From contig NZ_JADKYY010000003.1 of the NCBI RefSeq assembly GCF_015354315.1, positions 1 to 64,000 of the forward strand: DNA of 64,000 nt, written 5' to 3'. Each line of letters opens with the position of its first letter. Position 1 is the first letter of the stretch. The notes under the pieces are model-generated. The model was not told the origin of the DNA, searched no databases, and saw nothing but the letters and a program-made list of their open reading frames with translations. Shown here in pieces: positions 1 to 64,000 of the stretch. A program made the translations under genes and the position numbers. Origin of the DNA: Planobacterium oryzisoli. GTDB lineage: Bacteria; Bacteroidota; Bacteroidia; Flavobacteriales; Weeksellaceae.

Positions 1-78
1 CTGAGGTACCAACTCATCGATAGAGGGCGGGAAAAGCCAGAGTTGGTCTTGGTTGTATTCTTTGAAAGTAGGTCGCAT
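1..78 (-). mobile_element. IS1182-like transposase, 5' end only (cut by window edge)
   Basis: Reading leftward from an ATG at 78-76, 26 codons are open to the window edge. The protein begins MRPTFKEYNQDQ and continues with L-W-L-F-P-P-S-I-D-E-L-V-P. This N-terminus, a short K-x-Y-x-Q-x-Q start followed by a L-x-P-x-S-I-D-E-L-V-P segment, is typical of IS1182/IS5-type DDE transposases. The catalytic domain lies outside the window, so family and intactness cannot be judged. A promoter and a possible inverted-repeat end lie just to the right (97-130). Confidence 0.65.
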
Positions 79-96
79 CTTGTTGATTATCAGTAA

Positions 97-127
97 TAAA
101 GATACAAAATACCTCCTAATTATGCAA
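97..127 (-). promoter_or_regulatory. Putative promoter of the IS transposase
   Basis: On the minus strand TTG (127-125) is followed after 20 nt by TATCTTTA (104-97), close to the Bacteroidota -33/-7 consensus TTG/TAnnTTTG. The transposase ATG lies 18 nt further. The TTG is part of GTTGCATAATT, which may belong to the terminal inverted repeat of the element; the other end is not visible. Confidence 0.5.
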
Positions 128-153
128 CACTAAAACCTCCTAAAATGAAAAAA

Positions 154-190
154 CCGCCTCAATTTAGTATTGAGACGGCTTCTTTTTTAT
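154..190 (+). terminator. Rho-independent terminator, gene upstream not in window
   Basis: CCGCCTCAAT (154-163) pairs with ATTGAGACGG (169-178) at nine of ten positions around a 5-nt loop, followed by CTTCTTTTTT. An A-run precedes the stem, so it could also work leftward. No gene inside the window ends here; it probably terminated a plus-strand gene now separated from it by the IS element. Confidence 0.7.
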
Positions 191-220
191 ATTTACTCCT
201 GCAAGACTTCCTAGCTAACC

Positions 221-727
221 GTGCGCGATAAAGAATTAAGACTAAGAGAATTTACCTCATCGGACGCTGCTGCTCTGACCCTTTTGGCCAATAACCGAAA
301 GCTCTGGCAGAACCTATCCGACCGGTTTCCACACCCCTACCGTATAGAGCACGCAAACGCCTTCATAGATTCCGTTCTCACCGGTGACTCGACCCATACC
401 TTTGTAGTGGAATATCAGGGAGAACTCGCAGGAGTGATCGGAGCAATACTCCAAACAGATGTCTACCGAAAAAACATCGAAATAGGCTACTGGATTGGAG
501 AAAAATTTTGGGGCAAAGGACTCTCTACCCGCGCGCTAGGTTTATACCTCGAGTACCTACGATCCCAAGACGACTTCCACCGGGTATTTGCCCGGGTGTT
601 TGCGCCCAACAAAGCCTCCATGAAAGTCCTAGAAAACAATGGATTCTCCCTTGAGGGAATTTCACGCGAAGCTGCATTTAAAGACAACAGGTTCTTAGAT
701 GTGCACACCTTTTCGTTACTTCTATAG
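221..727 (+). CDS. GNAT-family N-acetyltransferase (RimJ/RimL type)
   Basis: A 168-residue protein with the full length and layout of RimJ/RimL-like acetyltransferases: R-x-F...D-A near the N-terminus, a central beta-bulge region, and an acetyl-CoA loop segment IGYWIGEKFWGKGLSTRAL around residues 88-106, followed by N-x-x-S and a C-terminal hydrophobic strand. The start is GTG at 221; an in-frame TAG at 212-214 leaves no earlier start. Such enzymes acetylate amino groups of protein N-termini or small molecules; the substrate cannot be told from sequence. It stands alone, after an orphan terminator and before recQ, and no promoter is obvious in the 30 bases upstream. Confidence 0.85.
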   Translation: MRDKELRLREFTSSDAAALTLLANNRKLWQNLSDRFPHPYRIEHANAFIDSVLTGDSTHTFVVEYQGELAGVIGAILQTDVYRKNIEIGYWIGEKFWGKGLSTRALGLYLEYLRSQDDFHRVFARVFAPNKASMKVLENNGFSLEGISREAAFKDNRFLDVHTFSLLL

Positions 728-795
728 AAAGCAAAAAATAAAAATGCCCCCTAGCGTGTTTTATTTCCAGGGGTAGAGGAAACGGTTTAAATGCG

Positions 796-803
796 TATTT
801 TTA
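796..803 (+). promoter_or_regulatory. -7 box of recQ, four bases before GTG start
   Basis: TATTTTTA matches TAnnTTTG except for the last base. Only ACCC separates it from the GTG at 808, which would put the transcript start at or next to the start codon. No clear -33 TTG is seen at the expected distance. Confidence 0.4.
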
Positions 804-807
804 ACCC

Positions 808-2709
808 GTGAACAGCGCCACCTCACTTCAATCTCTAAAACATTCCACCCTACTGCATTTTTGGGGACATCATTCCTTTCGCCCGCTGCAGAGTGAAGCC
901 ATTGATTCGCTCCTGGAAGGTAGTGATACCACAGTGCTGCTTCCCACAGGAGCAGGAAAATCCCTTTGCTACCAGCTCCCGGCCCTTCTTTTGGAAGGTA
1001 CCGCCCTGGTGGTATCTCCGCTCATCGCCCTGATGCGTGATCAGGTACAGCAGCTGCGATCCATGGGTATCGAGGCCGAACTGCTCGTATCCTCCATGGA
1101 GGACCACGAAATGGAAACGGTACTTGGCCTTTGCCGGGAGGGAGTAACGAAGTTGCTGTTCGTGGCACCGGAACGGCTCAGCAGCAGAAAATTTCGCACG
1201 CAAATGGAAGATATTCCTATCTCCTTCATTGCCGTGGACGAGGCGCACTGCATTTCAGAGTGGGGACAGGACTTCAGGCCCAACTACCGCCACATCAAAA
1301 CGTTTCGTGAACAGGTAAAACCAGTGCCCATCATAGCCCTTACGGCAACCGCTACACCTTCCGTACTCTTTGAGATCAAAGAACGGCTTGGACTTTCTAA
1401 GCCTCGGTCTTTCTCCCAAAGCTTTCGAAGGGAGAACCTATCGCTTTTCTTTGAGCAGACCTTAGAACCTTTCGAGCGGGTATATCAGTTGCTCTCTGGA
1501 GCCAGACAAAGCGCCTTGGTGTATTGCCGCACCCGTAAGCAAACGGAACTACTCACCCAAATGCTCCTAAACAAGGGGCTAGGCAATGTAGACTACTACC
1601 ACGCGGGTCTAAGCAGTGGCCTGCGTACTAAAAAGCAGAAACAATGGCTGGAGAGTCCTGCTAAAATCCTTGTGGCCACCAATGCCTTTGGTATGGGTAT
1701 CGACAAACAAGACCTGCACACCGTCATCCACCTTTCCCCGCCGCAATCCATCGAGAACTACTACCAGGAAGTCGGACGTGCAGGAAGGGATGGAAAGCCT
1801 TCCTTTGCCTTCCTTCTCTATAGCCAACCTGCCTTAACTACGATGGATTCGCTACTGGAACGCTCCATTGCCTCCCGAGTAGAATTCTATAAAATCACTT
1901 CTCTTCTTTATTCCCTCTGCCAGATAGCGGACGGAGAACGCCCCGAGCGTACCTACTATATGCCTACGGAAAAAATAGAACGTCTAAGTGGATGCCATCC
2001 TCAGAAAATACGCGGAGTAGTGGAATTCCTTCACAACCAAGAGCTGCTCTTTCTTAAAGACTACCCCGGTCCCAGTACGCTGCAGATTCATATGGCTGCG
2101 GAAGAGATCGACGATCTAGCACCTTCCCAATCCGCCTTTCTGGAAGCACTCACAAGGGCTCTTCCTGGAGTTCTTTCCTTTCCCATACCCTTCCAGCCCA
2201 AGGCATTAAGTGAGAAGCTTCAGACTTCTTGGGAGCAGATAAAGGTTAAATTGGAGGAATTATCCACGCAGCAACTTCTCACCTATACGGACGGGGAACG
2301 CTCCACTTTGCGCTTTTTAACTCCCAGGAGCGCCCGTGACCTGGAAGGAAAATTCTACCAGCTCTATGAGCGTATCCAACAGAGCAAGGTCCGAAAGTGG
2401 GAAGAGATGAAGCACTTTGTGCTGGAGAATACGCGCTGTAAGATGGAAATGATCCTTGCGTATTTTAAAGAATCCTCGCCCACGCGATGCGGGCAGTGCT
2501 CTGTCTGCCGCAGAGACCGAAGTGCCCTGGAGGGCAGCAGCGCAGAGAGTGACATACTTAGTGCCCTATCTGAGGGACCTGCCACCTTGGAGATGCTTTC
2601 CAATGCCTTCCCTTTCCATGCACGCAGCGAGCTGCAGCAAAGGCTCATCTACCTGCTCGACGAAGGTCTGGTACGTATGGTGAATTTTAAAACCTATGCC
2701 TTGGCCTAA
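808..2709 (+). CDS. recQ: ATP-dependent DNA helicase RecQ, short form without HRDC
   Basis: A 633-residue 3'-5' DNA helicase for replication-fork repair and recombination. Visible motifs are Walker A LLPTGAGKS (44-52), the DEAH box with A-V-D-E-A-H (142-147), the aromatic-rich loop after it (S-E-W-G-Q-D-F-R-P), and motif VI Q-E-V-G-R-A-G-R-D-G. The RecQ zinc site is present as C544, C561, C564, C567. A winged-helix-like segment follows, then the protein ends, so the HRDC domain of longer RecQ proteins is missing. This short form is common in Bacteroidota. The start is GTG at 808, supported by a -7 box four bases upstream. The next gene, fmt, starts 41 bases downstream but has its own promoter inside that gap. 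Confidence 0.93.
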   Translation: MNSATSLQSLKHSTLLHFWGHHSFRPLQSEAIDSLLEGSDTTVLLPTGAGKSLCYQLPALLLEGTALVVSPLIALMRDQVQQLRSMGIEAELLVSSMEDHEMETVLGLCREGVTKLLFVAPERLSSRKFRTQMEDIPISFIAVDEAHCISEWGQDFRPNYRHIKTFREQVKPVPIIALTATATPSVLFEIKERLGLSKPRSFSQSFRRENLSLFFEQTLEPFERVYQLLSGARQSALVYCRTRKQTELLTQMLLNKGLGNVDYYHAGLSSGLRTKKQKQWLESPAKILVATNAFGMGIDKQDLHTVIHLSPPQSIENYYQEVGRAGRDGKPSFAFLLYSQPALTTMDSLLERSIASRVEFYKITSLLYSLCQIADGERPERTYYMPTEKIERLSGCHPQKIRGVVEFLHNQELLFLKDYPGPSTLQIHMAAEEIDDLAPSQSAFLEALTRALPGVLSFPIPFQPKALSEKLQTSWEQIKVKLEELSTQQLLTYTDGERSTLRFLTPRSARDLEGKFYQLYERIQQSKVRKWEEMKHFVLENTRCKMEMILAYFKESSPTRCGQCSVCRRDRSALEGSSAESDILSALSEGPATLEMLSNAFPFHARSELQQRLIYLLDEGLVRMVNFKTYALA

Positions 2710-2714
2710 AGAAG

Positions 2715-2745
2715 TTGGTGCAATACCAAGGATTGGATATCTTTG
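2715..2745 (+). promoter_or_regulatory. Promoter of fmt (TTG-N20-TATCTTTG)
   Basis: TTG at 2715-2717 is followed after exactly 20 nt by TATCTTTG (2738-2745), a full match to the Bacteroidota consensus. The fmt ATG at 2751 begins five bases after the -7 box, implying a leaderless or nearly leaderless transcript. Confidence 0.7.
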
Positions 2746-2750
2746 GGGCT

Positions 2751-3698
2751 ATGAAACCACTTCGCGTTGTGTTCTTTGGAACACCAGACTTTGCAGTTGA
2801 ATCTTTAAATGCCATCGTCGAATCTTCCCATCAGGTAGTAGGCGTGGTCACCGCACCAGACAAAGCCTCGGGCAGAGGCCAAAAGATCCACTTCACTGCG
2901 GTAAAGAATTATGCCCTTGAGAAAGGACTTTTGCTTTTCCAGCCCGAAAAATTAAAAGACGATGCTTTTCTTAAGCAAATGCAGGATCTTCAGGCCGACG
3001 TCTTTGTTGTGGTAGCCTTTAGAATGATGCCCCAGGTACTGTTTAGTCTCCCTAAGAAAGGTACCTTCAACCTCCACGCCTCCCTGCTTCCCCACTACCG
3101 GGGCGCGGCACCGATAAACTACGCTCTGATCAATGGAGAAACCACTACGGGAGTGACTACCTTCTTTATTAACGAGCGTATCGACGAAGGAAGCATTCTT
3201 CTGCAGCAGGAGCAGGAAATCCATCCAGAAGACACGGCAGGTACGCTGCACGATAAACTGATGCATCTAGGAGCCCACTTGGTAGTAAAGACTCTGGATG
3301 GGATCTCTGAAGGGGTACTCACCCCTACGGCGCAGCAGTCTGTCCAGCAGCCCAGGACCGCACATAAGATCTTTAAGGCCGACACGAAGATCGACTGGAA
3401 CTGTACTGCTATCCAACTACACAATTTTATTCGCGGCCTCTCTCCTTATCCTGCTGCATTCACTGAAGTTATGATTGGTGAGGAAAAAAGGACACTCAAG
3501 GTCTATGCGGGGTACGTGGCCTCTACCTCTGCGCAGGGAGATAAAAAGACGATAGAACGTACAAAAGATGCTCTTCTTATTCCATTCCCGCAGGGGATCT
3601 ACGCCGTGACCGATCTACAGATCGAAGGAAAGAAACGCATGAAAGCAGGGGACTTTCTCAACGGCCTTGCTCCAGAGACCATCCTTACCAGAGTATAG
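2751..3698 (+). CDS. fmt: Methionyl-tRNA formyltransferase
   Basis: A 315-residue enzyme that formylates Met-tRNAfMet for translation initiation using 10-formyl-tetrahydrofolate. The start was placed at ATG 2751, giving the family-typical opening MKPLRVVFFGTPDFAV; an in-frame GTG at 2715 would add 12 residues that lie across the promoter. The catalytic triad is visible as N107 and H109 in F-N-L-H-A-S-L-L-P and D145 in E-R-I-D-E-G. The C-terminal tRNA-binding domain follows (about 205-315). It ends at 3698 and converges with the riboflavin gene across a strong hairpin. Confidence 0.95.
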   Translation: MKPLRVVFFGTPDFAVESLNAIVESSHQVVGVVTAPDKASGRGQKIHFTAVKNYALEKGLLLFQPEKLKDDAFLKQMQDLQADVFVVVAFRMMPQVLFSLPKKGTFNLHASLLPHYRGAAPINYALINGETTTGVTTFFINERIDEGSILLQQEQEIHPEDTAGTLHDKLMHLGAHLVVKTLDGISEGVLTPTAQQSVQQPRTAHKIFKADTKIDWNCTAIQLHNFIRGLSPYPAAFTEVMIGEEKRTLKVYAGYVASTSAQGDKKTIERTKDALLIPFPQGIYAVTDLQIEGKKRMKAGDFLNGLAPETILTRV

Positions 3699-3710
3699 AG
3701 GCCACAGAAA

Positions 3711-3738
3711 AGCCGGGTCTGCAAGCAGCAGCCCGGCT
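3711..3738. terminator. Hairpin between convergent fmt and ribB-like gene
   Basis: AGCCGGG-(T)-CTGC (3711-3722) pairs with GCAG-CCCGGCT (3728-3738) as an 11-bp stem with one bulge. There is no long T-run on either side, but the position between two converging genes suggests a shared terminator. Confidence 0.55.
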
Positions 3739-3765
3739 AATTCGTTATAGCTACAGCCCTGTTTT

Positions 3766-4887
3766 CTAAAGTTCCACCAATTCAGTTACTTCCACGTCAT
3801 AGCCTCCTACAACCGGCTTTAGATTAGGACTTTGGGTAATGACCCGAAATTTATTTATGCCTAGATTCTTAAGGATTTGCGTACCTATTCCGTAATCCCG
3901 GAAATTGGATGCTAGGGTTGGGCGCTGCTCTGCGCCGTCCTGGAAATCCAAGAACTGCTGGAGCTTACGCATTGTATTTTCTGTATTGGAAACATTGTTA
4001 ATGAAGATTAGAGCTCCCTTGCCCTCCTGGTTAATCATTCGCGTCACTTTTTCCAATAGTGGCTTTTCCCCTGTGGTAAGCCTGCTTAGTACATCGAAAT
4101 ACGAATTGGAAGCCTGAACACGTACCAGAACCGGTTCCTCTGGAGTCCAGGTTCCTTTGGTCAGGGCAAAGTGGATCTGCTCGGTGCTGGTCTCACGGAA
4201 GGCAAAAAACCGGTAGTCCCCATAAAACGTACGCACATCACGCTCTTCAATACGTTCAATAAGATTTCCTTTCTGCAGTAGGTATTGGATCAGATCCTCT
4301 ATCGAGACAATCTTCAAATCGTGCTTCTTAGCCAAAACCATAAGCTCGGGCAGACGGGCCATGGAACCGTCCTCGTTCATGATCTCACAAATAACTCCTC
4401 CTTCCTTGAGTCCCGCCAGTTTGGTCAGATCAATGGCAGCCTCGGTATGTCCTGCTCTTTTCAAAACCCCTCCCTTTCGCGCACGCAGAGGAAAAATGTG
4501 CCCTGGGCGCATGAAATCACTCGGTTTGGTTTTCTCATCCATCAAGGCAAGAATCGTCTTGGAGCGGTCACTTGCAGAAATTCCGGTCGAAACGCCCTCC
4601 CCTAAGAGGTCCACTGAAACCGTAAAGGCGGTCTCTTTTGGATCGGAGCTTCGACTCACCATAATGTCTAGACCTAGTTCGTCGCAGCGTTTTTCCGGTA
4701 GCGGCGTACATATTAGTCCCCTTCCGTGAATGGTCATAAAATTGATGATTTCGGGGGTGGTCAGCTCCGCGGCAGAGAGAAAGTCACCCTCGTTTTCACG
4801 GTTTTCATCGTCTACTACTATGATTACTTTTCCGGCTCGTAGGTCCTGGATAGCTTCCGGTATGCTATTGAGTTGTATATCTGACAT
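3766..4887 (-). CDS. ribB: RibBX-like: DHBP synthase with zinc-less GTP cyclohydrolase II-like half
   Basis: A 373-residue two-domain protein. The N-terminal half (1-205) is 3,4-dihydroxy-2-butanone 4-phosphate synthase of riboflavin synthesis, with D-D-E-N-R-E-N-E-G-D (26-35), R-A-G-H-T-E-A (144-150) and G-V-I-C-E-I (164-169) intact. The C-terminal half (about 210-373) aligns in layout with GTP cyclohydrolase II, but the zinc-binding S-E-C...R-C-D-C-G region is replaced by A-S-N-S-Y-F-D-V-L-S-R-L (259-270), and the half contains no cysteine. It should lack cyclohydrolase activity, like the RibBX proteins described in Proteobacteria. A separate ribA would then be needed elsewhere. The start is ATG 4887 (family-like MSDI...); an ATG at 4929 lies upstream of the -7 box. 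Confidence 0.88.
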   Translation of the reverse strand: MSDIQLNSIPEAIQDLRAGKVIIVVDDENRENEGDFLSAAELTTPEIINFMTIHGRGLICTPLPEKRCDELGLDIMVSRSSDPKETAFTVSVDLLGEGVSTGISASDRSKTILALMDEKTKPSDFMRPGHIFPLRARKGGVLKRAGHTEAAIDLTKLAGLKEGGVICEIMNEDGSMARLPELMVLAKKHDLKIVSIEDLIQYLLQKGNLIERIEERDVRTFYGDYRFFAFRETSTEQIHFALTKGTWTPEEPVLVRVQASNSYFDVLSRLTTGEKPLLEKVTRMINQEGKGALIFINNVSNTENTMRKLQQFLDFQDGAEQRPTLASNFRDYGIGTQILKNLGINKFRVITQSPNLKPVVGGYDVEVTELVEL

Positions 4888-4904
4888 TTTCGTGTAATAA
4901 TATG

Positions 4905-4912
4905 CAAATATA
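4905..4912 (-). promoter_or_regulatory. -7 box of the ribB-like gene
   Basis: TATATTTG on the minus strand, 17 bases before the ATG at 4887. It excludes the longer reading frame starting at 4929. No TTG at the ideal -33 distance. Confidence 0.5.
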
Positions 4913-4949
4913 CGCCGACTGTACTGCAAAAAAAAATTATCCTGGAGGC

Positions 4950-4980
4950 TTCGGCACTTAAAAAATAATTAGTAGATTTG
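4950..4980 (+). promoter_or_regulatory. Putative promoter of tRNA-Cys
   Basis: TAGATTTG (4973-4980) matches the -7 consensus and lies 14 bases before the mature tRNA 5' end. TTC (4950-4952), one mismatch from TTG, is 20 nt upstream of it. Confidence 0.5.
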
Positions 4981-4994
4981 CACTCCAACAAAAG

Positions 4995-5065
4995 GGTACT
5001 TTGGCCGAGTGGTTAGGCAGTGGTCTGCAACACCATCTACAGCGGTTCGAATCCGCTAGGTACCT
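4995..5065 (+). tRNA. tRNA-Cys (anticodon GCA)
   Basis: A 71-nt cloverleaf without encoded CCA. The acceptor stem GGTACTT (4995-5001) pairs with AGGTACC (5058-5064) with one U-G pair, discriminator U at 5065. The D arm is GCC/GGC, the anticodon stem GTGGT/ACCAT (5020-5024/5032-5036) with loop CTGCAAC and anticodon GCA, and the T arm AGCGG-TTCGAAT-CCGCT (5041-5057). U73 and GCA are the cysteine identity elements. Confidence 0.96.
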
Positions 5066-5202
5066 CTAGTAGCAATGCAATTATCTTATATACAGGTAAT
5101 TGCATTTTTATTTCCTGCTCTTTCAAGCACTTTAACATTTTTTTAACAATACTTTGGCAGCACTCTTGTCTTATCTGTAGCGAACCGATTAAAGTTACCG
5201 AT

Positions 5203-5739
5203 ATGAGACACATTTTACTAATAGGCGCTTTTTCTGCAATGGCACTTACTTCATGTACGAAGGAAGATACTACTGCGCAGAAAACGCTAGAGCAAGAAAA
5301 AATGGAATACCAAGCCAGGCAATTAGATATTGAAAGACAGAAGCTGGCTATAGAGAAAGAAAAGATCGCCTTTGAGCGCGCTAAAGACAGCATCGAGAAG
5401 GTGGAACAACAAAAAGCGCAGGCCAGCGTAGCGCGGACTGCTGCAGCGCCCGTTCGCGAGCGCGTAGTGGAACGTACGGTGTACCGTAACAACTCGACTG
5501 CCTCTTCGGGTTCCTATGAGGGAGCATCCGATGGAACCTATACCCAGGCACCTGAAAGACAAGGCATTAGTAAGGCCGCCAAAGGAACTATTATTGGTAC
5601 GGTGGGTGGAGCTGCTGCCGGTGCGATCATCAATAAACGAAACAGAGGCGCCGGAGCCGTTATAGGAGGTATTGTAGGTGGAGCCACCGGCTATACCATC
5701 GGACGTGCTGCCGACCGTAGGGACGGAAGGGTGCAGTAA
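5203..5739 (+). CDS. Lipoprotein with coiled coil and glycine-zipper C-terminus
   Basis: A 178-residue predicted lipoprotein. The start is ATG 5203 because it gives a signal peptide ending in the lipobox L-T-S-C; the reading frame extends back into the tRNA, which is not plausible. After the cysteine comes a charged heptad-rich stretch (about residues 25-75, many E, K, Q) that should form a coiled coil, then an Ser/Thr-rich linker, then a glycine-zipper segment (about 123-172) with repeated G-x-x-x-G such as G-T-V-G-G-A-A-A-G and G-G-I-V-G-G-A-T-G. This resembles YMGG-like envelope proteins of unknown function. It is followed by a strong terminator at 5791. Confidence 0.8.
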   Translation: MRHILLIGAFSAMALTSCTKEDTTAQKTLEQEKMEYQARQLDIERQKLAIEKEKIAFERAKDSIEKVEQQKAQASVARTAAAPVRERVVERTVYRNNSTASSGSYEGASDGTYTQAPERQGISKAAKGTIIGTVGGAAAGAIINKRNRGAGAVIGGIVGGATGYTIGRAADRRDGRVQ

Positions 5740-5790
5740 AAAAAAGCAAAAGGATTAATTTTTCATCATAGCAGCTATTTTATGCAAGAA

Positions 5791-5819
5791 ACGCAAGGAA
5801 AAAACCCTTGCGTTTTTTT
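5791..5819 (+). terminator. Terminator of the glycine-zipper lipoprotein gene
   Basis: ACGCAAGG (5791-5798) pairs perfectly with CCTTGCGT (5806-5813), followed by a T-run to 5819. Confidence 0.9.
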
Positions 5820-5865
5820 GTGGGGTTAATTCCCGACCTAGCCCTTTAGCTGCGGGTTAAATTGT

Positions 5866-5873
5866 TATATTTG
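5866..5873 (+). promoter_or_regulatory. -7 box of the aroC unit
   Basis: TATATTTG, a full match to TAnnTTTG, ends four bases before the aroC ATG at 5878. A TTTAG at 5845-5849 is the nearest -33-like sequence. The geometry predicts a leaderless transcript. Confidence 0.55.
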
Positions 5874-5877
5874 TTGT

Positions 5878-6942
5878 ATGCAAACACTTGGGAATTACTT
5901 AAAGCTTACCACCTTTGGCGAGAGCCACGGCAAAGCGTACGGAGGCATCCTCTCGAATTTTCCTGCGGGCATAACCCTGGATCTGGAAAAAGTGCAGCAG
6001 GCTCTAAACCGTCGCAGGCCAGGCCAAAGCCCTATTGTGACCCAGCGAAACGAGTCCGATACGGTAGAGCTGCTCTCCGGGATATTTGAAGGAAAAACCA
6101 CCGGGATGCCCATAGGCTTTATCATCCGTAATGAAAACCAGCGCAGCAAAGACTACACGCACCTGGAAAATGCCCTAAGGCCCAGTCATTCGGACTACAC
6201 CCTGGAGGAAAAGTTTGGACACCGCGATTACCGCGGAGGAGGACGCTCCTCGGCTAGGGAAACCAGCAATTGGGTGGTGGCAGGAGAAATCTGCCGCCAA
6301 CTTCTCCCCTCGGTCTCCATCACCGCGTATGTAAGCGGGGTAGGTACCATTACACTGGATAAGGAATGGCAGCAACTGGATTTTTCCCTTCGTGAAGAGA
6401 ACCCGGTTCGGTGCCCCGACCCTGAAAAAGCACAGGAAATGGAAGAGCTTATACGCAAGGTACGCAAGGAGGGAGATACCGTAGGCGGGGTAGTGAGCTG
6501 TGTGGTGGAAAACGTTCCTAAATCGCTTGGAGAACCCGTGTTCCAAAAACTTCATGCCCAGCTAGGACATGCTATGCTAAGCATCAATGCCGTGAAAGGT
6601 TTTTCCTACGGCAGTGGTTTCTTATCTGCGCAAATGCGCGGCTCGGAGCACAACGATATATTTAACGAAGACTTCACTACACGAACCAACCACTCCGGCG
6701 GTATTCAAGGGGGCATCTCCAATGGCATGCCCATTACGTTTCAGGTAGCCTTCAAGCCCGTAGCCACCTTGCTACGACCGCAGCAAAGCTATACAATAAG
6801 CGGAACTCCCACTACCTTGGAGGGAAAAGGACGCCACGACCCCTGCGTCGTACCCCGGGCAGTTCCCGTGGTGGAAGCCCTTGCGGCATTCGTTCTTGCC
6901 GATATGTATCTAATCAACCAAGGAAGAAAAATAGAGTTATAA
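5878..6942 (+). CDS. aroC: Chorismate synthase
   Basis: A 354-residue enzyme converting 5-enolpyruvylshikimate 3-phosphate to chorismate with reduced FMN, the last shikimate step. Signature segments are T-F-G-E-S-H-G near residue 12-18, [17 protein letters not shown] in the middle, [12 protein letters not shown] (about 280), and [10 protein letters not shown] near 320. Length is as expected for the family. The start ATG follows the -7 box by four bases. Nine bases separate it from the next gene, so it leads a four-gene unit ending at the 8514 terminator. Confidence 0.96.
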
Positions 6943-6951
6943 CCTTTACAT

Positions 6952-7521
6952 ATGCAAATGAAAAAATACTGGGATAAGGCCCTTACCTTCGAGCAATATC
7001 TAGAAGTAAACAAACAGCGACTGGAAAATCCTAGCGACCAACAGGAAAAAGATTTCGCACCCTACTACGAATTAGCGGAGCAGCGCATGGGGCGTGCCAT
7101 AAAAACATTCAAAGCCGACCCGGCGCAGCAGGCTCTCCTTCTCACTAAGGGGTTCAAAGGCAAGGTGCTGATCATCTCCGAGCCTTGGTGTGGGGATGCC
7201 AGCCAGACCGTACCCTCGGTCGTGGCATTTTTCCAAGACTACAATCCGGTACGCATTTTCCTGCGCGACAGTGACCCGAGCCTCATTGAGCAGTACCTCA
7301 CCGAGGGTACGCAGTCCATTCCAATAGTGGTGCTTCTGGACGAGAACTACCAGCCTATCGACCATTGGGGACCACGTCCCCGTTACGGTCAGCAGCTTCT
7401 AAAAAAATTCAAGGCAGACCCCCAGGGGTATCCAAAGGAAGAGTTTTATAACGATCTGCAGGTTTACTATGCCAAGAACCGAGGAAAGGATGCCATCGCT
7501 GAAATTTTAGAACTTTTGTAA
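6952..7521 (+). CDS. Thioredoxin-fold protein with a single active-site cysteine
   Basis: A 189-residue cytosolic protein of the thioredoxin-like group common in Bacteroidota (Thioredoxin_9 type). The strand-plus-active-site segment reads V-L-I-I-S-E-P-W-C-G-D-A-S-Q (about 72-85), with only one cysteine where thioredoxin has C-G-P-C, and the cis-proline strand appears as T-Q-S-I-P-I-V-V-L-L. It therefore cannot form the usual dithiol and may act as a monothiol or a binding protein. ATG 6952 was used; ATG 6958 two codons later is also possible. It lies nine bases after aroC and eleven before a TlpA-like gene in the same unit. Confidence 0.75.
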   Translation: MQMKKYWDKALTFEQYLEVNKQRLENPSDQQEKDFAPYYELAEQRMGRAIKTFKADPAQQALLLTKGFKGKVLIISEPWCGDASQTVPSVVAFFQDYNPVRIFLRDSDPSLIEQYLTEGTQSIPIVVLLDENYQPIDHWGPRPRYGQQLLKKFKADPQGYPKEEFYNDLQVYYAKNRGKDAIAEILELL

Positions 7522-7532
7522 AAATTGAAACC

Positions 7533-8063
7533 ATGAAAAAAAACCTGATTTATTTTATCGTGTTAGCTCTTTTAGGGGCCGTGTTTTTCATACCGGGGGT
7601 GAAGGATAACCTCTTTCCGGTGGCAGAGATTGAAAGTGCCGTAAAGGTAGAGGACAAGGACTATGATGTGGTACTTAAAGGAGTTAATGTGCCAAGTACC
7701 AACCTTAAGAACCTGCGGGGTAAGAAACTCATGTTCCTTAATTTTTGGGGAACCTGGTGCGCCCCCTGCCGAGAAGAGTGGCCAAGCATTGAGGCGCTCT
7801 ACCAAAGCAAAAAAGACGACATGGAATTCGTACTGATCGCCATGCTGGACCAGGAGCAGGACGTAAGGAAATTTATTAAGGAAAACAACTACACCGCACC
7901 GGTATACCTTGCGCAGAGCCCTATCGAAGGAAAGATTCTACCCAAAGTATATCCTACTACCTTTATCCTGGATCCCTCCGGCAGAATCATCTCCAAGGAA
8001 ACTTCCACAAAAGACTGGAATGCCCAGTCCGTACATGACTTCCTGGCTCCTTTCCTCAAGTAA
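7533..8063 (+). CDS. TlpA/ResA-like thiol-disulfide oxidoreductase, membrane anchored
   Basis: A 176-residue protein with an N-terminal hydrophobic segment (about 4-22) that acts as signal anchor, then a thioredoxin domain with F-W-G-T-W-C-A-P-C-R (C76, C79) and the cis-proline region K-V-Y-P-T-T-F-I-L-D. The active site should face the periplasm, where such proteins reduce or isomerise disulfides, for example in cytochrome c maturation. It is third in the aroC unit. Confidence 0.85.
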   Translation: MKKNLIYFIVLALLGAVFFIPGVKDNLFPVAEIESAVKVEDKDYDVVLKGVNVPSTNLKNLRGKKLMFLNFWGTWCAPCREEWPSIEALYQSKKDDMEFVLIAMLDQEQDVRKFIKENNYTAPVYLAQSPIEGKILPKVYPTTFILDPSGRIISKETSTKDWNAQSVHDFLAPFLK

Positions 8064-8147
8064 CATATTTAACAAATAATTACCATTTCACCGCAGAGGC
8101 GTGGAACAGCTTTTGCTACGTATATCCCGTTAAGCATTTATAGCACG

Positions 8148-8486
8148 ATGAAATATTCTAAAATACATCTGATTAAAGAAGCAATAAAACACAAAGGATT
8201 CATGCAGAAAATTCCGGTAGTATGGCGTATGGTAAAGATGTGGAAGTCGGGGAAATACCCACTCAAGAGCATCGACATGATTATTCCCATACTGGGTCTA
8301 CTCTATGTAATCTCACCTATTGACCTAATACCTGAGATTGCGGTACCATTCATTGGATCCCTTGACGATCTTGCCATCCTTGCCCTAATCATTCCCAAGC
8401 TTATGAAGGAAGTGGATAAATTCCTTCTCTGGGAGCAGATGCAGCAGGAGGGTCTTACCACCGTGGAAGCCCGCGAAATAAAGTAG
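8148..8486 (+). CDS. DUF1232 (YkvA-like) small membrane protein
   Basis: A 112-residue protein. The core (about 42-90) has the DUF1232 pattern Y-V-I-S-P-I-D-L-I-P-E followed by G-S-L-D-D-L-A-I-L in two hydrophobic segments, flanked by basic and charged ends. Function of the family is unknown; it is usually membrane associated. It lies 84 bases after the TlpA-like gene, and the unit ends with the terminator at 8514-8552. Confidence 0.85.
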   Translation: MKYSKIHLIKEAIKHKGFMQKIPVVWRMVKMWKSGKYPLKSIDMIIPILGLLYVISPIDLIPEIAVPFIGSLDDLAILALIIPKLMKEVDKFLLWEQMQQEGLTTVEAREIK

Positions 8487-8513
8487 ATTAATTTTTCACA
8501 CGATTCATACCTC

Positions 8514-8552
8514 AAACCACCGCACATCGGCTAGATTGTACGGTGGTTTTTT
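8514..8552 (+). terminator. Terminator of the aroC unit
   Basis: AAACCACCG (8514-8522) pairs with CGGTGGTTT (8541-8549) around an 18-nt loop, and the T-run continues to 8552. Confidence 0.8.
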
Positions 8553-8569
8553 AATTCAGATAAAATCCC

Positions 8570-8577
8570 CAATTTTG
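8570..8577 (+). promoter_or_regulatory. Putative -7 box of miaA, four bases before GTG start
   Basis: CAATTTTG differs from TAnnTTTG at one base and ends four bases before the GTG at 8582. Confidence 0.35.
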
Positions 8578-8581
8578 CCCT

Positions 8582-9487
8582 GTGAATACGTTAATTTCCA
8601 TCATTGGCCCCACCGCTTCTGGGAAGACCAGTCTAGCGCTGGAGCTTGCAGAAAAATTCGGCTGTCCAATCCTCTCTTGCGATTCCAGGCAGTTCTATCG
8701 GGAGATGCCTATCGGGACCGCAGCGCCCTCTTTAGAGGAACAACGCAGGGCCAGACATTATTTTGTAGGCCATATCGGTGTGGAGGAGCCCTACTCTATA
8801 GGCGCCTATGAAAAAGACGCACTGGAGAAAATCCAGGAATTATTCAAAATGCATTCGACGCTTGTTCTGGTGGGAGGAAGCATGATGTACGAAAAAGCAG
8901 TCATTCAGGGACTTCACCCTCTGCCTGCGGCCAATGCGCAGAACCAGGAAAAGCTCCTGGCATTATGGCAAAAAGAGGGGCTCGGAGCCTTACAGAATCT
9001 TTTACATTCGCTGGACCCCATCTACTCCTCAAAGGTAGACCTACAAAATCCAAGACGTCTTTTGCGCGCCATTGACCTTATTTGGCAGACAGGACAAAGC
9101 TATACAAGCCTTCTGAAGCAAACCCGGCCGCAGCGGGATTTTCGCGTAGTACGCATTGGGATGCAGCTGGAGCGGCAATTGCTCTACGAGCGTATCGAAC
9201 AGCGCGTAGATCAAATGATTGCTCAGGGGCTCCTGGGCGAAGTAGAAGCGCTACTTCCCTATAGAGAACTTCAAGCGCTCAATACCGTAGGATACCGTGA
9301 GCTCTTCCCCTATCTTCTTGGGGAGACAACTCTTAAGCATGCCGTCGAGGAAATAAAGAAAAATACGCGGCGCTTTGCAAAGAGGCAACTGACCTGGTAT
9401 AGGGGCGAAGAGGATATCCATTGGGTAACCCCTCCTCAGACCTTTTTTAATGCCCAGAAGATTCTTGAGAACTTGCGGATTGGATAG
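8582..9487 (+). CDS. miaA: tRNA dimethylallyltransferase
   Basis: A 301-residue enzyme that transfers a dimethylallyl group to A37 of tRNAs reading U-starting codons. The P-loop I-I-G-P-T-A-S-G-K-T-S (about 7-17) and the D-S-R-Q-F-Y motif (34-39) are present, followed by L-V-G-G-S-M-M-Y (about 97-104) and the C-terminal K-K-N-T-R-R-F-A-K-R-Q-L-T-W segment. The start is GTG at 8582, which gives the family-typical N-terminus and sits four bases from a -7-like box. It is a single-gene unit directly after the 8514 terminator. Confidence 0.94.
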   Translation: MNTLISIIGPTASGKTSLALELAEKFGCPILSCDSRQFYREMPIGTAAPSLEEQRRARHYFVGHIGVEEPYSIGAYEKDALEKIQELFKMHSTLVLVGGSMMYEKAVIQGLHPLPAANAQNQEKLLALWQKEGLGALQNLLHSLDPIYSSKVDLQNPRRLLRAIDLIWQTGQSYTSLLKQTRPQRDFRVVRIGMQLERQLLYERIEQRVDQMIAQGLLGEVEALLPYRELQALNTVGYRELFPYLLGETTLKHAVEEIKKNTRRFAKRQLTWYRGEEDIHWVTPPQTFFNAQKILENLRIG

Positions 9488-9564
9488 TGCATTTTTTTTT
9501 CGGGAAAGATAATTTAGTGGGGTAAATAATGTATTTTTAACTCTACAAAAAAAATCGCATTATT

Positions 9565-10122
9565 ATGGCAAATACCCCTTCCAACATGCTTGCTCTGGGC
9601 ACCAAAGCTCCCTACTTTGAACTACCCAACCCTTCGGAATCTTCCGAGATTCAATCATTGGAGGATCTAAAAGGAGAAAAGGCCACGCTGATTGTCTTTA
9701 TGTGCAACCACTGTCCTTTTGTACTGCATATCATAGATAAACTGGCAGAGATCTACGAAGATTACCAGGGCCACGGCATTGAAATTATTGGTATCAATTC
9801 CAACGATGCAGAAAAATATCCTGCCGATGCTCCGGAGAAAATGATTGAATTCCAGCTGGAGAGAAAATTTGAATTCCCTTACCTCTACGACGAAAGTCAG
9901 GCCATTGCCAAAGCCTACGATGCTGCCTGCACACCGGATTTCTTTCTGTTTGACCACAAACTCGAACTCATTTACCGCGGGCAAATGGACGATTCCAGAC
10001 CTGGCAACACCACGGACGTGACCGGCGAGGATCTGATTATCGCTTTTGAAAATATCCTAGCGGGGCAACCGCAAGAAGAGCTGCAAAAGCCCAGCATGGG
10101 ATGCAATATTAAATGGAAATAA
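9565..10122 (+). CDS. Redoxin/AhpC-TSA-like thioredoxin family protein
   Basis: A 185-residue soluble protein of the redoxin type with active-site M-C-N-H-C-P-F-V (C47, C50), typical of a widespread AhpC/TSA-related family; no signal peptide. A later Cys (A-C-T-P-D-F-F) marks the cis-Pro region. The substrate is unknown. A -7-like TATTTTTA lies at 9532-9539, 25 bases before the ATG. The gene ends in a strong terminator shared with the converging metallohydrolase. Confidence 0.85.
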   Translation: MANTPSNMLALGTKAPYFELPNPSESSEIQSLEDLKGEKATLIVFMCNHCPFVLHIIDKLAEIYEDYQGHGIEIIGINSNDAEKYPADAPEKMIEFQLERKFEFPYLYDESQAIAKAYDAACTPDFFLFDHKLELIYRGQMDDSRPGNTTDVTGEDLIIAFENILAGQPQEELQKPSMGCNIKWK

Positions 10123-10126
10123 AAAA

Positions 10127-10163
10127 AGAGGCGGCATCCACAACAATGCCGCCTCTTGATTTT
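10127..10163. terminator. Bidirectional terminator, redoxin gene / metallohydrolase gene
   Basis: AGAGGCGGCAT (10127-10137) pairs perfectly with ATGCCGCCTCT (10146-10156); an A-run precedes and a T-run follows, so it serves both converging genes. Confidence 0.92.
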
Positions 10164-10165
10164 TT

Positions 10166-10801
10166 CTAGAAAAAGGGATTATGCTCTTTTTCAAAACCTA
10201 CCGTGGTAGAGGGCCCGTGTCCGGAGAAAACCTGCGTGGCCCCTGGTAGGGTAAATATTTCAGTGCGCACGCTCTCCAGCAGTTGCATATGGTTACCTTT
10301 GTAAAGATCCGTACGACCAATACTTCCTTGGAATAACACATCACCGGATACCATAACCGCACTTTCGCTGGAATAGTAGGCCACGTGGCCAGGGGAATGC
10401 CCGGGTACAAAAAGCACCTTAAGGGAGAGTCCGTCCAGCTGCAACTCCTCTCCGGCCTCTATGGGAAGTAGTTCTCCAACGAAGGGTTTAAAGAAAAAAC
10501 CGTACTGTGCTGCGGTCATAGGATTACGCTCCAAAATCTCCATTTCCAGTGGATGGATTCTTACCCCCACCGCGAAGGTATCTGCGGCCCACTGCAGACC
10601 AAGGACATGGTCGATATGGGCATGGGTCAAAAGTATGCTCGTTATCTTCAGATCCTCTTGCGCAATGAATTCCATAAGCTCCTGCTGCTCGGAGGGGGTA
10701 TAACATCCGGGATCCACCAAAAATGCGTTTTTGGAAGGGGTGTACAGCAAATACGTATTCTCGGAAAAAGGATTGAAGGTAAATTGCTTAATATTCCACA
10801 T
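10166..10801 (-). CDS. MBL-fold metallohydrolase, glyoxalase II-like
   Basis: A 211-residue zinc hydrolase with T-H-A-H-I-D-H (H60, H62, D64, H65), G-H-S-P-G-H for the next histidine, S-G-D-V-L-F-Q-G-S-I-G-R-T-D-L for the bridging aspartate, and F-S-G-H-G-P for the last histidine. These are the metal ligands of the glyoxalase II-like group. It lacks the C-terminal substrate-binding extension of true GloB, so it is closer to YcbL-type hydrolases; substrate unknown. It is last in the unit nfu-hemH-MBL, seven bases after hemH. Confidence 0.9.
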   Translation of the reverse strand: MWNIKQFTFNPFSENTYLLYTPSKNAFLVDPGCYTPSEQQELMEFIAQEDLKITSILLTHAHIDHVLGLQWAADTFAVGVRIHPLEMEILERNPMTAAQYGFFFKPFVGELLPIEAGEELQLDGLSLKVLFVPGHSPGHVAYYSSESAVMVSGDVLFQGSIGRTDLYKGNHMQLLESVRTEIFTLPGATQVFSGHGPSTTVGFEKEHNPFF

Positions 10802-10808
10802 GATTAGT

Positions 10809-11825
10809 TTATTTGGAAAAGTCCATCTGCTCCATGCAGAGCGTCTTTACTACCTCTATCCAGCGGTCGTCGTCGTTTAAGCACGGCAGATAGGTGAACT
10901 CCTTTCCTCCCGCTTCCAAGAATTCTTCTTTCCCTTCTACCGAGATTTCTTCCAGGGTTTCCAGGCAGTCCGATACGAATGCCGGACATACAATGGCCAG
11001 GTTTTCCACCCCCTTCTTTGGAAGATGCTCCAGGGTCTGATCCGTGTACGGCTCAATCCATTTGTCCTTTCCTAAACGCGACTGGAAGCTCACCACCACT
11101 TTTTCCGGTGCAATCCCTAGCCTCTCGCGCACTAGTTCCGTAGTCTTGAAACATTGGTGGCGGTAGCAATAAGGGTGTGCCGGGTAGTCATCCTTCATAC
11201 AGCAGTCTCCAATTTTACAGGTCTTGGTAGGATCGGTCTTATATAGATGGCGCTCCGGAACACCATGGTAGGAAAACTGGAGCATATCGTAGGATTCTGG
11301 AAGGTTCTCCTTTATGCTTTCGCTTAGGGCCTCAATATAAATAGAGCGGTTGTAGAAAGGTGCCACGTAGTTGATCTTCATAGAAGGAAAGAATTTCTTC
11401 TGCACCTCTTTGGCCTTCTCTACCACTGTTTCGGTAGTACTCATCGCATACTGCGGGTAGAGAGGAAAAAGCACCACCTCATCCACACCCTGCGCCTGAA
11501 GTTTTCTAAGACCCGTTTCGATACTCGGCTCCGCATACCGCATCCCAATCTCTACAGGCACATCCACGATCTTCTCGAGTTTATCCTTGATCTGCTGTGT
11601 AATAACAATCAGGGGAGAGCCTTGGTCGGTCCAAACCGTCTTATACGCCTGGGCCGATTTCTTAGGGCGGGTACGCAAAATAATGCCTCGTACCAGTAGG
11701 GTGCGGAAGAACCACCGGTAATCAATAACCCGTTCATCCATCAAGAATTCATCGAGGTATTCTTTTACATCCTTAACCTCTGTGGATCGTGGTGACCCTA
11801 AATTAACCAGTAGTATTCCTTTCAT
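10809..11825 (-). CDS. hemH: Ferrochelatase with a Cys-rich insert
   Basis: A 338-residue enzyme that inserts Fe2+ into protoporphyrin IX, the last step of haem synthesis. The catalytic region reads Q-F-S-Y-H-G-V-P-E-R-H (H187), and P-A-F-V-S-D-C-L-E-T-L-E-E (281-293) carries the conserved acidic helix. Between them is a cysteine cluster, C203, C208, C209, C220 and C225, which could hold metal or an iron-sulfur cluster; iron-sulfur clusters are known in some bacterial ferrochelatases but the ligand layout varies. It follows nfu by 24 bases, linking an Fe-S carrier gene with haem synthesis. Confidence 0.94.
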   Translation of the reverse strand: MKGILLVNLGSPRSTEVKDVKEYLDEFLMDERVIDYRWFFRTLLVRGIILRTRPKKSAQAYKTVWTDQGSPLIVITQQIKDKLEKIVDVPVEIGMRYAEPSIETGLRKLQAQGVDEVVLFPLYPQYAMSTTETVVEKAKEVQKKFFPSMKINYVAPFYNRSIYIEALSESIKENLPESYDMLQFSYHGVPERHLYKTDPTKTCKIGDCCMKDDYPAHPYCYRHQCFKTTELVRERLGIAPEKVVVSFQSRLGKDKWIEPYTDQTLEHLPKKGVENLAIVCPAFVSDCLETLEEISVEGKEEFLEAGGKEFTYLPCLNDDDRWIEVVKTLCMEQMDFSK

Positions 11826-11849
11826 AGTAGCAGTTACCTATTTGATTCC

Positions 11850-12731
11850 TTATCCGTTTACTGCCTCTACTCTCTCTACGAGTTCGGGCACAAATTGTTT
11901 TAAGATGTTCTCAATACCGCCTTTCAGAGTGGCTGTAGAACTAGGACATCCCGAGCAGGCACCCTGCAGAAGCATCTTGGCCGTCTTGGATGTGGCGTCG
12001 TATTCAAGAAGGGAGATTTTCCCTCCGTCGTTCTCCACGGCAGGAGCTACGTATTCATTTAGTATATCGGAGATTTTTTGCTCGCTTTCGGTGTAGTCCC
12101 TCTGTATGATTTGTTCCACAGGGTTTTCGTGTGTCTGGGGCGCGATATGACTTACGCTGCCTCCCGACTGTAGGTATTCAGCAATGAAACCACGCACCGG
12201 CACCATCACTTCGTGCCACTGCACCGAATCGTCCTTAGTCACTGCCACGAAATTGTCTGAGATAAACACCTCCCTTGCAAAGTCAAATTCCTGGAAAATG
12301 GCATCGGCAAGAGGAACTTGCCCGGCCTGCGTGCGGTCTTTGACTTCCAGAAAACCCTCTACGATGTAGCGCTGCGAAACGAATTTCATAACCGAAGGGT
12401 TAGGTGTCATTTCCGCATAGACTGGAAAGAGCTCGCGCTTCTTGGTCTGCTTATACAGCCTGGGATTCTCCAAAAGCGCATCTTCTATCACGGATTTTAG
12501 ACTGGTAGCTACATGCTCCCATTCCACAGTATCCTGCTTGGACACTGCTATGAAATTAGCAGTGATAAATATTTGCTCGACGAAAGGGTAGTTAAACAGT
12601 TCCTGCGCCAGAGGTATATCTGCTATGTCAGAGGTGCGGTCCAGTTCCAGGGAACCCGGCACCAATGTATAATCACATACAAACTTCATCACTTTGGGAT
12701 TTGCAGTGGTCTCTATTCTGACTTCTCTCAT
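11850..12731 (-). CDS. NifU/Nfu-family Fe-S carrier with duplicated Nfu N-domain
   Basis: A 293-residue protein with two copies of the Nfu N-terminal domain, each opening T-x-N-P-x-V-M-K-F-V (about 8-18 and 109-118), followed by a C-terminal NifU-like domain with the cluster-binding C-S-G-C (C259, C262). Nfu proteins receive and hand over [4Fe-4S] clusters. The start chosen is ATG 12731 (MREVRIETT); the frame has an earlier ATG at 12764 that lies upstream of the -7 box. First gene of the nfu-hemH-MBL unit. Confidence 0.9.
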   Translation of the reverse strand: MREVRIETTANPKVMKFVCDYTLVPGSLELDRTSDIADIPLAQELFNYPFVEQIFITANFIAVSKQDTVEWEHVATSLKSVIEDALLENPRLYKQTKKRELFPVYAEMTPNPSVMKFVSQRYIVEGFLEVKDRTQAGQVPLADAIFQEFDFAREVFISDNFVAVTKDDSVQWHEVMVPVRGFIAEYLQSGGSVSHIAPQTHENPVEQIIQRDYTESEQKISDILNEYVAPAVENDGGKISLLEYDATSKTAKMLLQGACSGCPSSTATLKGGIENILKQFVPELVERVEAVNG

Positions 12732-12751
12732 TTTTTTGTATTTTTGAGTAG

Positions 12752-12759
12752 CAAAAGTA
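12752..12759 (-). promoter_or_regulatory. -7 box of the nfu-hemH unit
   Basis: TACTTTTG on the minus strand, a full match to TAnnTTTG, 20 bases before the ATG at 12731. It rules out the longer start at 12764. Confidence 0.5.
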
Positions 12760-12834
12760 CGCAATTAAAGATACATGTACCCATGCCTCATGGTAGACTT
12801 TGTCAATGAAGGCGTTGGGTAAAAAAGAATAAGT

Positions 12835-13359
12835 ATGGCACTGATCAGAGAACTACTTGGAAAGAAACCGAAGCTTGGTGAAGGAACCTTCACAGCCGAG
12901 ACGGCAACGATCATCGGGGATGTCACCACCGGTAAGGACTGCAGCATCTGGTATAATGCCGTGCTACGCGGCGATGTGAATTACATCACTCTGGGCGAGA
13001 GAGTGAATGTTCAGGACAATGCCATGCTGCACTGTACCTACCAAAAATACCCTCTTATCATTGGCAACAATGTATCCATTGGCCATAATGCCATCGTGCA
13101 CGGATGCACGCTCCATGACAACGTCCTGATAGGCATGGGGGCTATCGTAATGGACAACTGTGTTGTGGAGAGCAATTCCATCGTAGGTGCTGGATCGGTA
13201 GTCACTCAAGGTACCCACATCCGTTCCGGAGAAGTCTGGGGAGGAATTCCAGCCCGCAAGATAAAAGACATCTCAGTGGAGCTCCTTGAAGGCGAGGTCA
13301 ACCGTATTGCACAGAACTACGTACTGTACTCCAGCTGGTACGGCACCGAAGAATCCTGA
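12835..13359 (+). CDS. Gamma-carbonic anhydrase-like hexapeptide-repeat protein
   Basis: A 174-residue left-handed beta-helix protein with repeated [LIV]-G-x-x-x hexapeptides (about 25-145) and a C-terminal helix. The three zinc-ligand histidines of gamma-carbonic anhydrases are present as H66, H84 and H89 with family spacing. It belongs to the YrdA/PaaY-type group, whose in vivo substrate is often unproven. It starts divergently from nfu, 103 bases apart. Confidence 0.88.
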   Translation: MALIRELLGKKPKLGEGTFTAETATIIGDVTTGKDCSIWYNAVLRGDVNYITLGERVNVQDNAMLHCTYQKYPLIIGNNVSIGHNAIVHGCTLHDNVLIGMGAIVMDNCVVESNSIVGAGSVVTQGTHIRSGEVWGGIPARKIKDISVELLEGEVNRIAQNYVLYSSWYGTEES

Positions 13360-13481
13360 TCTTGGGTAGTTTTCCCTGCCGCACTGCTTTAAGAAAATTT
13401 CAGGATTTTTACATCCTACGCAAAAAGTAGGCCCTTCGGCACGCTTTGTGAAGCCCCTGCCGTGTTTACTTTCTTATAGCA

Positions 13482-14417
13482 ATGAAGCATCTTTCGTTTT
13501 TTATTCAGGTACTTAAAGAGTCCTTTGAGGAATGGTTTGATTCCAGTGCGATGCAGCAGAGCGCAAGCATGGCCTATTTTGCGATTTTCTCTCTTCCGGG
13601 ACTGCTCATTATATTAGTGTGGGTGCTGGGAGGCATCTACGGTGATGAGGCAATACGAGGCGAGATACAAAACCAGGTAGCCTCCATCGCAGGTAAAGGC
13701 ATTGGTGAGAGCGTGCAGAATATGATCACCAGCGCGGTACTAGACCATCAGAATTTCTGGATGAAGGCCATAGGAATAGGATCGCTCATCTTTGGGTCCA
13801 CCACTCTGTTCTTTCATATGCAGAAGTCACTAAACACCCTCTGGGACGTAGAAGCTGCACCAAAGAAAGCGTGGCAGAAATACCTTCTGGACCGTGCCAA
13901 CTCCTTAGGCATGATACTGATCATCGCATTTCTACTGCTAATAAGCTTAGTGCTCTCCTCCGTCATAGGACTTGCCAACGATTGGTTTGTGCGCCATTTT
14001 AATTTGGAAACGTTCTTTCTGGTCAAAACCATCAATTTCCTTGTAAGCTTCGTGGTGGTTTCTGCCTTGTTTGCCTTTATGTTCAAGGTCCTACCGGACG
14101 TGAGTATTTCGTGGCGCTCGGTGTGGACTGGAGCAATTCTCACAGCCGGCCTCTTTACGCTGGGAAAATTTCTTTTAGGCTACTATTTTGAAATCAGTAA
14201 ACCCGAATCGGTCTTTGGCGCCGCCGGCGCATTCATTCTACTAATGCTGTGGGTGAACTATACCTGTCAGATACTGTTCTTCGGAGCAGAATTCACCAAA
14301 GTGTATGCACGCAAGAGGGGCCACGTGATACAGCCCTCACGCCACGCCAAATGGAGTGCAGAGAAAATTCTTCGAGATAGGCTAAGAAACGAGAACCAAC
14401 CTGCGCGGGTGGATTAG
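13482..14417 (+). CDS. YihY/BrkB-family inner membrane protein
   Basis: A 311-residue protein of the YihY/BrkB (formerly RNase BN-like) family. Hydrophobic segments can be seen near residues 32-50, 88-108, 140-165, 178-205, 215-235 and 245-270, consistent with six transmembrane helices, with S-M-A-Y-F-A-I-F-S-L-P-G near the first, and a basic cytoplasmic tail. The transport or structural role of the family is not settled. Its last four bases overlap the end of the converging lipoprotein gene. Confidence 0.88.
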   Translation: MKHLSFFIQVLKESFEEWFDSSAMQQSASMAYFAIFSLPGLLIILVWVLGGIYGDEAIRGEIQNQVASIAGKGIGESVQNMITSAVLDHQNFWMKAIGIGSLIFGSTTLFFHMQKSLNTLWDVEAAPKKAWQKYLLDRANSLGMILIIAFLLLISLVLSSVIGLANDWFVRHFNLETFFLVKTINFLVSFVVVSALFAFMFKVLPDVSISWRSVWTGAILTAGLFTLGKFLLGYYFEISKPESVFGAAGAFILLMLWVNYTCQILFFGAEFTKVYARKRGHVIQPSRHAKWSAEKILRDRLRNENQPARVD

Positions 14418-14878
14418 ATCTCGGACTGGTAAAAAAGTACCGGTTTCCCATTCTCGCAGCGCACGCCCGCTGGAGGAGCTACCACGGCGCAATCGGAAAT
14501 AAGTCCGTACTTGAGATTGAATTCCGAACTCTGTTTGTTGTAGCGGGTGATTTTTTCCAGAAGTTCTTCTTCCAGGCTGATAGGATAGGCAATAAAGGTG
14601 GCCGGACCTCCGCACGGTTTGGAGCCCAGCGCCGCAGTGCGCCATCCGGCCGCATCACTGCACGAGGCACTTGAGATAAGAGCTTCGATCTCTTCCCTGG
14701 CAATACCAAGCGCTTTTTGGTCCCTTTCACGCTCCTGGGCCAGTCCTTCGGAATAGTCGCGCTCAGGCATTTCAGCAATATCTTTTGGAAGCTGCTCACT
14801 CTGCTCTGCGGTTTTTTTGGATTTGCAAGCGCCGATGCTAAGCAGGCAGGTAAAAAGAAGAATTGGTAGGTATCTCAT
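14414..14878 (-). CDS. Hypothetical lipoprotein with several cysteines
   Basis: A 154-residue predicted lipoprotein: basic start, hydrophobic stretch and lipobox S-I-G-A-C (Cys at 18). After an acidic, helical region (about 25-65) there are four more cysteines, C-S-D-A-A-G-W...K-P-C-G-G-P and S-D-C-A...R-C-E-N-G, which could form two disulfides in the periplasm. I do not recognise a family. It converges on the BrkB-like gene with a 4-base overlap. Confidence 0.72.
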   Translation of the reverse strand: MRYLPILLFTCLLSIGACKSKKTAEQSEQLPKDIAEMPERDYSEGLAQERERDQKALGIAREEIEALISSASCSDAAGWRTAALGSKPCGGPATFIAYPISLEEELLEKITRYNKQSSEFNLKYGLISDCAVVAPPAGVRCENGKPVLFYQSEI

Positions 14879-14947
14879 AGGTAATCGGTTAGACAGTTCT
14901 TAAAGCCAACAATATGTATGCCGTAGGAACGGGGCAGTAAATTTATG

Positions 14948-14955
14948 TATTTTTG
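14948..14955 (+). promoter_or_regulatory. -7 box of the Pif1-like helicase gene
   Basis: TATTTTTG, a full consensus match, ends four bases before the ATG at 14960. It overlaps the alternative ATG at 14945, which can therefore be excluded. Confidence 0.55.
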
Positions 14956-14959
14956 CCCT

Positions 14960-17086
14960 ATGGACTCCCTACTTTTCGATCTGGTGGAACATACCTCCCG
15001 CAGTGTCTTTCTAACTGGAAAAGCAGGTACGGGGAAAACCACTTTCTTAAATGCCCTTACGGCCCGTACCCACAAGAAGCATATCATTGTGGCCCCTACG
15101 GGGATTGCGGCTATAAATGCCGGAGGCGTTACCATACACTCACTCTTTGGACTACCTCTTAGGACCTTTCTTCCTACGATGGAGCGTACCCCGGAACCCT
15201 ACGGAAACAATATATCAGACCTTGTGCAGCATTTCAGGTACCGAAAGGACAAGCTCAAACTTCTCCGGGAACTAGAACTTTTGGTCATCGACGAGGTATC
15301 GATGCTTCGCTCCGATGTCCTGGACATGATCGACCACGCGCTGCGCCACGTGAGAAGGCGCATGGATCCCTTCGGTGGGGTCCAACTACTTCTTATAGGA
15401 GACCTCTACCAGTTGCCGCCGGTAGTACGTGAAGAACAGATTCTCTCCCGCTACTACGCCTCTCCTTTCTTCTTTTCCGCAAAAGCCCTGGAGCACCACC
15501 CTTTAATTACCTACGAGCTCACCGAAGTTTTTCGTCAAAAAGACCCTAAATTCCTAGAGCTTCTCAATACCATACGGTATGCCAAGCACGATGAGATTGA
15601 TTTTGACCAGCTCAATAGCCGCTACCAAGAGCAGGTGCCCACTAGCAAGGAAAAATACGTTTACCTCACCTCACACAACCGAATGGCAGAGGAAATCAAC
15701 CAAAGGGAATTGGAAAAACTAAGCGGCCCTGAAGTTATCTATAAGGCCTCTGTGGTGGGGGAATTCAAGGAAAGCATGTTTCCCAACGAACCCACCTTAA
15801 GGCTTAAGACCGGCGCCCAAATCATGTTCATCCGAAACGACGCCTCGGCGGAGAAGAAGTACTACAATGGAAAAATTGCTGAAGTCCTTTCGGTGGGTCC
15901 GGAGAGTATAGACGTACTCATAGAGGGAAGCGATGAGCCCTATGCCCTAAAAAAAGAAATTTGGGAAAACAAGAAGTACCTCCTGGACCAAGAAAAGAAC
16001 ATTAAAGAAGAAGTACTGGGGAGTTTCGAGCAGTACCCTATTCGTCTTGCTTGGGCCGTAACTATCCATAAAAGCCAGGGACTTACCTTCGAGCGTGTAG
16101 TAATTGATGCGGCCAAATCCTTTGTCCCAGGCCAAGTCTACGTGGCCCTTTCGCGCTGTAGAACCCTAGAGGGTATTGTACTGACCTCTCCTATTGCGCC
16201 ACAGGCTATACTGAGCGATGCGCGCATCAGTGCCTTTGAACAGAAAACCCGGGCCAATGCACAGGTACAAAACATCATTGAAGAGGAGAAGCATCTCTTT
16301 ACAGTCCTTCGCGTAGTGCACAAACTGGATCCCCGGTGGATTTCCCAGGAACTGCCCGCATGGCAGAAAGCCGCTTTGGGTGCAAAGAAACTCGAAGCCC
16401 AGGCAAGTAGCGACCTTATCCGCTCGCTGGAAGTAACAGTAAAAAACCTTACCCAAGTTTTTGAAAAATTCCAGCGTGTGGCTACATCCATGACCCAGCA
16501 GTACAGCACCGGTTCGCTCCCTTGGAGCAAAGTGCATGATAAGATGCAAGGAGCAGCGGAGTTCTTTTATAACCATGTCGAGCGGGATATTTTCCAGAGT
16601 CTCAAATCCTTCCTTGCCCAGATCAAAGGGGTGCACGGTCTAAAGACTCTCAGCGAGCTCACCCGCACCCTCACCGAACAGGTCCAGGACTACCTCGAAG
16701 AATTGCAAAGGGTCGCGCTCCTTGACCGCGTACTACTCCCGGAGCGAAAGAAACTCAGCATCTCTGTTGAAAAGATTCCTACCCATACCCTTACCATGAA
16801 ACTTTTTGCTCAAGGAAAATCCCCTGTAGAAATTTCCAAAGAACGGGGCATCATGCCGGCAACGGTAATGGGGCATTTTTCCAAGATTGCCGAAATGGGG
16901 CTTCTCGACATACAGGATCTTGAGAGGCTTATTACCAGAGAGAAGATTGCAGCGTTCTCTAAGCTGCACCAAAACACCGGACACAAGACCCTGCAGGAAT
17001 TCAAGGGCATGCTGCCCCCAGAATTTGAATATCCTGAAATACGGCTGCTTATGAATTTCTTCCTTAGCCGCGATACAAAGTCCTAA
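14960..17086 (+). CDS. Pif1-like superfamily 1B helicase with C-terminal helix-turn-helix
   Basis: A 709-residue helicase. Walker A is G-K-A-G-T-G-K-T (20-27), Walker B L-V-I-D-E-V-S-M-L, motif III G-D-L-Y-Q-L-P-P-V, motif IV Y-E-L-T-E-V-F-R-Q, then the 2B-like V-T-I-H-K-S-Q-G-L-T-F and Y-V-A-L-S-R-C-R motifs of Pif1/RecD2 enzymes. The middle (about 470-590) looks helical and may be HRDC-like. The end (about 610-660) has a helix-turn-helix segment, L-F-A-Q-G-K-S-P-V-E-I-S-K-E-R-G, of the type usually found at the C-terminus of RecQ proteins. It probably unwinds DNA 5'-3' at forks or G-quadruplexes. The start is ATG 14960, just after the -7 box. Confidence 0.88.
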   Translation: MDSLLFDLVEHTSRSVFLTGKAGTGKTTFLNALTARTHKKHIIVAPTGIAAINAGGVTIHSLFGLPLRTFLPTMERTPEPYGNNISDLVQHFRYRKDKLKLLRELELLVIDEVSMLRSDVLDMIDHALRHVRRRMDPFGGVQLLLIGDLYQLPPVVREEQILSRYYASPFFFSAKALEHHPLITYELTEVFRQKDPKFLELLNTIRYAKHDEIDFDQLNSRYQEQVPTSKEKYVYLTSHNRMAEEINQRELEKLSGPEVIYKASVVGEFKESMFPNEPTLRLKTGAQIMFIRNDASAEKKYYNGKIAEVLSVGPESIDVLIEGSDEPYALKKEIWENKKYLLDQEKNIKEEVLGSFEQYPIRLAWAVTIHKSQGLTFERVVIDAAKSFVPGQVYVALSRCRTLEGIVLTSPIAPQAILSDARISAFEQKTRANAQVQNIIEEEKHLFTVLRVVHKLDPRWISQELPAWQKAALGAKKLEAQASSDLIRSLEVTVKNLTQVFEKFQRVATSMTQQYSTGSLPWSKVHDKMQGAAEFFYNHVERDIFQSLKSFLAQIKGVHGLKTLSELTRTLTEQVQDYLEELQRVALLDRVLLPERKKLSISVEKIPTHTLTMKLFAQGKSPVEISKERGIMPATVMGHFSKIAEMGLLDIQDLERLITREKIAAFSKLHQNTGHKTLQEFKGMLPPEFEYPEIRLLMNFFLSRDTKS

Positions 17087-17118
17087 ATAACACCATTGAA
17101 AGAATGGATCAGGATCCT

Positions 17119-17149
17119 TTGGTCGCTGGGCGGGCTCTTTGTATTTTTG
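17119..17149 (+). promoter_or_regulatory. Promoter of the luciferase-like gene (TTG-N20-TATTTTTG)
   Basis: TTG (17119-17121), 20-nt spacer, TATTTTTG (17142-17149). The ATG at 17153 is only three bases further, so the mRNA should be leaderless. Confidence 0.7.
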
Positions 17150-17152
17150 GGT

Positions 17153-18166
17153 ATGAAAGATTATAACCTTCCTTTTGCACTCAGTGTCTTAGACCTGGTC
17201 CCGGTAAAAAAACCAGGAGCCTATGGGGAGGCCATTGAAGAAAGCGCCCAGCTGGCAGAGCACGCCGAGCGCCTGGGATACCTTCGCTACTGGCTCGCCG
17301 AACACCATAACTTTGAAGGAATTGCAAGTTCTGCAACCTCCCTTTTAATTGGGCATATTGCCTCGCGCACTTCCCAAATACGCGTTGGCTCAGGCGGAGT
17401 GATGCTTCCCAACCACAGTTCGCTCATAATTGCCGAGCAGTTCGGAACCCTGGATGCTCTTTATCCCGGCCGGATTGACCTAGGTGTTGGGCGTGCCCCT
17501 GGAACCGACGGGCTCACTGCCCAGGCCCTGGGCCGCAACGCATCCACCATCAACGAGCTGTTTCCAAGGCAAATACTGGAACTCCAAAGGTATTTCTCTA
17601 GAGAAAACTCTAGCAGCTCGGTTAGGGCCATCCCTGGGGAGGGCGCTAATGTGCCGATCTATATTCTGGGGTCTTCCACCGACAGCGCCTATCTCGCAGC
17701 AGAACTGGGTCTGCCCTATGCCTTTGCCGGCCATTTTGCGCCGGAGATGATGGAGCGTGCCTTTACGATCTACCACGAAAGATTTTCAGCCAGCGCTGTT
17801 CTCGAGAAGCCCTATACCATTGCATGTCTCAACGGTATCGGTGCCGCAACCAAGGAAGAGGCAGAGTTTCTCGCTACCACCCTGTATCAGACTTTTCTGG
17901 GTCTTATCCGTAATGCCCGGGGCCTTAATCCCCCACCCGTAGAAAATATGGATGCCCTTTGGAACCCTTCCGAGAAAGCGCATCTCTTAAACCAACTTCG
18001 GTACAGCTTTATTGGGGGACCTAGAGAACTGCAGGAGCAGATGGCGTCTTTTTACCGGACGTTTAGGCCTAGTGAGATCATGTTCACTTCCTCCATCCAC
18101 GACCAAGCAGCCCGTAGGGATTCCTACCGGATTCTTATGGAGGTGGCCAGTACATTGGAACTATAA
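17153..18166 (+). CDS. Luciferase-like (LLM class) flavin-dependent oxidoreductase
   Basis: A 338-residue TIM-barrel protein of the bacterial luciferase-like superfamily, YhbW/group-1 type. Visible are the opening L-S-V-L-D-L-V-P-V, W-L-A-E-H-H-N-F (about 50-57), G-S-G-G-V-M-L-P-N-H (80-89), and G-R-I-D-L-G-V-G-R-A-P-G-T-D, which bind flavin and shape the active site. Substrate unknown. The start is ATG 17153; an in-frame start at 17096 would add 19 residues across the promoter. The 3' end overlaps folB on the other strand by 6 bases. Confidence 0.9.
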   Translation: MKDYNLPFALSVLDLVPVKKPGAYGEAIEESAQLAEHAERLGYLRYWLAEHHNFEGIASSATSLLIGHIASRTSQIRVGSGGVMLPNHSSLIIAEQFGTLDALYPGRIDLGVGRAPGTDGLTAQALGRNASTINELFPRQILELQRYFSRENSSSSVRAIPGEGANVPIYILGSSTDSAYLAAELGLPYAFAGHFAPEMMERAFTIYHERFSASAVLEKPYTIACLNGIGAATKEEAEFLATTLYQTFLGLIRNARGLNPPPVENMDALWNPSEKAHLLNQLRYSFIGGPRELQEQMASFYRTFRPSEIMFTSSIHDQAARRDSYRILMEVASTLEL

Positions 18167-18532
18167 GCTAGGTTCGTGGTAGCGGCGCTGCATGCGTACA
18201 CCTACCCCTTTCATTTCCCCCGGCATAGGGGGACTGGTCTTGGTAAGGGTGATACGTGCAGCCTTGAGAGAATCAAATGCCTTGCCCAATGACGAGAGTA
18301 TCCTACCCGCCACGTGCTCAAGCAAATTAGAAGGCACGGCCATCTCTTCCAAAAGAATTTGGTGCGCCAGCGCATAATTTAAGGTGTCGCTCAGCTTATC
18401 TGAATGTGCAGCCTTTTCCAGATCCACGTCCAATTCCAGATCCACTAGGTAGTATGTGCCTATAATACGTTCCTCGGGAAGCACGCCATGGTAGGCATAG
18501 ATTTTTACGTCTTGAAGAAGAATGGTACTCAC
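18161..18532 (-). CDS. folB: Dihydroneopterin aldolase
   Basis: A 123-residue enzyme of folate synthesis that splits 7,8-dihydroneopterin into 6-hydroxymethyl-dihydropterin and glycolaldehyde. The family hallmarks V-K-I-Y-A-Y-H-G-V-L-P-E-E (8-20), the central L-N-Y-A and the C-terminal K-T-S-P-P-M-P-G segment are present. It is last in the minus-strand unit yicC-gmk-nadA-folB, 14 bases after nadA. Confidence 0.9.
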   Translation of the reverse strand: MSTILLQDVKIYAYHGVLPEERIIGTYYLVDLELDVDLEKAAHSDKLSDTLNYALAHQILLEEMAVPSNLLEHVAGRILSSLGKAFDSLKAARITLTKTSPPMPGEMKGVGVRMQRRYHEPSL

Positions 18533-18546
18533 TGCAAAAAAGGTCT

Positions 18547-19566
18547 TTATTTAATGGTAGTGGATAGGGCGAGCATTTTTTCAATTGGCACCAAGGCTTT
18601 TTGCCGTAATTCCTCGTCCATCGTAATTTCCGGAAGCTCGTATTTCATACAGAGATAGAGTTTTTCCATGGTGTTTCGTTTCATAAAAAAGCATTCCGAG
18701 CAGTTGCAACTCTCATCAAATACAAGGGCGGGAATCAGGGTCTTTCCTGGCGCGCGCTTGCGCATCTCGTGGAGAATACCCTCCTCGGTAGCTACGATGA
18801 ACTTCGTTGCAGCGTCTTTCTCCACGTAATTCAGAAGTGCCGAAGTCGAACCAATAAAATGGGCAAGGTCCAGTACCGCCGTCTCACTTTCCGGATGGGC
18901 AATGAGTTTGGCGTCCGGATGCTCGTGCAGCTGCTGCGCGATACGCTCCATCGAAAAAGCTTCGTGCACTATACAGCTACCGTCCCAAAGGATCATTTCT
19001 CTGCCGGTTTTTTTCATCAGATACCGGCCCAGATTCTTATCGGGCGCAAAGATCAGTGGACGGTCCTGGGGAAGGGAGCGTATAATGGTCTCGGCATTGG
19101 AACTGGTAACGATGATATCACTCTCTGCCTTAGTTTCGGCATTGCAGTTAATGTAGGTAGCAATAAGCGCCCCAGGATACTGCGCGCGCATCTTGCGAAG
19201 CCCCTCGCCACTACATCCGTCCGCCAGGGAACATCCGGCCTGGGTATCGGGCAGTACCACCTTCTTGGTGGGATTGAGAATTTTTGCAGCCTCTGCCATA
19301 AAATGCACACCACAGAAAGCAATCATATCGGCCTCAGTATCCTTGGCCTGCCGCGCAAGCTGCAGGGAATCCCCCAGAAAATCCGCAATATCCTGGATTT
19401 CAGCCGGCTGGTAGTAATGCGCGAGGATTACGGCATTCTTTTCTTTCTTTAACTGCAGAATGGCCTCTACGAGAGCCTCACCCTGGGGTATTACAAGGTC
19501 CTTGATATCTAGAAACCCCTTGACGGGTATGCTGGAAACGGCTTTTTGAAAATTCTCTGTACTCAT
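18547..19566 (-). CDS. nadA: Quinolinate synthase A
   Basis: A 339-residue [4Fe-4S] enzyme that condenses iminoaspartate with dihydroxyacetone phosphate in de novo NAD synthesis. H50-Y51-Y52-Q53 open the active site; C85 in F-C-G-V-H-F-M-A-E, a central Cys in D-G-S-C-I-V-H and a C-terminal cysteine in C-N-C-S-E-C are in the expected cluster-ligand regions. It sits 25 bases after gmk and 14 before folB. No nadB is in the window. Confidence 0.95.
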   Translation of the reverse strand: MSTENFQKAVSSIPVKGFLDIKDLVIPQGEALVEAILQLKKEKNAVILAHYYQPAEIQDIADFLGDSLQLARQAKDTEADMIAFCGVHFMAEAAKILNPTKKVVLPDTQAGCSLADGCSGEGLRKMRAQYPGALIATYINCNAETKAESDIIVTSSNAETIIRSLPQDRPLIFAPDKNLGRYLMKKTGREMILWDGSCIVHEAFSMERIAQQLHEHPDAKLIAHPESETAVLDLAHFIGSTSALLNYVEKDAATKFIVATEEGILHEMRKRAPGKTLIPALVFDESCNCSECFFMKRNTMEKLYLCMKYELPEITMDEELRQKALVPIEKMLALSTTIK

Positions 19567-19591
19567 AGGTAAGGGCGTTTGTGCTTTACTT

Positions 19592-20176
19592 CTAACTATT
19601 TAAAAACTCTGATATTTTTTCTTTAATCTCTTCTTTGGCCACGGAAAGCTCGGTATTGTGCAGTTTGAAATCAAATGCATCCTGATACTGTAATTCCTCC
19701 GCCGCTTTCTCCACGCGCGTGCCAATAGTGGAATGATCGTCCGTTCCGCGCAAGAGAAGCCTTCGCCTGAGTTCCTCTATAGAGGGAGGCAAAACAAATA
19801 CCGAAAGTGCCTTGGACCCAAAGTATTTTTTAAGGGCAATGCCGCCTTTAACGTCCACATCAAATACCACGACCTTTCCCTGCTTCCAAATGCGCTCCAC
19901 CTCACTCTTTAGGGTACCATAGAATTTATCGGTATACACCTCTTCAAATTCTACAAATTCCTCTTGCTCTATGCGTCTTTTAAACTCTTCCACAGAGAGA
20001 AAGTAATAATCCTTTCCGTGTTTCTCCTCTCCACGCGGTGCGCGCGTGGTACAAGACACCGAGAACGAAAGAGAAGCAAACTCCCCAAGGACGTACTGCA
20101 CCAGAGTAGTTTTGCCACTGCCCGAGGGTGCGGAAAAAATCAAGACTTTTCCAGTGGTTTTCGAAACGGACTCCAT
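19592..20176 (-). CDS. gmk: Guanylate kinase
   Basis: A 194-residue kinase forming GDP from GMP and ATP. The P-loop S-A-P-S-G-S-G-K-T-T is at about 15-24; S-C-T-T-R-A-P-R and G-K-D-Y-Y-F follow, which bind GMP, and R-L-L-L-R-G lies in the lid region. One base separates it from the stop of yicC, a pairing found in many bacteria. Confidence 0.95.
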   Translation of the reverse strand: MESVSKTTGKVLIFSAPSGSGKTTLVQYVLGEFASLSFSVSCTTRAPRGEEKHGKDYYFLSVEEFKRRIEQEEFVEFEEVYTDKFYGTLKSEVERIWKQGKVVVFDVDVKGGIALKKYFGSKALSVFVLPPSIEELRRRLLLRGTDDHSTIGTRVEKAAEELQYQDAFDFKLHNTELSVAKEEIKEKISEFLNS

Positions 20177-20177
20177 A

Positions 20178-21035
20178 CTAAAGAATATTTAAGGTCTGTT
20201 CCTTTATCTTTTCCAACTCGTCTTTCATCTCCACCACTAACTTCTGAATTTCGCTGTGGTTGGCCTTCGATCCGAGGGTATTGATCTCGCGTCCTATCTC
20301 CTGGGCTATAAAACCCAGTTTCTTGCCACTATGTTCCTCTAACTGCATTACTTCCAGGTAGTATTTCAGATGCTGGGAAAGCCGCACCTTTTCTTCCGAG
20401 ATGTCCAGTTTCTCGGTATAGTACGCCAGTTCTTGGTAGAACCGGGTCTGGTCCACATTTTCAAATTCCTGAAGGGTGGCCTGGTATTTTTCCTTCATCA
20501 TTTCAATTCGCTGGGATTCGTACGGGTCCACCTTAGAAAGGCTCTGGGCAATGTGCTCTATGTTTAGGGCGATCTCCTTACTAAGATTGCTTCCTTCCTC
20601 CCTCCTAAAATCCTCCAAACGCTGGAGGGCTTCGCCTGCAAGCTGCTGGAGCACATTCCACTCCTCGGCCTCCAGATCCTGACCTTTACTAGAGAGCACC
20701 TCGGGCATACGTACTGCCATTTTTAAGTATTCAAACATCGGCCCATCGCTTGCCAAAGACTTAAGTTCCTGCATATAGGCCTTAACCAGAGGCTGGTTGA
20801 TCTTTACCTCTTGCACGTCCTCGGTGGCCTCTACATTGATGTAACAGTCCAGCTTTCCTCGTACTGCGCGCTCTTGCAGAAGTTTTCTAAGTTCAAATTC
20901 CTTCTCCCTATAGCGCGAGGCGACCTTCATGTTTAAATCAAGCGTTTTACTGTTGAGACTTTTCAGTTCAACGGAAATCTTCCTTCCCTGATACATTCCC
21001 TCGGCGCGACCGAATCCGGTCATCGATAAAACCAT
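20178..21035 (-). CDS. yicC: YicC-family endoribonuclease
   Basis: A 285-residue protein with the YicC opening S-M-T-G-F-G-R-A-E and the conserved C-terminus I-A-Q-E-I-G-R-E-I-N-T-L-G-S-K-A-N, ending in a helix rich in charged residues. E. coli YicC is an RNase acting with sRNA turnover. First gene of the yicC-gmk-nadA-folB unit. Confidence 0.92.
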   Translation of the reverse strand: MVLSMTGFGRAEGMYQGRKISVELKSLNSKTLDLNMKVASRYREKEFELRKLLQERAVRGKLDCYINVEATEDVQEVKINQPLVKAYMQELKSLASDGPMFEYLKMAVRMPEVLSSKGQDLEAEEWNVLQQLAGEALQRLEDFRREEGSNLSKEIALNIEHIAQSLSKVDPYESQRIEMMKEKYQATLQEFENVDQTRFYQELAYYTEKLDISEEKVRLSQHLKYYLEVMQLEEHSGKKLGFIAQEIGREINTLGSKANHSEIQKLVVEMKDELEKIKEQTLNIL

Positions 21036-21057
21036 ATATGTTCTTATTAGTAAAGCA

Positions 21058-21065
21058 CAAATTTA
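21058..21065 (-). promoter_or_regulatory. -7 box of the yicC-gmk unit
   Basis: TAAATTTG on the minus strand, full consensus match, 22 bases before the yicC ATG at 21035. No TTG is seen at the standard distance. Confidence 0.45.
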
Positions 21066-21099
21066 CTTTTTTAAATTGAATTCCCTCGCCTTAAACGTC

Positions 21100-21131
21100 T
21101 TGGCGCCTTTGGGATATTTTTTTTAATTTTA
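21100..21131 (+). promoter_or_regulatory. Promoter of the 21136 lipoprotein gene
   Basis: TTG (21100-21102), 21-nt spacer, TAATTTTA (21124-21131). The ATG at 21136 follows four bases later. Confidence 0.5.
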
Positions 21132-21135
21132 GGGA

Positions 21136-21609
21136 ATGAAACGATTGATTCGCTTTGCATTTATACTTCTAACGGTGGCCTCCTGTCAGAAAGAGGCGAA
21201 ACTCTCGGGAGTTGTTTCGGGTACGCCGAATGATTCCTTGGATTCACTTCCCCTTCTCTCGAAAGAAACCGAGGGTAACTCCACCGCAAAGCCCCTTCCA
21301 CAGAGTGCAGGCCAAAGCTCTGGTTTCGTGCTCTACCATAACCAAAAGGCCATCCTCGAATTTTCCCCCGAATCTTCGAGTGGTACATTTTCGTGGGCAG
21401 GAAAGACTTTCCCCATCACATCAGTCACCGCGAGTGAGAACACCTACGTAATCAAAGGTGAGAACCTCGCAATCATTTTAGAAGACGGTGCATTTTCCGA
21501 CCGCAGGGAAAACTGTATCGAAGGGGATTTTCCCAAATTGCAGGCCACTCTGCCTACCGGTCCACTGACATTGAAAGAGGTACAGGTTAAAGACTGCAGC
21601 ACCAACTAA
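21136..21609 (+). CDS. Hypothetical lipoprotein
   Basis: A 157-residue predicted lipoprotein with basic start (M-K-R-L-I-R) and lipobox T-V-A-S-C (Cys at 17), then a Ser/Thr-rich linker and a compact beta-rich region. Two late cysteines (E-N-C-I-E-G and V-K-D-C-S) could pair. No family recognised. It is followed after 14 bases by an acetyltransferase-like gene, so the two probably share a transcript. Confidence 0.7.
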   Translation: MKRLIRFAFILLTVASCQKEAKLSGVVSGTPNDSLDSLPLLSKETEGNSTAKPLPQSAGQSSGFVLYHNQKAILEFSPESSSGTFSWAGKTFPITSVTASENTYVIKGENLAIILEDGAFSDRRENCIEGDFPKLQATLPTGPLTLKEVQVKDCSTN

Positions 21610-21623
21610 CCCAGGGAATACCT

Positions 21624-22778
21624 ATGAAAGCAATTAAAGTAGTGAACCCTAAGCAGGAGCGCGCGTTTTTAGAGCTTCCCGGACGAATAAATGCAGGGGA
21701 TCCTTTCTATATCCGACCACTGGACAAGGATGTACGCGCAGTATTTGATCCTAAGAAGAACAAATTGTTTGCCCAAGGTACTTGCGAGCGTTTCCTTTTC
21801 TACACCTCAGAGGGGGAGCTCTTCGGCCGGGTAGCCGTCTTTATCAATCCACGCTACAAGCAGTCGCAACCCACCGGAGGAATTGGTTTCTTTGATTGCA
21901 CCAACAACCAGAGGCAGGCCCACTTTATCTTTGATTTTGCAAAGAATTTCCTCCAGGAGCGAGGCATGCAGGCCATGGACGGACCTATCAATTTTGGCGA
22001 ACGAGACAAATTCTGGGGGCTACTCACCGAGGGGCATCAGGAGCCACTCTACGGAATGAATTACAACCCCCTCTACTATAAGGAGCTCTTCGAATCCTAC
22101 GGATTTAAGAATTACTTCGACCAGCTATGCTATTCCCGGCCGGTGCATGGAGAAGTCTCCCGTGTGTTTACCGTGATGCACACCCGCCACAGCCGGAATC
22201 CCCTTCTTTCGGCGCGCCGGCTGACGCGAAAGAATCTGGAAAAATTCGCAAAGGATTTTACCCATATATACAACAGCGCCTGGGCAAGCCACGGACAGGG
22301 CAAACAAATGGAACCGGGCAAAGCCCTTAGGATGTTCCAAATGATGAAGCCAGTAATCAACGAGCATATCTGCTGGTTCGTCTACGAAAAAGAAGAACCG
22401 ATAGCCATGTGGATCAACCTTCCGGATCTGAACCAGTGGTTCAAGTATCTGGACGGAAAATTTGGGTTGTGGCAAAAACTGCGCTTCCTGTGGCTAAAAA
22501 AGACCAAGCCCAACACCAAAATGGTAGGAATCGTTTTTGGGGTAGTCCCTAAGTGGCAAAAAACCGGACTGGACGGATATATGATCATGGAAGGAACCAA
22601 CCACCTTCGTGTCCACACCGATTTTCAAACTACCGAGCTACAATGGATTGGCGATTTTAATCCTAAGATGATGCGCATTGCCCAGAGCCTAGACACCACA
22701 GTGAGCCGTAAGCTCACCACCTACCGTTATCTTTTTGATTCCCAGGCCCCTTTCGAAAGGCATCCCGTGCTGGATTAA
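21624..22778 (+). CDS. GNAT-fold protein of about 380 residues, function unknown
   Basis: A 384-residue protein matching a family found widely in Bacteroidota and annotated as GNAT-like acetyltransferase. The opening I-K-V-V-N-P-K-Q-E-R-A-F-L-E-L-P, then D-P-F-Y-I-R-P-L, F-D-P-K-K-N-K-L-F, and G-F-F-D-C (about 91-95) followed by a helix and M-D-G-P-I-N-F-G-E-R are typical of it. Substrate unknown; no signal peptide. Its last four bases overlap the end of metF on the other strand. Confidence 0.75.
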   Translation: MKAIKVVNPKQERAFLELPGRINAGDPFYIRPLDKDVRAVFDPKKNKLFAQGTCERFLFYTSEGELFGRVAVFINPRYKQSQPTGGIGFFDCTNNQRQAHFIFDFAKNFLQERGMQAMDGPINFGERDKFWGLLTEGHQEPLYGMNYNPLYYKELFESYGFKNYFDQLCYSRPVHGEVSRVFTVMHTRHSRNPLLSARRLTRKNLEKFAKDFTHIYNSAWASHGQGKQMEPGKALRMFQMMKPVINEHICWFVYEKEEPIAMWINLPDLNQWFKYLDGKFGLWQKLRFLWLKKTKPNTKMVGIVFGVVPKWQKTGLDGYMIMEGTNHLRVHTDFQTTELQWIGDFNPKMMRIAQSLDTTVSRKLTTYRYLFDSQAPFERHPVLD

Positions 22779-23731
22779 AAAAGGGCCTTTACGATCCGCT
22801 CCACCGAGCGGGATTTCCCCATCGAGTAAAAGTGCAAGGCGGGAGCGCCTCGGGCTATGAGCTCCTTTCCCTGGGCAATTGTCCACTCCTCACCAATCTG
22901 GCGTATGTGCTGGGCGCTCGGGGCTTTCTCCACCGCGCGGCTCAGCGGGTCGGGCAGATCGATCTTAAAGGTTTTGGGAAGCATATGTAGGTGGCTTTTT
23001 ACTAGCAGTGGCTTGAGGCCTGGTAAGATGGGAACCGATATACCCAGGGCGCGCGCTTTTTCCACGAACTCAAAGTACTTGTTGTTGTCAAAGAACATCT
23101 GCGTCACTACATAATCCGCACCTGCATCCACTTTCTCCTTCAGACGCTGCAGATCGGTCGCTAGGCTGGGCGCCTCAATATGCTTTTCGGGATAGCCTGC
23201 CACCCCCACGCAAAACCTGCTGTTTTCAGCCACCGGACTCGGATCGGTAAGAAACTGCCCCCTTCCTACCCGGCCAATATGCGAAACGAGCTCCCTGGCA
23301 TAATGGTGTCCTCCCTGGGCAGGAACGAAACTATTCTCCCCATGCATGGGATCGCCCCTTAGAGCCATCAAATTATCTATCCCCAAATACATGCAGTCTA
23401 CCAGTAGGTATTCGGTCTCTTCCACGGTATAGCCACCACAGAGCACGTGGGGAACGGTATCTACAGAGTATTTATGCTGCACTGCGGCGCAGATACCCAG
23501 TGTGCCAGGCCGCATGCGGCTGATCCTACGTTCCACAAGTCCACCTCCTCGCTCCAGATACACGTACTGCTCGCGTGAAGTGGTCACGTCCACAAAACAT
23601 GGTGCTAGGGCCATCAGAGGATCGAGGTTATCGTATAACGACTGAATGCCTTCGCCTTTCATTGGAGGCACAATTTCTAAGGAATAGAGTGTTTTCCCTT
23701 TCTTTTCTTCAAGGTGCTGTGTAATCTTCAT
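22775..23731 (-). CDS. metF: 5,10-methylenetetrahydrofolate reductase
   Basis: A 318-residue flavoenzyme producing 5-methyl-tetrahydrofolate, the methyl donor for MetH. The segments Y-S-L-E-I-V-P-P (catalytic Glu region), D-V-T-T-S-R-E, A-L-R-G-D-P (about 138-143) and V-T-Q-M-F-F-D-N (about 199-206) are characteristic. It is the last gene of the SAM-riboswitch operon, 14 bases after metH C-terminal half. Confidence 0.95.
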   Translation of the reverse strand: MKITQHLEEKKGKTLYSLEIVPPMKGEGIQSLYDNLDPLMALAPCFVDVTTSREQYVYLERGGGLVERRISRMRPGTLGICAAVQHKYSVDTVPHVLCGGYTVEETEYLLVDCMYLGIDNLMALRGDPMHGENSFVPAQGGHHYARELVSHIGRVGRGQFLTDPSPVAENSRFCVGVAGYPEKHIEAPSLATDLQRLKEKVDAGADYVVTQMFFDNNKYFEFVEKARALGISVPILPGLKPLLVKSHLHMLPKTFKIDLPDPLSRAVEKAPSAQHIRQIGEEWTIAQGKELIARGAPALHFYSMGKSRSVERIVKALF

Positions 23732-23745
23732 CTAAATAGGAATGG

Positions 23746-26403
23746 TTAGTAGGCTAAATTGGCACTTAAATAACGTTCTGCCTCTTCGGTGGTAATTCCC
23801 GCGCGCAGGGCATAATCTTCCACCTGATCTTTTCCGATGCGTCCTACACCGAAATAACGCGCCTGGGGATGGGCGAAGTAGTATCCCGATACGGCCGCAG
23901 TAGGAAACATGGCAAGGGAGTCCGTAAGACAAAGCCCAATAGTTTGTTCTACTTCCATCAAGTTCCAAAGAGTCTCTTTTTCACGGTGGTCCGGACAGGC
24001 GGGATAGCCTGGAGCGGGGCGAATACCCCGGTACTTCTCCTCAATCAAATGCTCTGCGGAAAGGGATTCCTCCTTAGCGTATCCCCAGTAGTCCTTACGG
24101 ATTTTTTCGTGTAGATACTCCGCAAAGGCCTCCGCCAGACGGTCGGCAAGGGCCTTGACCATGATGGCATTGTAGTCATCGCCTGCACTTTGGTACATTT
24201 CACTTAGCTGCTGGGCACCAAACCCGGCGCTTAGGGCAAAACAACCTATATAGTCCTCTACGCCCGTCTGTTGGGGAGCAATAAAATCACTTAGCGCCAG
24301 ATAGGATTTGCCCTCCGCGCGCTGGCTTTGCTGGCGCAGCGTATGGAAAACAGTCTGTGGTTTGCCAAGAGCATCCAGTACCACAATATCGTCCGTAGGG
24401 TTACTAAACGCGGGGTAAATACCAAAGACCGCTTTGGCCTGAAGGAGTTTTTGAGAGGTAATTTCCTCAAGCATGCGCCTTGCATCGTGCATTAGGGAGC
24501 GGGCCTGCTCGCCCACCACTTCGTCGCTAAGGATTTGGGGGAATTTTCCGTGCAGGTCCCACGCCCTAAAGAAAGGCGTCCAGTCTATATAGGGTTCGAG
24601 CACGCAGAGAGAGGAAAGTTCCAAGGTCCGTGTGCCTAGCATAGTAGGTCTCTGCACATTATTTTCAGTAAATTCCAGCATAGGCTTTGCGGCGCGGGCC
24701 TGGGCGATGGAGACGTATTTTTTCTCTACCTGACGCGCCAGAAAAGATTCCCGCGCGAGGGTGTACTCCTCAAATACCGTTTCCCGGTACCGCTTGGAAT
24801 CTTCACCTATAAGGCTACTGACTACCGATACCGCTCTGGAAGCATCGTTGACATGCACTACCTGAAACGGATACTCAGGGGCAAGTTTTACGGCAGTGTG
24901 TATCCGCGAGGTAGTGGCCCCTCCAATGAGTAGGGGTATGTTCAAATTCTGACGCTGCATCTCGCGAGCAATCTCTTTCATTTCCTCGAGACTTGGTGTA
25001 ATCAGACCGCTCAGCCCCACCGCATCGACCTGCAGGCTTTTTGCCTGCTGAATAATTTCGTGGAGCGGTACCATCACCCCCAAATCCACCACGTCGTAGT
25101 TGTTGCACCCTAAAACCACCCCCACAATATTCTTCCCTATATCGTGTACATCTCCCTTAACCGTGGCCAGTAGTATCTTGCCTTTTTTCTCAGCCTCTGC
25201 ACTCTTTTGCGCCAGCAGCATGGGTTGCAGGTAGGCTACGGCCCTTTTCATGACCCGTGCGGATTTAACCACCTGGGGAAGAAACATCTTACCCTGAGCA
25301 AATAGATCTCCGACAATACCCATGCCCTCCATCAGGGAAGTCTCAATGATATCTAATGGATTCTGACCCTGCTTTAGACACTCCGCAACGTCCTGTTCAA
25401 TGTATTTCTCCTGTCCTTTTACCAAGGCATAATTCAGGCGCTCTTGCAAATCCAGTGCTCTCCAGTCTTGCTGCTCGGAATGTTTCTTTTGGCTCCCACG
25501 GTGCGAGGAAGCGTACTCCAGGAGCCGTTCGGTGGCCAGTGGGTCGGAGTTGAGCACCACATCTTCCACCAGTTTGCGAAGCTCAGGCTCCAGCGTATCG
25601 TAAATACCTATCTGGTGCGGGTTGACTATTCCCAGGCCCATGCCGCTTTTTATAGCATGGTAGAGAAAAACCGAATGCATGGCCTCACGTACCCTATCGT
25701 TCCCCCGAAAGGCAAACGACACGTTGGAGACCCCTCCAATGAGCGATACCCCAGGAAGATTCTCCCTTACCCACCGTAGGGCCTGAAAAAAAGCAACCGC
25801 ATTATCTGCGTGCTCTGCTAGGCCCGTACCCACGGGAAAAATATTGAGATCAAAGAGGATGTCTTCACTAGGAATATTCTGCTTTTTTAAGAGCGTGTAG
25901 CAGCGCTGGGCAATCTCGATGCGCCGCTGGAACGAATCAGCCTGGCCTTTCTCATCAAAGGCCATCACCACCATAGCAGCACCGTAGCGTCTGATGGCTC
26001 TTGCCTGCTGGAGAAAAACCTCTTCCCCTTCCTTTAGGCTTATGGAATTCACTATGCCCTTACCTTGAAGCACCTGAAGACCGGCTTCAATGATTTCCCA
26101 CCTGGAACTATCTATCATCACGGGAACCCGCGCTATGTCGGGTTCGCTGGCCAATAGATTTAAAAACCGCACCATGGAACTTTTTCCATCGATCAGCGCC
26201 TCGTCGAAATTTACATCCAGAATCTGGGCGCCTCCCTCCACTTGGTGACGGGCCACCTCCAAGGCTGAATGAAAGTCCCCCGCCTCAATAAGACGAAGGA
26301 ACTGGCGGGATCCGGTAACGTTGGTGCGCTCGCCAATATTTATAAAATTGCTGTCTTTGGTAATAATAAGAGGCTCCAGGCCCGATAGTTTCAGTGCGGT
26401 CAT
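23746..26403 (-). CDS. metH: Methionine synthase, C-terminal half (pterin, B12 and activation domains)
   Basis: An 885-residue protein carrying three of the four MetH modules. A methyl-folate binding domain (about 15-290; G-E-R-T-N-V-T-G-S) is followed by the cobalamin cap and the B12-binding domain with the lower-ligand motif D-V-H-D-I-G-K-N (H420). The C-terminal reactivation domain has the AdoMet-binding R-x-A-P-G-Y-P-A-C-P-D-H and a G-x-Y-F-A-H-P pattern. The homocysteine-binding module is encoded separately at 27560-28576. A desaturase gene sits between the two halves. It starts four bases after that gene ends. Confidence 0.94.
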   Translation of the reverse strand: MTALKLSGLEPLIITKDSNFINIGERTNVTGSRQFLRLIEAGDFHSALEVARHQVEGGAQILDVNFDEALIDGKSSMVRFLNLLASEPDIARVPVMIDSSRWEIIEAGLQVLQGKGIVNSISLKEGEEVFLQQARAIRRYGAAMVVMAFDEKGQADSFQRRIEIAQRCYTLLKKQNIPSEDILFDLNIFPVGTGLAEHADNAVAFFQALRWVRENLPGVSLIGGVSNVSFAFRGNDRVREAMHSVFLYHAIKSGMGLGIVNPHQIGIYDTLEPELRKLVEDVVLNSDPLATERLLEYASSHRGSQKKHSEQQDWRALDLQERLNYALVKGQEKYIEQDVAECLKQGQNPLDIIETSLMEGMGIVGDLFAQGKMFLPQVVKSARVMKRAVAYLQPMLLAQKSAEAEKKGKILLATVKGDVHDIGKNIVGVVLGCNNYDVVDLGVMVPLHEIIQQAKSLQVDAVGLSGLITPSLEEMKEIAREMQRQNLNIPLLIGGATTSRIHTAVKLAPEYPFQVVHVNDASRAVSVVSSLIGEDSKRYRETVFEEYTLARESFLARQVEKKYVSIAQARAAKPMLEFTENNVQRPTMLGTRTLELSSLCVLEPYIDWTPFFRAWDLHGKFPQILSDEVVGEQARSLMHDARRMLEEITSQKLLQAKAVFGIYPAFSNPTDDIVVLDALGKPQTVFHTLRQQSQRAEGKSYLALSDFIAPQQTGVEDYIGCFALSAGFGAQQLSEMYQSAGDDYNAIMVKALADRLAEAFAEYLHEKIRKDYWGYAKEESLSAEHLIEEKYRGIRPAPGYPACPDHREKETLWNLMEVEQTIGLCLTDSLAMFPTAAVSGYYFAHPQARYFGVGRIGKDQVEDYALRAGITTEEAERYLSANLAY

Positions 26404-26407
26404 AGTG

Positions 26408-27505
26408 TTACATAGTTTCCTCCATTACCTCCCCTATAGAGGTGGCGTTGGATTTTAAAAGTTGGTAGTGTTTTCCAAGTGCCTCGAAAAGACCGAAGCG
26501 CTTGTAGGGAAGTTGTTTCTCCCGGGCAAACTGGGCGATTTCTTCCGTAATTTCATTATAATAACTGTAGGAGTAATTGGGAAAGAGATGGTGCGCCACA
26601 TGAAAATTGAAATTCCCCAGTATATGGCGAACAAACCAATTGTTTTGCTTTAAGTCGTTAGTTACTTCCAGCTGGTGCCGTACCCAACTATAGGGTAGCT
26701 GCAAATTCGAATCAGCCACAGGAAACTCATTCTCAGGCAGGGGATGCAGGGGAAGCAGCACAAAGAGAGCAAAACAGCTGCCCACCAGAATTTGCAGCAG
26801 CCATCCGCTAAGCGCCAAGCTCCATTCAACCTCAAAGAACAAAACAGGAAGGAAGATTTGGTAAAAAAAATACGCAAGTTTAAATACTATCAGTTTCACC
26901 TTTTCTATAGTAGGAATATAGGTCTGCGTCTTGGAAATCACCCTCCGTTTGTCAAAGAAGTCCCTGAAATCGCGCACGAACATCCAATTGAAGAGATAAA
27001 GCGGATAGATAAGAAAAAAGATCCGGTGCTGGTAGCGCTCAAGACCTCGGGCCTTTCCATGAGGAAATATTTTAATTACTCCACTTTGCTCCACATCGGT
27101 ATCCCATCCCTCCACATTGGGATAGGCATGGTGGCTCACCAAATGCCTTTTTTTCCAAATGTAGCTGTTGGCTCCCACCGCATCGAAGAGGTAGAGTACG
27201 GCGCGGTTCAGGGCCTTACTCCTGAATATATTGTTGTGGGCCGCTTCATGAATTAAATTCAGATAAATAAGCACCAGAGTGATACCCATCAGTGCAAAGA
27301 GTCCCAGGTAAAGGCCCGAATGGGACGCTTGAGTCAAGGCAAGGCCATAGAGTGAAAAATACAGCAGTGGCAACGCCACGGCCTTGATCTTAATAGGCAG
27401 TTCCTTGTCTGTTTTTACCGTACTCACTCTATCTTTCACTCTGTTCCTTAGTTCATTAAATAGTGTTGCATCCTGCGGATCTTTAAAGTACATCGGTTTT
27501 TCCAT
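26408..27505 (-). CDS. Membrane fatty-acid desaturase inside the methionine operon
   Basis: A 365-residue integral membrane di-iron desaturase. The three histidine boxes are H-E-A-A-H (86-90), H-L-V-S-H-H (121-126) and H-V-A-H-H (302-306). Hydrophobic segments surround them (about 45-85, 165-185, 205-255). The text after box two, Y-P-N-V-E-G-W-D-T-D-V-E-Q, resembles acyl-lipid/acyl-CoA front-end desaturases. No cytochrome b5 domain is seen. It lies between the two metH halves, 54 bases after one and four before the other, on the same strand, so it should be cotranscribed from the SAM-riboswitch promoter. The lipid made is not predictable. Confidence 0.9.
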   Translation of the reverse strand: MEKPMYFKDPQDATLFNELRNRVKDRVSTVKTDKELPIKIKAVALPLLYFSLYGLALTQASHSGLYLGLFALMGITLVLIYLNLIHEAAHNNIFRSKALNRAVLYLFDAVGANSYIWKKRHLVSHHAYPNVEGWDTDVEQSGVIKIFPHGKARGLERYQHRIFFLIYPLYLFNWMFVRDFRDFFDKRRVISKTQTYIPTIEKVKLIVFKLAYFFYQIFLPVLFFEVEWSLALSGWLLQILVGSCFALFVLLPLHPLPENEFPVADSNLQLPYSWVRHQLEVTNDLKQNNWFVRHILGNFNFHVAHHLFPNYSYSYYNEITEEIAQFAREKQLPYKRFGLFEALGKHYQLLKSNATSIGEVMEETM

Positions 27506-27559
27506 AACTGAATTTTTTCCTTTGGTCCTTTAAAATTACCTATTTGCTTTTTTAGTGTC

Positions 27560-28576
27560 TTACAACGTTACAGGCAGAGCTTTACGAGGTTTGTATCTAT
27601 TGCACAGTGCACTGAGCGCCTCGATATGCTCGGGAGTAGTCCCGCAGCATCCACCTACTATGTTCACCAGCTCCTTCTCCAGATAGGGCACCATTTCCAT
27701 AGCCATGGCTTGAGGTCCTTGGTCGTAGCCTCCGAAAGCATTGGGCAGGCCCGCATTGGGATACACGCTGGTACAAAGGGATGTCTTTCGCGAGAGCTCG
27801 TACATATACGGGAAAAGCTGCCCAGCCCCCAACGCGCAGTTGAGTCCCACAGAGAGAAGCCGCACATGGGAAATCGAAATCAAGAAGGCTTCCAGTGTCT
27901 GCCCACTTAGGGTACGGCCCGAGGCATCGGTGATCGTACCGGACACCATTACAGGAAGATCCCGATTTTTTCGCTCTAGGACCTGACTAATAGCAAAGAG
28001 TGCTGCCTTGGCATTAAGGGTATCAAATATCGTTTCCACTAGAAGCACATCGACTCCGCCGTCGATCAGACCCTCGCATTGCGTAGCGTAGGCTTCTCGC
28101 AGCGTCTCAAAATCCACGGCGCGAAAAGCAGGATCACTTACATCAGGCGAAAGAGAGGCTGTTTTGGAAGTGGGACCTATGGAACCCACTGCAAAGCGGG
28201 GCTTGAGAGGATTATTTTGCGTATACTCCTGACAAAGACGCTTTGCCAGGCGCGCGGCCGCCACGTTTAATTCGTAGCACAGATCCTCTAGCCCGTAGTC
28301 TTCCATGGCTATGGCATTGGAGGAAAAGGTATTGGTCTCAATGAGATCCGCTCCGCTGTCGAGATACTGCCTATGGATCTGCGAAATCTTCTCCGGTTTC
28401 GTAAGGGTGAGTAGGTCGTTGTTTCCTTTAAGTGGCTTGGGATGGTTTTTAAAGCGCTCGCCCCGAAAATGGTGCTCCTCCAGGTTCAATTTTTGAATCA
28501 TGGTTCCCATGGCACCGTCCAAAATTAGGATTCGCTTTGAAAGAAGCTCTTCTATAGGGTAAGTAGGTTGTGTCAT
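27560..28576 (-). CDS. metH: Methionine synthase, N-terminal half (homocysteine S-methyltransferase)
   Basis: A 338-residue zinc methyltransferase domain. It opens I-L-I-L-D-G-A-M-G-T-M-I-Q and ends in the zinc motif V-G-G-C-C-G-T-T-P-E-H-I, with the third Cys in S-V-G-L-N-C-A-L-G-A. This equals the first module of E. coli MetH and should work with the 885-residue half as a two-subunit enzyme. Its start overlaps the stop of the trans-sulfuration gene by four bases (ATGA type). Confidence 0.93.
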   Translation of the reverse strand: MTQPTYPIEELLSKRILILDGAMGTMIQKLNLEEHHFRGERFKNHPKPLKGNNDLLTLTKPEKISQIHRQYLDSGADLIETNTFSSNAIAMEDYGLEDLCYELNVAAARLAKRLCQEYTQNNPLKPRFAVGSIGPTSKTASLSPDVSDPAFRAVDFETLREAYATQCEGLIDGGVDVLLVETIFDTLNAKAALFAISQVLERKNRDLPVMVSGTITDASGRTLSGQTLEAFLISISHVRLLSVGLNCALGAGQLFPYMYELSRKTSLCTSVYPNAGLPNAFGGYDQGPQAMAMEMVPYLEKELVNIVGGCCGTTPEHIEALSALCNRYKPRKALPVTL

Positions 28577-29754
28577 TTTGTGATTTTTTCCATTGCTTTT
28601 CGTAAGTCCTCGATAATATCCTCCGGATGCTCCAGTCCTACGGACAGCCGGAGCATATTTTCTTTAATGCCCGCATCCGCCCGCTGCGAAGGCGTTAGCT
28701 TACTGTGCGTGCTGGAGGCGGGGTGGGTGATTATCGAGCGGGTATCTCCCAAATTGGCCGATATACTAAGCATCTCCAGCGCATCGATGAGTCCCTGCGC
28801 ACTATGTGTGCCGGCATTCAAAGAGAACGCCACGATACTTCCTCCCAGGACCATCTGCTCCCGGGCCATAGAATACTGTGGGTGGGACGTAAGAAACGGA
28901 TAACGCACCATTTCCACCTGACTGTGCTCTTCTAAGAACCGGGCCACTTCCAAGGCATTCTCAGAGTGTTTCTCCACCCGCACATACAGTGTTTCCAGAC
29001 TCTTGGAAAGAACCCAAGCATTAAACGGGGAAAGGCAAGAGCCACTGATCCGGGCGAACTGGTAGATCTCTTCCACAAGGGCGGATTTTCCCACCACCAC
29101 TCCGCCCAGGACCCTACCCTGCCCGTCGATGAGCTTGGTAGCGGAATGCACCACCAAATCCGCACCCAGTTGCAGTGGTCTTTGTAGTACGGGCGTTGCA
29201 AAGCAGTTGTCTACGATAAGAATAAGACCGTGCTTTTTAGCAAAGCGTGCCATCATCGCTATATCGAGTATCTCCACCCCTGGATTGGTCGGCGTCTCTA
29301 TAAAAAGTATCTTGGTAGTGGGGCGCAGATAGCCGGAGAGATCCCCCTGCTGCTGCACCCGAAAATAACTCGACTCCACTCCGAATTTAACGAAATACTT
29401 ATTTAACAGGGAAAGGGTAGCACCAAAGACGCTGTGGCAGCAAAGCACGTGGTCTCCAGACTTTAAGAGTGCCGCCAGCGTATTGTATATCGCAGCCATT
29501 CCAGAGGAAAAACTATAGCCCGCTTCAGCACCTTCCAAAAGCACCATCTTGGAAGTGAACTCATCCACGGTGGGATTGGTATACCTACTGTAGATGGTTT
29601 TCTCTTTCTCTTCGTTAAAGCTGCTGCGCATATCTTCGGCATTTTCAAAGAGAAAACTCGAGGTCAGATGCAGAGCGGTGGAATGCTCCATAAAGCTGCT
29701 GCGTGGCGCCTGAGTGCGTACCGCTAGGGTCTGTAGATGTTTAAAAGTGCTCAT
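28573..29754 (-). CDS. PLP-dependent trans-sulfuration enzyme (O-acyl-homoserine sulfhydrylase type)
   Basis: A 393-residue enzyme of the Cys/Met-metabolism PLP family, probably making homocysteine directly from O-acyl-homoserine and sulfide (MetZ/MetY-like), or acting as cystathionine gamma-synthase. Y-S-R-Y-T-N-P-T (substrate/PLP region), F-S-S-G-M-A-A-I, D-N-C-F-A-T-P and the PLP lysine in H-S-A-T-K-L-I-D-G are visible. The start is ATG 29754 (M-S-T-F-K-H-L), four bases after the previous stop; a longer frame from 29805 overlaps that gene. Context, between homoserine dehydrogenase and metH, favours direct sulfhydrylation. Confidence 0.9.
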   Translation of the reverse strand: MSTFKHLQTLAVRTQAPRSSFMEHSTALHLTSSFLFENAEDMRSSFNEEKEKTIYSRYTNPTVDEFTSKMVLLEGAEAGYSFSSGMAAIYNTLAALLKSGDHVLCCHSVFGATLSLLNKYFVKFGVESSYFRVQQQGDLSGYLRPTTKILFIETPTNPGVEILDIAMMARFAKKHGLILIVDNCFATPVLQRPLQLGADLVVHSATKLIDGQGRVLGGVVVGKSALVEEIYQFARISGSCLSPFNAWVLSKSLETLYVRVEKHSENALEVARFLEEHSQVEMVRYPFLTSHPQYSMAREQMVLGGSIVAFSLNAGTHSAQGLIDALEMLSISANLGDTRSIITHPASSTHSKLTPSQRADAGIKENMLRLSVGLEHPEDIIEDLRKAMEKITK

Positions 29755-29758
29755 AGTT

Positions 29759-31303
29759 CTAATTTGTGTGCTGTTCTGAAATCCGTAATATATCACCGAA
29801 TACACCGCGCGCCGTTACCTGAGCACCGGCTCCCGCGCCCATAATGGTAATGGGTCGCTCTGCGTAGCTTGCGGTAAAGATGCGAAAGAGCGAATCCGAG
29901 CCCTCCAGCTGTCCGAGGGAAGAGTTCTGGGGTACCGACAACAGCCGTACCTTAAGAATTCCCTTTTCTTTTTGAAGGTCTCCGGAAAGCTCTCCCACGT
30001 AGCGCAGCACGTGGCCCTGCGCTTGCTGCTCCTTGAGTTTGTGGTAATGGCTGTCGAGCGCTTCAAACCGAGAAGAGAACTCTTCCCAGCTGCCTGTGCG
30101 CAGCGCCTCAGGGATAAGACTTTCCACCTCCACGTCTTCCAGCTCATTGGAAAGGTCCAGTTCGCGTGATAGAATAAGTAGTTTTCTTGCCACATCCCTA
30201 CCGCTTAAATCCTCCCGTGGATCGGGCTCGGTAAGCCCCTTTGCCCTGGCCTCCATAAGAATTTCTGAAAAGGGCAGATTGGATGAGGAAAATCGGTTCA
30301 GCACGTAGCTCAGCGAACCGGAAAACACCCCCTCAATGCGGGTGATGTCCTCTCCCGAAAGATGCAGGAGCCGTATAGTATCAATCAGGGGCAATCCCGC
30401 TCCCACATTGGTCTCGTAGAGGTATTTCTTACGGTAGCGCGAAAGGCTCGTGCGCAGGGCGCGGTAGGAGTGGATATCCAGTGTGTTAAAAACCTTATTG
30501 GAGGAAACCAAATCAAACCCTGCCTTAAGCAGGACCTCGTATTTTTCCACGAGCGTGGTACTGCCGGTATTGTCCACCGCTACTAGATTCTCAAGCTGGT
30601 GCTGCGCTGCATAGGAAATCAGCTCCTCTACACTGGAGACGGTGCTTGAAGCAGCTATAGCCTGCTGCCAATCCTCCCCTATCCCCGAGTGATCCAGTAC
30701 CATGTAGCGGGAATTAAGCACTGCAAAGATTTTTAGATCCACCTTCTTCCTTCTTTTTATTTCGTCTCTGCTTTCAAGAAGCTGCCCGATCAGCGCGCCT
30801 CCTACATTTCCATGTCCCAGTAGGGCCAAGTGCAGTGTACGCATCGTGCCTTGCAGCTCTGCCTCCAAGATATTGAATGCTTTTTGGGCCTGGGAATTGG
30901 GTACTACCAAATTAATGCGGTGGTCGGTGCTGCTTTGGTTGACCAGTAACGGGAAAATACGGTTGCGGGTGAGCTCAGTGGATAGGGCATCGAAGTTTCT
31001 GCTGTTGAATGCAAGTACACTGACCTCATTGATGCTGTAGATCATTCGCACTTCTCCGGAAAGTAGTTCTTTTTCAAATTCACGGGTGAGGCATTCCACG
31101 GCCTTATCGCTTTGCTTTTGGGAGACAAGCACGCTCACTCCGTTCTCCACGGCCTGTTGCGATATGATTCCCACACTGATCCGCCCATAGGTTAGTGCTT
31201 TAAATATCCTTCCATCGATTCCAATCCGTCCTTTAAAATCAGGACCTTCAAAGCGCACAATGGCTTTGTCTTTATGCAGAGTTACTGCCTGGGTCTTATT
31301 CAT
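29759..31303 (-). CDS. Homoserine dehydrogenase with N-terminal ACT pair, no kinase domain
   Basis: A 514-residue protein. Residues 1-155 look like the two regulatory ACT domains that lie between kinase and dehydrogenase in bifunctional ThrA/MetL, with G-R-I-G-I-D-G-R-I-F and I-S-V-G-I-I-S-Q. The aspartate kinase catalytic domain is absent. From about 160, the NAD(P)-binding L-L-G-H-G-N-V-G-G-A-L and the catalytic region N-V-G-A-G-L-P-L-I-D-T...E-G-V-F-S-G-S-L-S-Y of homoserine dehydrogenase follow. It reduces aspartate semialdehyde to homoserine. It overlaps metX by 8 bases, so it seems dedicated to methionine. Confidence 0.9.
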   Translation of the reverse strand: MNKTQAVTLHKDKAIVRFEGPDFKGRIGIDGRIFKALTYGRISVGIISQQAVENGVSVLVSQKQSDKAVECLTREFEKELLSGEVRMIYSINEVSVLAFNSRNFDALSTELTRNRIFPLLVNQSSTDHRINLVVPNSQAQKAFNILEAELQGTMRTLHLALLGHGNVGGALIGQLLESRDEIKRRKKVDLKIFAVLNSRYMVLDHSGIGEDWQQAIAASSTVSSVEELISYAAQHQLENLVAVDNTGSTTLVEKYEVLLKAGFDLVSSNKVFNTLDIHSYRALRTSLSRYRKKYLYETNVGAGLPLIDTIRLLHLSGEDITRIEGVFSGSLSYVLNRFSSSNLPFSEILMEARAKGLTEPDPREDLSGRDVARKLLILSRELDLSNELEDVEVESLIPEALRTGSWEEFSSRFEALDSHYHKLKEQQAQGHVLRYVGELSGDLQKEKGILKVRLLSVPQNSSLGQLEGSDSLFRIFTASYAERPITIMGAGAGAQVTARGVFGDILRISEQHTN

Positions 31304-32243
31304 AAGTAAATAGGGGTTTTAAAAATTCATGCATCTTTTGGTTCTCAATTAAAAAGCCGTCGTGGCCGTGCGGTGACTCCAGCTGCAAAAATTCGGACTG
31401 TACCTTGCTCTGCAGTAGCAAACGGTGCAGATTAAGGCTCCGCTCAAAACTAAAGAGACCGTCAGAGGCAGTGGCAATATGGAAGTACTGCGCGTGGCTT
31501 TGCACAAGTGCAGCAAAAGGCACATCGATCGTGCGCAGCACATGGTTCATTCGTCGGTAGGCATCCAGCTGCATTTTTAGCTTAAGGCTTTGCCCGTGAT
31601 AATCCAGCCACTCCAAAGATGCGCGCGAACCCGTAGCGGAGTACTGGTCCTTAAACCGGTTGTTAATTCCCTCCATCGAACGGTAGCTGAGCATTGCGTG
31701 GGCGCGTGCCTTTCCGATAGGATCCACAGGATGCTGCAGTAAAGCTTCCTGCACCTGACAGTGGGATACTAGCCAATCGGAACTGCGGTAGTCGGATGCC
31801 ACTACGATGACTTTCTCATACCGCTCTGGCGAAAGAGCTGCCATATGTAAGGCAACGCCCCCGCCCACGCTGGCGCCAAGGAGCACCTCTACCCGCTTTA
31901 AATGAAGCGCCAAAAGAACCGCATCGAAAATTTCTGCTGTCTCGAGGGCATTAAACCAAGGGAGGTGGTCTGCGCTCGGGGTACCCACAGCGCCGTTTCC
32001 GGGAACATCCAGACACAGTACACTCCAGTGGCGCAGGTCCACTGCCAACCCTTCCCCCACTAATTTATTCCACCATCCCCTGGGCCCGGCAAGTAGACTG
32101 TTAGAGGTAAGGGTATGGCAGAATACAGCCAAAGGTGCGGTGCCTAGAGGCTGACCCCAGACACGATAAGACACGTCCACTGACAAGGCAGGGGCCGTAG
32201 CGGGTTGGTAGGTAGTAGTTAGTATGTGTAGCGGAGCTTCCAA
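31296..32243 (-). CDS. metX: MetX-like homoserine O-acyltransferase (alpha/beta hydrolase)
   Basis: A 315-residue alpha/beta-hydrolase protein, somewhat shorter than usual MetX. H-T-L-T-S-N-S (43-49) resembles the oxyanion region, the nucleophile is S125 in G-A-S-V-G-G-G, and the acid and base are likely D261 (A-S-D-G-L-F) and H294 (P-H-G-H-D-G-F). It should activate homoserine with acetyl-CoA; a succinyl preference cannot be excluded. The start must be TTG at 32243: no ATG or GTG is in frame upstream before stop-rich leader, and the next Met is deep inside. First gene behind the SAM-I riboswitch, 63 bases downstream. Confidence 0.85.
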   Translation of the reverse strand: MEAPLHILTTTYQPATAPALSVDVSYRVWGQPLGTAPLAVFCHTLTSNSLLAGPRGWWNKLVGEGLAVDLRHWSVLCLDVPGNGAVGTPSADHLPWFNALETAEIFDAVLLALHLKRVEVLLGASVGGGVALHMAALSPERYEKVIVVASDYRSSDWLVSHCQVQEALLQHPVDPIGKARAHAMLSYRSMEGINNRFKDQYSATGSRASLEWLDYHGQSLKLKMQLDAYRRMNHVLRTIDVPFAALVQSHAQYFHIATASDGLFSFERSLNLHRLLLQSKVQSEFLQLESPHGHDGFLIENQKMHEFLKPLFTYE

Positions 32244-32266
32244 TTTTAAAATAAAGGTTAAAATTG
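32241..32266 (-). promoter_or_regulatory. Hairpin containing the metX start codon
   Basis: In the RNA, CAATTTTAA (32266-32258) pairs perfectly with TTAAAATTG (32249-32241), and the last three bases of the second arm are the TTG start codon. All but two pairs are A-U, so the stem is weak, but it could limit initiation. No T-run follows, so it is not a terminator. Confidence 0.45.
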
Positions 32267-32306
32267 AAAATGCTACCGTAGAAAGATCTAGGAAAAGTAC
32301 ATGGAC

Positions 32307-32407
32307 GTTATCTCTCTCAAAGATTGAGTAGAATGTAGCACCTTTCCGCCGGAGCGGGAGGTTGCTAAGGTTTCACAGGGTCTAGTCCCTCCACCTTTCT
32401 TGATAAC
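32307..32407 (-). ncRNA. SAM-I (S-box) riboswitch
   Basis: The minus-strand leader has the full S-box layout. P1 is GTTATC (32407-32402) with GATAAC (32312-32307). The kink-turn side reads AAGGTGGAGGGACTAGACCC, followed by TGTGAAACC. The conserved core AGCAACC and AAAGGTGCTA flank a GC-rich P3, and P4 is CTCAA-TCT-TTGAG. It binds S-adenosylmethionine and should shut down the metX-to-metF operon when SAM is high. No clear terminator hairpin with T-run was seen before the metX start, so control may be translational or use a structure I cannot resolve. Confidence 0.92.
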
Positions 32408-32439
32408 ATTTTCAGATTATGTAAATGATCGTTGCTGTG

Positions 32440-32469
32440 CAAATTTACAGCAAATTTGGAACTATGCAA
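32440..32469 (-). promoter_or_regulatory. Promoter of the methionine operon
   Basis: TTG (32469-32467), 19-nt spacer, TAAATTTG (32447-32440), a full consensus match. It lies 33 bases ahead of the riboswitch P1 helix. Confidence 0.7.
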
Positions 32470-32498
32470 GTTCCTTCGGTAAAAAAAAATATATAGTC

Positions 32499-32723
32499 TT
32501 AGTCCTCTAAAAATTCCAGGCGGCAGCGCTTGAGCTCCTCGGCTTCCTTGGTATGTCCTATTTCCCGCAGGGTTTCGACACGCAAATCCAGCATATGCTT
32601 TATGTTTGCTACCAGCTCTTCTAAGGTGGCTCCTTCGGCAGAAAGCCCATCCAGCTCTCTGGCGTATCCACTATACCCCCTGGTGGTAGGATAGTAAATG
32701 ATTTGGATTAAAGTGGGTTCCAT
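32499..32723 (-). CDS. HicB-like small protein, no partner toxin
   Basis: A 74-residue protein with the HicB-type partial RNase H fold pattern: I-Q-I-I-Y-Y-P-T-T-R-G-Y-S-G-Y-A-R-E-L-D-G-L-S-A-E-G-(A)-T then an alpha helix E-E-L-V-A-N-I-K. There is no C-terminal DNA-binding domain and no HicA toxin next to it, so it is better read as a solitary HicB-like protein than as a toxin-antitoxin system. It lies upstream of the met operon promoter on the same strand. Confidence 0.65.
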   Translation of the reverse strand: MEPTLIQIIYYPTTRGYSGYARELDGLSAEGATLEELVANIKHMLDLRVETLREIGHTKEAEELKRCRLEFLED

Positions 32724-32850
32724 GTTAAGGTGTTTGAACTATAAATTTACAAAAATCCCTCTAGAAGCACTATATTAAATCTTGTTCACAGGCGTGTGGA
32801 AATCCCACTAAAAAAAAACAATTAATTTTACGGCTTAATACTGGTCAACG

Positions 32851-35454
32851 ATGAGTGAAAAACAGCGCAGCACAATAGAAGAATGGAAGCAGTGGGGACC
32901 CTATGTGAGCAACCGCCAATGGGGCACCGTTCGCGAAGACTACAGTACCCATGGGGATGCGTGGGGGCATACCACCTACCGGCAGGCCCTCTCTAGAACC
33001 TACCGGTGGAGTGAGGACGGTATCGCGGGAATCTGCGATAAAAAGCAGCGCCTTTGTCTTTCGCTTGCTTTATGGAACAAAAAGGACCCCTTCCTCAAGG
33101 AGCGCTTCTTTGGTCTAAGCAATTACGAAGGAAACCACGGAGAAGACATCAAGGAGATTTTCTACTATCTGGACAATACCCCTTCCCACGCGTACATGAA
33201 AATGGTCTATAAGTACCCGATCGAGCAGTTCCCCTACGAGGCGCTCTTACAGGAGAACTCCAGGCGGGATAAGACGCAGCGGGAATTCGAACTGATCGAT
33301 ACCGGTATATTTAGTGCAAACCGCTATTTTGATGTCTTTATCGAATACGCTAAAGAAGGACCCGAGGACATTCTCATGCGCCTTACGGTAGTGAACCGCA
33401 GCATGGAACCAGCGCCTCTGGTTCTGCTTCCTACTCTATGGTACAGAAACAATTGGAGCTGGGGCTATGGCACCTACCGGCCTTTACTAAAGTCACAAGT
33501 TCCCGGACAAATAGAGATCTTGCACGAGGATCTGGGAGTGAAAATGCTCTATGCAAAGGATCCTTCCACCAGTGCCCTGTTCTGTGATAACGAGACCAAT
33601 CCGCACCGCTGCGACACCCCCAGCACATCAAGTACTTTCTATAAAGACGGCATCAACGACCATATCGTTGATGGTCTGGATACGGTCAATCCACTGAAAC
33701 AAGGAACAAAGGCCTGCTTTGTGGTCGATACAATGCTACTGGGTGGGGAGAGCAAGACCTTTGATTTCCGGCTTTCCAATAGTTCGCCGGAGGCACCATT
33801 TGCCGATTTTGACTCTATTATGCAGCGTCGCAAGCAGGAGGCGGACGCCTTCTACGACGAGCTACAAAAGGACATGGCCTGCCAGGAGGAAAAAAATGTA
33901 CAACGTCAGGCCTTCGCAGGACTTCTCTGGAATAAACAGTTCTACCACTACAATGTTTCCAAATGGCTTAAAGGCGATCCCAACTTTCCTGTGCAGCGAA
34001 ATTTTTCCGGGCACGTGAGGAACCGCGAATGGGCCCATATGCACAATAAGGATGTGATTTCCATGCCCGATAAATGGGAATATCCATGGTTTGCCACCTG
34101 GGATCTGGCCTTCCACTGCGTACCCCTGGCATTAATTGACGGCGGCTTTGCGAAAAACCAGCTACGTCTGCTTACAAGAGAATGGTATCTGCACCCCAAT
34201 GGGCAGCTCCCTGCCTACGAATGGGATTTCAGTGATGTAAATCCCCCAGTGCATGCCTGGGCATGTTTTCGCGTCTTTAAAATAGACGAGAAGAACTCAG
34301 GCAAAGCCGATGTGCCTTTCCTGGAGAGTGTCTTTCAGAAACTATTGCTGAATTTCACCTGGTGGGTGAACCGTAAGGACCGCAAAGGAAATAATATTTT
34401 TGGTGGGGGGTTCCTGGGACTCGATAACATTGGCGCGTTCGACAGAAATATGCGTTTTCCGGGGGGACAGTATCTGGAGCAGGCAGACGGCACCAGTTGG
34501 ATGGCTATGTTTGCCCTGAATATGATGCGTATCGCAATGGAACTGGCACGGTACAATCCCGTGTATGAGGAGATGGCTATTAAGTTCTTCGAACACTACC
34601 TCTATATTGCCCAGGCCATGGAGACCATTGGCGATAAGGACGGTCTGTGGAACGAAAAGGACGGATTTTTCTACGACGTCTTACAGAATAAAGAAGGCGG
34701 GAGTGTGAATCTCAAACTAAGAAGTATCGTAGGACTTATCCCTATGTTTGCCGTCGAAGTAATCGATCACCAAACCCTGGAGCATCTTCCTGCCTTCAAG
34801 CAGCGCATGGAGTGGATTCTAAAGCACAAACCGGACCTTGCCAACCTCGTATCCCACTGGGAGGTTGAGGGAAAGGGCCGTAAGCATCTGATGAGCATAC
34901 TGCGTAAGACGCGACTCAAACGCATCTTAGAGCGCATGCTGGACGAAAAAGAGTTCCTCAGTCCCTACGGTATACGGTCCCTGTCTAAAGTGTACGAAGA
35001 CGAGCCTTTTGAGTTCACCCTGGATAAAGAACGTTTCCGTGTACAGTACCTGCCGGCAGAAAGCGACAGTAGGATGTTTGGAGGCAACAGCAATTGGCGT
35101 GGTCCGATCTGGTTCCCTATCAATTTTCTTATCGTAGAATCCCTCCAACGATTTCATTTTTACTACGACGAAAGCATGCAGGTAGAATTTCCTGTGGGCA
35201 GTGGACAGATAAGAAACCTGGATTTTGTATCCCGGGATCTAAGCCAGAGACTCCTCTCCCTTTTTCTACCGGGCCAAGATGGGAAACGCCCTTTCAATGG
35301 AGACGAAGACCTACTTAATTTTGACACCCACTTTAAGGATTATATTATGTTCTATGAGTATTTTCATGCAGACAATGGCCGAGGCGTGGGCGCCTCGCAC
35401 CAAAGTGGATGGACAGCCACCATCGCTAAACTGATTCAACCCCGCAGTATCTGA
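32851..35454 (+). CDS. GH63/MGH1-type glucosidase, cytoplasmic
   Basis: An 867-residue glycoside hydrolase-like protein of the GH63-related MGH1 type. The N-terminal part (about 1-330) is beta-rich; the C-terminal part is an (alpha/alpha)6 barrel with W-D-L-A-F-H, W-D-F-S-D-V-N-P-P, T-S-W-M-A-M-F, G-L-W-N-E-K-D-G-F-F-Y-D and R-G-P-I-W-F-P-I-N-F. Such proteins act on alpha-glucosides, for example glucosylglycerate or mannosylglycerate in related enzymes; the substrate here is unknown. There is no signal peptide, suggesting a cytosolic compatible-solute or storage role. The stop is five bases from the converging osmC-like gene. Confidence 0.82.
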   Translation: MSEKQRSTIEEWKQWGPYVSNRQWGTVREDYSTHGDAWGHTTYRQALSRTYRWSEDGIAGICDKKQRLCLSLALWNKKDPFLKERFFGLSNYEGNHGEDIKEIFYYLDNTPSHAYMKMVYKYPIEQFPYEALLQENSRRDKTQREFELIDTGIFSANRYFDVFIEYAKEGPEDILMRLTVVNRSMEPAPLVLLPTLWYRNNWSWGYGTYRPLLKSQVPGQIEILHEDLGVKMLYAKDPSTSALFCDNETNPHRCDTPSTSSTFYKDGINDHIVDGLDTVNPLKQGTKACFVVDTMLLGGESKTFDFRLSNSSPEAPFADFDSIMQRRKQEADAFYDELQKDMACQEEKNVQRQAFAGLLWNKQFYHYNVSKWLKGDPNFPVQRNFSGHVRNREWAHMHNKDVISMPDKWEYPWFATWDLAFHCVPLALIDGGFAKNQLRLLTREWYLHPNGQLPAYEWDFSDVNPPVHAWACFRVFKIDEKNSGKADVPFLESVFQKLLLNFTWWVNRKDRKGNNIFGGGFLGLDNIGAFDRNMRFPGGQYLEQADGTSWMAMFALNMMRIAMELARYNPVYEEMAIKFFEHYLYIAQAMETIGDKDGLWNEKDGFFYDVLQNKEGGSVNLKLRSIVGLIPMFAVEVIDHQTLEHLPAFKQRMEWILKHKPDLANLVSHWEVEGKGRKHLMSILRKTRLKRILERMLDEKEFLSPYGIRSLSKVYEDEPFEFTLDKERFRVQYLPAESDSRMFGGNSNWRGPIWFPINFLIVESLQRFHFYYDESMQVEFPVGSGQIRNLDFVSRDLSQRLLSLFLPGQDGKRPFNGDEDLLNFDTHFKDYIMFYEYFHADNGRGVGASHQSGWTATIAKLIQPRSI

Positions 35455-35459
35455 CCACT

Positions 35460-35888
35460 TTACTGCTCCAGTACCTGCGCTCCATTGACTACTACTTTAA
35501 AACCCACATGTACCTTGGGCTCCAAGGTCTTGGAAACAGAACAGTACTTGGCGAAGGAAAGCTCAGCCGCACGCCAGGCTTTTTGAGGATCCACTTGCCC
35601 CTCCAAGAAAAACTGCACCTCAATGCTTCGAAACGGTTTGGCCTGCTCCTCTGCAACACGCTCTGCTTCCACCTGAGCAGAAAAAGAGCTGATGCTTTGT
35701 CTTTGCTTCTGCAGAATGGAAATGATATCGATTCCACTGCAGGCAGCCACAGCCATTAGTACGCTTTCCATGGGCGATACCCCCTTGGCATTCGGTTGGG
35801 AAGTATTATCCAGGAGGATGGAATTTCCCTGGCTATTGGTGCATTCAAAAAGATACTGATCGTTCACACGGTTGAGTTGTATTTTCAT
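35460..35888 (-). CDS. OsmC/Ohr-family peroxide-reducing protein
   Basis: A 142-residue protein of the OsmC family with both redox cysteines, C50 in A-A-C-S-G-I-D and C116 in K-Y-C-S-V-S-K. Such proteins reduce organic or fatty-acid peroxides with lipoyl or thioredoxin-like donors. A palindromic TAAATTTA lies seven bases before the ATG and may be its -7 box. It converges on the glucosidase gene. Confidence 0.88.
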   Translation of the reverse strand: MKIQLNRVNDQYLFECTNSQGNSILLDNTSQPNAKGVSPMESVLMAVAACSGIDIISILQKQRQSISSFSAQVEAERVAEEQAKPFRSIEVQFFLEGQVDPQKAWRAAELSFAKYCSVSKTLEPKVHVGFKVVVNGAQVLEQ

Positions 35889-36047
35889 AGAAAGTTAAAT
35901 TTAGTTACTTAAGCAGCTTACAGGCACGCGGTTTGCATCTTTATTGCAACAGGTGCACAACGGTAGTTTCTGCCTGTTAAATTTAAAGTGATTTTTTTTA
36001 ATAATTTCACAAACCTCACTTTTTTACAAATTAATAAAAAAGCGCTT

Positions 36048-36335
36048 ATGATTTACGAAAATAATAAAAGTGGCAACGGTGGAGTCATCACCCTTAGAAA
36101 CGAAACGGAGGAAATCGGCCGGCTCACCTATACCGTATTTCCGGAAGACAAGAAACTAATTATATCCTATGTCTTGGTCCATCCTGAATTTGAGGGTCGT
36201 GGCATGGGAAAATACCTGGTGGAGCATGCCATGGAATTCTCCAGACAAAACAATTGGAAAATCTACCCCCACTGCTCCTACGCGCGCAGTGTAATGAAAA
36301 GAATGCCCGAAGCATTAGATTTGCTGCTAGATTAA
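36048..36335 (+). CDS. Short GNAT protein (YjdJ/NATD1-like)
   Basis: A 95-residue minimal acetyltransferase with V-H-P-E-F-E-G-R-G-M-G-K-Y-L-V (about 51-65), the acetyl-CoA loop, then P-H-C-S-Y-A-R-S-V-M near the C-terminus, as in the NATD1/YjdJ group. The start is ATG 36048; the frame opens at 35988 but the added residues are unlike the family. Ends in a strong terminator. Confidence 0.82.
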   Translation: MIYENNKSGNGGVITLRNETEEIGRLTYTVFPEDKKLIISYVLVHPEFEGRGMGKYLVEHAMEFSRQNNWKIYPHCSYARSVMKRMPEALDLLLD

Positions 36336-36373
36336 ATAAAATAAGTCGCTTGAAAGCGACTTATTTTATTTTA
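36334..36373. terminator. Bidirectional terminator, GNAT gene / yebC
   Basis: A near-perfect palindrome: 17 bases from 36334 (centre AAGTCGCT) pair with 36355-36371, around a short GAA-type loop. AT-rich flanks give U-runs both ways. Confidence 0.85.
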
Positions 36374-36388
36374 CGTAAGTAAGAGCTT

Positions 36389-37129
36389 TTACATCTGCTC
36401 TAGCTGTTCTTGTGTAATGTCCATATTGTGGTATACATTCTGCACGTCGTCGTCCTGTTCAAACCGCTCCAGCATTTTCATATTGGCCTTGAACTGCTCC
36501 ATGGTCACTTCCTTGCTGATATTGGCAATACGTTCCAGTTCCGCACTTTTCACCTCTATGCCTAATTCTTCCAACTTATGAGAGAGGGCGCCAAAATCTT
36601 CAAATGCGGTAGTGATTAGTACCTCCGTTTCGTCTCCTTCGATATCCTCTGCACCGGCATCGATCATCTCCATTTCAAAATCGTCCCATTCCATCGAGAT
36701 CACGCTTCGATCCAAAGTAAATATCCCTTTACGGTCAAATATAAAGGCAAGTTCTCCGTTCTTCCCTAAGTTACCGTCAAACTTATTGAAGATCGCACGT
36801 ACATTGGCTACCGTACGGGTAGGATTATTAGTGGTACACTCTATAAAGAATGCCACACCGCCCTGTCCGTATCCTTCATAGGTGGTTTCCTCGTACTGTT
36901 CAGCGTCGGCTCCTGAAGCCTTCTTTATTGCGCGGTCTACGTTATCCTTGGGCATGTTGGCGCCTTTTGCGTTCTGTATGCAGCGTCTTAGCGCAGGATT
37001 ACTGTCAGGATCCGGTCCACCGGCTTTCACTGCCAGCGCTATATCTTTTCCGATCTTGGAAAATGTTTTTGCCATCTTGTCCCATCGGGCCATTTTTGAG
37101 GCTTTTCTGTATTCGAATGCGCGTCCCAT
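36389..37129 (-). CDS. yebC: YebC/PmpR-family protein (translation or transcription factor)
   Basis: A 246-residue protein. The family opening G-R-A-F-E-Y-R-K-A-S-K-M-A-R-W-D-K-M-A-K begins at ATG 37129; the longer frame from 37183 runs into the ompA-like terminator region and is rejected. N-P-A-L-R-R-C-I-Q-N-A-K, N-M-P-K-D-N and Y-E-G-Y-G-Q-G-G-V-A are typical. Members act as transcription regulators or relieve ribosome stalling at proline stretches (TACO1-like). Confidence 0.93.
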   Translation of the reverse strand: MGRAFEYRKASKMARWDKMAKTFSKIGKDIALAVKAGGPDPDSNPALRRCIQNAKGANMPKDNVDRAIKKASGADAEQYEETTYEGYGQGGVAFFIECTTNNPTRTVANVRAIFNKFDGNLGKNGELAFIFDRKGIFTLDRSVISMEWDDFEMEMIDAGAEDIEGDETEVLITTAFEDFGALSHKLEELGIEVKSAELERIANISKEVTMEQFKANMKMLERFEQDDDVQNVYHNMDITQEQLEQM

Positions 37130-37171
37130 AATATGCGGTTTTAATCCGTGCAAAAATAAATAAATTCCAGC

Positions 37172-37203
37172 AAAAAAAAACACCCGCCAGTGGCGGATGT
37201 TTT
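37172..37203 (-). terminator. Terminator of the OmpA-like gene
   Basis: On the minus strand AACA-TCCGCC / GGCGG-GTGTT form a stem of nine pairs with one mismatch around a three-base loop, followed by nine Ts. It lies 23 bases after the stop at 37227. Confidence 0.85.
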
Positions 37204-37226
37204 CTTTATTTAGGATTTACTATTTT

Positions 37227-38603
37227 CTAGTAATCTCTTTTTTGGATAGCGTCCCAAGCAGCAGCATCAACCGCGCTTACAACTACTTTTCTGTCTTTCA
37301 TTCTCTCAGCGTTAGATGCATTCTCAGCAACAGTTGCTTCAGCTTCACCAACACCTTTAGATTTAAGTTGAGTATCGTTTACTCCTCTAGCTTCTAGAGC
37401 CTGAACTACAGCGTATGCTCTTCTTTGAGATAGTCTCAAGTTATAAGCTTCAGATCCTTTTTTATCTGTGTGACCAGTGATTAGGAACGTTCCACCGTTA
37501 GAAGACTTGATGATTTCTGCAGCAGCATCTAACTTAGGGTTAGATTCTTTTCTGATTGTAGACTTGTCGAAGTCAAACAGAATGTCTTGAAGTGCTACAG
37601 TAGCTTCGTTAGCGTACTCAGCCTGTGGCTTAGGACATCCATTGTACTGCGCAAGACCTGGAACTGTAGGACATGCATCGTCTTTGTCAAGGATTCCGTC
37701 ACCGTCAGTATCTGGCCAAGGACATCCGTTGTTTTCTGCTGGACCTGCAACTGTAGGACACTGATCGTCTTTGTCAACTACACCGTCACCGTCAGTATCT
37801 GGCCAAGGGCATCCGTTGTTTTCAACTGGACCTGCCACATCTGGACATTGATCGTCTTTATCTGGAACTCCGTCTCCATCCGTATCAGGACATCCTTGGA
37901 ATTCTGCTAAACCTGGAGTGTCTGGACAAAGATCGTCTTTGTCAAGGATTCCGTCTTTATCTCTGTCAGAGTTTCCAAATCTAAATAGAAGGGAAGCTCC
38001 AGCTTGCCAGAAGTTAGCAACAGAAGACTTGTCACCTGGAGTAGACACATAATCTCCTTGGATACCTAGACCGAAGTTGTCGGTTAGCCAGAAGTTAGAT
38101 CCAATACCGGTAGCAAGAGCGAAGTGGTCTGCTCCTACAGCTTTACCGTCTCCGTTTACAGCTCCTGTTCCTGAATAGTCATGTCTTAGGTAGTTAGCAC
38201 CTACTCTTAAGAACGGATCGAACCAAGATTCAGTGTTCCAAAGAGAGTTGGCTTTCAATTGAAGACCAAGACCTGTCATTAGCATGAATTCTTTATCCAT
38301 ACCGATTCTCTTGTTGTCAACATTTCCAACAGTAGTCTGCCAGTCAAGAACTAGTGGACCTGCTAAATGTCTTGCAACAGTTAGTTTGGAAAGCGGTGGT
38401 GTGATGGTGAAATTATTAATGCTGTATAATTCACTACCTCCGAAAGCCTGTTCGAAAACATCGCCGACCTTTCCACCTGCAGCCACATGATTTTCTGCGT
38501 GAGCACCAACTCCGATAAGCCACGGATTATTGGCAGTCTGAGCAAATACAGTAGAGGCAATAGTGAGTGCCAATGCTGAAATTCCAATTTTTAGATTTTT
38601 CAT
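37227..38603 (-). CDS. OmpA-family outer membrane protein with thrombospondin type-3 repeats
   Basis: A 458-residue outer membrane protein: signal peptide 1-21 ending V-F-A-Q, a beta-barrel region (about 25-205), then four calcium-binding TSP3-like repeats of the form D-x-D-G-D-G-V-x-D-K-D-D-x-C-P (about 213-325), then a peptidoglycan-binding OmpA C-terminal domain (about 335-450) with F-D-x-D-K-S-T-I-R and T-G-H-T-D-K-K-G-S. It probably anchors the outer membrane to peptidoglycan. Codon use is more A/T-ending than in the neighbouring metabolic genes, fitting high expression. Own promoter and terminator. Confidence 0.92.
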   Translation of the reverse strand: MKNLKIGISALALTIASTVFAQTANNPWLIGVGAHAENHVAAGGKVGDVFEQAFGGSELYSINNFTITPPLSKLTVARHLAGPLVLDWQTTVGNVDNKRIGMDKEFMLMTGLGLQLKANSLWNTESWFDPFLRVGANYLRHDYSGTGAVNGDGKAVGADHFALATGIGSNFWLTDNFGLGIQGDYVSTPGDKSSVANFWQAGASLLFRFGNSDRDKDGILDKDDLCPDTPGLAEFQGCPDTDGDGVPDKDDQCPDVAGPVENNGCPWPDTDGDGVVDKDDQCPTVAGPAENNGCPWPDTDGDGILDKDDACPTVPGLAQYNGCPKPQAEYANEATVALQDILFDFDKSTIRKESNPKLDAAAEIIKSSNGGTFLITGHTDKKGSEAYNLRLSQRRAYAVVQALEARGVNDTQLKSKGVGEAEATVAENASNAERMKDRKVVVSAVDAAAWDAIQKRDY

Positions 38604-38632
38604 AGAATTAAATGATTAAATAATTGATATTG

Positions 38633-38664
38633 CAAAATAAATATAATTTTTCTTTATAAACAAA
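38633..38664 (-). promoter_or_regulatory. Promoter of the OmpA-like gene
   Basis: TTTG (38664-38661), 20-nt spacer, TTATTTTG (38640-38633), one mismatch to TAnnTTTG. The ATG is 30 bases downstream. Confidence 0.55.
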
Positions 38665-38680
38665 GCTTTTTCGACAATTT

Positions 38681-39139
38681 TCACTTTTCTCTAAGGATTC
38701 TGTCAAGGTTTCGTTTGTTTTCTCTATCCTTTATGGATTCCCTTTTATCAAAGAGTTTTTTACCGCGTGCCAGCGAAATGAGCAACTTTGCTTTTCCTTT
38801 TTCATTAATATACAACTTTAAAGGAACAATAGTGTTTCCCGCATCCTTTAATTTACGCTCCCATTTCTGCAGTTCCCTTCGGTGCAGCAGAAGCTTGCGT
38901 TCCCTCTTGGTTTTATGGTTATAGAACGTTCCCAGTTTATATTCATCAATCATCATATTGATGATATAAAGCTCACCGTCGATAAACTGGCAGAAACTTT
39001 CTGTTATCGAAGCTTTGGACGAGCGAAGCGATTTAATCTCGGTACCCGTCAGGACTATTCCAGCCTCTAGTTGCTCCAGTAACTCGTACTCAAAGCGAGC
39101 ACGTTTATTTTGTATCGTAACCGACTTCTCAATCTTCAT
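38681..39139 (-). CDS. smpB: SsrA-binding protein
   Basis: A 152-residue tmRNA partner for ribosome rescue. N-K-R-A-R-F-E-Y-E-L-L-E, L-T-G-T-E-I-K-S-L-R, L-L-L-H-R-R-E-L and the basic C-terminus are the family landmarks. The tmRNA gene itself was not found in the window. Confidence 0.95.
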   Translation of the reverse strand: MKIEKSVTIQNKRARFEYELLEQLEAGIVLTGTEIKSLRSSKASITESFCQFIDGELYIINMMIDEYKLGTFYNHKTKRERKLLLHRRELQKWERKLKDAGNTIVPLKLYINEKGKAKLLISLARGKKLFDKRESIKDRENKRNLDRILREK

Positions 39140-39149
39140 GGTTCTCTTG

Positions 39150-39157
39150 CAAATGTA
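39150..39157 (-). promoter_or_regulatory. -7 box of smpB
   Basis: TACATTTG on the minus strand, full consensus match, ten bases before the smpB ATG at 39139. Confidence 0.5.
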
Positions 39158-39307
39158 TAGGTATTGGCTGTATGCCGTATTATATAATTCTGTTAATAAA
39201 TATTAACATTTAATGAAAACGGCAAAAAGACCTAAAGGATGATGTTTAACTATTTCCAAACAAAAGGCTTGGATACAACCGAACTTCTCTAACCCAATTA
39301 GTTTTCG

Positions 39308-39315
39308 TATTTTTG
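39308..39315 (+). promoter_or_regulatory. -7 box of the ABC-F gene
   Basis: TATTTTTG, full consensus match, 20 bases before the ATG at 39336. No TTG at the standard distance. Confidence 0.5.
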
Positions 39316-39335
39316 CACCAAATTTACAAAACTCT

Positions 39336-40961
39336 ATGTTAACAGTATCAAATTTATCTTTACAGTTCGGAAAACGCGTGCTTTTCGATGAGGTGAACAT
39401 CATGTTCACGAAAGGTAATTGCTATGGAATTATCGGCGCTAATGGTGCGGGTAAATCTACATTTTTAAAAATTCTCACCGGTAAGCAAGACCCTACCACA
39501 GGTTCCGTATCCCTGGAACCGGGCAAAAGAATGTCCGTTCTGGAACAAGACCACTACGCATACGATAATTTCACTGTACTGGAAACAGTACTACGAGGAA
39601 ACAAGAAACTCTTCGAAATAAAAGAGCAAATGGATGCCCTATATGCCAAGGAAGACTTCTCGGACGAGGACGGAATAAAAGCCGGAGAACTTGGCGTGGT
39701 GTACGATGAGATGGGTGGATGGAATTCCGAATCGGATGCGGGAACGATGCTATCCAATGTGGGTATTAAAGACGAGATGCACTACCAAATGATGGGAGAG
39801 CTTGAGAATAAGGACAAGGTAAAAGTCCTTTTGGCCCAGGCGCTTTTTGGAAATCCTGATGTACTTATATTAGACGAACCTACCAACGATTTGGACATCG
39901 AGACGATTGCCTGGCTAGAAGACTTTTTAGCTGAATACGAAAACACGGTGATCGTAGTTTCCCACGACCGACATTTTCTAGATGCCGTATGTACCCACAT
40001 CGGCGATTTGGATTATGCAAAATTAAATCTCTATACCGGAAACTATTCTTTCTGGTACCAGGCTTCTCAATTAGCCACACGCCAAAGAGCGCAGGCCAAT
40101 AAGAAAGCCGAGGAAAAGAAAAAGGAACTTCAAGACTTTATCGCCCGCTTCAGTTCCAATGTAGCAAAAGCCAAACAGGCCACTGCAAGAAAAAAGATGC
40201 TTGATAAACTTAATGTGGAAGATATTAAACCTTCTTCCCGAAGATATCCGGCAATCATTTTTGAAACCGAGCGTGAAGCCGGAGACCAGATACTGGAAGT
40301 TAAAAACCTGGAGAAGACAAAAGACGGTGAACTTCTGTTCAAAGGAATTGACTTCAAATTAAAAAAGGGGGACAAAGTAGCAATACTTTCCAGAAATTCC
40401 CTTGCTATCTCCGAGTTCTTTGAAATAATTTCGGGAAATGCAGCGCCAGACCAGGGTGAATATTCTTGGGGTGTAACTACTACCCAATCCTATATGCCGG
40501 TAGACAATTCGTCTTTCTTCCAAGATAAGGACATGAACCTAGTGGATTGGTTAAGACAATTTACCAAGAACGACGAGGAACGTCATGAGGAATACATGCG
40601 TGGTTTCCTAGGAAAGATGCTCTTTTCTGGTGACGAAGCACTAAAGTCCTGTACAGTACTTTCCGGAGGTGAGAAAATGCGCTGTATGTTCAGTAGAATG
40701 ATGCTTCAGCGTGCCAATGTACTTTTAATGGATGAACCTACCAACCACCTGGACCTTGAGAGTATTACTACGCTTAACAACTCCCTGGTGAATTTCAAGG
40801 GTACGGTCCTACTTTCTTCCCATGACCATGAGTTGCTACAAACGGTGTGTAACCGTATCATTGAGCTTACTCCTGGAGGAGTGATTGACCGTGATATGTC
40901 CTACGATGAGTATTTGGAGGATAAAAAAATGAAAGAGTTAAGAGACCAAATGTACCGTTAA
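39336..40961 (+). CDS. ABC-F ATPase (YbiT-like) with one degenerate ATP site
   Basis: A 541-residue cytosolic ABC-F protein without membrane segments, likely binding the ribosomal E site. Domain 1 has Walker A G-A-N-G-A-G-K-S-T (34-42) and Walker B L-I-L-D-E-P-T-N-D-L-D, but its signature is degenerate (M-G-E-L-E-N-K-D at 153-160). Domain 2 has an intact signature L-S-G-G-E (442-446) and D-E-P-T-N-H-L-D, but its Walker A reads L-S-R-N-S-L-A-I-S (351-359) with no G-K-[ST]. As sites form head to tail, one composite site is intact and the other lost on both faces. YbiT-like proteins often have the altered first signature; loss of the second P-loop is more unusual. Confidence 0.9.
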   Translation: MLTVSNLSLQFGKRVLFDEVNIMFTKGNCYGIIGANGAGKSTFLKILTGKQDPTTGSVSLEPGKRMSVLEQDHYAYDNFTVLETVLRGNKKLFEIKEQMDALYAKEDFSDEDGIKAGELGVVYDEMGGWNSESDAGTMLSNVGIKDEMHYQMMGELENKDKVKVLLAQALFGNPDVLILDEPTNDLDIETIAWLEDFLAEYENTVIVVSHDRHFLDAVCTHIGDLDYAKLNLYTGNYSFWYQASQLATRQRAQANKKAEEKKKELQDFIARFSSNVAKAKQATARKKMLDKLNVEDIKPSSRRYPAIIFETEREAGDQILEVKNLEKTKDGELLFKGIDFKLKKGDKVAILSRNSLAISEFFEIISGNAAPDQGEYSWGVTTTQSYMPVDNSSFFQDKDMNLVDWLRQFTKNDEERHEEYMRGFLGKMLFSGDEALKSCTVLSGGEKMRCMFSRMMLQRANVLLMDEPTNHLDLESITTLNNSLVNFKGTVLLSSHDHELLQTVCNRIIELTPGGVIDRDMSYDEYLEDKKMKELRDQMYR

Positions 40962-40982
40962 GCGGTACCATGGATAAAATGC

Positions 40983-41015
40983 AATGCATCTGCCCCAGGC
41001 AGATGCATTTTTTTT
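40983..41015 (+). terminator. Terminator of the ABC-F gene
   Basis: AATGCATCTGCC (40983-40994) pairs with GGCAGATGCATT (40998-41009) around a three-base loop, then a T-run to 41015. Confidence 0.95.
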
Positions 41016-41083
41016 GGTTAAAACAATGGTGGTGCTCTGGCATTAAGCATTAGGACCAACAAGTATGGGCAGAAATTTTTCAC

Positions 41084-41091
41084 TATTTTTG
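41084..41091 (+). promoter_or_regulatory. -7 box of the recJ unit
   Basis: TATTTTTG, full consensus match, ends six bases before the recJ ATG at 41098. It overlaps the frame starting at 41065, which can be excluded. Confidence 0.5.
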
Positions 41092-41097
41092 CTTTCT

Positions 41098-42813
41098 ATG
41101 AAGCAAAAGTGGATTTTCAAAACAGAGCCGGATGAGGACGTGGTCGATGCCTTAAGCACCTCCCTGGGTTATGGCACCTTGGAATCCAAAATTCTGGTGC
41201 TTCGAGGTATTGACAATTATCAGAAAGCGCGCGAATTTTTCAAACCCAATCTTCAGGATATTCACAGCCCTTTCCTTATGGCCGACATGCAAAAAGCAGT
41301 AGAGCGGATTGCCACGGCAGTGGAGAACGGAGAAAAAATAATGGTATATGGGGACTACGATGTAGACGGGACCACCGCTGTAGCCCTGATGTACCTCTAC
41401 CTTAGCAAGCTTGTAGAGAAAAAATATCTTGATTTTTATATTCCTGATAGAAACAGTGAAGGGTACGGTATTTCCAAGGAAGGGATAGAATATGCCCATG
41501 CCCACAACTTTTCGCTCATTATTGCGTTGGATTGTGGCATCAAGGCAATCGACAAAATTGACTACGCCAAAACGTTGGGCATTGATTTCATTATCTGTGA
41601 CCACCATTTACCAGGCGAACAGATCCCCCAGGCCAGTGCCGTACTGGATCCCAAAAGAAAAGACTGTCGGTATCCATTCAAGGAACTGTCGGGTTGCGGC
41701 GTTGGTTTTAAACTCTGTCAGGGTCTTAATACTATCTATAAAATCCCGGATGCGGAACTTTTTGAGCTCACCGACCTACTTGCAATTTCGATTGCAGCCG
41801 ATATTGTTTCCATGACCGGTGAGAACCGCGTTCTGGCAAAAATGGGGCTGAAAACCCTTCGCAAGACACGCAACCTAGGCCTTCGGATACTTATTCCGGA
41901 AGAGAAGCTGGCAACCTACGAAATCTCCAATATTGTATTTGAAATTGCCCCCAAGATCAATGCTGCGGGAAGGATTTCCCATGGAAAAGCAGCCGTGGAA
42001 CTGATGGTATCAGACAACCTGCGCCACGCGCACCAGATTGCCAGCGAGATCGTGGATCTGAACGATTCGCGCAGGGAGCTAGACCTTTCCAGCACCACTG
42101 AGGCACTTGATCAAGTCTTAACCACCAACCAGTTAAATAATGCCACCACGGTGGTGTACGGTCCGAACTGGAATAAGGGGGTAATTGGCATAGTGGCATC
42201 GCGTCTCATTGAGAGCTACTATAAACCTACGCTGGTATTCACCAATGGAAACAACGGGGAACTTGTAGCCTCTGCGCGCTCGGTATCTGATTTTGACCTG
42301 CACCATGCCTTGGAGCTCTGCTCGGAGTATTTTACCAAATTCGGTGGCCACCCCATGGCCGCTGGTCTTTCTATGGAACGGGAACGCTTTGAGGAATTTA
42401 AAGAGCGTTTTGAATCGATTGTATCTTCCAGTCTCCAAGAACACCAAAAAGAACCTTCCATTACGATTGATGCGGTGGTGGACATGGAAAACCTCAACAA
42501 AGATTTCTTTAACTTTCACCGCAAACTCGCTCCCTTTGGTCCGCACAACCAAAAACCCGTGCTAGTGTTGAAAAACCAAAAGGTGGCGGGATATGTCAAG
42601 CAAATGGGTAAGGACGGGAACCATATCAAATTTTATCTGCATAACCCCGCCACCAATCGAAACATTGAATGCGTAGGGTTCAAATTGGGAAAATACTTTG
42701 AAGAATTCAAAAACAGTAGTTTTGATATGGCTTTTACCGCTGAAGAAAACCACTGGAAAGGCAATGTGACGTATTATTTAAGTATTAAAGATGTCAAATT
42801 CACTCAGCAGTAA
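41098..42813 (+). CDS. recJ: Single-stranded-DNA-specific exonuclease RecJ
   Basis: A 571-residue 5'-3' ssDNA exonuclease for recombination and mismatch repair. The DHH phosphoesterase motifs are Y-G-D-Y-D-V-D-G-T-T (about 83-92), I-A-L-D-C-G and I-I-C-D-H-H-L-P (about 158-165); the DHHA1 domain shows G-V-I-G-I-V-A-S-R and F-G-G-H-P-M-A-A-G. The start ATG 41098 follows the -7 box. nadD overlaps its end by 23 bases, so recJ, nadD and a DUF3817 gene form a unit. Confidence 0.94.
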   Translation: MKQKWIFKTEPDEDVVDALSTSLGYGTLESKILVLRGIDNYQKAREFFKPNLQDIHSPFLMADMQKAVERIATAVENGEKIMVYGDYDVDGTTAVALMYLYLSKLVEKKYLDFYIPDRNSEGYGISKEGIEYAHAHNFSLIIALDCGIKAIDKIDYAKTLGIDFIICDHHLPGEQIPQASAVLDPKRKDCRYPFKELSGCGVGFKLCQGLNTIYKIPDAELFELTDLLAISIAADIVSMTGENRVLAKMGLKTLRKTRNLGLRILIPEEKLATYEISNIVFEIAPKINAAGRISHGKAAVELMVSDNLRHAHQIASEIVDLNDSRRELDLSSTTEALDQVLTTNQLNNATTVVYGPNWNKGVIGIVASRLIESYYKPTLVFTNGNNGELVASARSVSDFDLHHALELCSEYFTKFGGHPMAAGLSMERERFEEFKERFESIVSSSLQEHQKEPSITIDAVVDMENLNKDFFNFHRKLAPFGPHNQKPVLVLKNQKVAGYVKQMGKDGNHIKFYLHNPATNRNIECVGFKLGKYFEEFKNSSFDMAFTAEENHWKGNVTYYLSIKDVKFTQQ

Positions 42814-43399
42814 GCACGTAGGACTCTTTTTTGGATCATTCAATCCCATTCATATGGGGCATTTGATCCTTGCCAACCATATTGTGGAAACACAAGGGCT
42901 CGCAGAACTGTGGTTCGTTGTAAGCCCGCAGAACCCCTTCAAGGAGAAAAAATCGCTGCTAAGTGACCACCACCGCCTTGATATGGTGCAACGTGCCATT
43001 AAAAATTACCCCAAGATGAGAGCCAGCAACGTGGAATTTGCTCTGCCCCGTCCAAGTTACACTATCGATACCCTTACCCATTTGGCGGAGAAGTATCCCC
43101 ACAACGAATTTACCCTTATTATGGGTGAGGATAATCTATTGGGGCTCCATAAATGGAAAAATGCAAAGGCCCTACTGGCAAAATACCCCATCATGGTTTA
43201 TCCACGGCTTATGGACCGTCGCAGGCCTGAATACCAACTCCCTGAACCAGCACGAATCGTCCATATTGACGCACCTATCATTGAGCTTTCTGCAACGCAT
43301 ATCCGAGGGATGATTGCTGAAGGAAAGAATGTAAGACCACTGCTTCCTCCCGAGGTGTTTGAGTACCTAGACGGATCTTCTTTTTATAAAACTAGCTAA
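42791..43399 (+). CDS. nadD: Nicotinate-nucleotide adenylyltransferase
   Basis: A 202-residue enzyme forming nicotinic acid adenine dinucleotide from ATP and NaMN. The nucleotidyltransferase motif G-L-F-F-G-S-F-N-P-I-H-M-G-H (11-24) and the C-terminal I-S/E-L-S-A-T-H-I-R segment are intact. ATG 42791 lies within the end of recJ; the family N-terminus begins close to K8, so a later start is possible but none is available without losing the motif. Confidence 0.94.
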   Translation: MSNSLSSKHVGLFFGSFNPIHMGHLILANHIVETQGLAELWFVVSPQNPFKEKKSLLSDHHRLDMVQRAIKNYPKMRASNVEFALPRPSYTIDTLTHLAEKYPHNEFTLIMGEDNLLGLHKWKNAKALLAKYPIMVYPRLMDRRRPEYQLPEPARIVHIDAPIIELSATHIRGMIAEGKNVRPLLPPEVFEYLDGSSFYKTS

Positions 43400-43401
43400 G
43401 C

Positions 43402-43746
43402 ATGGAAAAACTATCCGCAATTCTTATCGATAAATTCGGGCAGGAGAAAATCATAAAATGGTTCAAACAGGTATGTATTATTGAGGCCTGGACCTGCTTT
43501 TTTCTGTATCTGGTAGCCATGCCATTGAAGCGCTACTACCCAGAAGAAGACTTTGCTCTTATATTTATCATCGTGGTAGGAAATCTCCACGGACTTTTCT
43601 TTTCACTCTATCTACTACTGTCGCTTCCAGCTCGAAAAATCTACCAGTGGGACGACGAGGACTTTGTCTTTGCTCTCCTGGCTGCATTTTTTCCCTTTGC
43701 CACTATTTGGATTGACAAAAAACTGGCCCGTCACGACCGGGAATAA
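43402..43746 (+). CDS. DUF3817 integral membrane protein
   Basis: A 114-residue protein with about three hydrophobic segments (24-42, 50-78, 88-105) and the DUF3817 pattern V-G-N-L-H-G-L-F-F-S-L-Y. The function of the family is unknown. It starts three bases after nadD, so it is cotranscribed. Confidence 0.82.
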   Translation: MEKLSAILIDKFGQEKIIKWFKQVCIIEAWTCFFLYLVAMPLKRYYPEEDFALIFIIVVGNLHGLFFSLYLLLSLPARKIYQWDDEDFVFALLAAFFPFATIWIDKKLARHDRE

Positions 43747-43877
43747 TCTCTACTTTTCGATGTAATGAATACCCTTGCCAAGTTGTGTATACCATAGTAC
43801 TTGAACTAGGGTAAAATTTTTTGTATCTCAATATCAATGCGTTACAAACTAAATTAATTTTTCTTCACTACTTTGTA

Positions 43878-43909
43878 TTGCATAATACTAAAATATTAAT
43901 ATATCTTTG
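43878..43909 (+). promoter_or_regulatory. Promoter of the beta-barrel receptor gene
   Basis: TTG (43878-43880), 21-nt spacer, TATCTTTG (43902-43909), full -7 match. The leader to the ATG at 44008 is about 93 nt and A-rich near the start. The rest of the 43747-44007 gap shows no gene. Confidence 0.7.
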
Positions 43910-44007
43910 CATTGTAAATAACCATACAAAACACATAAGCCAGAGTCAAAAACTAAAAGCTACAAAAAACTAATAACCATCCTCTGGTCCCTAAAAAAAA
44001 CAAACCT

Positions 44008-46200
44008 ATGAAAACAGCTGTTCTACCCATTTTCTTGCTTGCCTTTACGTTTGCTACCGCACAGGAAAAACTTGAAGATTCAAACAAGGTGCATGAAATC
44101 AAAGAGGTTACAATGACTAAAAAAGTATTTAGCAAAAAGTCGGATCGATTTGTATACGATGTCGCGGCCTCTCCAGTTGCTAAAGGCAATACTGCATTTT
44201 CGCTTCTAAAGGAAACTCCTCTGGTGAGCTCCACCGATGACAAATCACTCAAGATATTGGGTAAGTCCAAAGCAGTGATCTACATCAATGGCCGCAAAAG
44301 CAATATGAACGAAGAAGCAGTACTGGAAATGCTTAAAAATATGCCTGCGGAGAATATAAGCAAAATTGAAGTCATTACCCTTCCCGGGAGTGAATTCAAT
44401 GTAGAGGCCTCGGACGGAGTAATAAATATCATTTTAAAGAAAAAGTTGGACGATGGGGTTAATGGAAATCTTAGAATGAATAATAACCAAAATATTCGTA
44501 ACCGCCAAAGTGCAGCCGGCAGCATCAACTACCGCAAAAACCGGGTGGGCATTTCTGCCAGCCTGAATAGTTCCGACTGGACCAATTCGCAGCATTATAT
44601 ACTAACCAACGGAACCTCCTCCAGCAGCAACACCTCAGTAGGTCCTATTGTAGATCCCAATCTTAATGTGGGAGGATATCTCAATATGGACTACGAAATA
44701 AACGAGAACCAGAATCTGGCCTTGAGCTACAATGCCCATGCTAACAAAAGTTACGGCAGCTATTCCAGTCTATTTAACACTTCACAGCGCGCTGGTTCTT
44801 TAGCATACAGCATTACGGAGCTGGATGAAAATTCCCGTTCTTATAACAACTCAGCAAACCTGAATTACGAGGCCAAAACAGATGATAAAGGCAGTAAGCT
44901 CAACCTCAATGCAGCCTACTTAAATTTCCGCCGCTTTCAGCGCAGCACCAATACCACATTTTTATCTAGCGCGCTGCAGGATAAGCTGGGCACTCAGGCC
45001 GTATTTAATCAAAGGACTCCCCAAATCATTAACAACTACGCTTTCACGGGCGACTATATAAAGAAGTTTGACAAAGACCTAACCCTCTCCACCGGAGCAA
45101 ACCTGTCTTTTACCAAAACAGATAACGACACCTACTTCGAGGCCCTCAACAGCGCTACGGGCAGCTTCGAAAAAGATGGCAATCAATCCAATCATTTTAC
45201 CTACGACGAGAGACTTTCAGGACTTTATGTTACAGCAGAAAAGAAATTCTCCGATAAGTTCTCAGGTAAAGTAGGAGTACGTGTGGAAAACACCTCCTCC
45301 GAAGGCAACGTTCTGGACACTGGAGAGACTATCAAGAGAAATTATACTAATGTTCTTCCTTATCTAAGCGTAAATGCGAATTTATCGGGTGCAAGCTCCC
45401 TTTCGTATGCTTTCTCCTCACGTGTTCGAAGACCTTCTTTTTGGGAAATAAATCCAGTACGTATGTATTTGACCTCGACCAACTACGTACAGAATAATCC
45501 ATTCGTGAAGGCTTCTGCCGTGTATAACAGTGAACTCACCTACATGCTGAAGCAATCCTATTTCCTTATAGCGTCCCACACACTTGCTAAGGATGATAAT
45601 GCACAAGTCCCTCTACAGAACGGACAGGAATTACGATACATCCGTACCAATTTCGGAGACAAGCAGGAACTCGGACTATCCGCTGGTATGCAAAAGAATT
45701 TCTTTAATGGTGTTCTCACTACAAATACCTCGGTCGGTGTACAATTTAACACCGTGAAGGGAAGCCTCTCCAAAGATCCTTTGACTGGAGACGAGTTTGA
45801 GCCTTATACTATTGATTCCAGTACAAGCTCGCTCTTTATACAATCCAACAACAACCTAAGGTTAAGCAAGAACAAAGACTGGTTTATGGGTGTGAACTTT
45901 TTCTATATAGGAGAACAAATCATTAATCTGGGCACATTAAGCCCGTTGTCCAGCCTGGATCTTTCCGTAAAAAAAATATGGAACGACTGGACCTTTAACC
46001 TCCAATTTAGAGATGTATTTAGAACCCATATCCTTAGACTTAAAGACACGCAAAGCAACGGAAACTATAATACGGTACGAAATAACAATTACTCGCAAAG
46101 TGTAGAGTTCTCTTTAACATACAACTTTGGTAATAAGAGCGTAAAGAAAATTCGCTCGATAAACGAAGCCAATAAAGACATCAAATCCAGAACCAACTAA
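44008..46200 (+). CDS. Outer membrane beta-barrel receptor-like protein
   Basis: A 730-residue outer membrane protein: signal peptide 1-18 (ends A-T-A-Q), a plug-like domain (about 30-150) with I-Y-I-N-G-R-K and I-E-V-I-T-L-P-G-S-E-F, then a long series of amphipathic strands with many N, S and aromatic residues, ending in a short charged tail instead of the usual terminal F. It fits the Bacteroidota group of TonB-dependent-like barrels (OMP_b-brl_3). The carboxypeptidase-regulatory-like domain that often precedes the plug is absent and I see no clear TonB box. Substrate unknown; no SusD partner nearby. Confidence 0.85.
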   Translation: MKTAVLPIFLLAFTFATAQEKLEDSNKVHEIKEVTMTKKVFSKKSDRFVYDVAASPVAKGNTAFSLLKETPLVSSTDDKSLKILGKSKAVIYINGRKSNMNEEAVLEMLKNMPAENISKIEVITLPGSEFNVEASDGVINIILKKKLDDGVNGNLRMNNNQNIRNRQSAAGSINYRKNRVGISASLNSSDWTNSQHYILTNGTSSSSNTSVGPIVDPNLNVGGYLNMDYEINENQNLALSYNAHANKSYGSYSSLFNTSQRAGSLAYSITELDENSRSYNNSANLNYEAKTDDKGSKLNLNAAYLNFRRFQRSTNTTFLSSALQDKLGTQAVFNQRTPQIINNYAFTGDYIKKFDKDLTLSTGANLSFTKTDNDTYFEALNSATGSFEKDGNQSNHFTYDERLSGLYVTAEKKFSDKFSGKVGVRVENTSSEGNVLDTGETIKRNYTNVLPYLSVNANLSGASSLSYAFSSRVRRPSFWEINPVRMYLTSTNYVQNNPFVKASAVYNSELTYMLKQSYFLIASHTLAKDDNAQVPLQNGQELRYIRTNFGDKQELGLSAGMQKNFFNGVLTTNTSVGVQFNTVKGSLSKDPLTGDEFEPYTIDSSTSSLFIQSNNNLRLSKNKDWFMGVNFFYIGEQIINLGTLSPLSSLDLSVKKIWNDWTFNLQFRDVFRTHILRLKDTQSNGNYNTVRNNNYSQSVEFSLTYNFGNKSVKKIRSINEANKDIKSRTN

Positions 46201-46221
46201 ACAGTTGTTATACAGAAGGTA

Positions 46222-46253
46222 AAGGGCCGGATTCAAATTGAACTCTGGCCCTT
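46222..46253. terminator. Hairpin between the receptor gene and ctlX
   Basis: AAGGGCC (46222-46228) pairs with GGCCCTT (46247-46253); an inner TTCAA/TTGAA pairing is possible. No clear T-run, but it lies between converging genes. Confidence 0.5.
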
Positions 46254-46259
46254 ACTGAT

Positions 46260-47186
46260 TTATTGAATCCGGGGAAGAAACACTTCGGCAAGCATGCAGC
46301 GGGCGCTGCCTCCTCCATTAGTCTCAATGGTTTGCAGATCGCTGTAAATTATCTCATTATGCTTCTCAATCAAATCCAATTGCTTTTGGTTCAGGCTCTT
46401 AAATGCAGATTCACTCATCACTAGAAATTTCTGCCCCTCACGGTTACGAACCTCGAGCATATTCCCAGCAAACTGTTGCATCTGGTCTTCTGAAATCTCC
46501 ACAATATACTTACCAGTAGATTTGATTACTTCCTGCACTTTTTCGCGCTCCATTTCATTGTCAATCGCATCAAGACAAATGACCACAAAATCACTTGCCA
46601 CGCACATCATCACATTAGTGTGGTAAATTGGCAGGCGCTCTGTTCCTTGGGATTGGTAGCTATGAAAGACTACCGGAGTGTAATTGTACTGCGCGCAGAA
46701 CGATCTAAAAAGCGTCTCGTCCAGTCGCAGAGAAACCGAACCATAAGCTATCCGGTTCTCATGATCGAAGATCATACTCCCGGTTCCTTCTAGGAAACGC
46801 TGCTCCTTTTCATGCTGCGACAAGTCAATGATTTCCTTTACTTCAAAACCCTCTGCCTTAATCTTTTCAATAATATCCATTCTGCGCTCGTCCCGCCGAT
46901 TGGGTGCGAACATAGGATATAAAAATACGTCGCCGTTTGAATGGAAACTGATCCAATTATTGGGAAAGATGGAATCGGGTGTATGCGGAGAAAGCGTGTC
47001 CTGCACATTTATGACCTTGATCCCTTTTTGCCTTAGCTTAGAAACAAACCGATCAAATTCCTCCAACGCCTTTATCTGCGTGTCCTCGTTCTGCGAATTG
47101 ACCTGAAAGTAGTTGTTTTCTGCTGTTTGGCTGTTATAGCCAAATGCGACGGGTTGGATCATCAAAAGAGTATCTGTACTTTGCAT
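46260..47186 (-). CDS. ctlX: CtlX-like guanidino-group hydrolase (arginine deiminase superfamily)
   Basis: A 308-residue protein of the arginine deiminase/amidinotransferase superfamily, close to the group called CtlX. F-P-N-N-W-I-S-F-H (substrate-binding), L-E-G-T-G-S-M-I-F-D, I-Y-H-T-N-V-M-M with the catalytic His, and C297 in G-G-G-S-A-R-C near the C-terminus are visible. It probably hydrolyses a guanidino or ureido group, but the substrate is unproven. The start is ATG 47186; the open frame reaches to 47495, across the divergent asparaginase gene, which is not credible. Confidence 0.82.
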   Translation of the reverse strand: MQSTDTLLMIQPVAFGYNSQTAENNYFQVNSQNEDTQIKALEEFDRFVSKLRQKGIKVINVQDTLSPHTPDSIFPNNWISFHSNGDVFLYPMFAPNRRDERRMDIIEKIKAEGFEVKEIIDLSQHEKEQRFLEGTGSMIFDHENRIAYGSVSLRLDETLFRSFCAQYNYTPVVFHSYQSQGTERLPIYHTNVMMCVASDFVVICLDAIDNEMEREKVQEVIKSTGKYIVEISEDQMQQFAGNMLEVRNREGQKFLVMSESAFKSLNQKQLDLIEKHNEIIYSDLQTIETNGGGSARCMLAEVFLPRIQ

Positions 47187-47202
47187 TAAAATGGGATTTA
47201 AA

Positions 47203-47210
47203 CAAAAATA
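47203..47210 (-). promoter_or_regulatory. -7 box of ctlX
   Basis: TATTTTTG on the minus strand, full consensus match, 16 bases before the ATG at 47186. Confidence 0.5.
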
Positions 47211-47234
47211 GTATTTATTACCCACTCCACCACA

Positions 47235-47264
47235 TTGCCACCGGATTAAAATATTGTAATTTAG
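47235..47264 (+). promoter_or_regulatory. Putative promoter of the glycosylasparaginase-cutC unit
   Basis: TTG (47235-47237), 19-nt spacer, TAATTTAG (47257-47264), an imperfect -7 box ending four bases before the ATG at 47269. Confidence 0.4.
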
Positions 47265-47268
47265 ATTG

Positions 47269-48264
47269 ATGAAATTCACTCCGAACAGCAGACGTAAATT
47301 CTTGAAGACCGCTTCTTTAGGAGCGGCGGGATTACTTCTTCCCTCTTTTAAATCTAGCCGAACTTTGGGTTCTGCAAAAGGAGGTGCTCCCTTGGTTCTA
47401 TCGACCTGGGATTTTGGCTTACAAGCTAATGCGCATGCTTGGAAAATTATCTCAAGTGGGGGCTCCAGCTTGGATGCGATAGAGAGTGGTATCAACTACG
47501 TGGAAAACGATCCCAACGAACGAAGTGTAGGACTAGGTGGCCGGCCGGACCGAGAAGGCCGAGTAAGTTTAGACGCCTGCATCATGGATGAAAGGTCAGG
47601 GATCGGATCAGTTGCGAATCTGGAACACATAAAAAACCCCATTTCGGTGGCACGCAGAGTTATGGAGCACACACCGCACACTATGCTGGTAGGTGAAGGA
47701 GCATTAGAATTTGCATTCTCTCAAGGCTTTATAAAGGAAGATCTGCTCACCGAGCAGAGCGCAAGGGAATGGGCAGATTGGAAACAAACCAGCAAGTACG
47801 TGCCTAAGGTGAACATAGAAAACCACGACACCATAGGGATGATTGCACTGGACACAAAAGGCAATCTCTCCGGAGGTTGCAGCACCTCCGGTATGGCATA
47901 TAAAATGAAAGGCAGGGTAGGAGATTCTCCCATAATAGGTGCAGGCCTCTATGTGGATAATAGCATTGGCGCTGCAACTGCCACCGGCCATGGTGAAGAA
48001 ATCATGCGGACGGTAGGTTCCTTTTTAGTAGTAGAGCTTATGCGACAGGGTTATACCCCCGAACAGGCATGCAAAGAAGCTATCCGACGCATCGAGGAGA
48101 ATTTCCGCCGTGAAAAGCGATCAATTACAGACACGCAGATAGGTTTTATAGCAATAAGTAAAGCAGGGCACTACGGCGCTTATAGTTTGCAGACTGGATT
48201 TACCTACGCCGTGAAAAGCGATAAAGAAGAAATACTGCGCACCGCCCCTCATGCCCTTAAATGA
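47269..48264 (+). CDS. N4-(beta-N-acetylglucosaminyl)-L-asparaginase (glycosylasparaginase)
   Basis: A 331-residue Ntn-hydrolase that splits the Asn-GlcNAc bond of N-glycopeptides. A twin-arginine-like signal S-R-R-K-F-L-K-T-A-S-L-G-A-A-G-L (8-23) suggests export. After it comes L-S-T-W-D-F-G, then the autoproteolysis site H-D-T-I-G with the new N-terminal nucleophile T188, then the substrate-binding G-R-V-G-D-S-P-I-I-G-A-G and A-T-A-T-G-H-G-E. This is close to the well-studied F. meningosepticum enzyme. ATG 47269 is preferred to the preceding TTG. Overlaps cutC by 4 bases. Confidence 0.92.
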   Translation: MKFTPNSRRKFLKTASLGAAGLLLPSFKSSRTLGSAKGGAPLVLSTWDFGLQANAHAWKIISSGGSSLDAIESGINYVENDPNERSVGLGGRPDREGRVSLDACIMDERSGIGSVANLEHIKNPISVARRVMEHTPHTMLVGEGALEFAFSQGFIKEDLLTEQSAREWADWKQTSKYVPKVNIENHDTIGMIALDTKGNLSGGCSTSGMAYKMKGRVGDSPIIGAGLYVDNSIGAATATGHGEEIMRTVGSFLVVELMRQGYTPEQACKEAIRRIEENFRREKRSITDTQIGFIAISKAGHYGAYSLQTGFTYAVKSDKEEILRTAPHALK

Positions 48265-48932
48265 TGAAAAAGATACTGGAAATAGCTTGCTTTGATTTTC
48301 TTTCTGCAGAAATTGCACTGAGCTCTCTGGCAGACAGAATTGAACTGTGCCAGGACCGCCAAAACGGTGGTCTAACACCTTCCCTGGAAGAGTTTAAATA
48401 TTTAAGAGGCAAATACTCCAAACCGATCTATGTCATGATTCGGCCCAGTGCGGGTACTTTTTTGTATACGGATCTGGAACTGGAATTAATGCAACGGGAT
48501 CTACTTTCCTTCAAGCAGGCCGGTGCGGATGGATTTGTCTTTGGAATTCTTACTCCCCATAACGAAATTGATGCGGCGCACTGCGCCAAACTGCTGGATC
48601 TTGCTGCAGGTCTTCCCTGTACATTCCACCGGGCAGTTGACCAGACAAGTGATTTAGAAAAAAGTATAGAGCAATTGGTTTCTCTTGGATTTCAAAGCGT
48701 ACTTACCTCAGGAGGTAAACACACCGCGCTGGAGGGAGCGCAGACCCTAGCTCAACTGGTACATAAGTACTCAGAGAAAATCGAGATCATAGTGGGAGGA
48801 AACGTTCGCTCAGAGAATATCGTAGAATTGCAAAATACTACAGGCGCCGGATCCTACCACTCTTCCGCCATTTTGGATTACGAATCGTTTGCCAGCGGGG
48901 AAGAAATCAAGAGATTGCGCATGCTTTTATAA
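48261..48932 (+). CDS. cutC: CutC-family protein
   Basis: A 223-residue TIM-barrel protein of the CutC family: L-E-I-A-C-F-D, A-D-R-I-E-L-C-Q, G-G-L-T-P-S, M-I-R-P and F-H-R-A-V-D. The name comes from a copper-homeostasis phenotype in E. coli, though a direct copper role is disputed. It starts within the stop of glycosylasparaginase (4-base overlap) with ATG-ATG, either of which may be used, and its stop touches the converging hydrolase gene. Confidence 0.9.
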   Translation: MMKKILEIACFDFLSAEIALSSLADRIELCQDRQNGGLTPSLEEFKYLRGKYSKPIYVMIRPSAGTFLYTDLELELMQRDLLSFKQAGADGFVFGILTPHNEIDAAHCAKLLDLAAGLPCTFHRAVDQTSDLEKSIEQLVSLGFQSVLTSGGKHTALEGAQTLAQLVHKYSEKIEIIVGGNVRSENIVELQNTTGAGSYHSSAILDYESFASGEEIKRLRMLL

Positions 48933-49847
48933 TCATTCCCTGACCAGCGGCATGGTAGAACAGCGTAGGAGCCCTCCCATCTTGGAAATTTCACGGTAAG
49001 GTACTTCTTCTACAACCATTCCCCACTCTTCACGAAGGAAATTATTCATCCTGGTAAAAGTTTTATCCGAGACCACCACCTCCGGGGAAATGGAAAAGAC
49101 ATTGGGAAACATCTCAAACATTTCCTGGTCCGTCACGTGGAAACAGTTTTCCTCACCAAAGATATCTATCAAAAGACGGTAATCACTTTCATCCACAAAG
49201 CCTCCTTTATAAATTATGCATTTATCTTTTCCGACTGGATTAAATGTACAGTCCAGATGAAGTATGCCCTCGTAGGGAATGGTGTCGTTCTTCTTAAGCT
49301 CCAGATCGATAATTCTCTTCTTTGGGAAATATTCTTTAAGAATCTCTATGGCGTATTCGTTGGTGCGTGCCGTCTTGTAGTTTCGGTAATCCTGCGAAAA
49401 ACAGGTCCCTATAAATAGAAAATCGTCCCATACAATTACATCACCTCCCTCAATGTGTGCGGTCTCAGGTAGGTTGATTATATCGCGCCATTTTACCTTT
49501 TCAAAGATATTCCTATAGGCATCCTGCTCATCGGCGCGGTCTGCAATTACATTGGAAATGATCATCTTGTCGTCTATCACAAAAGCTACGTCACGTGCAA
49601 ATACTTGATTGTAATCCTCAATGACATCCGGGCGAAGAACCTCCACATTATGTTTTAGGAGAACCTGCTCGAAGGATTGCATTTCCAAAACAATATCACT
49701 TTCCTTAGGGTAGATTCCCTTAGAGATAGAGTGGTACGACTTGGCATCGTAACTCTCCTCAAGCGTGGGAGTTCCTCCCATAGAAAGTGGCTGGCCTAAT
49801 ACTACGGATTTGAGTCGTGCGGTTTCGTTGGGTATATTGAGTTTCAT
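48933..49847 (-). CDS. Amidinotransferase/DDAH-like guanidino hydrolase
   Basis: A 304-residue protein of the arginine deiminase superfamily. F-A-R-D-V-A-F-V-I, H-I-E-G-G-D-V-I-V-W-D (Asp/Glu and substrate region), L-H-L-D-C-T-F-N-P with the catalytic His, and C296 in M-G-G-L-L-R-C-S-T near the C-terminus are visible. It could act on arginine, methylarginine or another guanidino compound. The start is ATG 49847 (M-K-L-N-I-P); the frame opens at 49931, beyond the -7 box. It is the second such enzyme within 4 kb. Confidence 0.82.
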   Translation of the reverse strand: MKLNIPNETARLKSVVLGQPLSMGGTPTLEESYDAKSYHSISKGIYPKESDIVLEMQSFEQVLLKHNVEVLRPDVIEDYNQVFARDVAFVIDDKMIISNVIADRADEQDAYRNIFEKVKWRDIINLPETAHIEGGDVIVWDDFLFIGTCFSQDYRNYKTARTNEYAIEILKEYFPKKRIIDLELKKNDTIPYEGILHLDCTFNPVGKDKCIIYKGGFVDESDYRLLIDIFGEENCFHVTDQEMFEMFPNVFSISPEVVVSDKTFTRMNNFLREEWGMVVEEVPYREISKMGGLLRCSTMPLVRE

Positions 49848-49863
49848 ACATTCAGCATTCAAG

Positions 49864-49871
49864 CAAATATA
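49864..49871 (-). promoter_or_regulatory. -7 box of the DDAH-like gene
   Basis: TATATTTG on the minus strand, full consensus match, 16 bases before the ATG at 49847. Confidence 0.5.
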
Positions 49872-49931
49872 CAGATTAGAAGGTGAAGAAAAAAGTCCCC
49901 GCACTTTATCCTCTTTAACGCCTAAAGACAT

Positions 49932-49961
49932 AAAAAATCCTGCGCCATTGCCGGCGCAGGA
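49932..49961 (-). terminator. Terminator of gltA
   Basis: TCCTGCGCC (49961-49953) pairs perfectly with GGCGCAGGA (49946-49938), followed by TTTTTT on the minus strand. Confidence 0.92.
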
Positions 49962-49985
49962 ATATATATATGAGACTGTATTATC

Positions 49986-51272
49986 TTATCTTAGATTCAT
50001 ATCTACATAATCCCTCTTTTCGGATCCTTTGTAGACTTGTCGAGGTCTACCAATTGGATCACCCATGAGGCGCATCTCTTTCCACTGAGAAATCCAACCT
50101 GGCAGTCTACCAAGAGCAAACATAACAGTGAACATTTCGGTAGGAATTCCTAAAGCCCGGTAAATGATACCAGAATAGAAATCCACATTTGGATAGAGCT
50201 TTCTCTCTACGAAATACTCGTCTTCAAGAGCAACTTTTTCCAACTGCATTGCTATGTCCAGAGCCTTGTCGTGAATTCCTAAGGAATTTAGAATATCATC
50301 AGCCGCCTTCTTGATGATTTTAGCTCTCGGATCAAAGTTCTTGTATACTCTGTGACCAAAGCCCATCAATCGGAAGTTATCTTCCTTATTTTTGGCTTTC
50401 TCTACATATTTCGCAACATCTCCTCCGTCCGCTTCGATCATCTCAAGCATTTCAATAACCGCTTGGTTCGCACCGCCATGGAGCGGTCCCCAAAGAGCCG
50501 ACACCCCCGCAGAGATAGATGCAAAAAGTCCCGTATGCGCTGATCCAACCATTCTTACGGTCGAGGTTGAACAGTTCTGTTCGTGGTCTGCATGAAGAAT
50601 TAACAATTTATCTAGCGCATTAACTACTACAGGATTCATATCAAAATCCTGGTTAGGCATACGGAAGGTCATTTTGTAGAAATTCTCTACATAATTTAAG
50701 TTATTGTCTGCATGGTTAAGAGAAAAGCCTTGAGTCTTTCTGTACGTCCATGCACATAGATGTGCGAACTTAGCAATTAGCATCTCCGCAGCATGATCCA
50801 AGTCTTCTTTAGAGCGGACATCTACCGCTTTAGGATTGAATGCGGTCAGCGCTGAGGTCAGTGAGGAAAGCACACCCATTGGATGCGCTGAACGAGGAAA
50901 GGCATCAATGATCTTTTTCATTTCCTCTGCAACATAATTGTATTTTTTTATGTTGGCTTCAAAACCCTGAAATTGGTTCTGCGTCGGAAGCTCCCCATAC
51001 AAGAGAAGATACATTACTTCAGTAAAGTTGGACTTCTCAGCTATCTGTTCAATTGGATATCCTCGGTAGTACAGCTCGCCTTTATCTCCATCCAAATAAG
51101 TGATCTCACTTAGGGTGGCTCCGGTATTTTTATACCCTAGATCTAAAGTGATTAATCCCGTCTCGTCACGCAATTTCGAAATATCAATTCCTCTGTCCCC
51201 AATGGTACTTTCTACCACTGGATATTCAAAGGATTTTCCATCATAATTTAATATAACTTTGTTCTCTGACAT
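49986..51272 (-). CDS. gltA: Citrate synthase
   Basis: A 428-residue type II citrate synthase, entry enzyme of the TCA cycle. Y-R-G-Y-P-I-E-Q, the His region L-H-A-D-H-E-Q-N-C-S-T-S-T-V-R, G-P-L-H-G-G-A-N, F-G-H-R-V-Y-K-N-F-D-P-R and the C-terminal R-P-R-Q-V-Y-K-G are present. ATG 51272 gives the usual M-S-E-N-K; the upstream ATG at 51317 lies before the promoter. Single-gene unit with promoter and terminator. Confidence 0.96.
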   Translation of the reverse strand: MSENKVILNYDGKSFEYPVVESTIGDRGIDISKLRDETGLITLDLGYKNTGATLSEITYLDGDKGELYYRGYPIEQIAEKSNFTEVMYLLLYGELPTQNQFQGFEANIKKYNYVAEEMKKIIDAFPRSAHPMGVLSSLTSALTAFNPKAVDVRSKEDLDHAAEMLIAKFAHLCAWTYRKTQGFSLNHADNNLNYVENFYKMTFRMPNQDFDMNPVVVNALDKLLILHADHEQNCSTSTVRMVGSAHTGLFASISAGVSALWGPLHGGANQAVIEMLEMIEADGGDVAKYVEKAKNKEDNFRLMGFGHRVYKNFDPRAKIIKKAADDILNSLGIHDKALDIAMQLEKVALEDEYFVERKLYPNVDFYSGIIYRALGIPTEMFTVMFALGRLPGWISQWKEMRLMGDPIGRPRQVYKGSEKRDYVDMNLR

Positions 51273-51290
51273 GTGTAGTATATTTTGCCC

Positions 51291-51321
51291 TAAAATTACG
51301 CAAAAACGCCCGAACAATCAA
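51291..51321 (-). promoter_or_regulatory. Promoter of gltA
   Basis: TTG (51321-51319), 20-nt spacer, TAATTTTA (51298-51291), leader about 15 nt to ATG 51272. Confidence 0.6.
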
Positions 51322-51431
51322 CTTGGCGCCATAGGATATTCATTAATTTTATCTATACGGCTAATTAGAACGCTGCTTTAAATGCCTATCTCGCTACACT
51401 ACTGATATACGTGGCTTATAATCAAATATTT

Positions 51432-51463
51432 ATAAAAAAAACATCGGGAGAATTTCCCGATGT
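51432..51463 (-). terminator. Terminator of eno
   Basis: ACATCGGGA / TCCCGATGT (51463-51455 with 51449-51441) around a five-base loop, then a T-run on the minus strand. Confidence 0.9.
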
Positions 51464-51487
51464 TTTGCATATTAAAAAAGGTGTAAA

Positions 51488-52795
<1,308 letters not shown>

Positions 52796-52817
52796 TTAGT
52801 GTCTTGTTATTGCTCCA

Positions 52818-52825
52818 CAAATTTA
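52818..52825 (-). promoter_or_regulatory. -7 box of eno
   Basis: TAAATTTG on the minus strand, full consensus match. The nearest TTG (52844-52842) is at 16 nt, shorter than elsewhere. Confidence 0.5.
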
Positions 52826-52925
52826 GGCAAATTCTAGCGGTCAATCACTTAGCAACCTTGTAATTTTACTTATGAATTATATTAGCTTTCTTATTTTAAA
52901 TAGTTTTACATTTAAAATAAAAAAA

Positions 52926-53306
52926 ATGAAATCAATTCTTGTAACATCCATCGTTTCTCTTGCACTTGTATCGTGTCAAAAAGAAACCAAGAGTAACCAG
53001 ACGGATTCTACCCTCACCACAACAGACACAATTACCTCTACGATTCCTGAAGTGGAAACTGAGACGTACCGTTATGTAGCCATAGACGGGAGTAACACCA
53101 ATGTAACATTTACCGACACAGAACCAAATGATCTTATCACTGTGAAAAGTGCGCAACTTACTTTAACGGTACCAAAAGCACAGGAGCTAGGAGATCGGGA
53201 TATTTATCGCGAAGGAGATATAGAAATTGTAAAAACGGGCGATTCGCTCTATATTACCCAAGGGACAAACGTCATTGAGCTTAAAAAAGCGCAGGGGCAG
53301 GATTAA
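52926..53306 (+). CDS. Small hypothetical lipoprotein
   Basis: A 126-residue predicted lipoprotein: M-K-S-I-L-V...A-L-V-S-C lipobox with Cys at 17, a Thr/Ser-rich linker, then a compact beta-rich domain. ATG 52926, preceded by an A-rich tract, gives a normal signal length; the in-frame ATG at 52872 would place the cysteine at residue 35. No family recognised. Ends at the hairpin shared with the rplQ operon. Confidence 0.7.
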   Translation: MKSILVTSIVSLALVSCQKETKSNQTDSTLTTTDTITSTIPEVETETYRYVAIDGSNTNVTFTDTEPNDLITVKSAQLTLTVPKAQELGDRDIYREGDIEIVKTGDSLYITQGTNVIELKKAQGQD

Positions 53307-53340
53307 AAAAATTCCGCAAATCCAAAGGACTTGCGGAATT
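53304..53340. terminator. Terminator of the ribosomal operon (and of the lipoprotein gene)
   Basis: AATTCCGCAA (53310-53319) pairs with TTGCGGAATT (53331-53340), with an additional TCC/GGA inside. On the minus strand a T-run follows, 26 bases after the rplQ stop. Confidence 0.88.
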
Positions 53341-53365
53341 ATAATTTAGAATAAAACCTGTTGGT

Positions 53366-53899
53366 TTATGCTTTCTCTTCCTCTGATGGAGTCGAATCGT
53401 TTGATTCTTCCGAAGTTTCAGGAGCTACTTCCTCAGTAGTTTCTGCTACTGGCATAGTGGCTACCGGTTCCGCCTTCTTTGCAGCACCTCTTCTACTTCT
53501 TCTAGTTGTTTTCTTCTCCTCAGCGTTTGGATTATAGATCTCATTGAAATCAACAAGTTCTATCATTGCCATATCCGCAGCATCACCAGGACGGAATCCT
53601 GTTTTGATAATACGTGTATATCCACCGTTTCTCTCTGCAATCTTAGGTGCTACGGTTCTAAAAAGTTCCGTTACCGCTTCCTTGCTTTGAAGGTAGGAGA
53701 ATACTGTTCTTCTATTGTGAGTTGTATCTTCTTTTGCTTTTGTTAAAAGAGGTTCCACATACACTCTAAGTGCTTTGGCTTTTGCCACAGTGGTGTTGAT
53801 TCTTTTATGCTCAATAAGAGAACAAGCCATATTAGAAAGCATTGCCTTTCTGTGTGGCGCTGTTCTTCCTAAGTGATTAAATTTTTTACCGTGTCTCAT
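53366..53899 (-). CDS. rplQ: 50S ribosomal protein L17, long acidic tail
   Basis: 177 residues. The L17 core [12 protein letters not shown] to about 120 is standard; after a basic R-R-S-R-R-G segment the last 45 residues are rich in E, T, S and A, longer than in E. coli L17. Last gene of the alpha operon. Confidence 0.96.
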
Positions 53900-53905
53900 T
53901 GTTTG

Positions 53906-54901
53906 TTATTTATCAGCATCTAGTTTATACTTTGCAACGTCAAAACCGAAGTTAAGACCTTTTGAATGCACTAATTCTTCTAATTCTGTTAATGATTTCT
54001 TACCGAAATTTCTAAATTTCATTAAATCAGACTTACTGTAGGAAACTAGTTCACCAAGAGTCTCCACTTCTGCAGCTTTCAGACAGTTCAGTGCTCTCAC
54101 AGAGAGATCCATGTCCGAGAGTTTGCTCTTAAGAAGTTGTCTTGTGTGAAGAGTTTCTTCGTCATACTGAATAGAAGCCTTCACTGCCTCAGTTTCAAGC
54201 GTAATACGCTCGTCAGAGAACAACATGAAGTGGTAAATCAAAATCTTAGAAGCTTCAGTTAAAGCATTCTGAGGAGTGATTGAGCCGTCGGTTTCAATAT
54301 CTAGTATAAGCTTTTCGTAGTCTGTTTTTTGCTCTACACGGTAGTTTTCAATTGAATACTGAACTTTTTTGATCGGAGTAAAGATCGAATCAATAGCAAT
54401 TGTTCCCAAAGGAGCATTGTTTGATTTATTCTGTTCGGAAGGAACATAACCTCTACCTTGCTCAATATTTAACGTAATTTCAAAAGTAACGTCCTGCGTC
54501 ATATTGCAAATTACCAAATCAGTATTAAGGACCTCAAAACCGTTCATTGCATTCCCCAAATCGCCAGCTGTAACTTGATTCTGCCCTGATATCTTAGCAA
54601 TCACCTGCTCGCTACCTGGGTTTTCACCTTTGGCTTTAAGACGTAACTGCTTAAGGTTCAAGATAATCTCAGTCACATCCTCGATTACACCAGGAATCGT
54701 TGAAAACTCGTGCTCTACACCTTCAATTTTGATAGATGAAATAGCATATCCTTCTAGAGAAGATAATAATACTCTTCTCAAAGCATTACCGATGGTAAGT
54801 CCGAAACCCGGTTCTAGGGGTCTGAACTCAAACTGACCTTTATAGTCGTCTGAGTTTAATAGAATTACTTTATCGGGTTTTATGAATTGTAAAATTGCCA
54901 T
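53906..54901 (-). CDS. rpoA: RNA polymerase alpha subunit
   Basis: 331 residues. The N-terminal dimerisation domain shows [20 protein letters not shown]; the C-terminal domain ends with the helix-hairpin-helix [12 protein letters not shown]. It assembles the RNA polymerase core and contacts UP elements and activators. Between rpsD and rplQ as usual. Confidence 0.98.
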
Positions 54902-54932
54902 ATTGTGGGTTGAGCAAAAATTGATTTAATTA

Positions 54933-55541
54933 TTATTTGTTGTATAACTCTACGATGAATTGTTCCTTGATATCTTCAGGGATCTGAATTCTCTCAGGAA
55001 CCGCTACAAAAGTACATTCTCTTTTCTCGTCGTTGTACTGTAGCCACTCGTAGGTTGATTTTGAAGCCAGTGAATCTGCAATTACTTCAAGAGATTTGGA
55101 TTTCTCTCTGATTGCAATTACATCACCTGCCTTCAATAGGTAAGATGGGATGTTAACCAATTCCCCATTCACTGTAATGTGTCTGTGGGAAACTAGTTGT
55201 CTAGCACCTGCTCTGCTCTTTGCAAAACCTGCTCTGTACACTACATTGTCAAGTCTTGATTCGCAAAGTTGAAGTAGAATCTCACCAGTAACACCACTTG
55301 CTCTGGATGCTTTCTCAAAAAGGTTAGCAAATTGCTTCTCTAGGATACCGTACGTATACTTAGCTTTCTGCTTCTCAGCAAGCTGGTTGGCATATTCTGA
55401 TTTTTTTGCGCCTCTTCTTTTGTTAGGTCCGTGTTGACCTGGCGGTTGGTTTTTTCTTCTCTCGAAGTTTTTGTCGTCTCCGAAGATTGCAGCACCAAAC
55501 TTTCTGGCAATCTTAGTCTTTGGTCCAATATATCTAGCCAT
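54933..55541 (-). CDS. rpsD: 30S ribosomal protein S4
   Basis: 202 residues with the S4 RNA-binding domain ([11 protein letters not shown] and [12 protein letters not shown]). S4 nucleates small-subunit assembly. Confidence 0.97.
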
Positions 55542-55557
55542 AGGTAAATTCTAAAAA

Positions 55558-55947
55558 TTAAACTCTTCTTCTTTTTGGTGGTCTACATCCGTTGTGCGGC
55601 ATTGGAGTCACGTCAACGATTTCACTAACTTCGATTCCGGAGTTGTGAATGGTTCTGATCGCAGATTCTCTTCCCTGCCCAGGTCCTTTAACATAAACCT
55701 TAACTCTGCGAAGTCCCGCCTCATGCGCAACTGCTGCACAGTTTTCCGCAGCCATCTGTGCTGCGAAAGGAGTATTCTTTTTAGATCCTCTGAAACCCAT
55801 TTTACCGGCAGACGACCAAGAAATTACTTCTCCGTTTTTATTGGTCAAAGAAATAATAATATTATTGAAAGACGCTTGGATATGTGCTTCTCCAATAGCC
55901 TCTACTTTTACTTTTCTTTTTTTAACTACTTTAGTTTGCTTTGCCAT
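55558..55947 (-). CDS. rpsK: 30S ribosomal protein S11
   Basis: 129 residues, ending in the conserved [11 protein letters not shown]. Platform protein contacting 16S rRNA near the mRNA exit. Confidence 0.98.
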
Positions 55948-55958
55948 AATTCTAACGA

Positions 55959-56336
55959 TTATTTACTTGCCTTTTTCTTGTTAGCAACAGTTTTTCTTCT
56001 TCCTTTACGGGTTCTAGAATTGTTTTTCGTTCTTTGGCCTCTTAAAGGTAATCCAAGTCTGTGACGTATTCCTCGTTGGCATCCTATGTCCATCAGACGC
56101 TTGATGTTCAATTGAACTTCAGAGCGCAGTTCCCCTTCCACCTTGATATTGTCGGTGATAAAGTTTCTGATGGCAGCCAATTCATCGTCATTCCATTCGT
56201 TGACTTTTTTGTCTTCGCTAATACCGGCATTCTTAAGGATTTGGGAAGCAGTGCTTCTTCCGATTCCATAAATATAAGTCAAACCGATAACTCCTCTTTT
56301 GTTTTTTGGTAAATCAATACCTGAAATTCTCGCCAT
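55959..56336 (-). CDS. rpsM: 30S ribosomal protein S13
   Basis: 125 residues: A-R-I-S-G-I-D-L-P at the start and the basic tail [17 protein letters not shown]. Head protein contacting the P-site tRNA. Confidence 0.98.
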
Positions 56337-56345
56337 AATTTAATT

Positions 56346-56462
56346 TTAGCCTTGTCTTTGTTTAAATTTTGGGTTCTTTTTGTTGATTACAAACAGAACG
56401 CCTTTACGACGGACAATCTTGCAATCAGCACTTCTTTTTTTAATCGATGCTCTAACTTTCAT
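56346..56462 (-). CDS. rpmJ: 50S ribosomal protein L36, zinc-free form
   Basis: A 38-residue protein: [17 protein letters not shown], ending K-F-K-Q-R-Q-G. Of the four zinc ligands of classical L36 (C11, C14, C27, H33) only C14 remains; the others are S, N and F. Lies between infA and rpsM, as usual. Confidence 0.95.
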
Positions 56463-56473
56463 TATAATTTTTT

Positions 56474-56689
56474 TTAATATCTAAAAGTGATGCGCCCTTT
56501 GGACAAATCGTAAGGGGACATTTCGAGTTTTACCCGGTCTCCGGGTAATAATTTAATATAATGCATTCGCATTTTACCAGAAATATGGGCTATAAGTATA
56601 TGCCCATTTTCTAGCTCTACACGGAACATGGCGTTCGATAGTGCCTCCACTATCACGCCATCCTGTTCAATATGTTTTTGTTTAGCCAT
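56474..56689 (-). CDS. infA: Translation initiation factor IF-1
   Basis: 71-residue OB-fold protein with [15 protein letters not shown] and the C-terminal G-R-I-T-F-R-Y, binding the A site of the 30S subunit. Six bases after secY. Confidence 0.97.
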
Positions 56690-56695
56690 TAACTG

Positions 56696-58075
56696 TTAAA
56701 TATTTGACGTTCGGGACAATTTTGACTGCATCAACCCATCGTAATGGTGGTTCAACAAATAGGTATTGATCTGCTGAATGGTGTCAAGAATAACACCTAC
56801 CATAATTAATAGAGATGTTCCGCCGAAAAATAAGGCGAATCTATCTGTCTGAACGAGAGTTCCGTACACAAGTGCCGGAAGGACTGCAAAGATAGCTAAA
56901 AATATCGAACCCGGCAACGTGATCTTAGATAAGATATCATCCAGAAAATCAGCGGTTTCCTTCCCAGGACGCACTTTTGGTATAAGACCACCGTTGCGTT
57001 TTAAGTCGTCCGCCATCTGATTCACAGGAATTGTTATTGCCGTGTAGAAGAATGTAAATACAATAATTAAAAAAGCAAACAATACATTGTACTGCCAGCT
57101 AAAAACATTTTTGAATCCTGCCAAAAATGTATTGGATTCATCCAAATTAGTAAGTAACCCAGGTACGAACATAAGAGCCTGTGCAAAGATAATTGGCATT
57201 ACACCAGCTGCATTCACTTTAAGTGGAATCCACTGTCTTGCACCTTGCATTAGGTTTTTGTTCACGCCCCCACGAGCCTGAGCACGGCTTACGTACTGAA
57301 TAGGAATCTTTCTTACGGCTACCGAAAGAATAATACCTAACAGAACCACCAGCATCCAAAATAGAACCTCAATTAAAATCATGATAGTTCCAGCGCCACC
57401 AGCACCTGTCTGCGTTGCAATCTCTTGCATGAAAGCAGAAGGAAGATCCGCAAGAATACCTACCATAATCAAAATAGAGATACCGTTACCAATGCCTTTG
57501 TCCGTAATCTTTTCCCCAAGCCACATGGCAAATACCGAACCAGCAACAAGTATCACAATACTTGGCAGCCAGAACATGATGGAGTTAGGCTCCACGTAAT
57601 ATGCACTTTGGAATTGAGAATAAGGAAGGAACATCTGCGTAATGGAAGTCAGATAAGAAGGAGCCTGCACCAGACATACTGCAATGGTTAACCACCGAGT
57701 AATCTGATTAAGCGTATTTCTTCCACTCTGTCCGTCTTTCTGCAATTTCTGCAGATACGGAATTGCCATCCCCATCAACTGAACGATAATGGAGGCAGAA
57801 ATATAAGGCATGATACCCAAAGCCATTATTGAGGCCCGGCTAAATGCACCACCCGTAAATGAAGAAAGTAGTCCCAACAAACCTGCGCCCTGGTTACTAC
57901 CTCCTTGATTTTGGTATACTTCCAAAAGATTCCCTACCTCTGCCATATTGATGGCCGGTAGGGAAATATAAGATGCGAATCTATACACTAGGATTAACCC
58001 TAAAGTAAATAGGATTTTCTCCCGCAATTCCTTAAGACTCCAAATGTTTTTAAGTGTTTGTATAAATTCTTTCAT
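56696..58075 (-). CDS. secY: Protein translocase subunit SecY
   Basis: 459-residue channel protein of the Sec translocase with about ten transmembrane helices. G-I-M-P-Y-I-S-A-S-I-I-V-Q (helix 2 gate), G-N-G-I-S-I-L-I and the cytosolic loop G-L-I-P-K-V-R-P-G are visible. Standard position between rplO and infA. Confidence 0.97.
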   Translation of the reverse strand: MKEFIQTLKNIWSLKELREKILFTLGLILVYRFASYISLPAINMAEVGNLLEVYQNQGGSNQGAGLLGLLSSFTGGAFSRASIMALGIMPYISASIIVQLMGMAIPYLQKLQKDGQSGRNTLNQITRWLTIAVCLVQAPSYLTSITQMFLPYSQFQSAYYVEPNSIMFWLPSIVILVAGSVFAMWLGEKITDKGIGNGISILIMVGILADLPSAFMQEIATQTGAGGAGTIMILIEVLFWMLVVLLGIILSVAVRKIPIQYVSRAQARGGVNKNLMQGARQWIPLKVNAAGVMPIIFAQALMFVPGLLTNLDESNTFLAGFKNVFSWQYNVLFAFLIIVFTFFYTAITIPVNQMADDLKRNGGLIPKVRPGKETADFLDDILSKITLPGSIFLAIFAVLPALVYGTLVQTDRFALFFGGTSLLIMVGVILDTIQQINTYLLNHHYDGLMQSKLSRTSNI

Positions 58076-58089
58076 TTCTGATAAAAAGA

Positions 58090-58539
58090 TTAAAGAGTGA
58101 TTGCTTTGCCTCCAGCTTTGGAAATAAGTTCCTCAGCAGATTTCGTGAATTTATCAGCAGTAATGGATACGCCCGCTTTAAGCTCTCCTCTACCCATGAT
58201 TTTCACAATATCATTTTTAGAAGCCAGTCCATTCTTTACCAACACCTCCTTAGTAATATCACCTGAAAGACCTTTTGTGTCAATTAGATTTTGAATGGTG
58301 TCAAGGTTGATTCCTCTGTATTCTTTTCTGTTGATGTTATTAAAACCGAACTTCGGCAATCTTCTTTGAAGTGGCATTTGCCCCCCTTCAAATCCAATTT
58401 TCTGAGAGTATCCGGCTCTGGCCTTCTGACCCTTGTGTCCTTTGGTAGAAGTACCACCTTTTCCACTTCCCTGTCCTCTACCAATTCTTTTGGAATTGTG
58501 TGTAGAACCTGTAGCCGGTTGTATGTTATTTAACTTCAT
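58090..58539 (-). CDS. rplO: 50S ribosomal protein L15
   Basis: 149 residues with the glycine-rich basic start K-R-I-G-R-G-Q-G-S-G-K-G-G-T and a globular C-terminus. Confidence 0.97.
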   Translation of the reverse strand: MKLNNIQPATGSTHNSKRIGRGQGSGKGGTSTKGHKGQKARAGYSQKIGFEGGQMPLQRRLPKFGFNNINRKEYRGINLDTIQNLIDTKGLSGDITKEVLVKNGLASKNDIVKIMGRGELKAGVSITADKFTKSAEELISKAGGKAITL

Positions 58540-58553
58540 GTTGATTAATTTGA

Positions 58554-58733
58554 TTAGTTTTCCTGAACTTCTACTAAATGTCTAACCGCTGCTACCATTC
58601 CTAAGATATTAGGAGTAGCTTCGTGCTCTACTACTTGGTGTAATTTCTTTAAACCTAAAGCTTCAAGAGTTCTCTTTTGGGTTTTAGTCCTACCAATAGC
58701 ACTTCTTACCTGTTTTACTTTAATTGTTGCCAT
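58554..58733 (-). CDS. rpmD: 50S ribosomal protein L30
   Basis: A 59-residue protein: M-A-T-I-K-V-K-Q-V-R-S-A-I-G-R, then L-G-L-K-K-L and N-I-L-G-M-V-A-A-V-R-H-L-V. Fits L30 in length and sequence, in its standard place between rpsE and rplO. Confidence 0.95.
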   Translation of the reverse strand: MATIKVKQVRSAIGRTKTQKRTLEALGLKKLHQVVEHEATPNILGMVAAVRHLVEVQEN

Positions 58734-58745
58734 GCTTTGATACTT

Positions 58746-59270
58746 TTAGTGTTTAAATACTTTATCTAGTGATACACCTCTCATTCTAGCAATCTCTTCA
58801 GGAGTTCTAATGTCCAATAACGCCTTGAATGTAGCTTTCACCATATTATGCGGATTGGATGAACCTTTAGATTTTGTAAGAATGTCTTTGATACCTGCAG
58901 ATTCCACAACGATACGAACAGTGTTACCAGCGATAACCCCTGTACCGTGAGAAGCAGGCTTCATAAAGATGTTTGCCCCACCAAAACGAGCCGTTGTCTC
59001 ATGGTAGATTGTTCCTTCTTTAGTTACAGGAATCTTCACCAAGTTTTTCTTAGCGTCTTCTACTGCCTTTGAAATAGCCGTTGCTACTTCTTTGGATTTA
59101 CCTAAACCGTAACCAATTACACCTGCTTCGTCACCCACCACAACGATGGCTGAGAATCCAAATGCACGTCCACCTTTGGTAACTTTAGTTACTCTGTTTA
59201 CAGCTACGAGACGATCTTTAAGTTCTAATCCTCCCGGTTTTACTTTTTCGATATTATCTAGTCCTAACAT
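58746..59270 (-). CDS. rpsE: 30S ribosomal protein S5
   Basis: 174 residues with the double-stranded-RNA-like domain ([15 protein letters not shown]) and G-V-I-G-Y-G-L-G-K. Involved in decoding fidelity. Confidence 0.97.
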
Positions 59271-59289
59271 GTTATCCGAAATTTATTGA

Positions 59290-59637
59290 TTAGAATTTTA
59301 GTCCGCCTTCTCTAGCTCCGTCCGCTAGAGCTTTCACTCTACCGTGGTATACGAAACCATTTCTGTCAAACACTACGTTTTCAATCCCTGCAGCTTTTGC
59401 TTTTTCAGCAATAGCTTTCCCTACTTCCGTAGAGATTTCCACTTTGGTACCTTTAGCGTTTAATGCTCTTGAGGAAGCAGCCGCTAAGGTTTTACCTTCT
59501 TTATCATCAATTAACTGAGCGTAAATTTCCTTATTACTTTTGTAAACGGATAATCTTGGCAGTTCAGCAGAGCCGGAGATTTTCCCTCTAACTCTTCTTT
59601 TGATTCTGTTTCTTTTTTGTACTTTGTTCAGTGCCAT
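59290..59637 (-). CDS. rplR: 50S ribosomal protein L18
   Basis: 115 residues: basic N-terminus [10 protein letters not shown] and [16 protein letters not shown]. Binds 5S rRNA. Confidence 0.97.
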
Positions 59638-59651
59638 TTTCTTAAAATTTA

Positions 59652-60197
59652 TTAAGCAGATTTACCAGCTTTTCTTCTCACAATTTCTCCAACGAATCTT
59701 ACACCTTTTCCTTTGTACGGCTCAGGCTTTCTGAATGATCTAATCTTTGCAGTAACCATTCCTAGAAGTTGTTTGTCGTGGGAAGACAAAGTAATAATTG
59801 GGTTTTTACCTTTTTCAGTCAATGTATCTACTGTAACTTCCTTTGGAAGATCTAGAACGATACCGTGGGAGAAACCTAGTGCAAGCTCCAGTTTCTGACC
59901 TGAATGCGATGCTCTGTATCCTACCCCTACTAGCTCGAGTTTATTTGTAAAGCCTTCGGATGTACCGATTACCATATTATTGATAAGTGCTCTGTACAAA
60001 CCGTGAAGGGCCTTATGTTGCTTAGATTCGGACGGGCGGCTCACTGTTAGCTCACCATCGTTCTGCTCTAAGGTAATTCCTTCAGAGAGTTGCTGTGTAA
60101 GTTCCCCTTTAGGGCCTTTCACAGTCACAACACCGTCCTTCTCAGTGATGGTAACTCCTTGTGGAACTGTTATAATTGCTTTACCAATTCTTGACAT
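59652..60197 (-). CDS. rplF: 50S ribosomal protein L6
   Basis: 181 residues, S-R-I-G-K-A-I start and the conserved [10 protein letters not shown] near the C-terminus. Confidence 0.97.
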
Positions 60198-60215
60198 TTT
60201 CCTTATTTTATAAAA

Positions 60216-60614
60216 TTAATAAACATAGCAGATTACTTCACCGCCTACTTTTTCATTTTTGGCTTGCTTACCAGTCATAACCCCTTTAGAGGTTGAGATG
60301 ATTGCAATACCTAAACCGTTAAGAACTCTTGGAAGTTCAGTAGATCCAGCGTAGTATCTTAGTCCTGGACGAGAAGCTCTCTGGATGGACTTGATGGCTG
60401 GTTTACCGGTTTGTTTGTCATACTTCAAAGCGATTTTGATTGTTCCTTGAACCGCGCTATCTTCAAACTTATAGTTTGTAATATAACCTTGGTCAAATAG
60501 AATCTTCGTAATCTCCTTTTTGATTTTCGATGCAGGAATTTCCACCACTTTGTGGCCTGCGCTTTGTGCGTTCCTTACTCTGGTTAGGAAATCTGAAATT
60601 GGATCTGTTACCAT
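60216..60614 (-). CDS. rpsH: 30S ribosomal protein S8
   Basis: 132 residues: D-P-I-S-D-F-L-T-R-V-R-N-A and the C-terminal T-S-K-G-V-M-T-G-K-Q-A. S8 is a spc-operon autoregulator in E. coli. Here it is preceded by an unusually long 130-base gap with a hairpin and a promoter-like box. Confidence 0.97.
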   Translation of the reverse strand: MVTDPISDFLTRVRNAQSAGHKVVEIPASKIKKEITKILFDQGYITNYKFEDSAVQGTIKIALKYDKQTGKPAIKSIQRASRPGLRYYAGSTELPRVLNGLGIAIISTSKGVMTGKQAKNEKVGGEVICYVY

Positions 60615-60663
60615 TTTTCTGTTTTGTTGTTATTGGTTGATGATAATCAGTTTTTGAAAACTA

Positions 60664-60704
60664 AAACAGAAGGCAGCATTCTAATACGATACTGCATTCT
60701 GTTT
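60664..60704 (-). promoter_or_regulatory. Hairpin in the rpsN-rpsH gap
   Basis: AAACAGAA (60664-60671) pairs with TTCTGTTT (60697-60704) and GCAG (60673-60676) with CTGC (60692-60695), a 12-bp stem with one mismatch. It lies 50 bases before the rpsH start. No long T-run follows, so it may be a protein-binding or processing site instead of a terminator. Confidence 0.5.
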
Positions 60705-60712
60705 ATTAGGTT

Positions 60713-60720
60713 CAAACTTA
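60713..60720 (-). promoter_or_regulatory. Possible internal -7 box ahead of rpsH
   Basis: TAAGTTTG on the minus strand matches TAnnTTTG fully. No TTG stands at 19-21 nt; a TTTAG is near. It would place a transcript start just before the hairpin at 60704-60664. Confidence 0.35.
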
Positions 60721-60744
60721 ATTATCTTGATTTAAACTAAATTG

Positions 60745-61014
60745 TTACCAACTTGCTTTTTTAACACCTGGGATAAGTCCTTGGTTTGCCATTTCTCTGA
60801 AAGTTACTCTGGAAAGTCCGAAGGTTCTCATATATCCTCTTGGTCTTCCTGTAAGTTTACATCTGTTGTGTAGTCTTACAGGAGAAGCGTTCTTAGGTAG
60901 TTTCTGCAATGCTTCGTAATCTCCAGCTTCTTTCAAAGCTTTTCTTTTCTCAGCATACTTAGCAACCATTGCTTCTCTTTTGCGCTCACGCGCTTTCATT
61001 GATTCTTTAGCCAT
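60745..61014 (-). CDS. rpsN: 30S ribosomal protein S14, zinc-independent long form
   Basis: 89 residues with A-K-E-S-M-K-A-R-E and [15 protein letters not shown]. It lacks the C-x-x-C pairs of the short zinc form. Two bases after rplE. Confidence 0.97.
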
Positions 61015-61016
61015 TC

Positions 61017-61568
61017 TTAGTTCTTTTTGAAAGGTAAACCGAAGTGAGTTAGTAGTGCTTTTGCTTCCTTGTCTGTTTTCGCAGTAGTAACAAAAGTAAT
61101 GTCCATACCTTGGATTTTCTTCACTTTGTCAATTACGATTTCAGGGAAGATAATCTGTTCGGTAATACCTAAGTTATAGTTTCCTCTACCATCAAAACCG
61201 TCTGCTTTGATTCCAGAGAAATCTCTGATTCGTGGCAATGCAGAAGAAGTAAGTCTGTCTAGGAACTCGTACATCTTTTCTGCTCTAAGAGTAACACGTG
61301 CACCTACTGGCATACCCTTTCTAAGTTTGAATGCAGCTTCGTCTTTCTTTGACAAAGTTCCAACTGCTTTCTGCCCGGTGATCATAGTTAACTCCTCTAC
61401 GGCGTAGTCCACAATTTTCTTGTCTGCAGTAGCAGCTCCCAAACCTTGTGATACAACGATTTTTTCCAATTTAGGCACTTCCATAACGGACTTGTACCCA
61501 AATTCTTCCATCATTGCAGGAATGATCTTTTCTTTATATATTTTCTTTGGTCTTGCTATAAATTCCAT
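61017..61568 (-). CDS. rplE: 50S ribosomal protein L5
   Basis: 183 residues. ATG 61568 gives the normal M-E-F-I-A-R-P-K-K start ten bases after rplX; the open frame to 61607 overlaps rplX. Contains R-I-R-D-F-S-G and N-L-G-I-T-E-Q. Binds 5S rRNA and P-site tRNA. Confidence 0.97.
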
Positions 61569-61578
61569 CTGTCTCGAT

Positions 61579-61899
61579 TTATAAAGTTTCACCGGTTGAC
61601 TTAGCAACTCTTACTTTTTTATCTCCTTCCACTTTTGTTCCCACTTTAGTAGCCTTACCGTCTTTGTCCATAAGGGCTACATTGGAAATGTGTATTGAAG
61701 CTTCTTTCTCAACGATACCACCTTGTGGGCTCGATGCAGAAGGCTTAACGTGCTTCTTAACCACGTTCACACCCGCAACAATCACACGAGGATCTTTACC
61801 TTCTTTCTTAATCACTTCAAGAACTTCACCTTTACTGCCTTTATTCTTACCGGTAGTAACGATTACGTTGTCTCCTCTTTTTATTTTAACTTTTGTCAT
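61579..61899 (-). CDS. rplX: 50S ribosomal protein L24
   Basis: 106 residues with the KOW motif [15 protein letters not shown] at the N-terminus. Assembly initiator of the large subunit. Confidence 0.97.
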
Positions 61900-61918
61900 T
61901 GTCTTAAAATTTTAAAAA

Positions 61919-62287
61919 TTAAAGTACTTCAGGAGCTAATGAAATGACTTTCATATATTCTTTATCTCTGAGCTCACGGGCAACAGGACCGAATACACGG
62001 GTACCTCTCATTTCTCCCGCAGCATTTAAAAGAACGCATGCGTTATCGTCAAATTTAATGTAAGATCCATCCTTTCTTCTCACGGCTTTCTTTGTACGTA
62101 CAACAACCGCTTTAGAAACTTGACCTTTCTTAGCATTACCTTGTGGTGTAGAATCCTTGATAGTCACTACGATCTTATCACCAACTGAAGCATATCTTCT
62201 TCTGGTACCACCCAGAACTCTGATCACCAATACTTCTTTTGCACCGGTATTATCAGCTACTTTTAATCTTGATTCTGTTTGTAACAT
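61919..62287 (-). CDS. rplN: 50S ribosomal protein L14
   Basis: 122 residues, [16 protein letters not shown] and F-G-P-V-A-R-E-L-R. Its ATG shares one base with the rpsQ stop (TAATG), implying coupled translation. Confidence 0.97.
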
Positions 62288-62541
62288 TACTTAGCTTTTT
62301 CAATGATTCGTACTAATCTCCATCTCTTGCTCTTGCTTAGAGGTCTTGTTTCAGTAATTAATACTGTATCTCCCTCATTGCACTCGTTATTCTCATCGTG
62401 TGCGGTGTATTTTTTCGTCTTTAATACGAACTTACCGTACATTGGATGTTTCATTCTCAGGGTCTCACTAACAACAATAGTTTTTTCCATTTTGTTGCTG
62501 GAAACAACGCCGATTCGTTCTTTTCTTAAATTTCTTTCCAT
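62287..62541 (-). CDS. rpsQ: 30S ribosomal protein S17
   Basis: 84 residues, [16 protein letters not shown] and [11 protein letters not shown]. Primary 16S rRNA-binding protein. Confidence 0.97.
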
Positions 62542-62553
62542 TTCTAAATGAAA

Positions 62554-62739
62554 TTATTGTTTGTTAGTTAACTCAGTATGTACTCTAGCGATCGTCTTTC
62601 TCAAATCTCTGATCTGAATAGGGTTCTCTACAGGGCTGATTTTGTGAGCTAATTTTAATTTTGTGTATTCAGCTTTCAATTCAGCAAGTTTGATTTGTAG
62701 GTCACCTGCGCTTAAATTTTTGATGTCAGCTTTTTTCAT
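62554..62739 (-). CDS. rpmC: 50S ribosomal protein L29
   Basis: 61 residues from ATG 62739 (M-K-K-A-D-I-K-N-L-S); the frame extends to 62778 inside rplP but the extra residues are not L29-like. Typical two-helix protein ending R-x-x-I-A-R-V-H-T-E-L. Near the peptide exit. Confidence 0.96.
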   Translation of the reverse strand: MKKADIKNLSAGDLQIKLAELKAEYTKLKLAHKISPVENPIQIRDLRKTIARVHTELTNKQ

Positions 62740-62749
62740 TTTCAAAGAT

Positions 62750-63175
62750 TTATTGAGGTTTAACGAAATCGTTTGCAACTACAAATTTGGTCACTACCGG
62801 TAATTTTTGTGCTGCAAGTCTAAGTGCTTCCTTAGCTACTTCGTAAGGAACACCACCAACTTCGAACATAATTTTACCTGGCTTTACTACAGCTACCCAA
62901 TACTCCACGGCACCTTTACCCTTACCCATACGAACCTCTGCAGGTTTTTTAGTAATTGGCTTGTCCGGGAAGATTTTGATCCATAGCTGACCTTCTCTTT
63001 TCATATATCTCGTTGCCGCAATACGTGCAGCCTCGATTTGTCTTGCAGTGATCCAAGCGCCGTCTATTGCCTTGATTCCGAAAGTTCCATACGCAAGCTG
63101 TGAGCCTCTCTGCGCATTTCCTTTCATCTTCATCTTATGAACACGACGGAATTTGGTTCTTCTTGGTTGTAACAT
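62750..63175 (-). CDS. rplP: 50S ribosomal protein L16
   Basis: 141 residues, [10 protein letters not shown] and [17 protein letters not shown]. Binds near the A site. Its ATG is preceded, nine bases upstream, by a 7-bp tandem repeat that separates it from rpsC. Confidence 0.97.
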
Positions 63176-63182
63176 AATTTCT

Positions 63183-63272
63183 AAATTTTAGATTTTAGAT
63201 TTTAGATTTTAGATTTTTATATTTTAAAAGAGTAACGGTAATTTAAAATGCAAAACTTCTAATCTAAAATTT
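63183..63272 (-). repeat. Inverted repeat spanning the rpsC-rplP gap
   Basis: The 12 bases 63261-63272 (AATCTAAAATTT on the plus strand), overlapping the rpsC stop, are the perfect reverse complement of 63183-63194. The arm can also pair over 10 bases with each other copy of the tandem repeat, giving several alternative hairpins in the mRNA. Confidence 0.75.
63185..63212. repeat. 7-bp tandem repeat (ATTTTAG)x4 between rpsC and rplP
   Basis: Four perfect copies of ATTTTAG at 63185-63191, 63192-63198, 63199-63205 and 63206-63212, flanked by degenerate copies. On the coding strand it reads (CTAAAAT)4 and ends nine bases before the rplP ATG. Copy number could vary by slippage. Confidence 0.9.
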
Positions 63273-64000
63273 TAATTATTATTGTTTCTTCTTGGTCTTC
63301 TGTCACGATCGCCTCCTCTGTCGTTTCTGTCTCCTCTTGGAGCAGATTTCTTCTGTTGTTGGCCTACAAGTGGAGTAAGATCTCTCTTACCGTACACCTC
63401 TCCTTTCATGATCCACACTTTCACACCAAGTCTTCCGTACGTAGTATGTGCTTCTGACCAGTGGTAGTCAATATCAGCACGGAACGTAGATAATGGAATT
63501 CTTCCGTCTTTGAAAGACTCACTTCTCGCCATTTCCGCACCGTTAAGACGTCCAGAGATCATAACTTTGATTCCTTCTGCACCCATTCTCATGGAGCTTG
63601 CAATTGCCATCTTTACAGCTCTTCTGTACGAAATTCTGTTTTCGATTTGCTTTGCAATGCTGTCTGCAACAAGTACTGCATCCAGTTCAGGTCTTTTAAT
63701 TTCAAAGATATTAATCTGAACTTCTTTACCAGTAAGCTTCTTAAGCTCTTCTTTTAGCTTATCTACTTCCTGTCCGCCTTTACCGATGATTAGACCTGGT
63801 CTGGCAGTTGTAATAGTTACAGTTACTAGCTTAAGTGTTCTGTCGATGTATATTCTAGATACACCACCTTTAGATAATCTTGCTTCAAGGTATCTTCTGA
63901 TTTTGTGGTCCTCAGCGATTCTATCACCGTAGTTTTTACCACCAAACCAGTTAGAATCCCATCCTCTGATGATACCTAATCTGTTACCAATTGGATTTGT
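63272..64000 (-). CDS. rpsC: 30S ribosomal protein S3, first codons beyond the window
   Basis: 242 residues are visible, from [14 protein letters not shown] at the window edge to the stop at 63274-63272. By comparison with the family only about four residues (M-G-Q-K) are missing. The KH domain shows [10 protein letters not shown]. The tail is rich in R, D, G and N. S3 lines the mRNA entry channel. Confidence 0.96.

Follow-up and report, generated by a model that had tools for sequence, protein, structure and literature searches.

S-box (SAM-I) methionine operons (RF00162) carry one aptamer each, located before metX and the genes for homoserine dehydrogenase, sulfhydrylase, metH, and metF, and the operon described here follows the same plan. 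Methionine synthase is not always a single protein: in Phaeobacter inhibens, MetH comes as three parts, accompanied by two proteins for B12 reactivation, as described in the portion of the source available (PMC5764234). In the accessible sections of a metagenome survey from 2007, an ole1 desaturase gene is assigned to a B12 riboswitch, and the Bacteroidetes/Chlorobi group is described as having S-boxes (PMC2211319). In the open-licence literature, no paper was found that reports a lipid desaturase as a member of an S-box operon or within a metH operon. Such a gene is present in the window (the whole 64,000-nucleotide stretch of Planobacterium oryzisoli DNA that was analysed).

Results

A desaturase gene between two parts of metH

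Seven genes, from metX to metF, are encoded on the minus strand of the window behind one SAM-I riboswitch, and the fifth of them encodes a membrane fatty-acid desaturase. With the genes flanking the operon, the features are:

32851..35454 (+): divergent flank gene, glycoside-hydrolase-like, 867 aa; PF22422, PF03200; conserved
32440..32469 (−): promoter-like element TTG-N19-TAnnTTTG; pattern match to a presumed Bacteroidota-type consensus
32305..32409 (−): SAM-I (S-box) riboswitch aptamer; RF00162, 83.2 bits, model positions 1–108 of 108
31296..32243 (−): metX-like homoserine acyltransferase; TIGR01392 124 bits (below the cut-off of 500), alpha/beta hydrolase
29759..31303 (−): ACT-domain homoserine dehydrogenase (HSD); PF00742 152 bits, PF22468 ACT
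28573..29805 (−): O-acyl-homoserine sulfhydrylase (OSHS), start codon uncertain; PF01053 419 bits
27560..28576 (−): metH-N, homocysteine S-methyltransferase; PF02574 309 bits
27506..27559 (−): spacer between metH-N and desaturase, 54 nt; without canonical promoter match
26408..27505 (−): membrane fatty-acid desaturase, 365 aa; PF00487, sole Pfam domain detected
23746..26403 (−): metH-C with pterin-binding, B12-binding, and activation domains; PF00809, PF02607, PF02310, PF02965
22775..23731 (−): metF, methylenetetrahydrofolate reductase; PF02219 213.8 bits
21624..22778 (+): convergent flank gene, 384 aa, without Pfam match; conserved beside the operon

The aptamer is present as a single copy in the 2.1-Mb genome. 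The largest gap in the operon is the 54-nt spacer preceding the desaturase gene; the remaining junctions overlap or are shorter than 15 nt, the starts of the overlapping ORFs being uncertain. Both parts of metH are complete, metH-N corresponding to positions 11–337 and metH-C to positions 343–1231 of the 1234 positions of PRK09490. The best NCBIfam model for OSHS was NF006003 (512.8 versus a cut-off of 522).

An earlier reading, made from the letters of the DNA without database searches (hereafter the sequence-only reading), had described the desaturase as embedded between two metH halves, 54 and 4 bases from same-strand methionine-pathway neighbours, and as having all three His boxes. All of this was borne out: the gene is flanked by metH-N (54 nt) and metH-C (4 nt), and the protein, which matches PF00487 with 108 bits in a Pfam profile search (cut-off 29.7), contains H86EAAH90 (HEAAH), H121-x3-H125H126 (HLVSHH), and H302-VA-H305H306 (HVAHH). 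Membrane desaturases follow a three-box rule, HX(3-4)H, HX(2-3)HH, and HX(2-3)HH. The three boxes are invariant in all 91 aligned rows, some of which are near-identical. No solved structure matched the sequence at E ≤ 1, and the substrate is provisionally assigned from the family.

Two features near the start of the operon were also recorded. The centroid fold shows base pairing between positions 32270–32287 and the 5′ part of the aptamer, as well as a hairpin over the TTG start of metX (window 32239–32287, minus strand). Upstream of the promoter-like element lies an ORF of 74 codons (window 32499–32723, minus strand), the product of which, judged by eye, presumably resembles a HicB-type antitoxin.

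The gene order is widely conserved in Chryseobacterium

Relatives of the locus were collected by a pattern-based scan of a species-genome collection, and the best 80 of 101 candidates were used; their desaturases are 63–70% identical, and nearly all of them are from Chryseobacterium. The exact order metX-HSD-OSHS-metHN-desaturase-metHC-metF was present in 73 of these 80 loci, which places the arrangement beyond chance. Two further loci (L018 and L026) depart from the full order only through a contig end before metF or an interrupted metH-C; the others read metHN-desaturase-metHC-metF (L004), HSD-desaturase (L005), or desaturase alone (L002, L003, and L065). The genomic place is shared as well, because the 867-aa glycoside-hydrolase-like flank gene was found in 76 of the best 80 of 101 relatives, and the 384-aa flank gene (58–70% identical, beside the operon or the desaturase) in 75 of them. 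The survey of gene order, which had been put forward with the sequence-only reading as a check, thus confirmed that a desaturase in the methionine operon is a widely conserved Chryseobacterium arrangement and not a local accident.

Close copies of the desaturase (E < 1e-150) were found in 52 of 197 family genomes including that of the window, distributed over nine genera. In 46 of the 52, again including the window's, the gene directly adjoins metH-C (44 by match coordinates, and two, G120 and G138, by reading the sequence). As for the remaining six, metH-C is located elsewhere in G018, G109, and G128, and G024, G069, and G115 have no metH-C match. The largest genus, g21, has 50 genomes with metH-C, 38 of which carry the desaturase. 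Absence of the order even in close relatives had been named in advance as a result that would speak against the sequence-only reading; this does hold for the sole congener compared (G001), where the riboswitch operon lacks the desaturase, but not for the family at large, given the 46 genomes using the same slot. In G138, metH-C is interrupted (L145 10034–10474; the match breaks for ∼440 bp), and in G120 its frame is broken (L146 near 9465–9469), the operon being otherwise intact in both.

Riboswitch and promoter pattern suggest cotranscription

A covariance model (R1) was built from 11 aptamers, six of which are among the 77 loci scored. With it, 77 of the best 80 of 101 relatives showed a SAM-I riboswitch upstream of the genes and in the same orientation, the exceptions being L002, L003, and L065. 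When nine loci were checked directly against Rfam, six were above the cut-off, and the three misses were solitary desaturase copies.

We take TTG-N17-21-TAnnTTTG to be the Bacteroidota promoter consensus. Its single minus-strand match within 13070–54481 is at 32440–32469, before the riboswitch. Among the 77 riboswitch loci (from the best 80 of 101 relatives), TAnnTTTG is located 33–35 nt before the riboswitch in 76, and the full two-part pattern is present there in 32. Up to 100 nt before the start of the desaturase gene, TAnnTTTG was found in two and the full pattern in one of the 77. In the same set of loci, TAnnTTTG was absent before HSD, OSHS, metHC, and metF (0 of 75–76 each), and it was present before metH-N in 2/76 and before metX, within the leader, in 17/75.

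The metH-N/desaturase spacer was inspected separately. Many Chryseobacterium spacers contain a conserved TTAtcTTTAA ∼31 nt before the ATG of the desaturase, and TAnnTTTA occurs in 59 of 85 spacers, compared with a mean of 23 in shuffled sequences. This conservation is not proof of a promoter, as the spacer sequences are kin and may share the motif by descent, though it may also reflect an internal promoter of unusual type. The two-part pattern TTG-N16-24-TAnnTTTG occurs in 1 of 85 spacers (shuffled mean 0.74); the spacer of the window contains TAnnTTTA and no two-part match. No RNA structure was found in 12 aligned spacers.

Junction gaps were counted in 74 of the best 80 of 101 relatives, the six others missing at least one of the seven genes. 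None of these full operons has a gap of more than 300 nt between metHN and desaturase, desaturase and metHC, or metX and HSD; such gaps occur between metHC and metF (25/74), OSHS and metHN (10/74), and HSD and OSHS (3/74). By match coordinates, the desaturase and metHC are at most 223 nt apart in the 74 operons; a value of 1534 nt for L026 is an artefact, having been measured to the larger of its two metH-C pieces. In 69 of 79 trio loci (a few genomes being counted twice), this gap is 1–8 nt, and it is wider than 8 nt in the other 10, five of the values being slightly understated.

The presence of the promoter pattern before the riboswitch, and not before the desaturase, lends support at the sequence level to the earlier proposal that the gene is cotranscribed from the SAM-I controlled promoter. 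The desaturase is probably cotranscribed under SAM-I.

The desaturase probably entered an already split metH

The desaturase is dispensable: of 166 family genomes in which metH-C was matched, 117 do not have a desaturase of the embedded type. In relatives without it (e.g., L112, L123, and L133), metH is likewise divided into two genes that adjoin each other, so that the desaturase is unlikely to be the cause of the split. It probably entered a metH that was already split and was often, albeit not always, kept there. A quick metH tree (built from 52 genomes chosen among 110 metH-C and 111 metH-N rows, with Chryseobacterium thinned by hand) requires 13 changes of the desaturase insert, at least 10 of which are forced by well-supported branches. 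This points to a gene that was inserted long ago and lost repeatedly, and that may sometimes have been exchanged. In a quick tree of the desaturase itself (33 of 91 rows), the gene of the window joins the solitary copies of C. lacus (support 83, with a long branch).

Outside the family, the nearest relatives in an order-wide sample of 296 genomes are 32–36% identical, and genes of the methionine operon were absent from the 3–12 kb around five of them (G037, G306, G325, G230, and G058). Recent mobility of the desaturase was considered and rejected: only two plasmid records matched at E ≤ 1e-30, with about 30% identity.

Rearranged and solitary copies

Locus L004 (genome G089) comprises the riboswitch, metHN, desaturase, metHC, and metF, in a genome without an OSHS orthologue. 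L005 (G115) has the riboswitch, HSD, and desaturase in a row, and the genome has neither a metH-C match nor an OSHS orthologue; G115 is one MAG, 93% complete, and both usual flank genes are missing from the short L005 contig. In C. lacus (L003/G024) and a relative (L002/G069), the desaturase has been kept with no metH-C match, OSHS orthologue, or nearby riboswitch, and it abuts the 384-aa gene that elsewhere comes next after metF. By these sequences, methionine genes are missing from L005 and from C. lacus and G069, and the desaturase stayed, in the latter two at its ancestral place. In G018, G109, and G128, the desaturase is located elsewhere, with no SAM-I riboswitch within the 11 kb read. 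Taken together, the rearranged loci and solitary copies indicate that the desaturase functions independently of the methionine enzymes and can dispense with SAM control.

In G109 and G128, a transposase gene lies between the metH parts (L109 4649–5116; L110 7489–7956), and the desaturase is on another contig. The transposase is of the Y1, IS200-like type by Pfam in G109 and near-identical by eye in G128, which suggests a reshuffle linked to a mobile element in these two genomes. Some of the inserts at the OSHS-metHN junction also resemble, by eye, the Y1 transposase of L109. At the same junction, matches to the Flavo-1 sRNA (RF01705) were seen on the opposite strand of L110 (9438–9541) and L113 (9097–9202); both genomes are without a desaturase in the slot.

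Other desaturases and the lipid context

The embedded desaturase is the only PF00487 member (E ≤ 1e-8) in 27 of the 52 genomes that carry it. These 27 genomes and that of the window were searched for the soluble acyl-ACP desaturase (PF03405), which was present in 27 of the 28 (420–458 bits; 455 bits in the genome of the window) and missing from G018; the idea that the embedded enzyme is the sole desaturase was rejected on this ground. The genome of the window encodes a second, short PF00487 desaturase of 255 aa. Homologues of the latter (E ≤ 1e-60) are rarer where the embedded type is present (12 of 52 genomes) than where it is missing (76 of 145; Fisher p 0.0003, ignoring kinship), which is only a hint of replacement. 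With both the soluble acyl-ACP desaturase and the 255-aa desaturase present, the embedded enzyme is likely an accessory acyl desaturase.

A connection through SAM-dependent lipid methylation, which the sequence-only reading had offered as speculation, found no support as far as cyclopropane acids are concerned. The best match to cyclopropane synthase (CMAS, PF02353) in the genome of the window scored 22.7 bits (cut-off 27), and in 16 genomes, five exceeded the cut-off, the best with 34.5 bits across ∼115 of 273 positions. These weak matches are read as generic methyltransferases, and cyclopropane or SAM-methylated lipids were rejected as the link, because no convincing cyclopropane synthase was seen in the 16 genomes. 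For the other link offered there, oxygen or redox use, the analysis turned up evidence in neither direction.

In C. lacus, where the desaturase gene stands alone, iso- and anteiso-C15:0 predominate and the acids above 10% are all saturated, according to the part of the description available (PMC7064467); this composition is no proof of a desaturase product. In one Chryseobacterium, anteiso and bis-unsaturated acids are adjusted in response to temperature; in the excerpt of that report, both increase at once, and the bis-unsaturated acid has an anteiso chain (PMC5395617). Open-licence full texts yielded nothing on a Chryseobacterium fatty acid desaturase in connection with iso-C17 acids.

Discussion

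Gene order, common strand, aptamer, promoter-like element, and the conservation of these are established from the genomes compared. They are explained most economically by an accessory lipid desaturase that settled in an S-box operon and shares its regulation. All seven genes would be transcribed from the promoter before the riboswitch, and the mRNA of the desaturase would therefore follow the SAM level inversely, going up at low SAM and down at high SAM. Judged by family and pathway, the enzyme would be a di-iron desaturase that uses O2, acts on acyl chains bound to lipid or CoA, and adds to the monounsaturation produced by the soluble acyl-ACP desaturase, its catalysis being independent of the methionine enzymes. 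It may introduce a second double bond into branched C17 chains, a step that would suit a membrane desaturase following the acyl-ACP enzyme. As a whole—a single SAM-I operon that carries a long-resident accessory membrane acyl desaturase and is transcribed from the riboswitch promoter—we consider this reading reasonably likely. Counting against it are the full two-part promoter pattern, present before the riboswitch in no more than 32 of 77 loci, the conserved spacer motif, the dispensability of the gene, and the saturated major acids of C. lacus.

The reading in which operon membership is incidental and the desaturase is driven mainly by a promoter of its own in the spacer draws on the conserved TTAtcTTTAA motif, on the spacer being the longest gap in the operon of the window, and on the solitary copies that exist without a riboswitch. 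It seems rather doubtful to us, given that the full pattern precedes the desaturase in 1/77 and TAnnTTTG in 2/77 riboswitch loci (from the best 80 of 101 relatives), that the spacer of the window is without a full match and the 12 aligned spacers without RNA structure, and that metH-C starts 1–8 nt past the desaturase in 69 of 79 loci. Other readings keep the common control and give it a purpose, and an adaptive link between SAM and lipids, whatever its form, is on the whole unlikely. Desaturated acyl chains are known substrates of cyclopropane-synthase-type enzymes, and SAM is the ligand of the switch, so that the desaturase might feed double bonds to such a synthase; with PF02353 matches as poor as those found in the 16 genomes, we give hardly any credence to this coupling. 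Very improbable, too, is a B12 or redox coupling, be it by an electron donor common to the desaturase and MetH reactivation or by a wider B12/methionine stress response. The activation domain of metH is encoded in the same operon, and the ole1 desaturase (COG1398) of the metagenome survey was placed under a B12 riboswitch, but that precedent, as far as the source was available, differs in both desaturase family and switch (PMC2211319). Moreover, Pfam detects neither a flavodoxin nor a ferredoxin reductase in the seven genes, and the desaturase persists in three genomes where metH-C has no match.

More specific is a coupling through the homoserine branch. Anteiso fatty-acid primers derive from isoleucine. 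Low SAM would drain homoserine from threonine and isoleucine, and hence from these primers, and the desaturase would keep the membrane fluid; the SAM riboswitch would then be an adaptive controller of membrane unsaturation in Chryseobacterium and its kin, compensating the loss of anteiso acids by a second double bond in branched C17 chains. HSD is encoded in the same operon, the SAM-I riboswitch, HSD, and desaturase are kept in a row in G115, which has no metH-C match or OSHS orthologue, and the temperature response of one Chryseobacterium involves just these two kinds of acid. However, G115 is a single, incomplete MAG; anteiso and bis-unsaturated acids rise together in the excerpt describing that response, unlike what mutual replacement would produce (PMC5395617); and the desaturase persists without a nearby riboswitch, and other genomes have the riboswitch operon without the desaturase. 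Both the coupling and the controller role it implies thus appear improbable to us, and an accessory desaturase transcribed with its host operon is preferred.

If cotranscription holds, membrane unsaturation in dozens of Chryseobacterium species would be wired to intracellular SAM, which, to our knowledge, is not an established regulator of lipid desaturation. The gene would also be a candidate for the origin of the unusual bis-unsaturated anteiso acid that, in the available part of the report, takes part in the cold adaptation of one Chryseobacterium. The genomes that have lost methionine-synthesis genes and still have the desaturase constitute a natural experiment on the purpose of its operon membership.

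Lone relatives of the desaturase in G037, G306, and G325 (33–35% identical) are of similar length, with frames of 374–390 codons; they differ in having no methionine-operon gene within the 11–12 kb read. The divided MetH resembles that of Phaeobacter inhibens in that activities reside on separate proteins; as far as the available text of that report shows, the difference is that here there are two parts, and the activation domain is still fused to the B12 domain (PMC5764234). From the other S-box methionine operons, the present one differs by a membrane lipid desaturase as its fifth gene. The nearest precedent for a lipid desaturase under a riboswitch of the B12/methionine sphere is the metagenomic ole1, as presented in the accessible sections of the survey (PMC2211319). 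In comparison with that COG1398 gene and its B12 switch, the operon described here combines an S-box with a different desaturase, in a complete operon that has been kept over many species.
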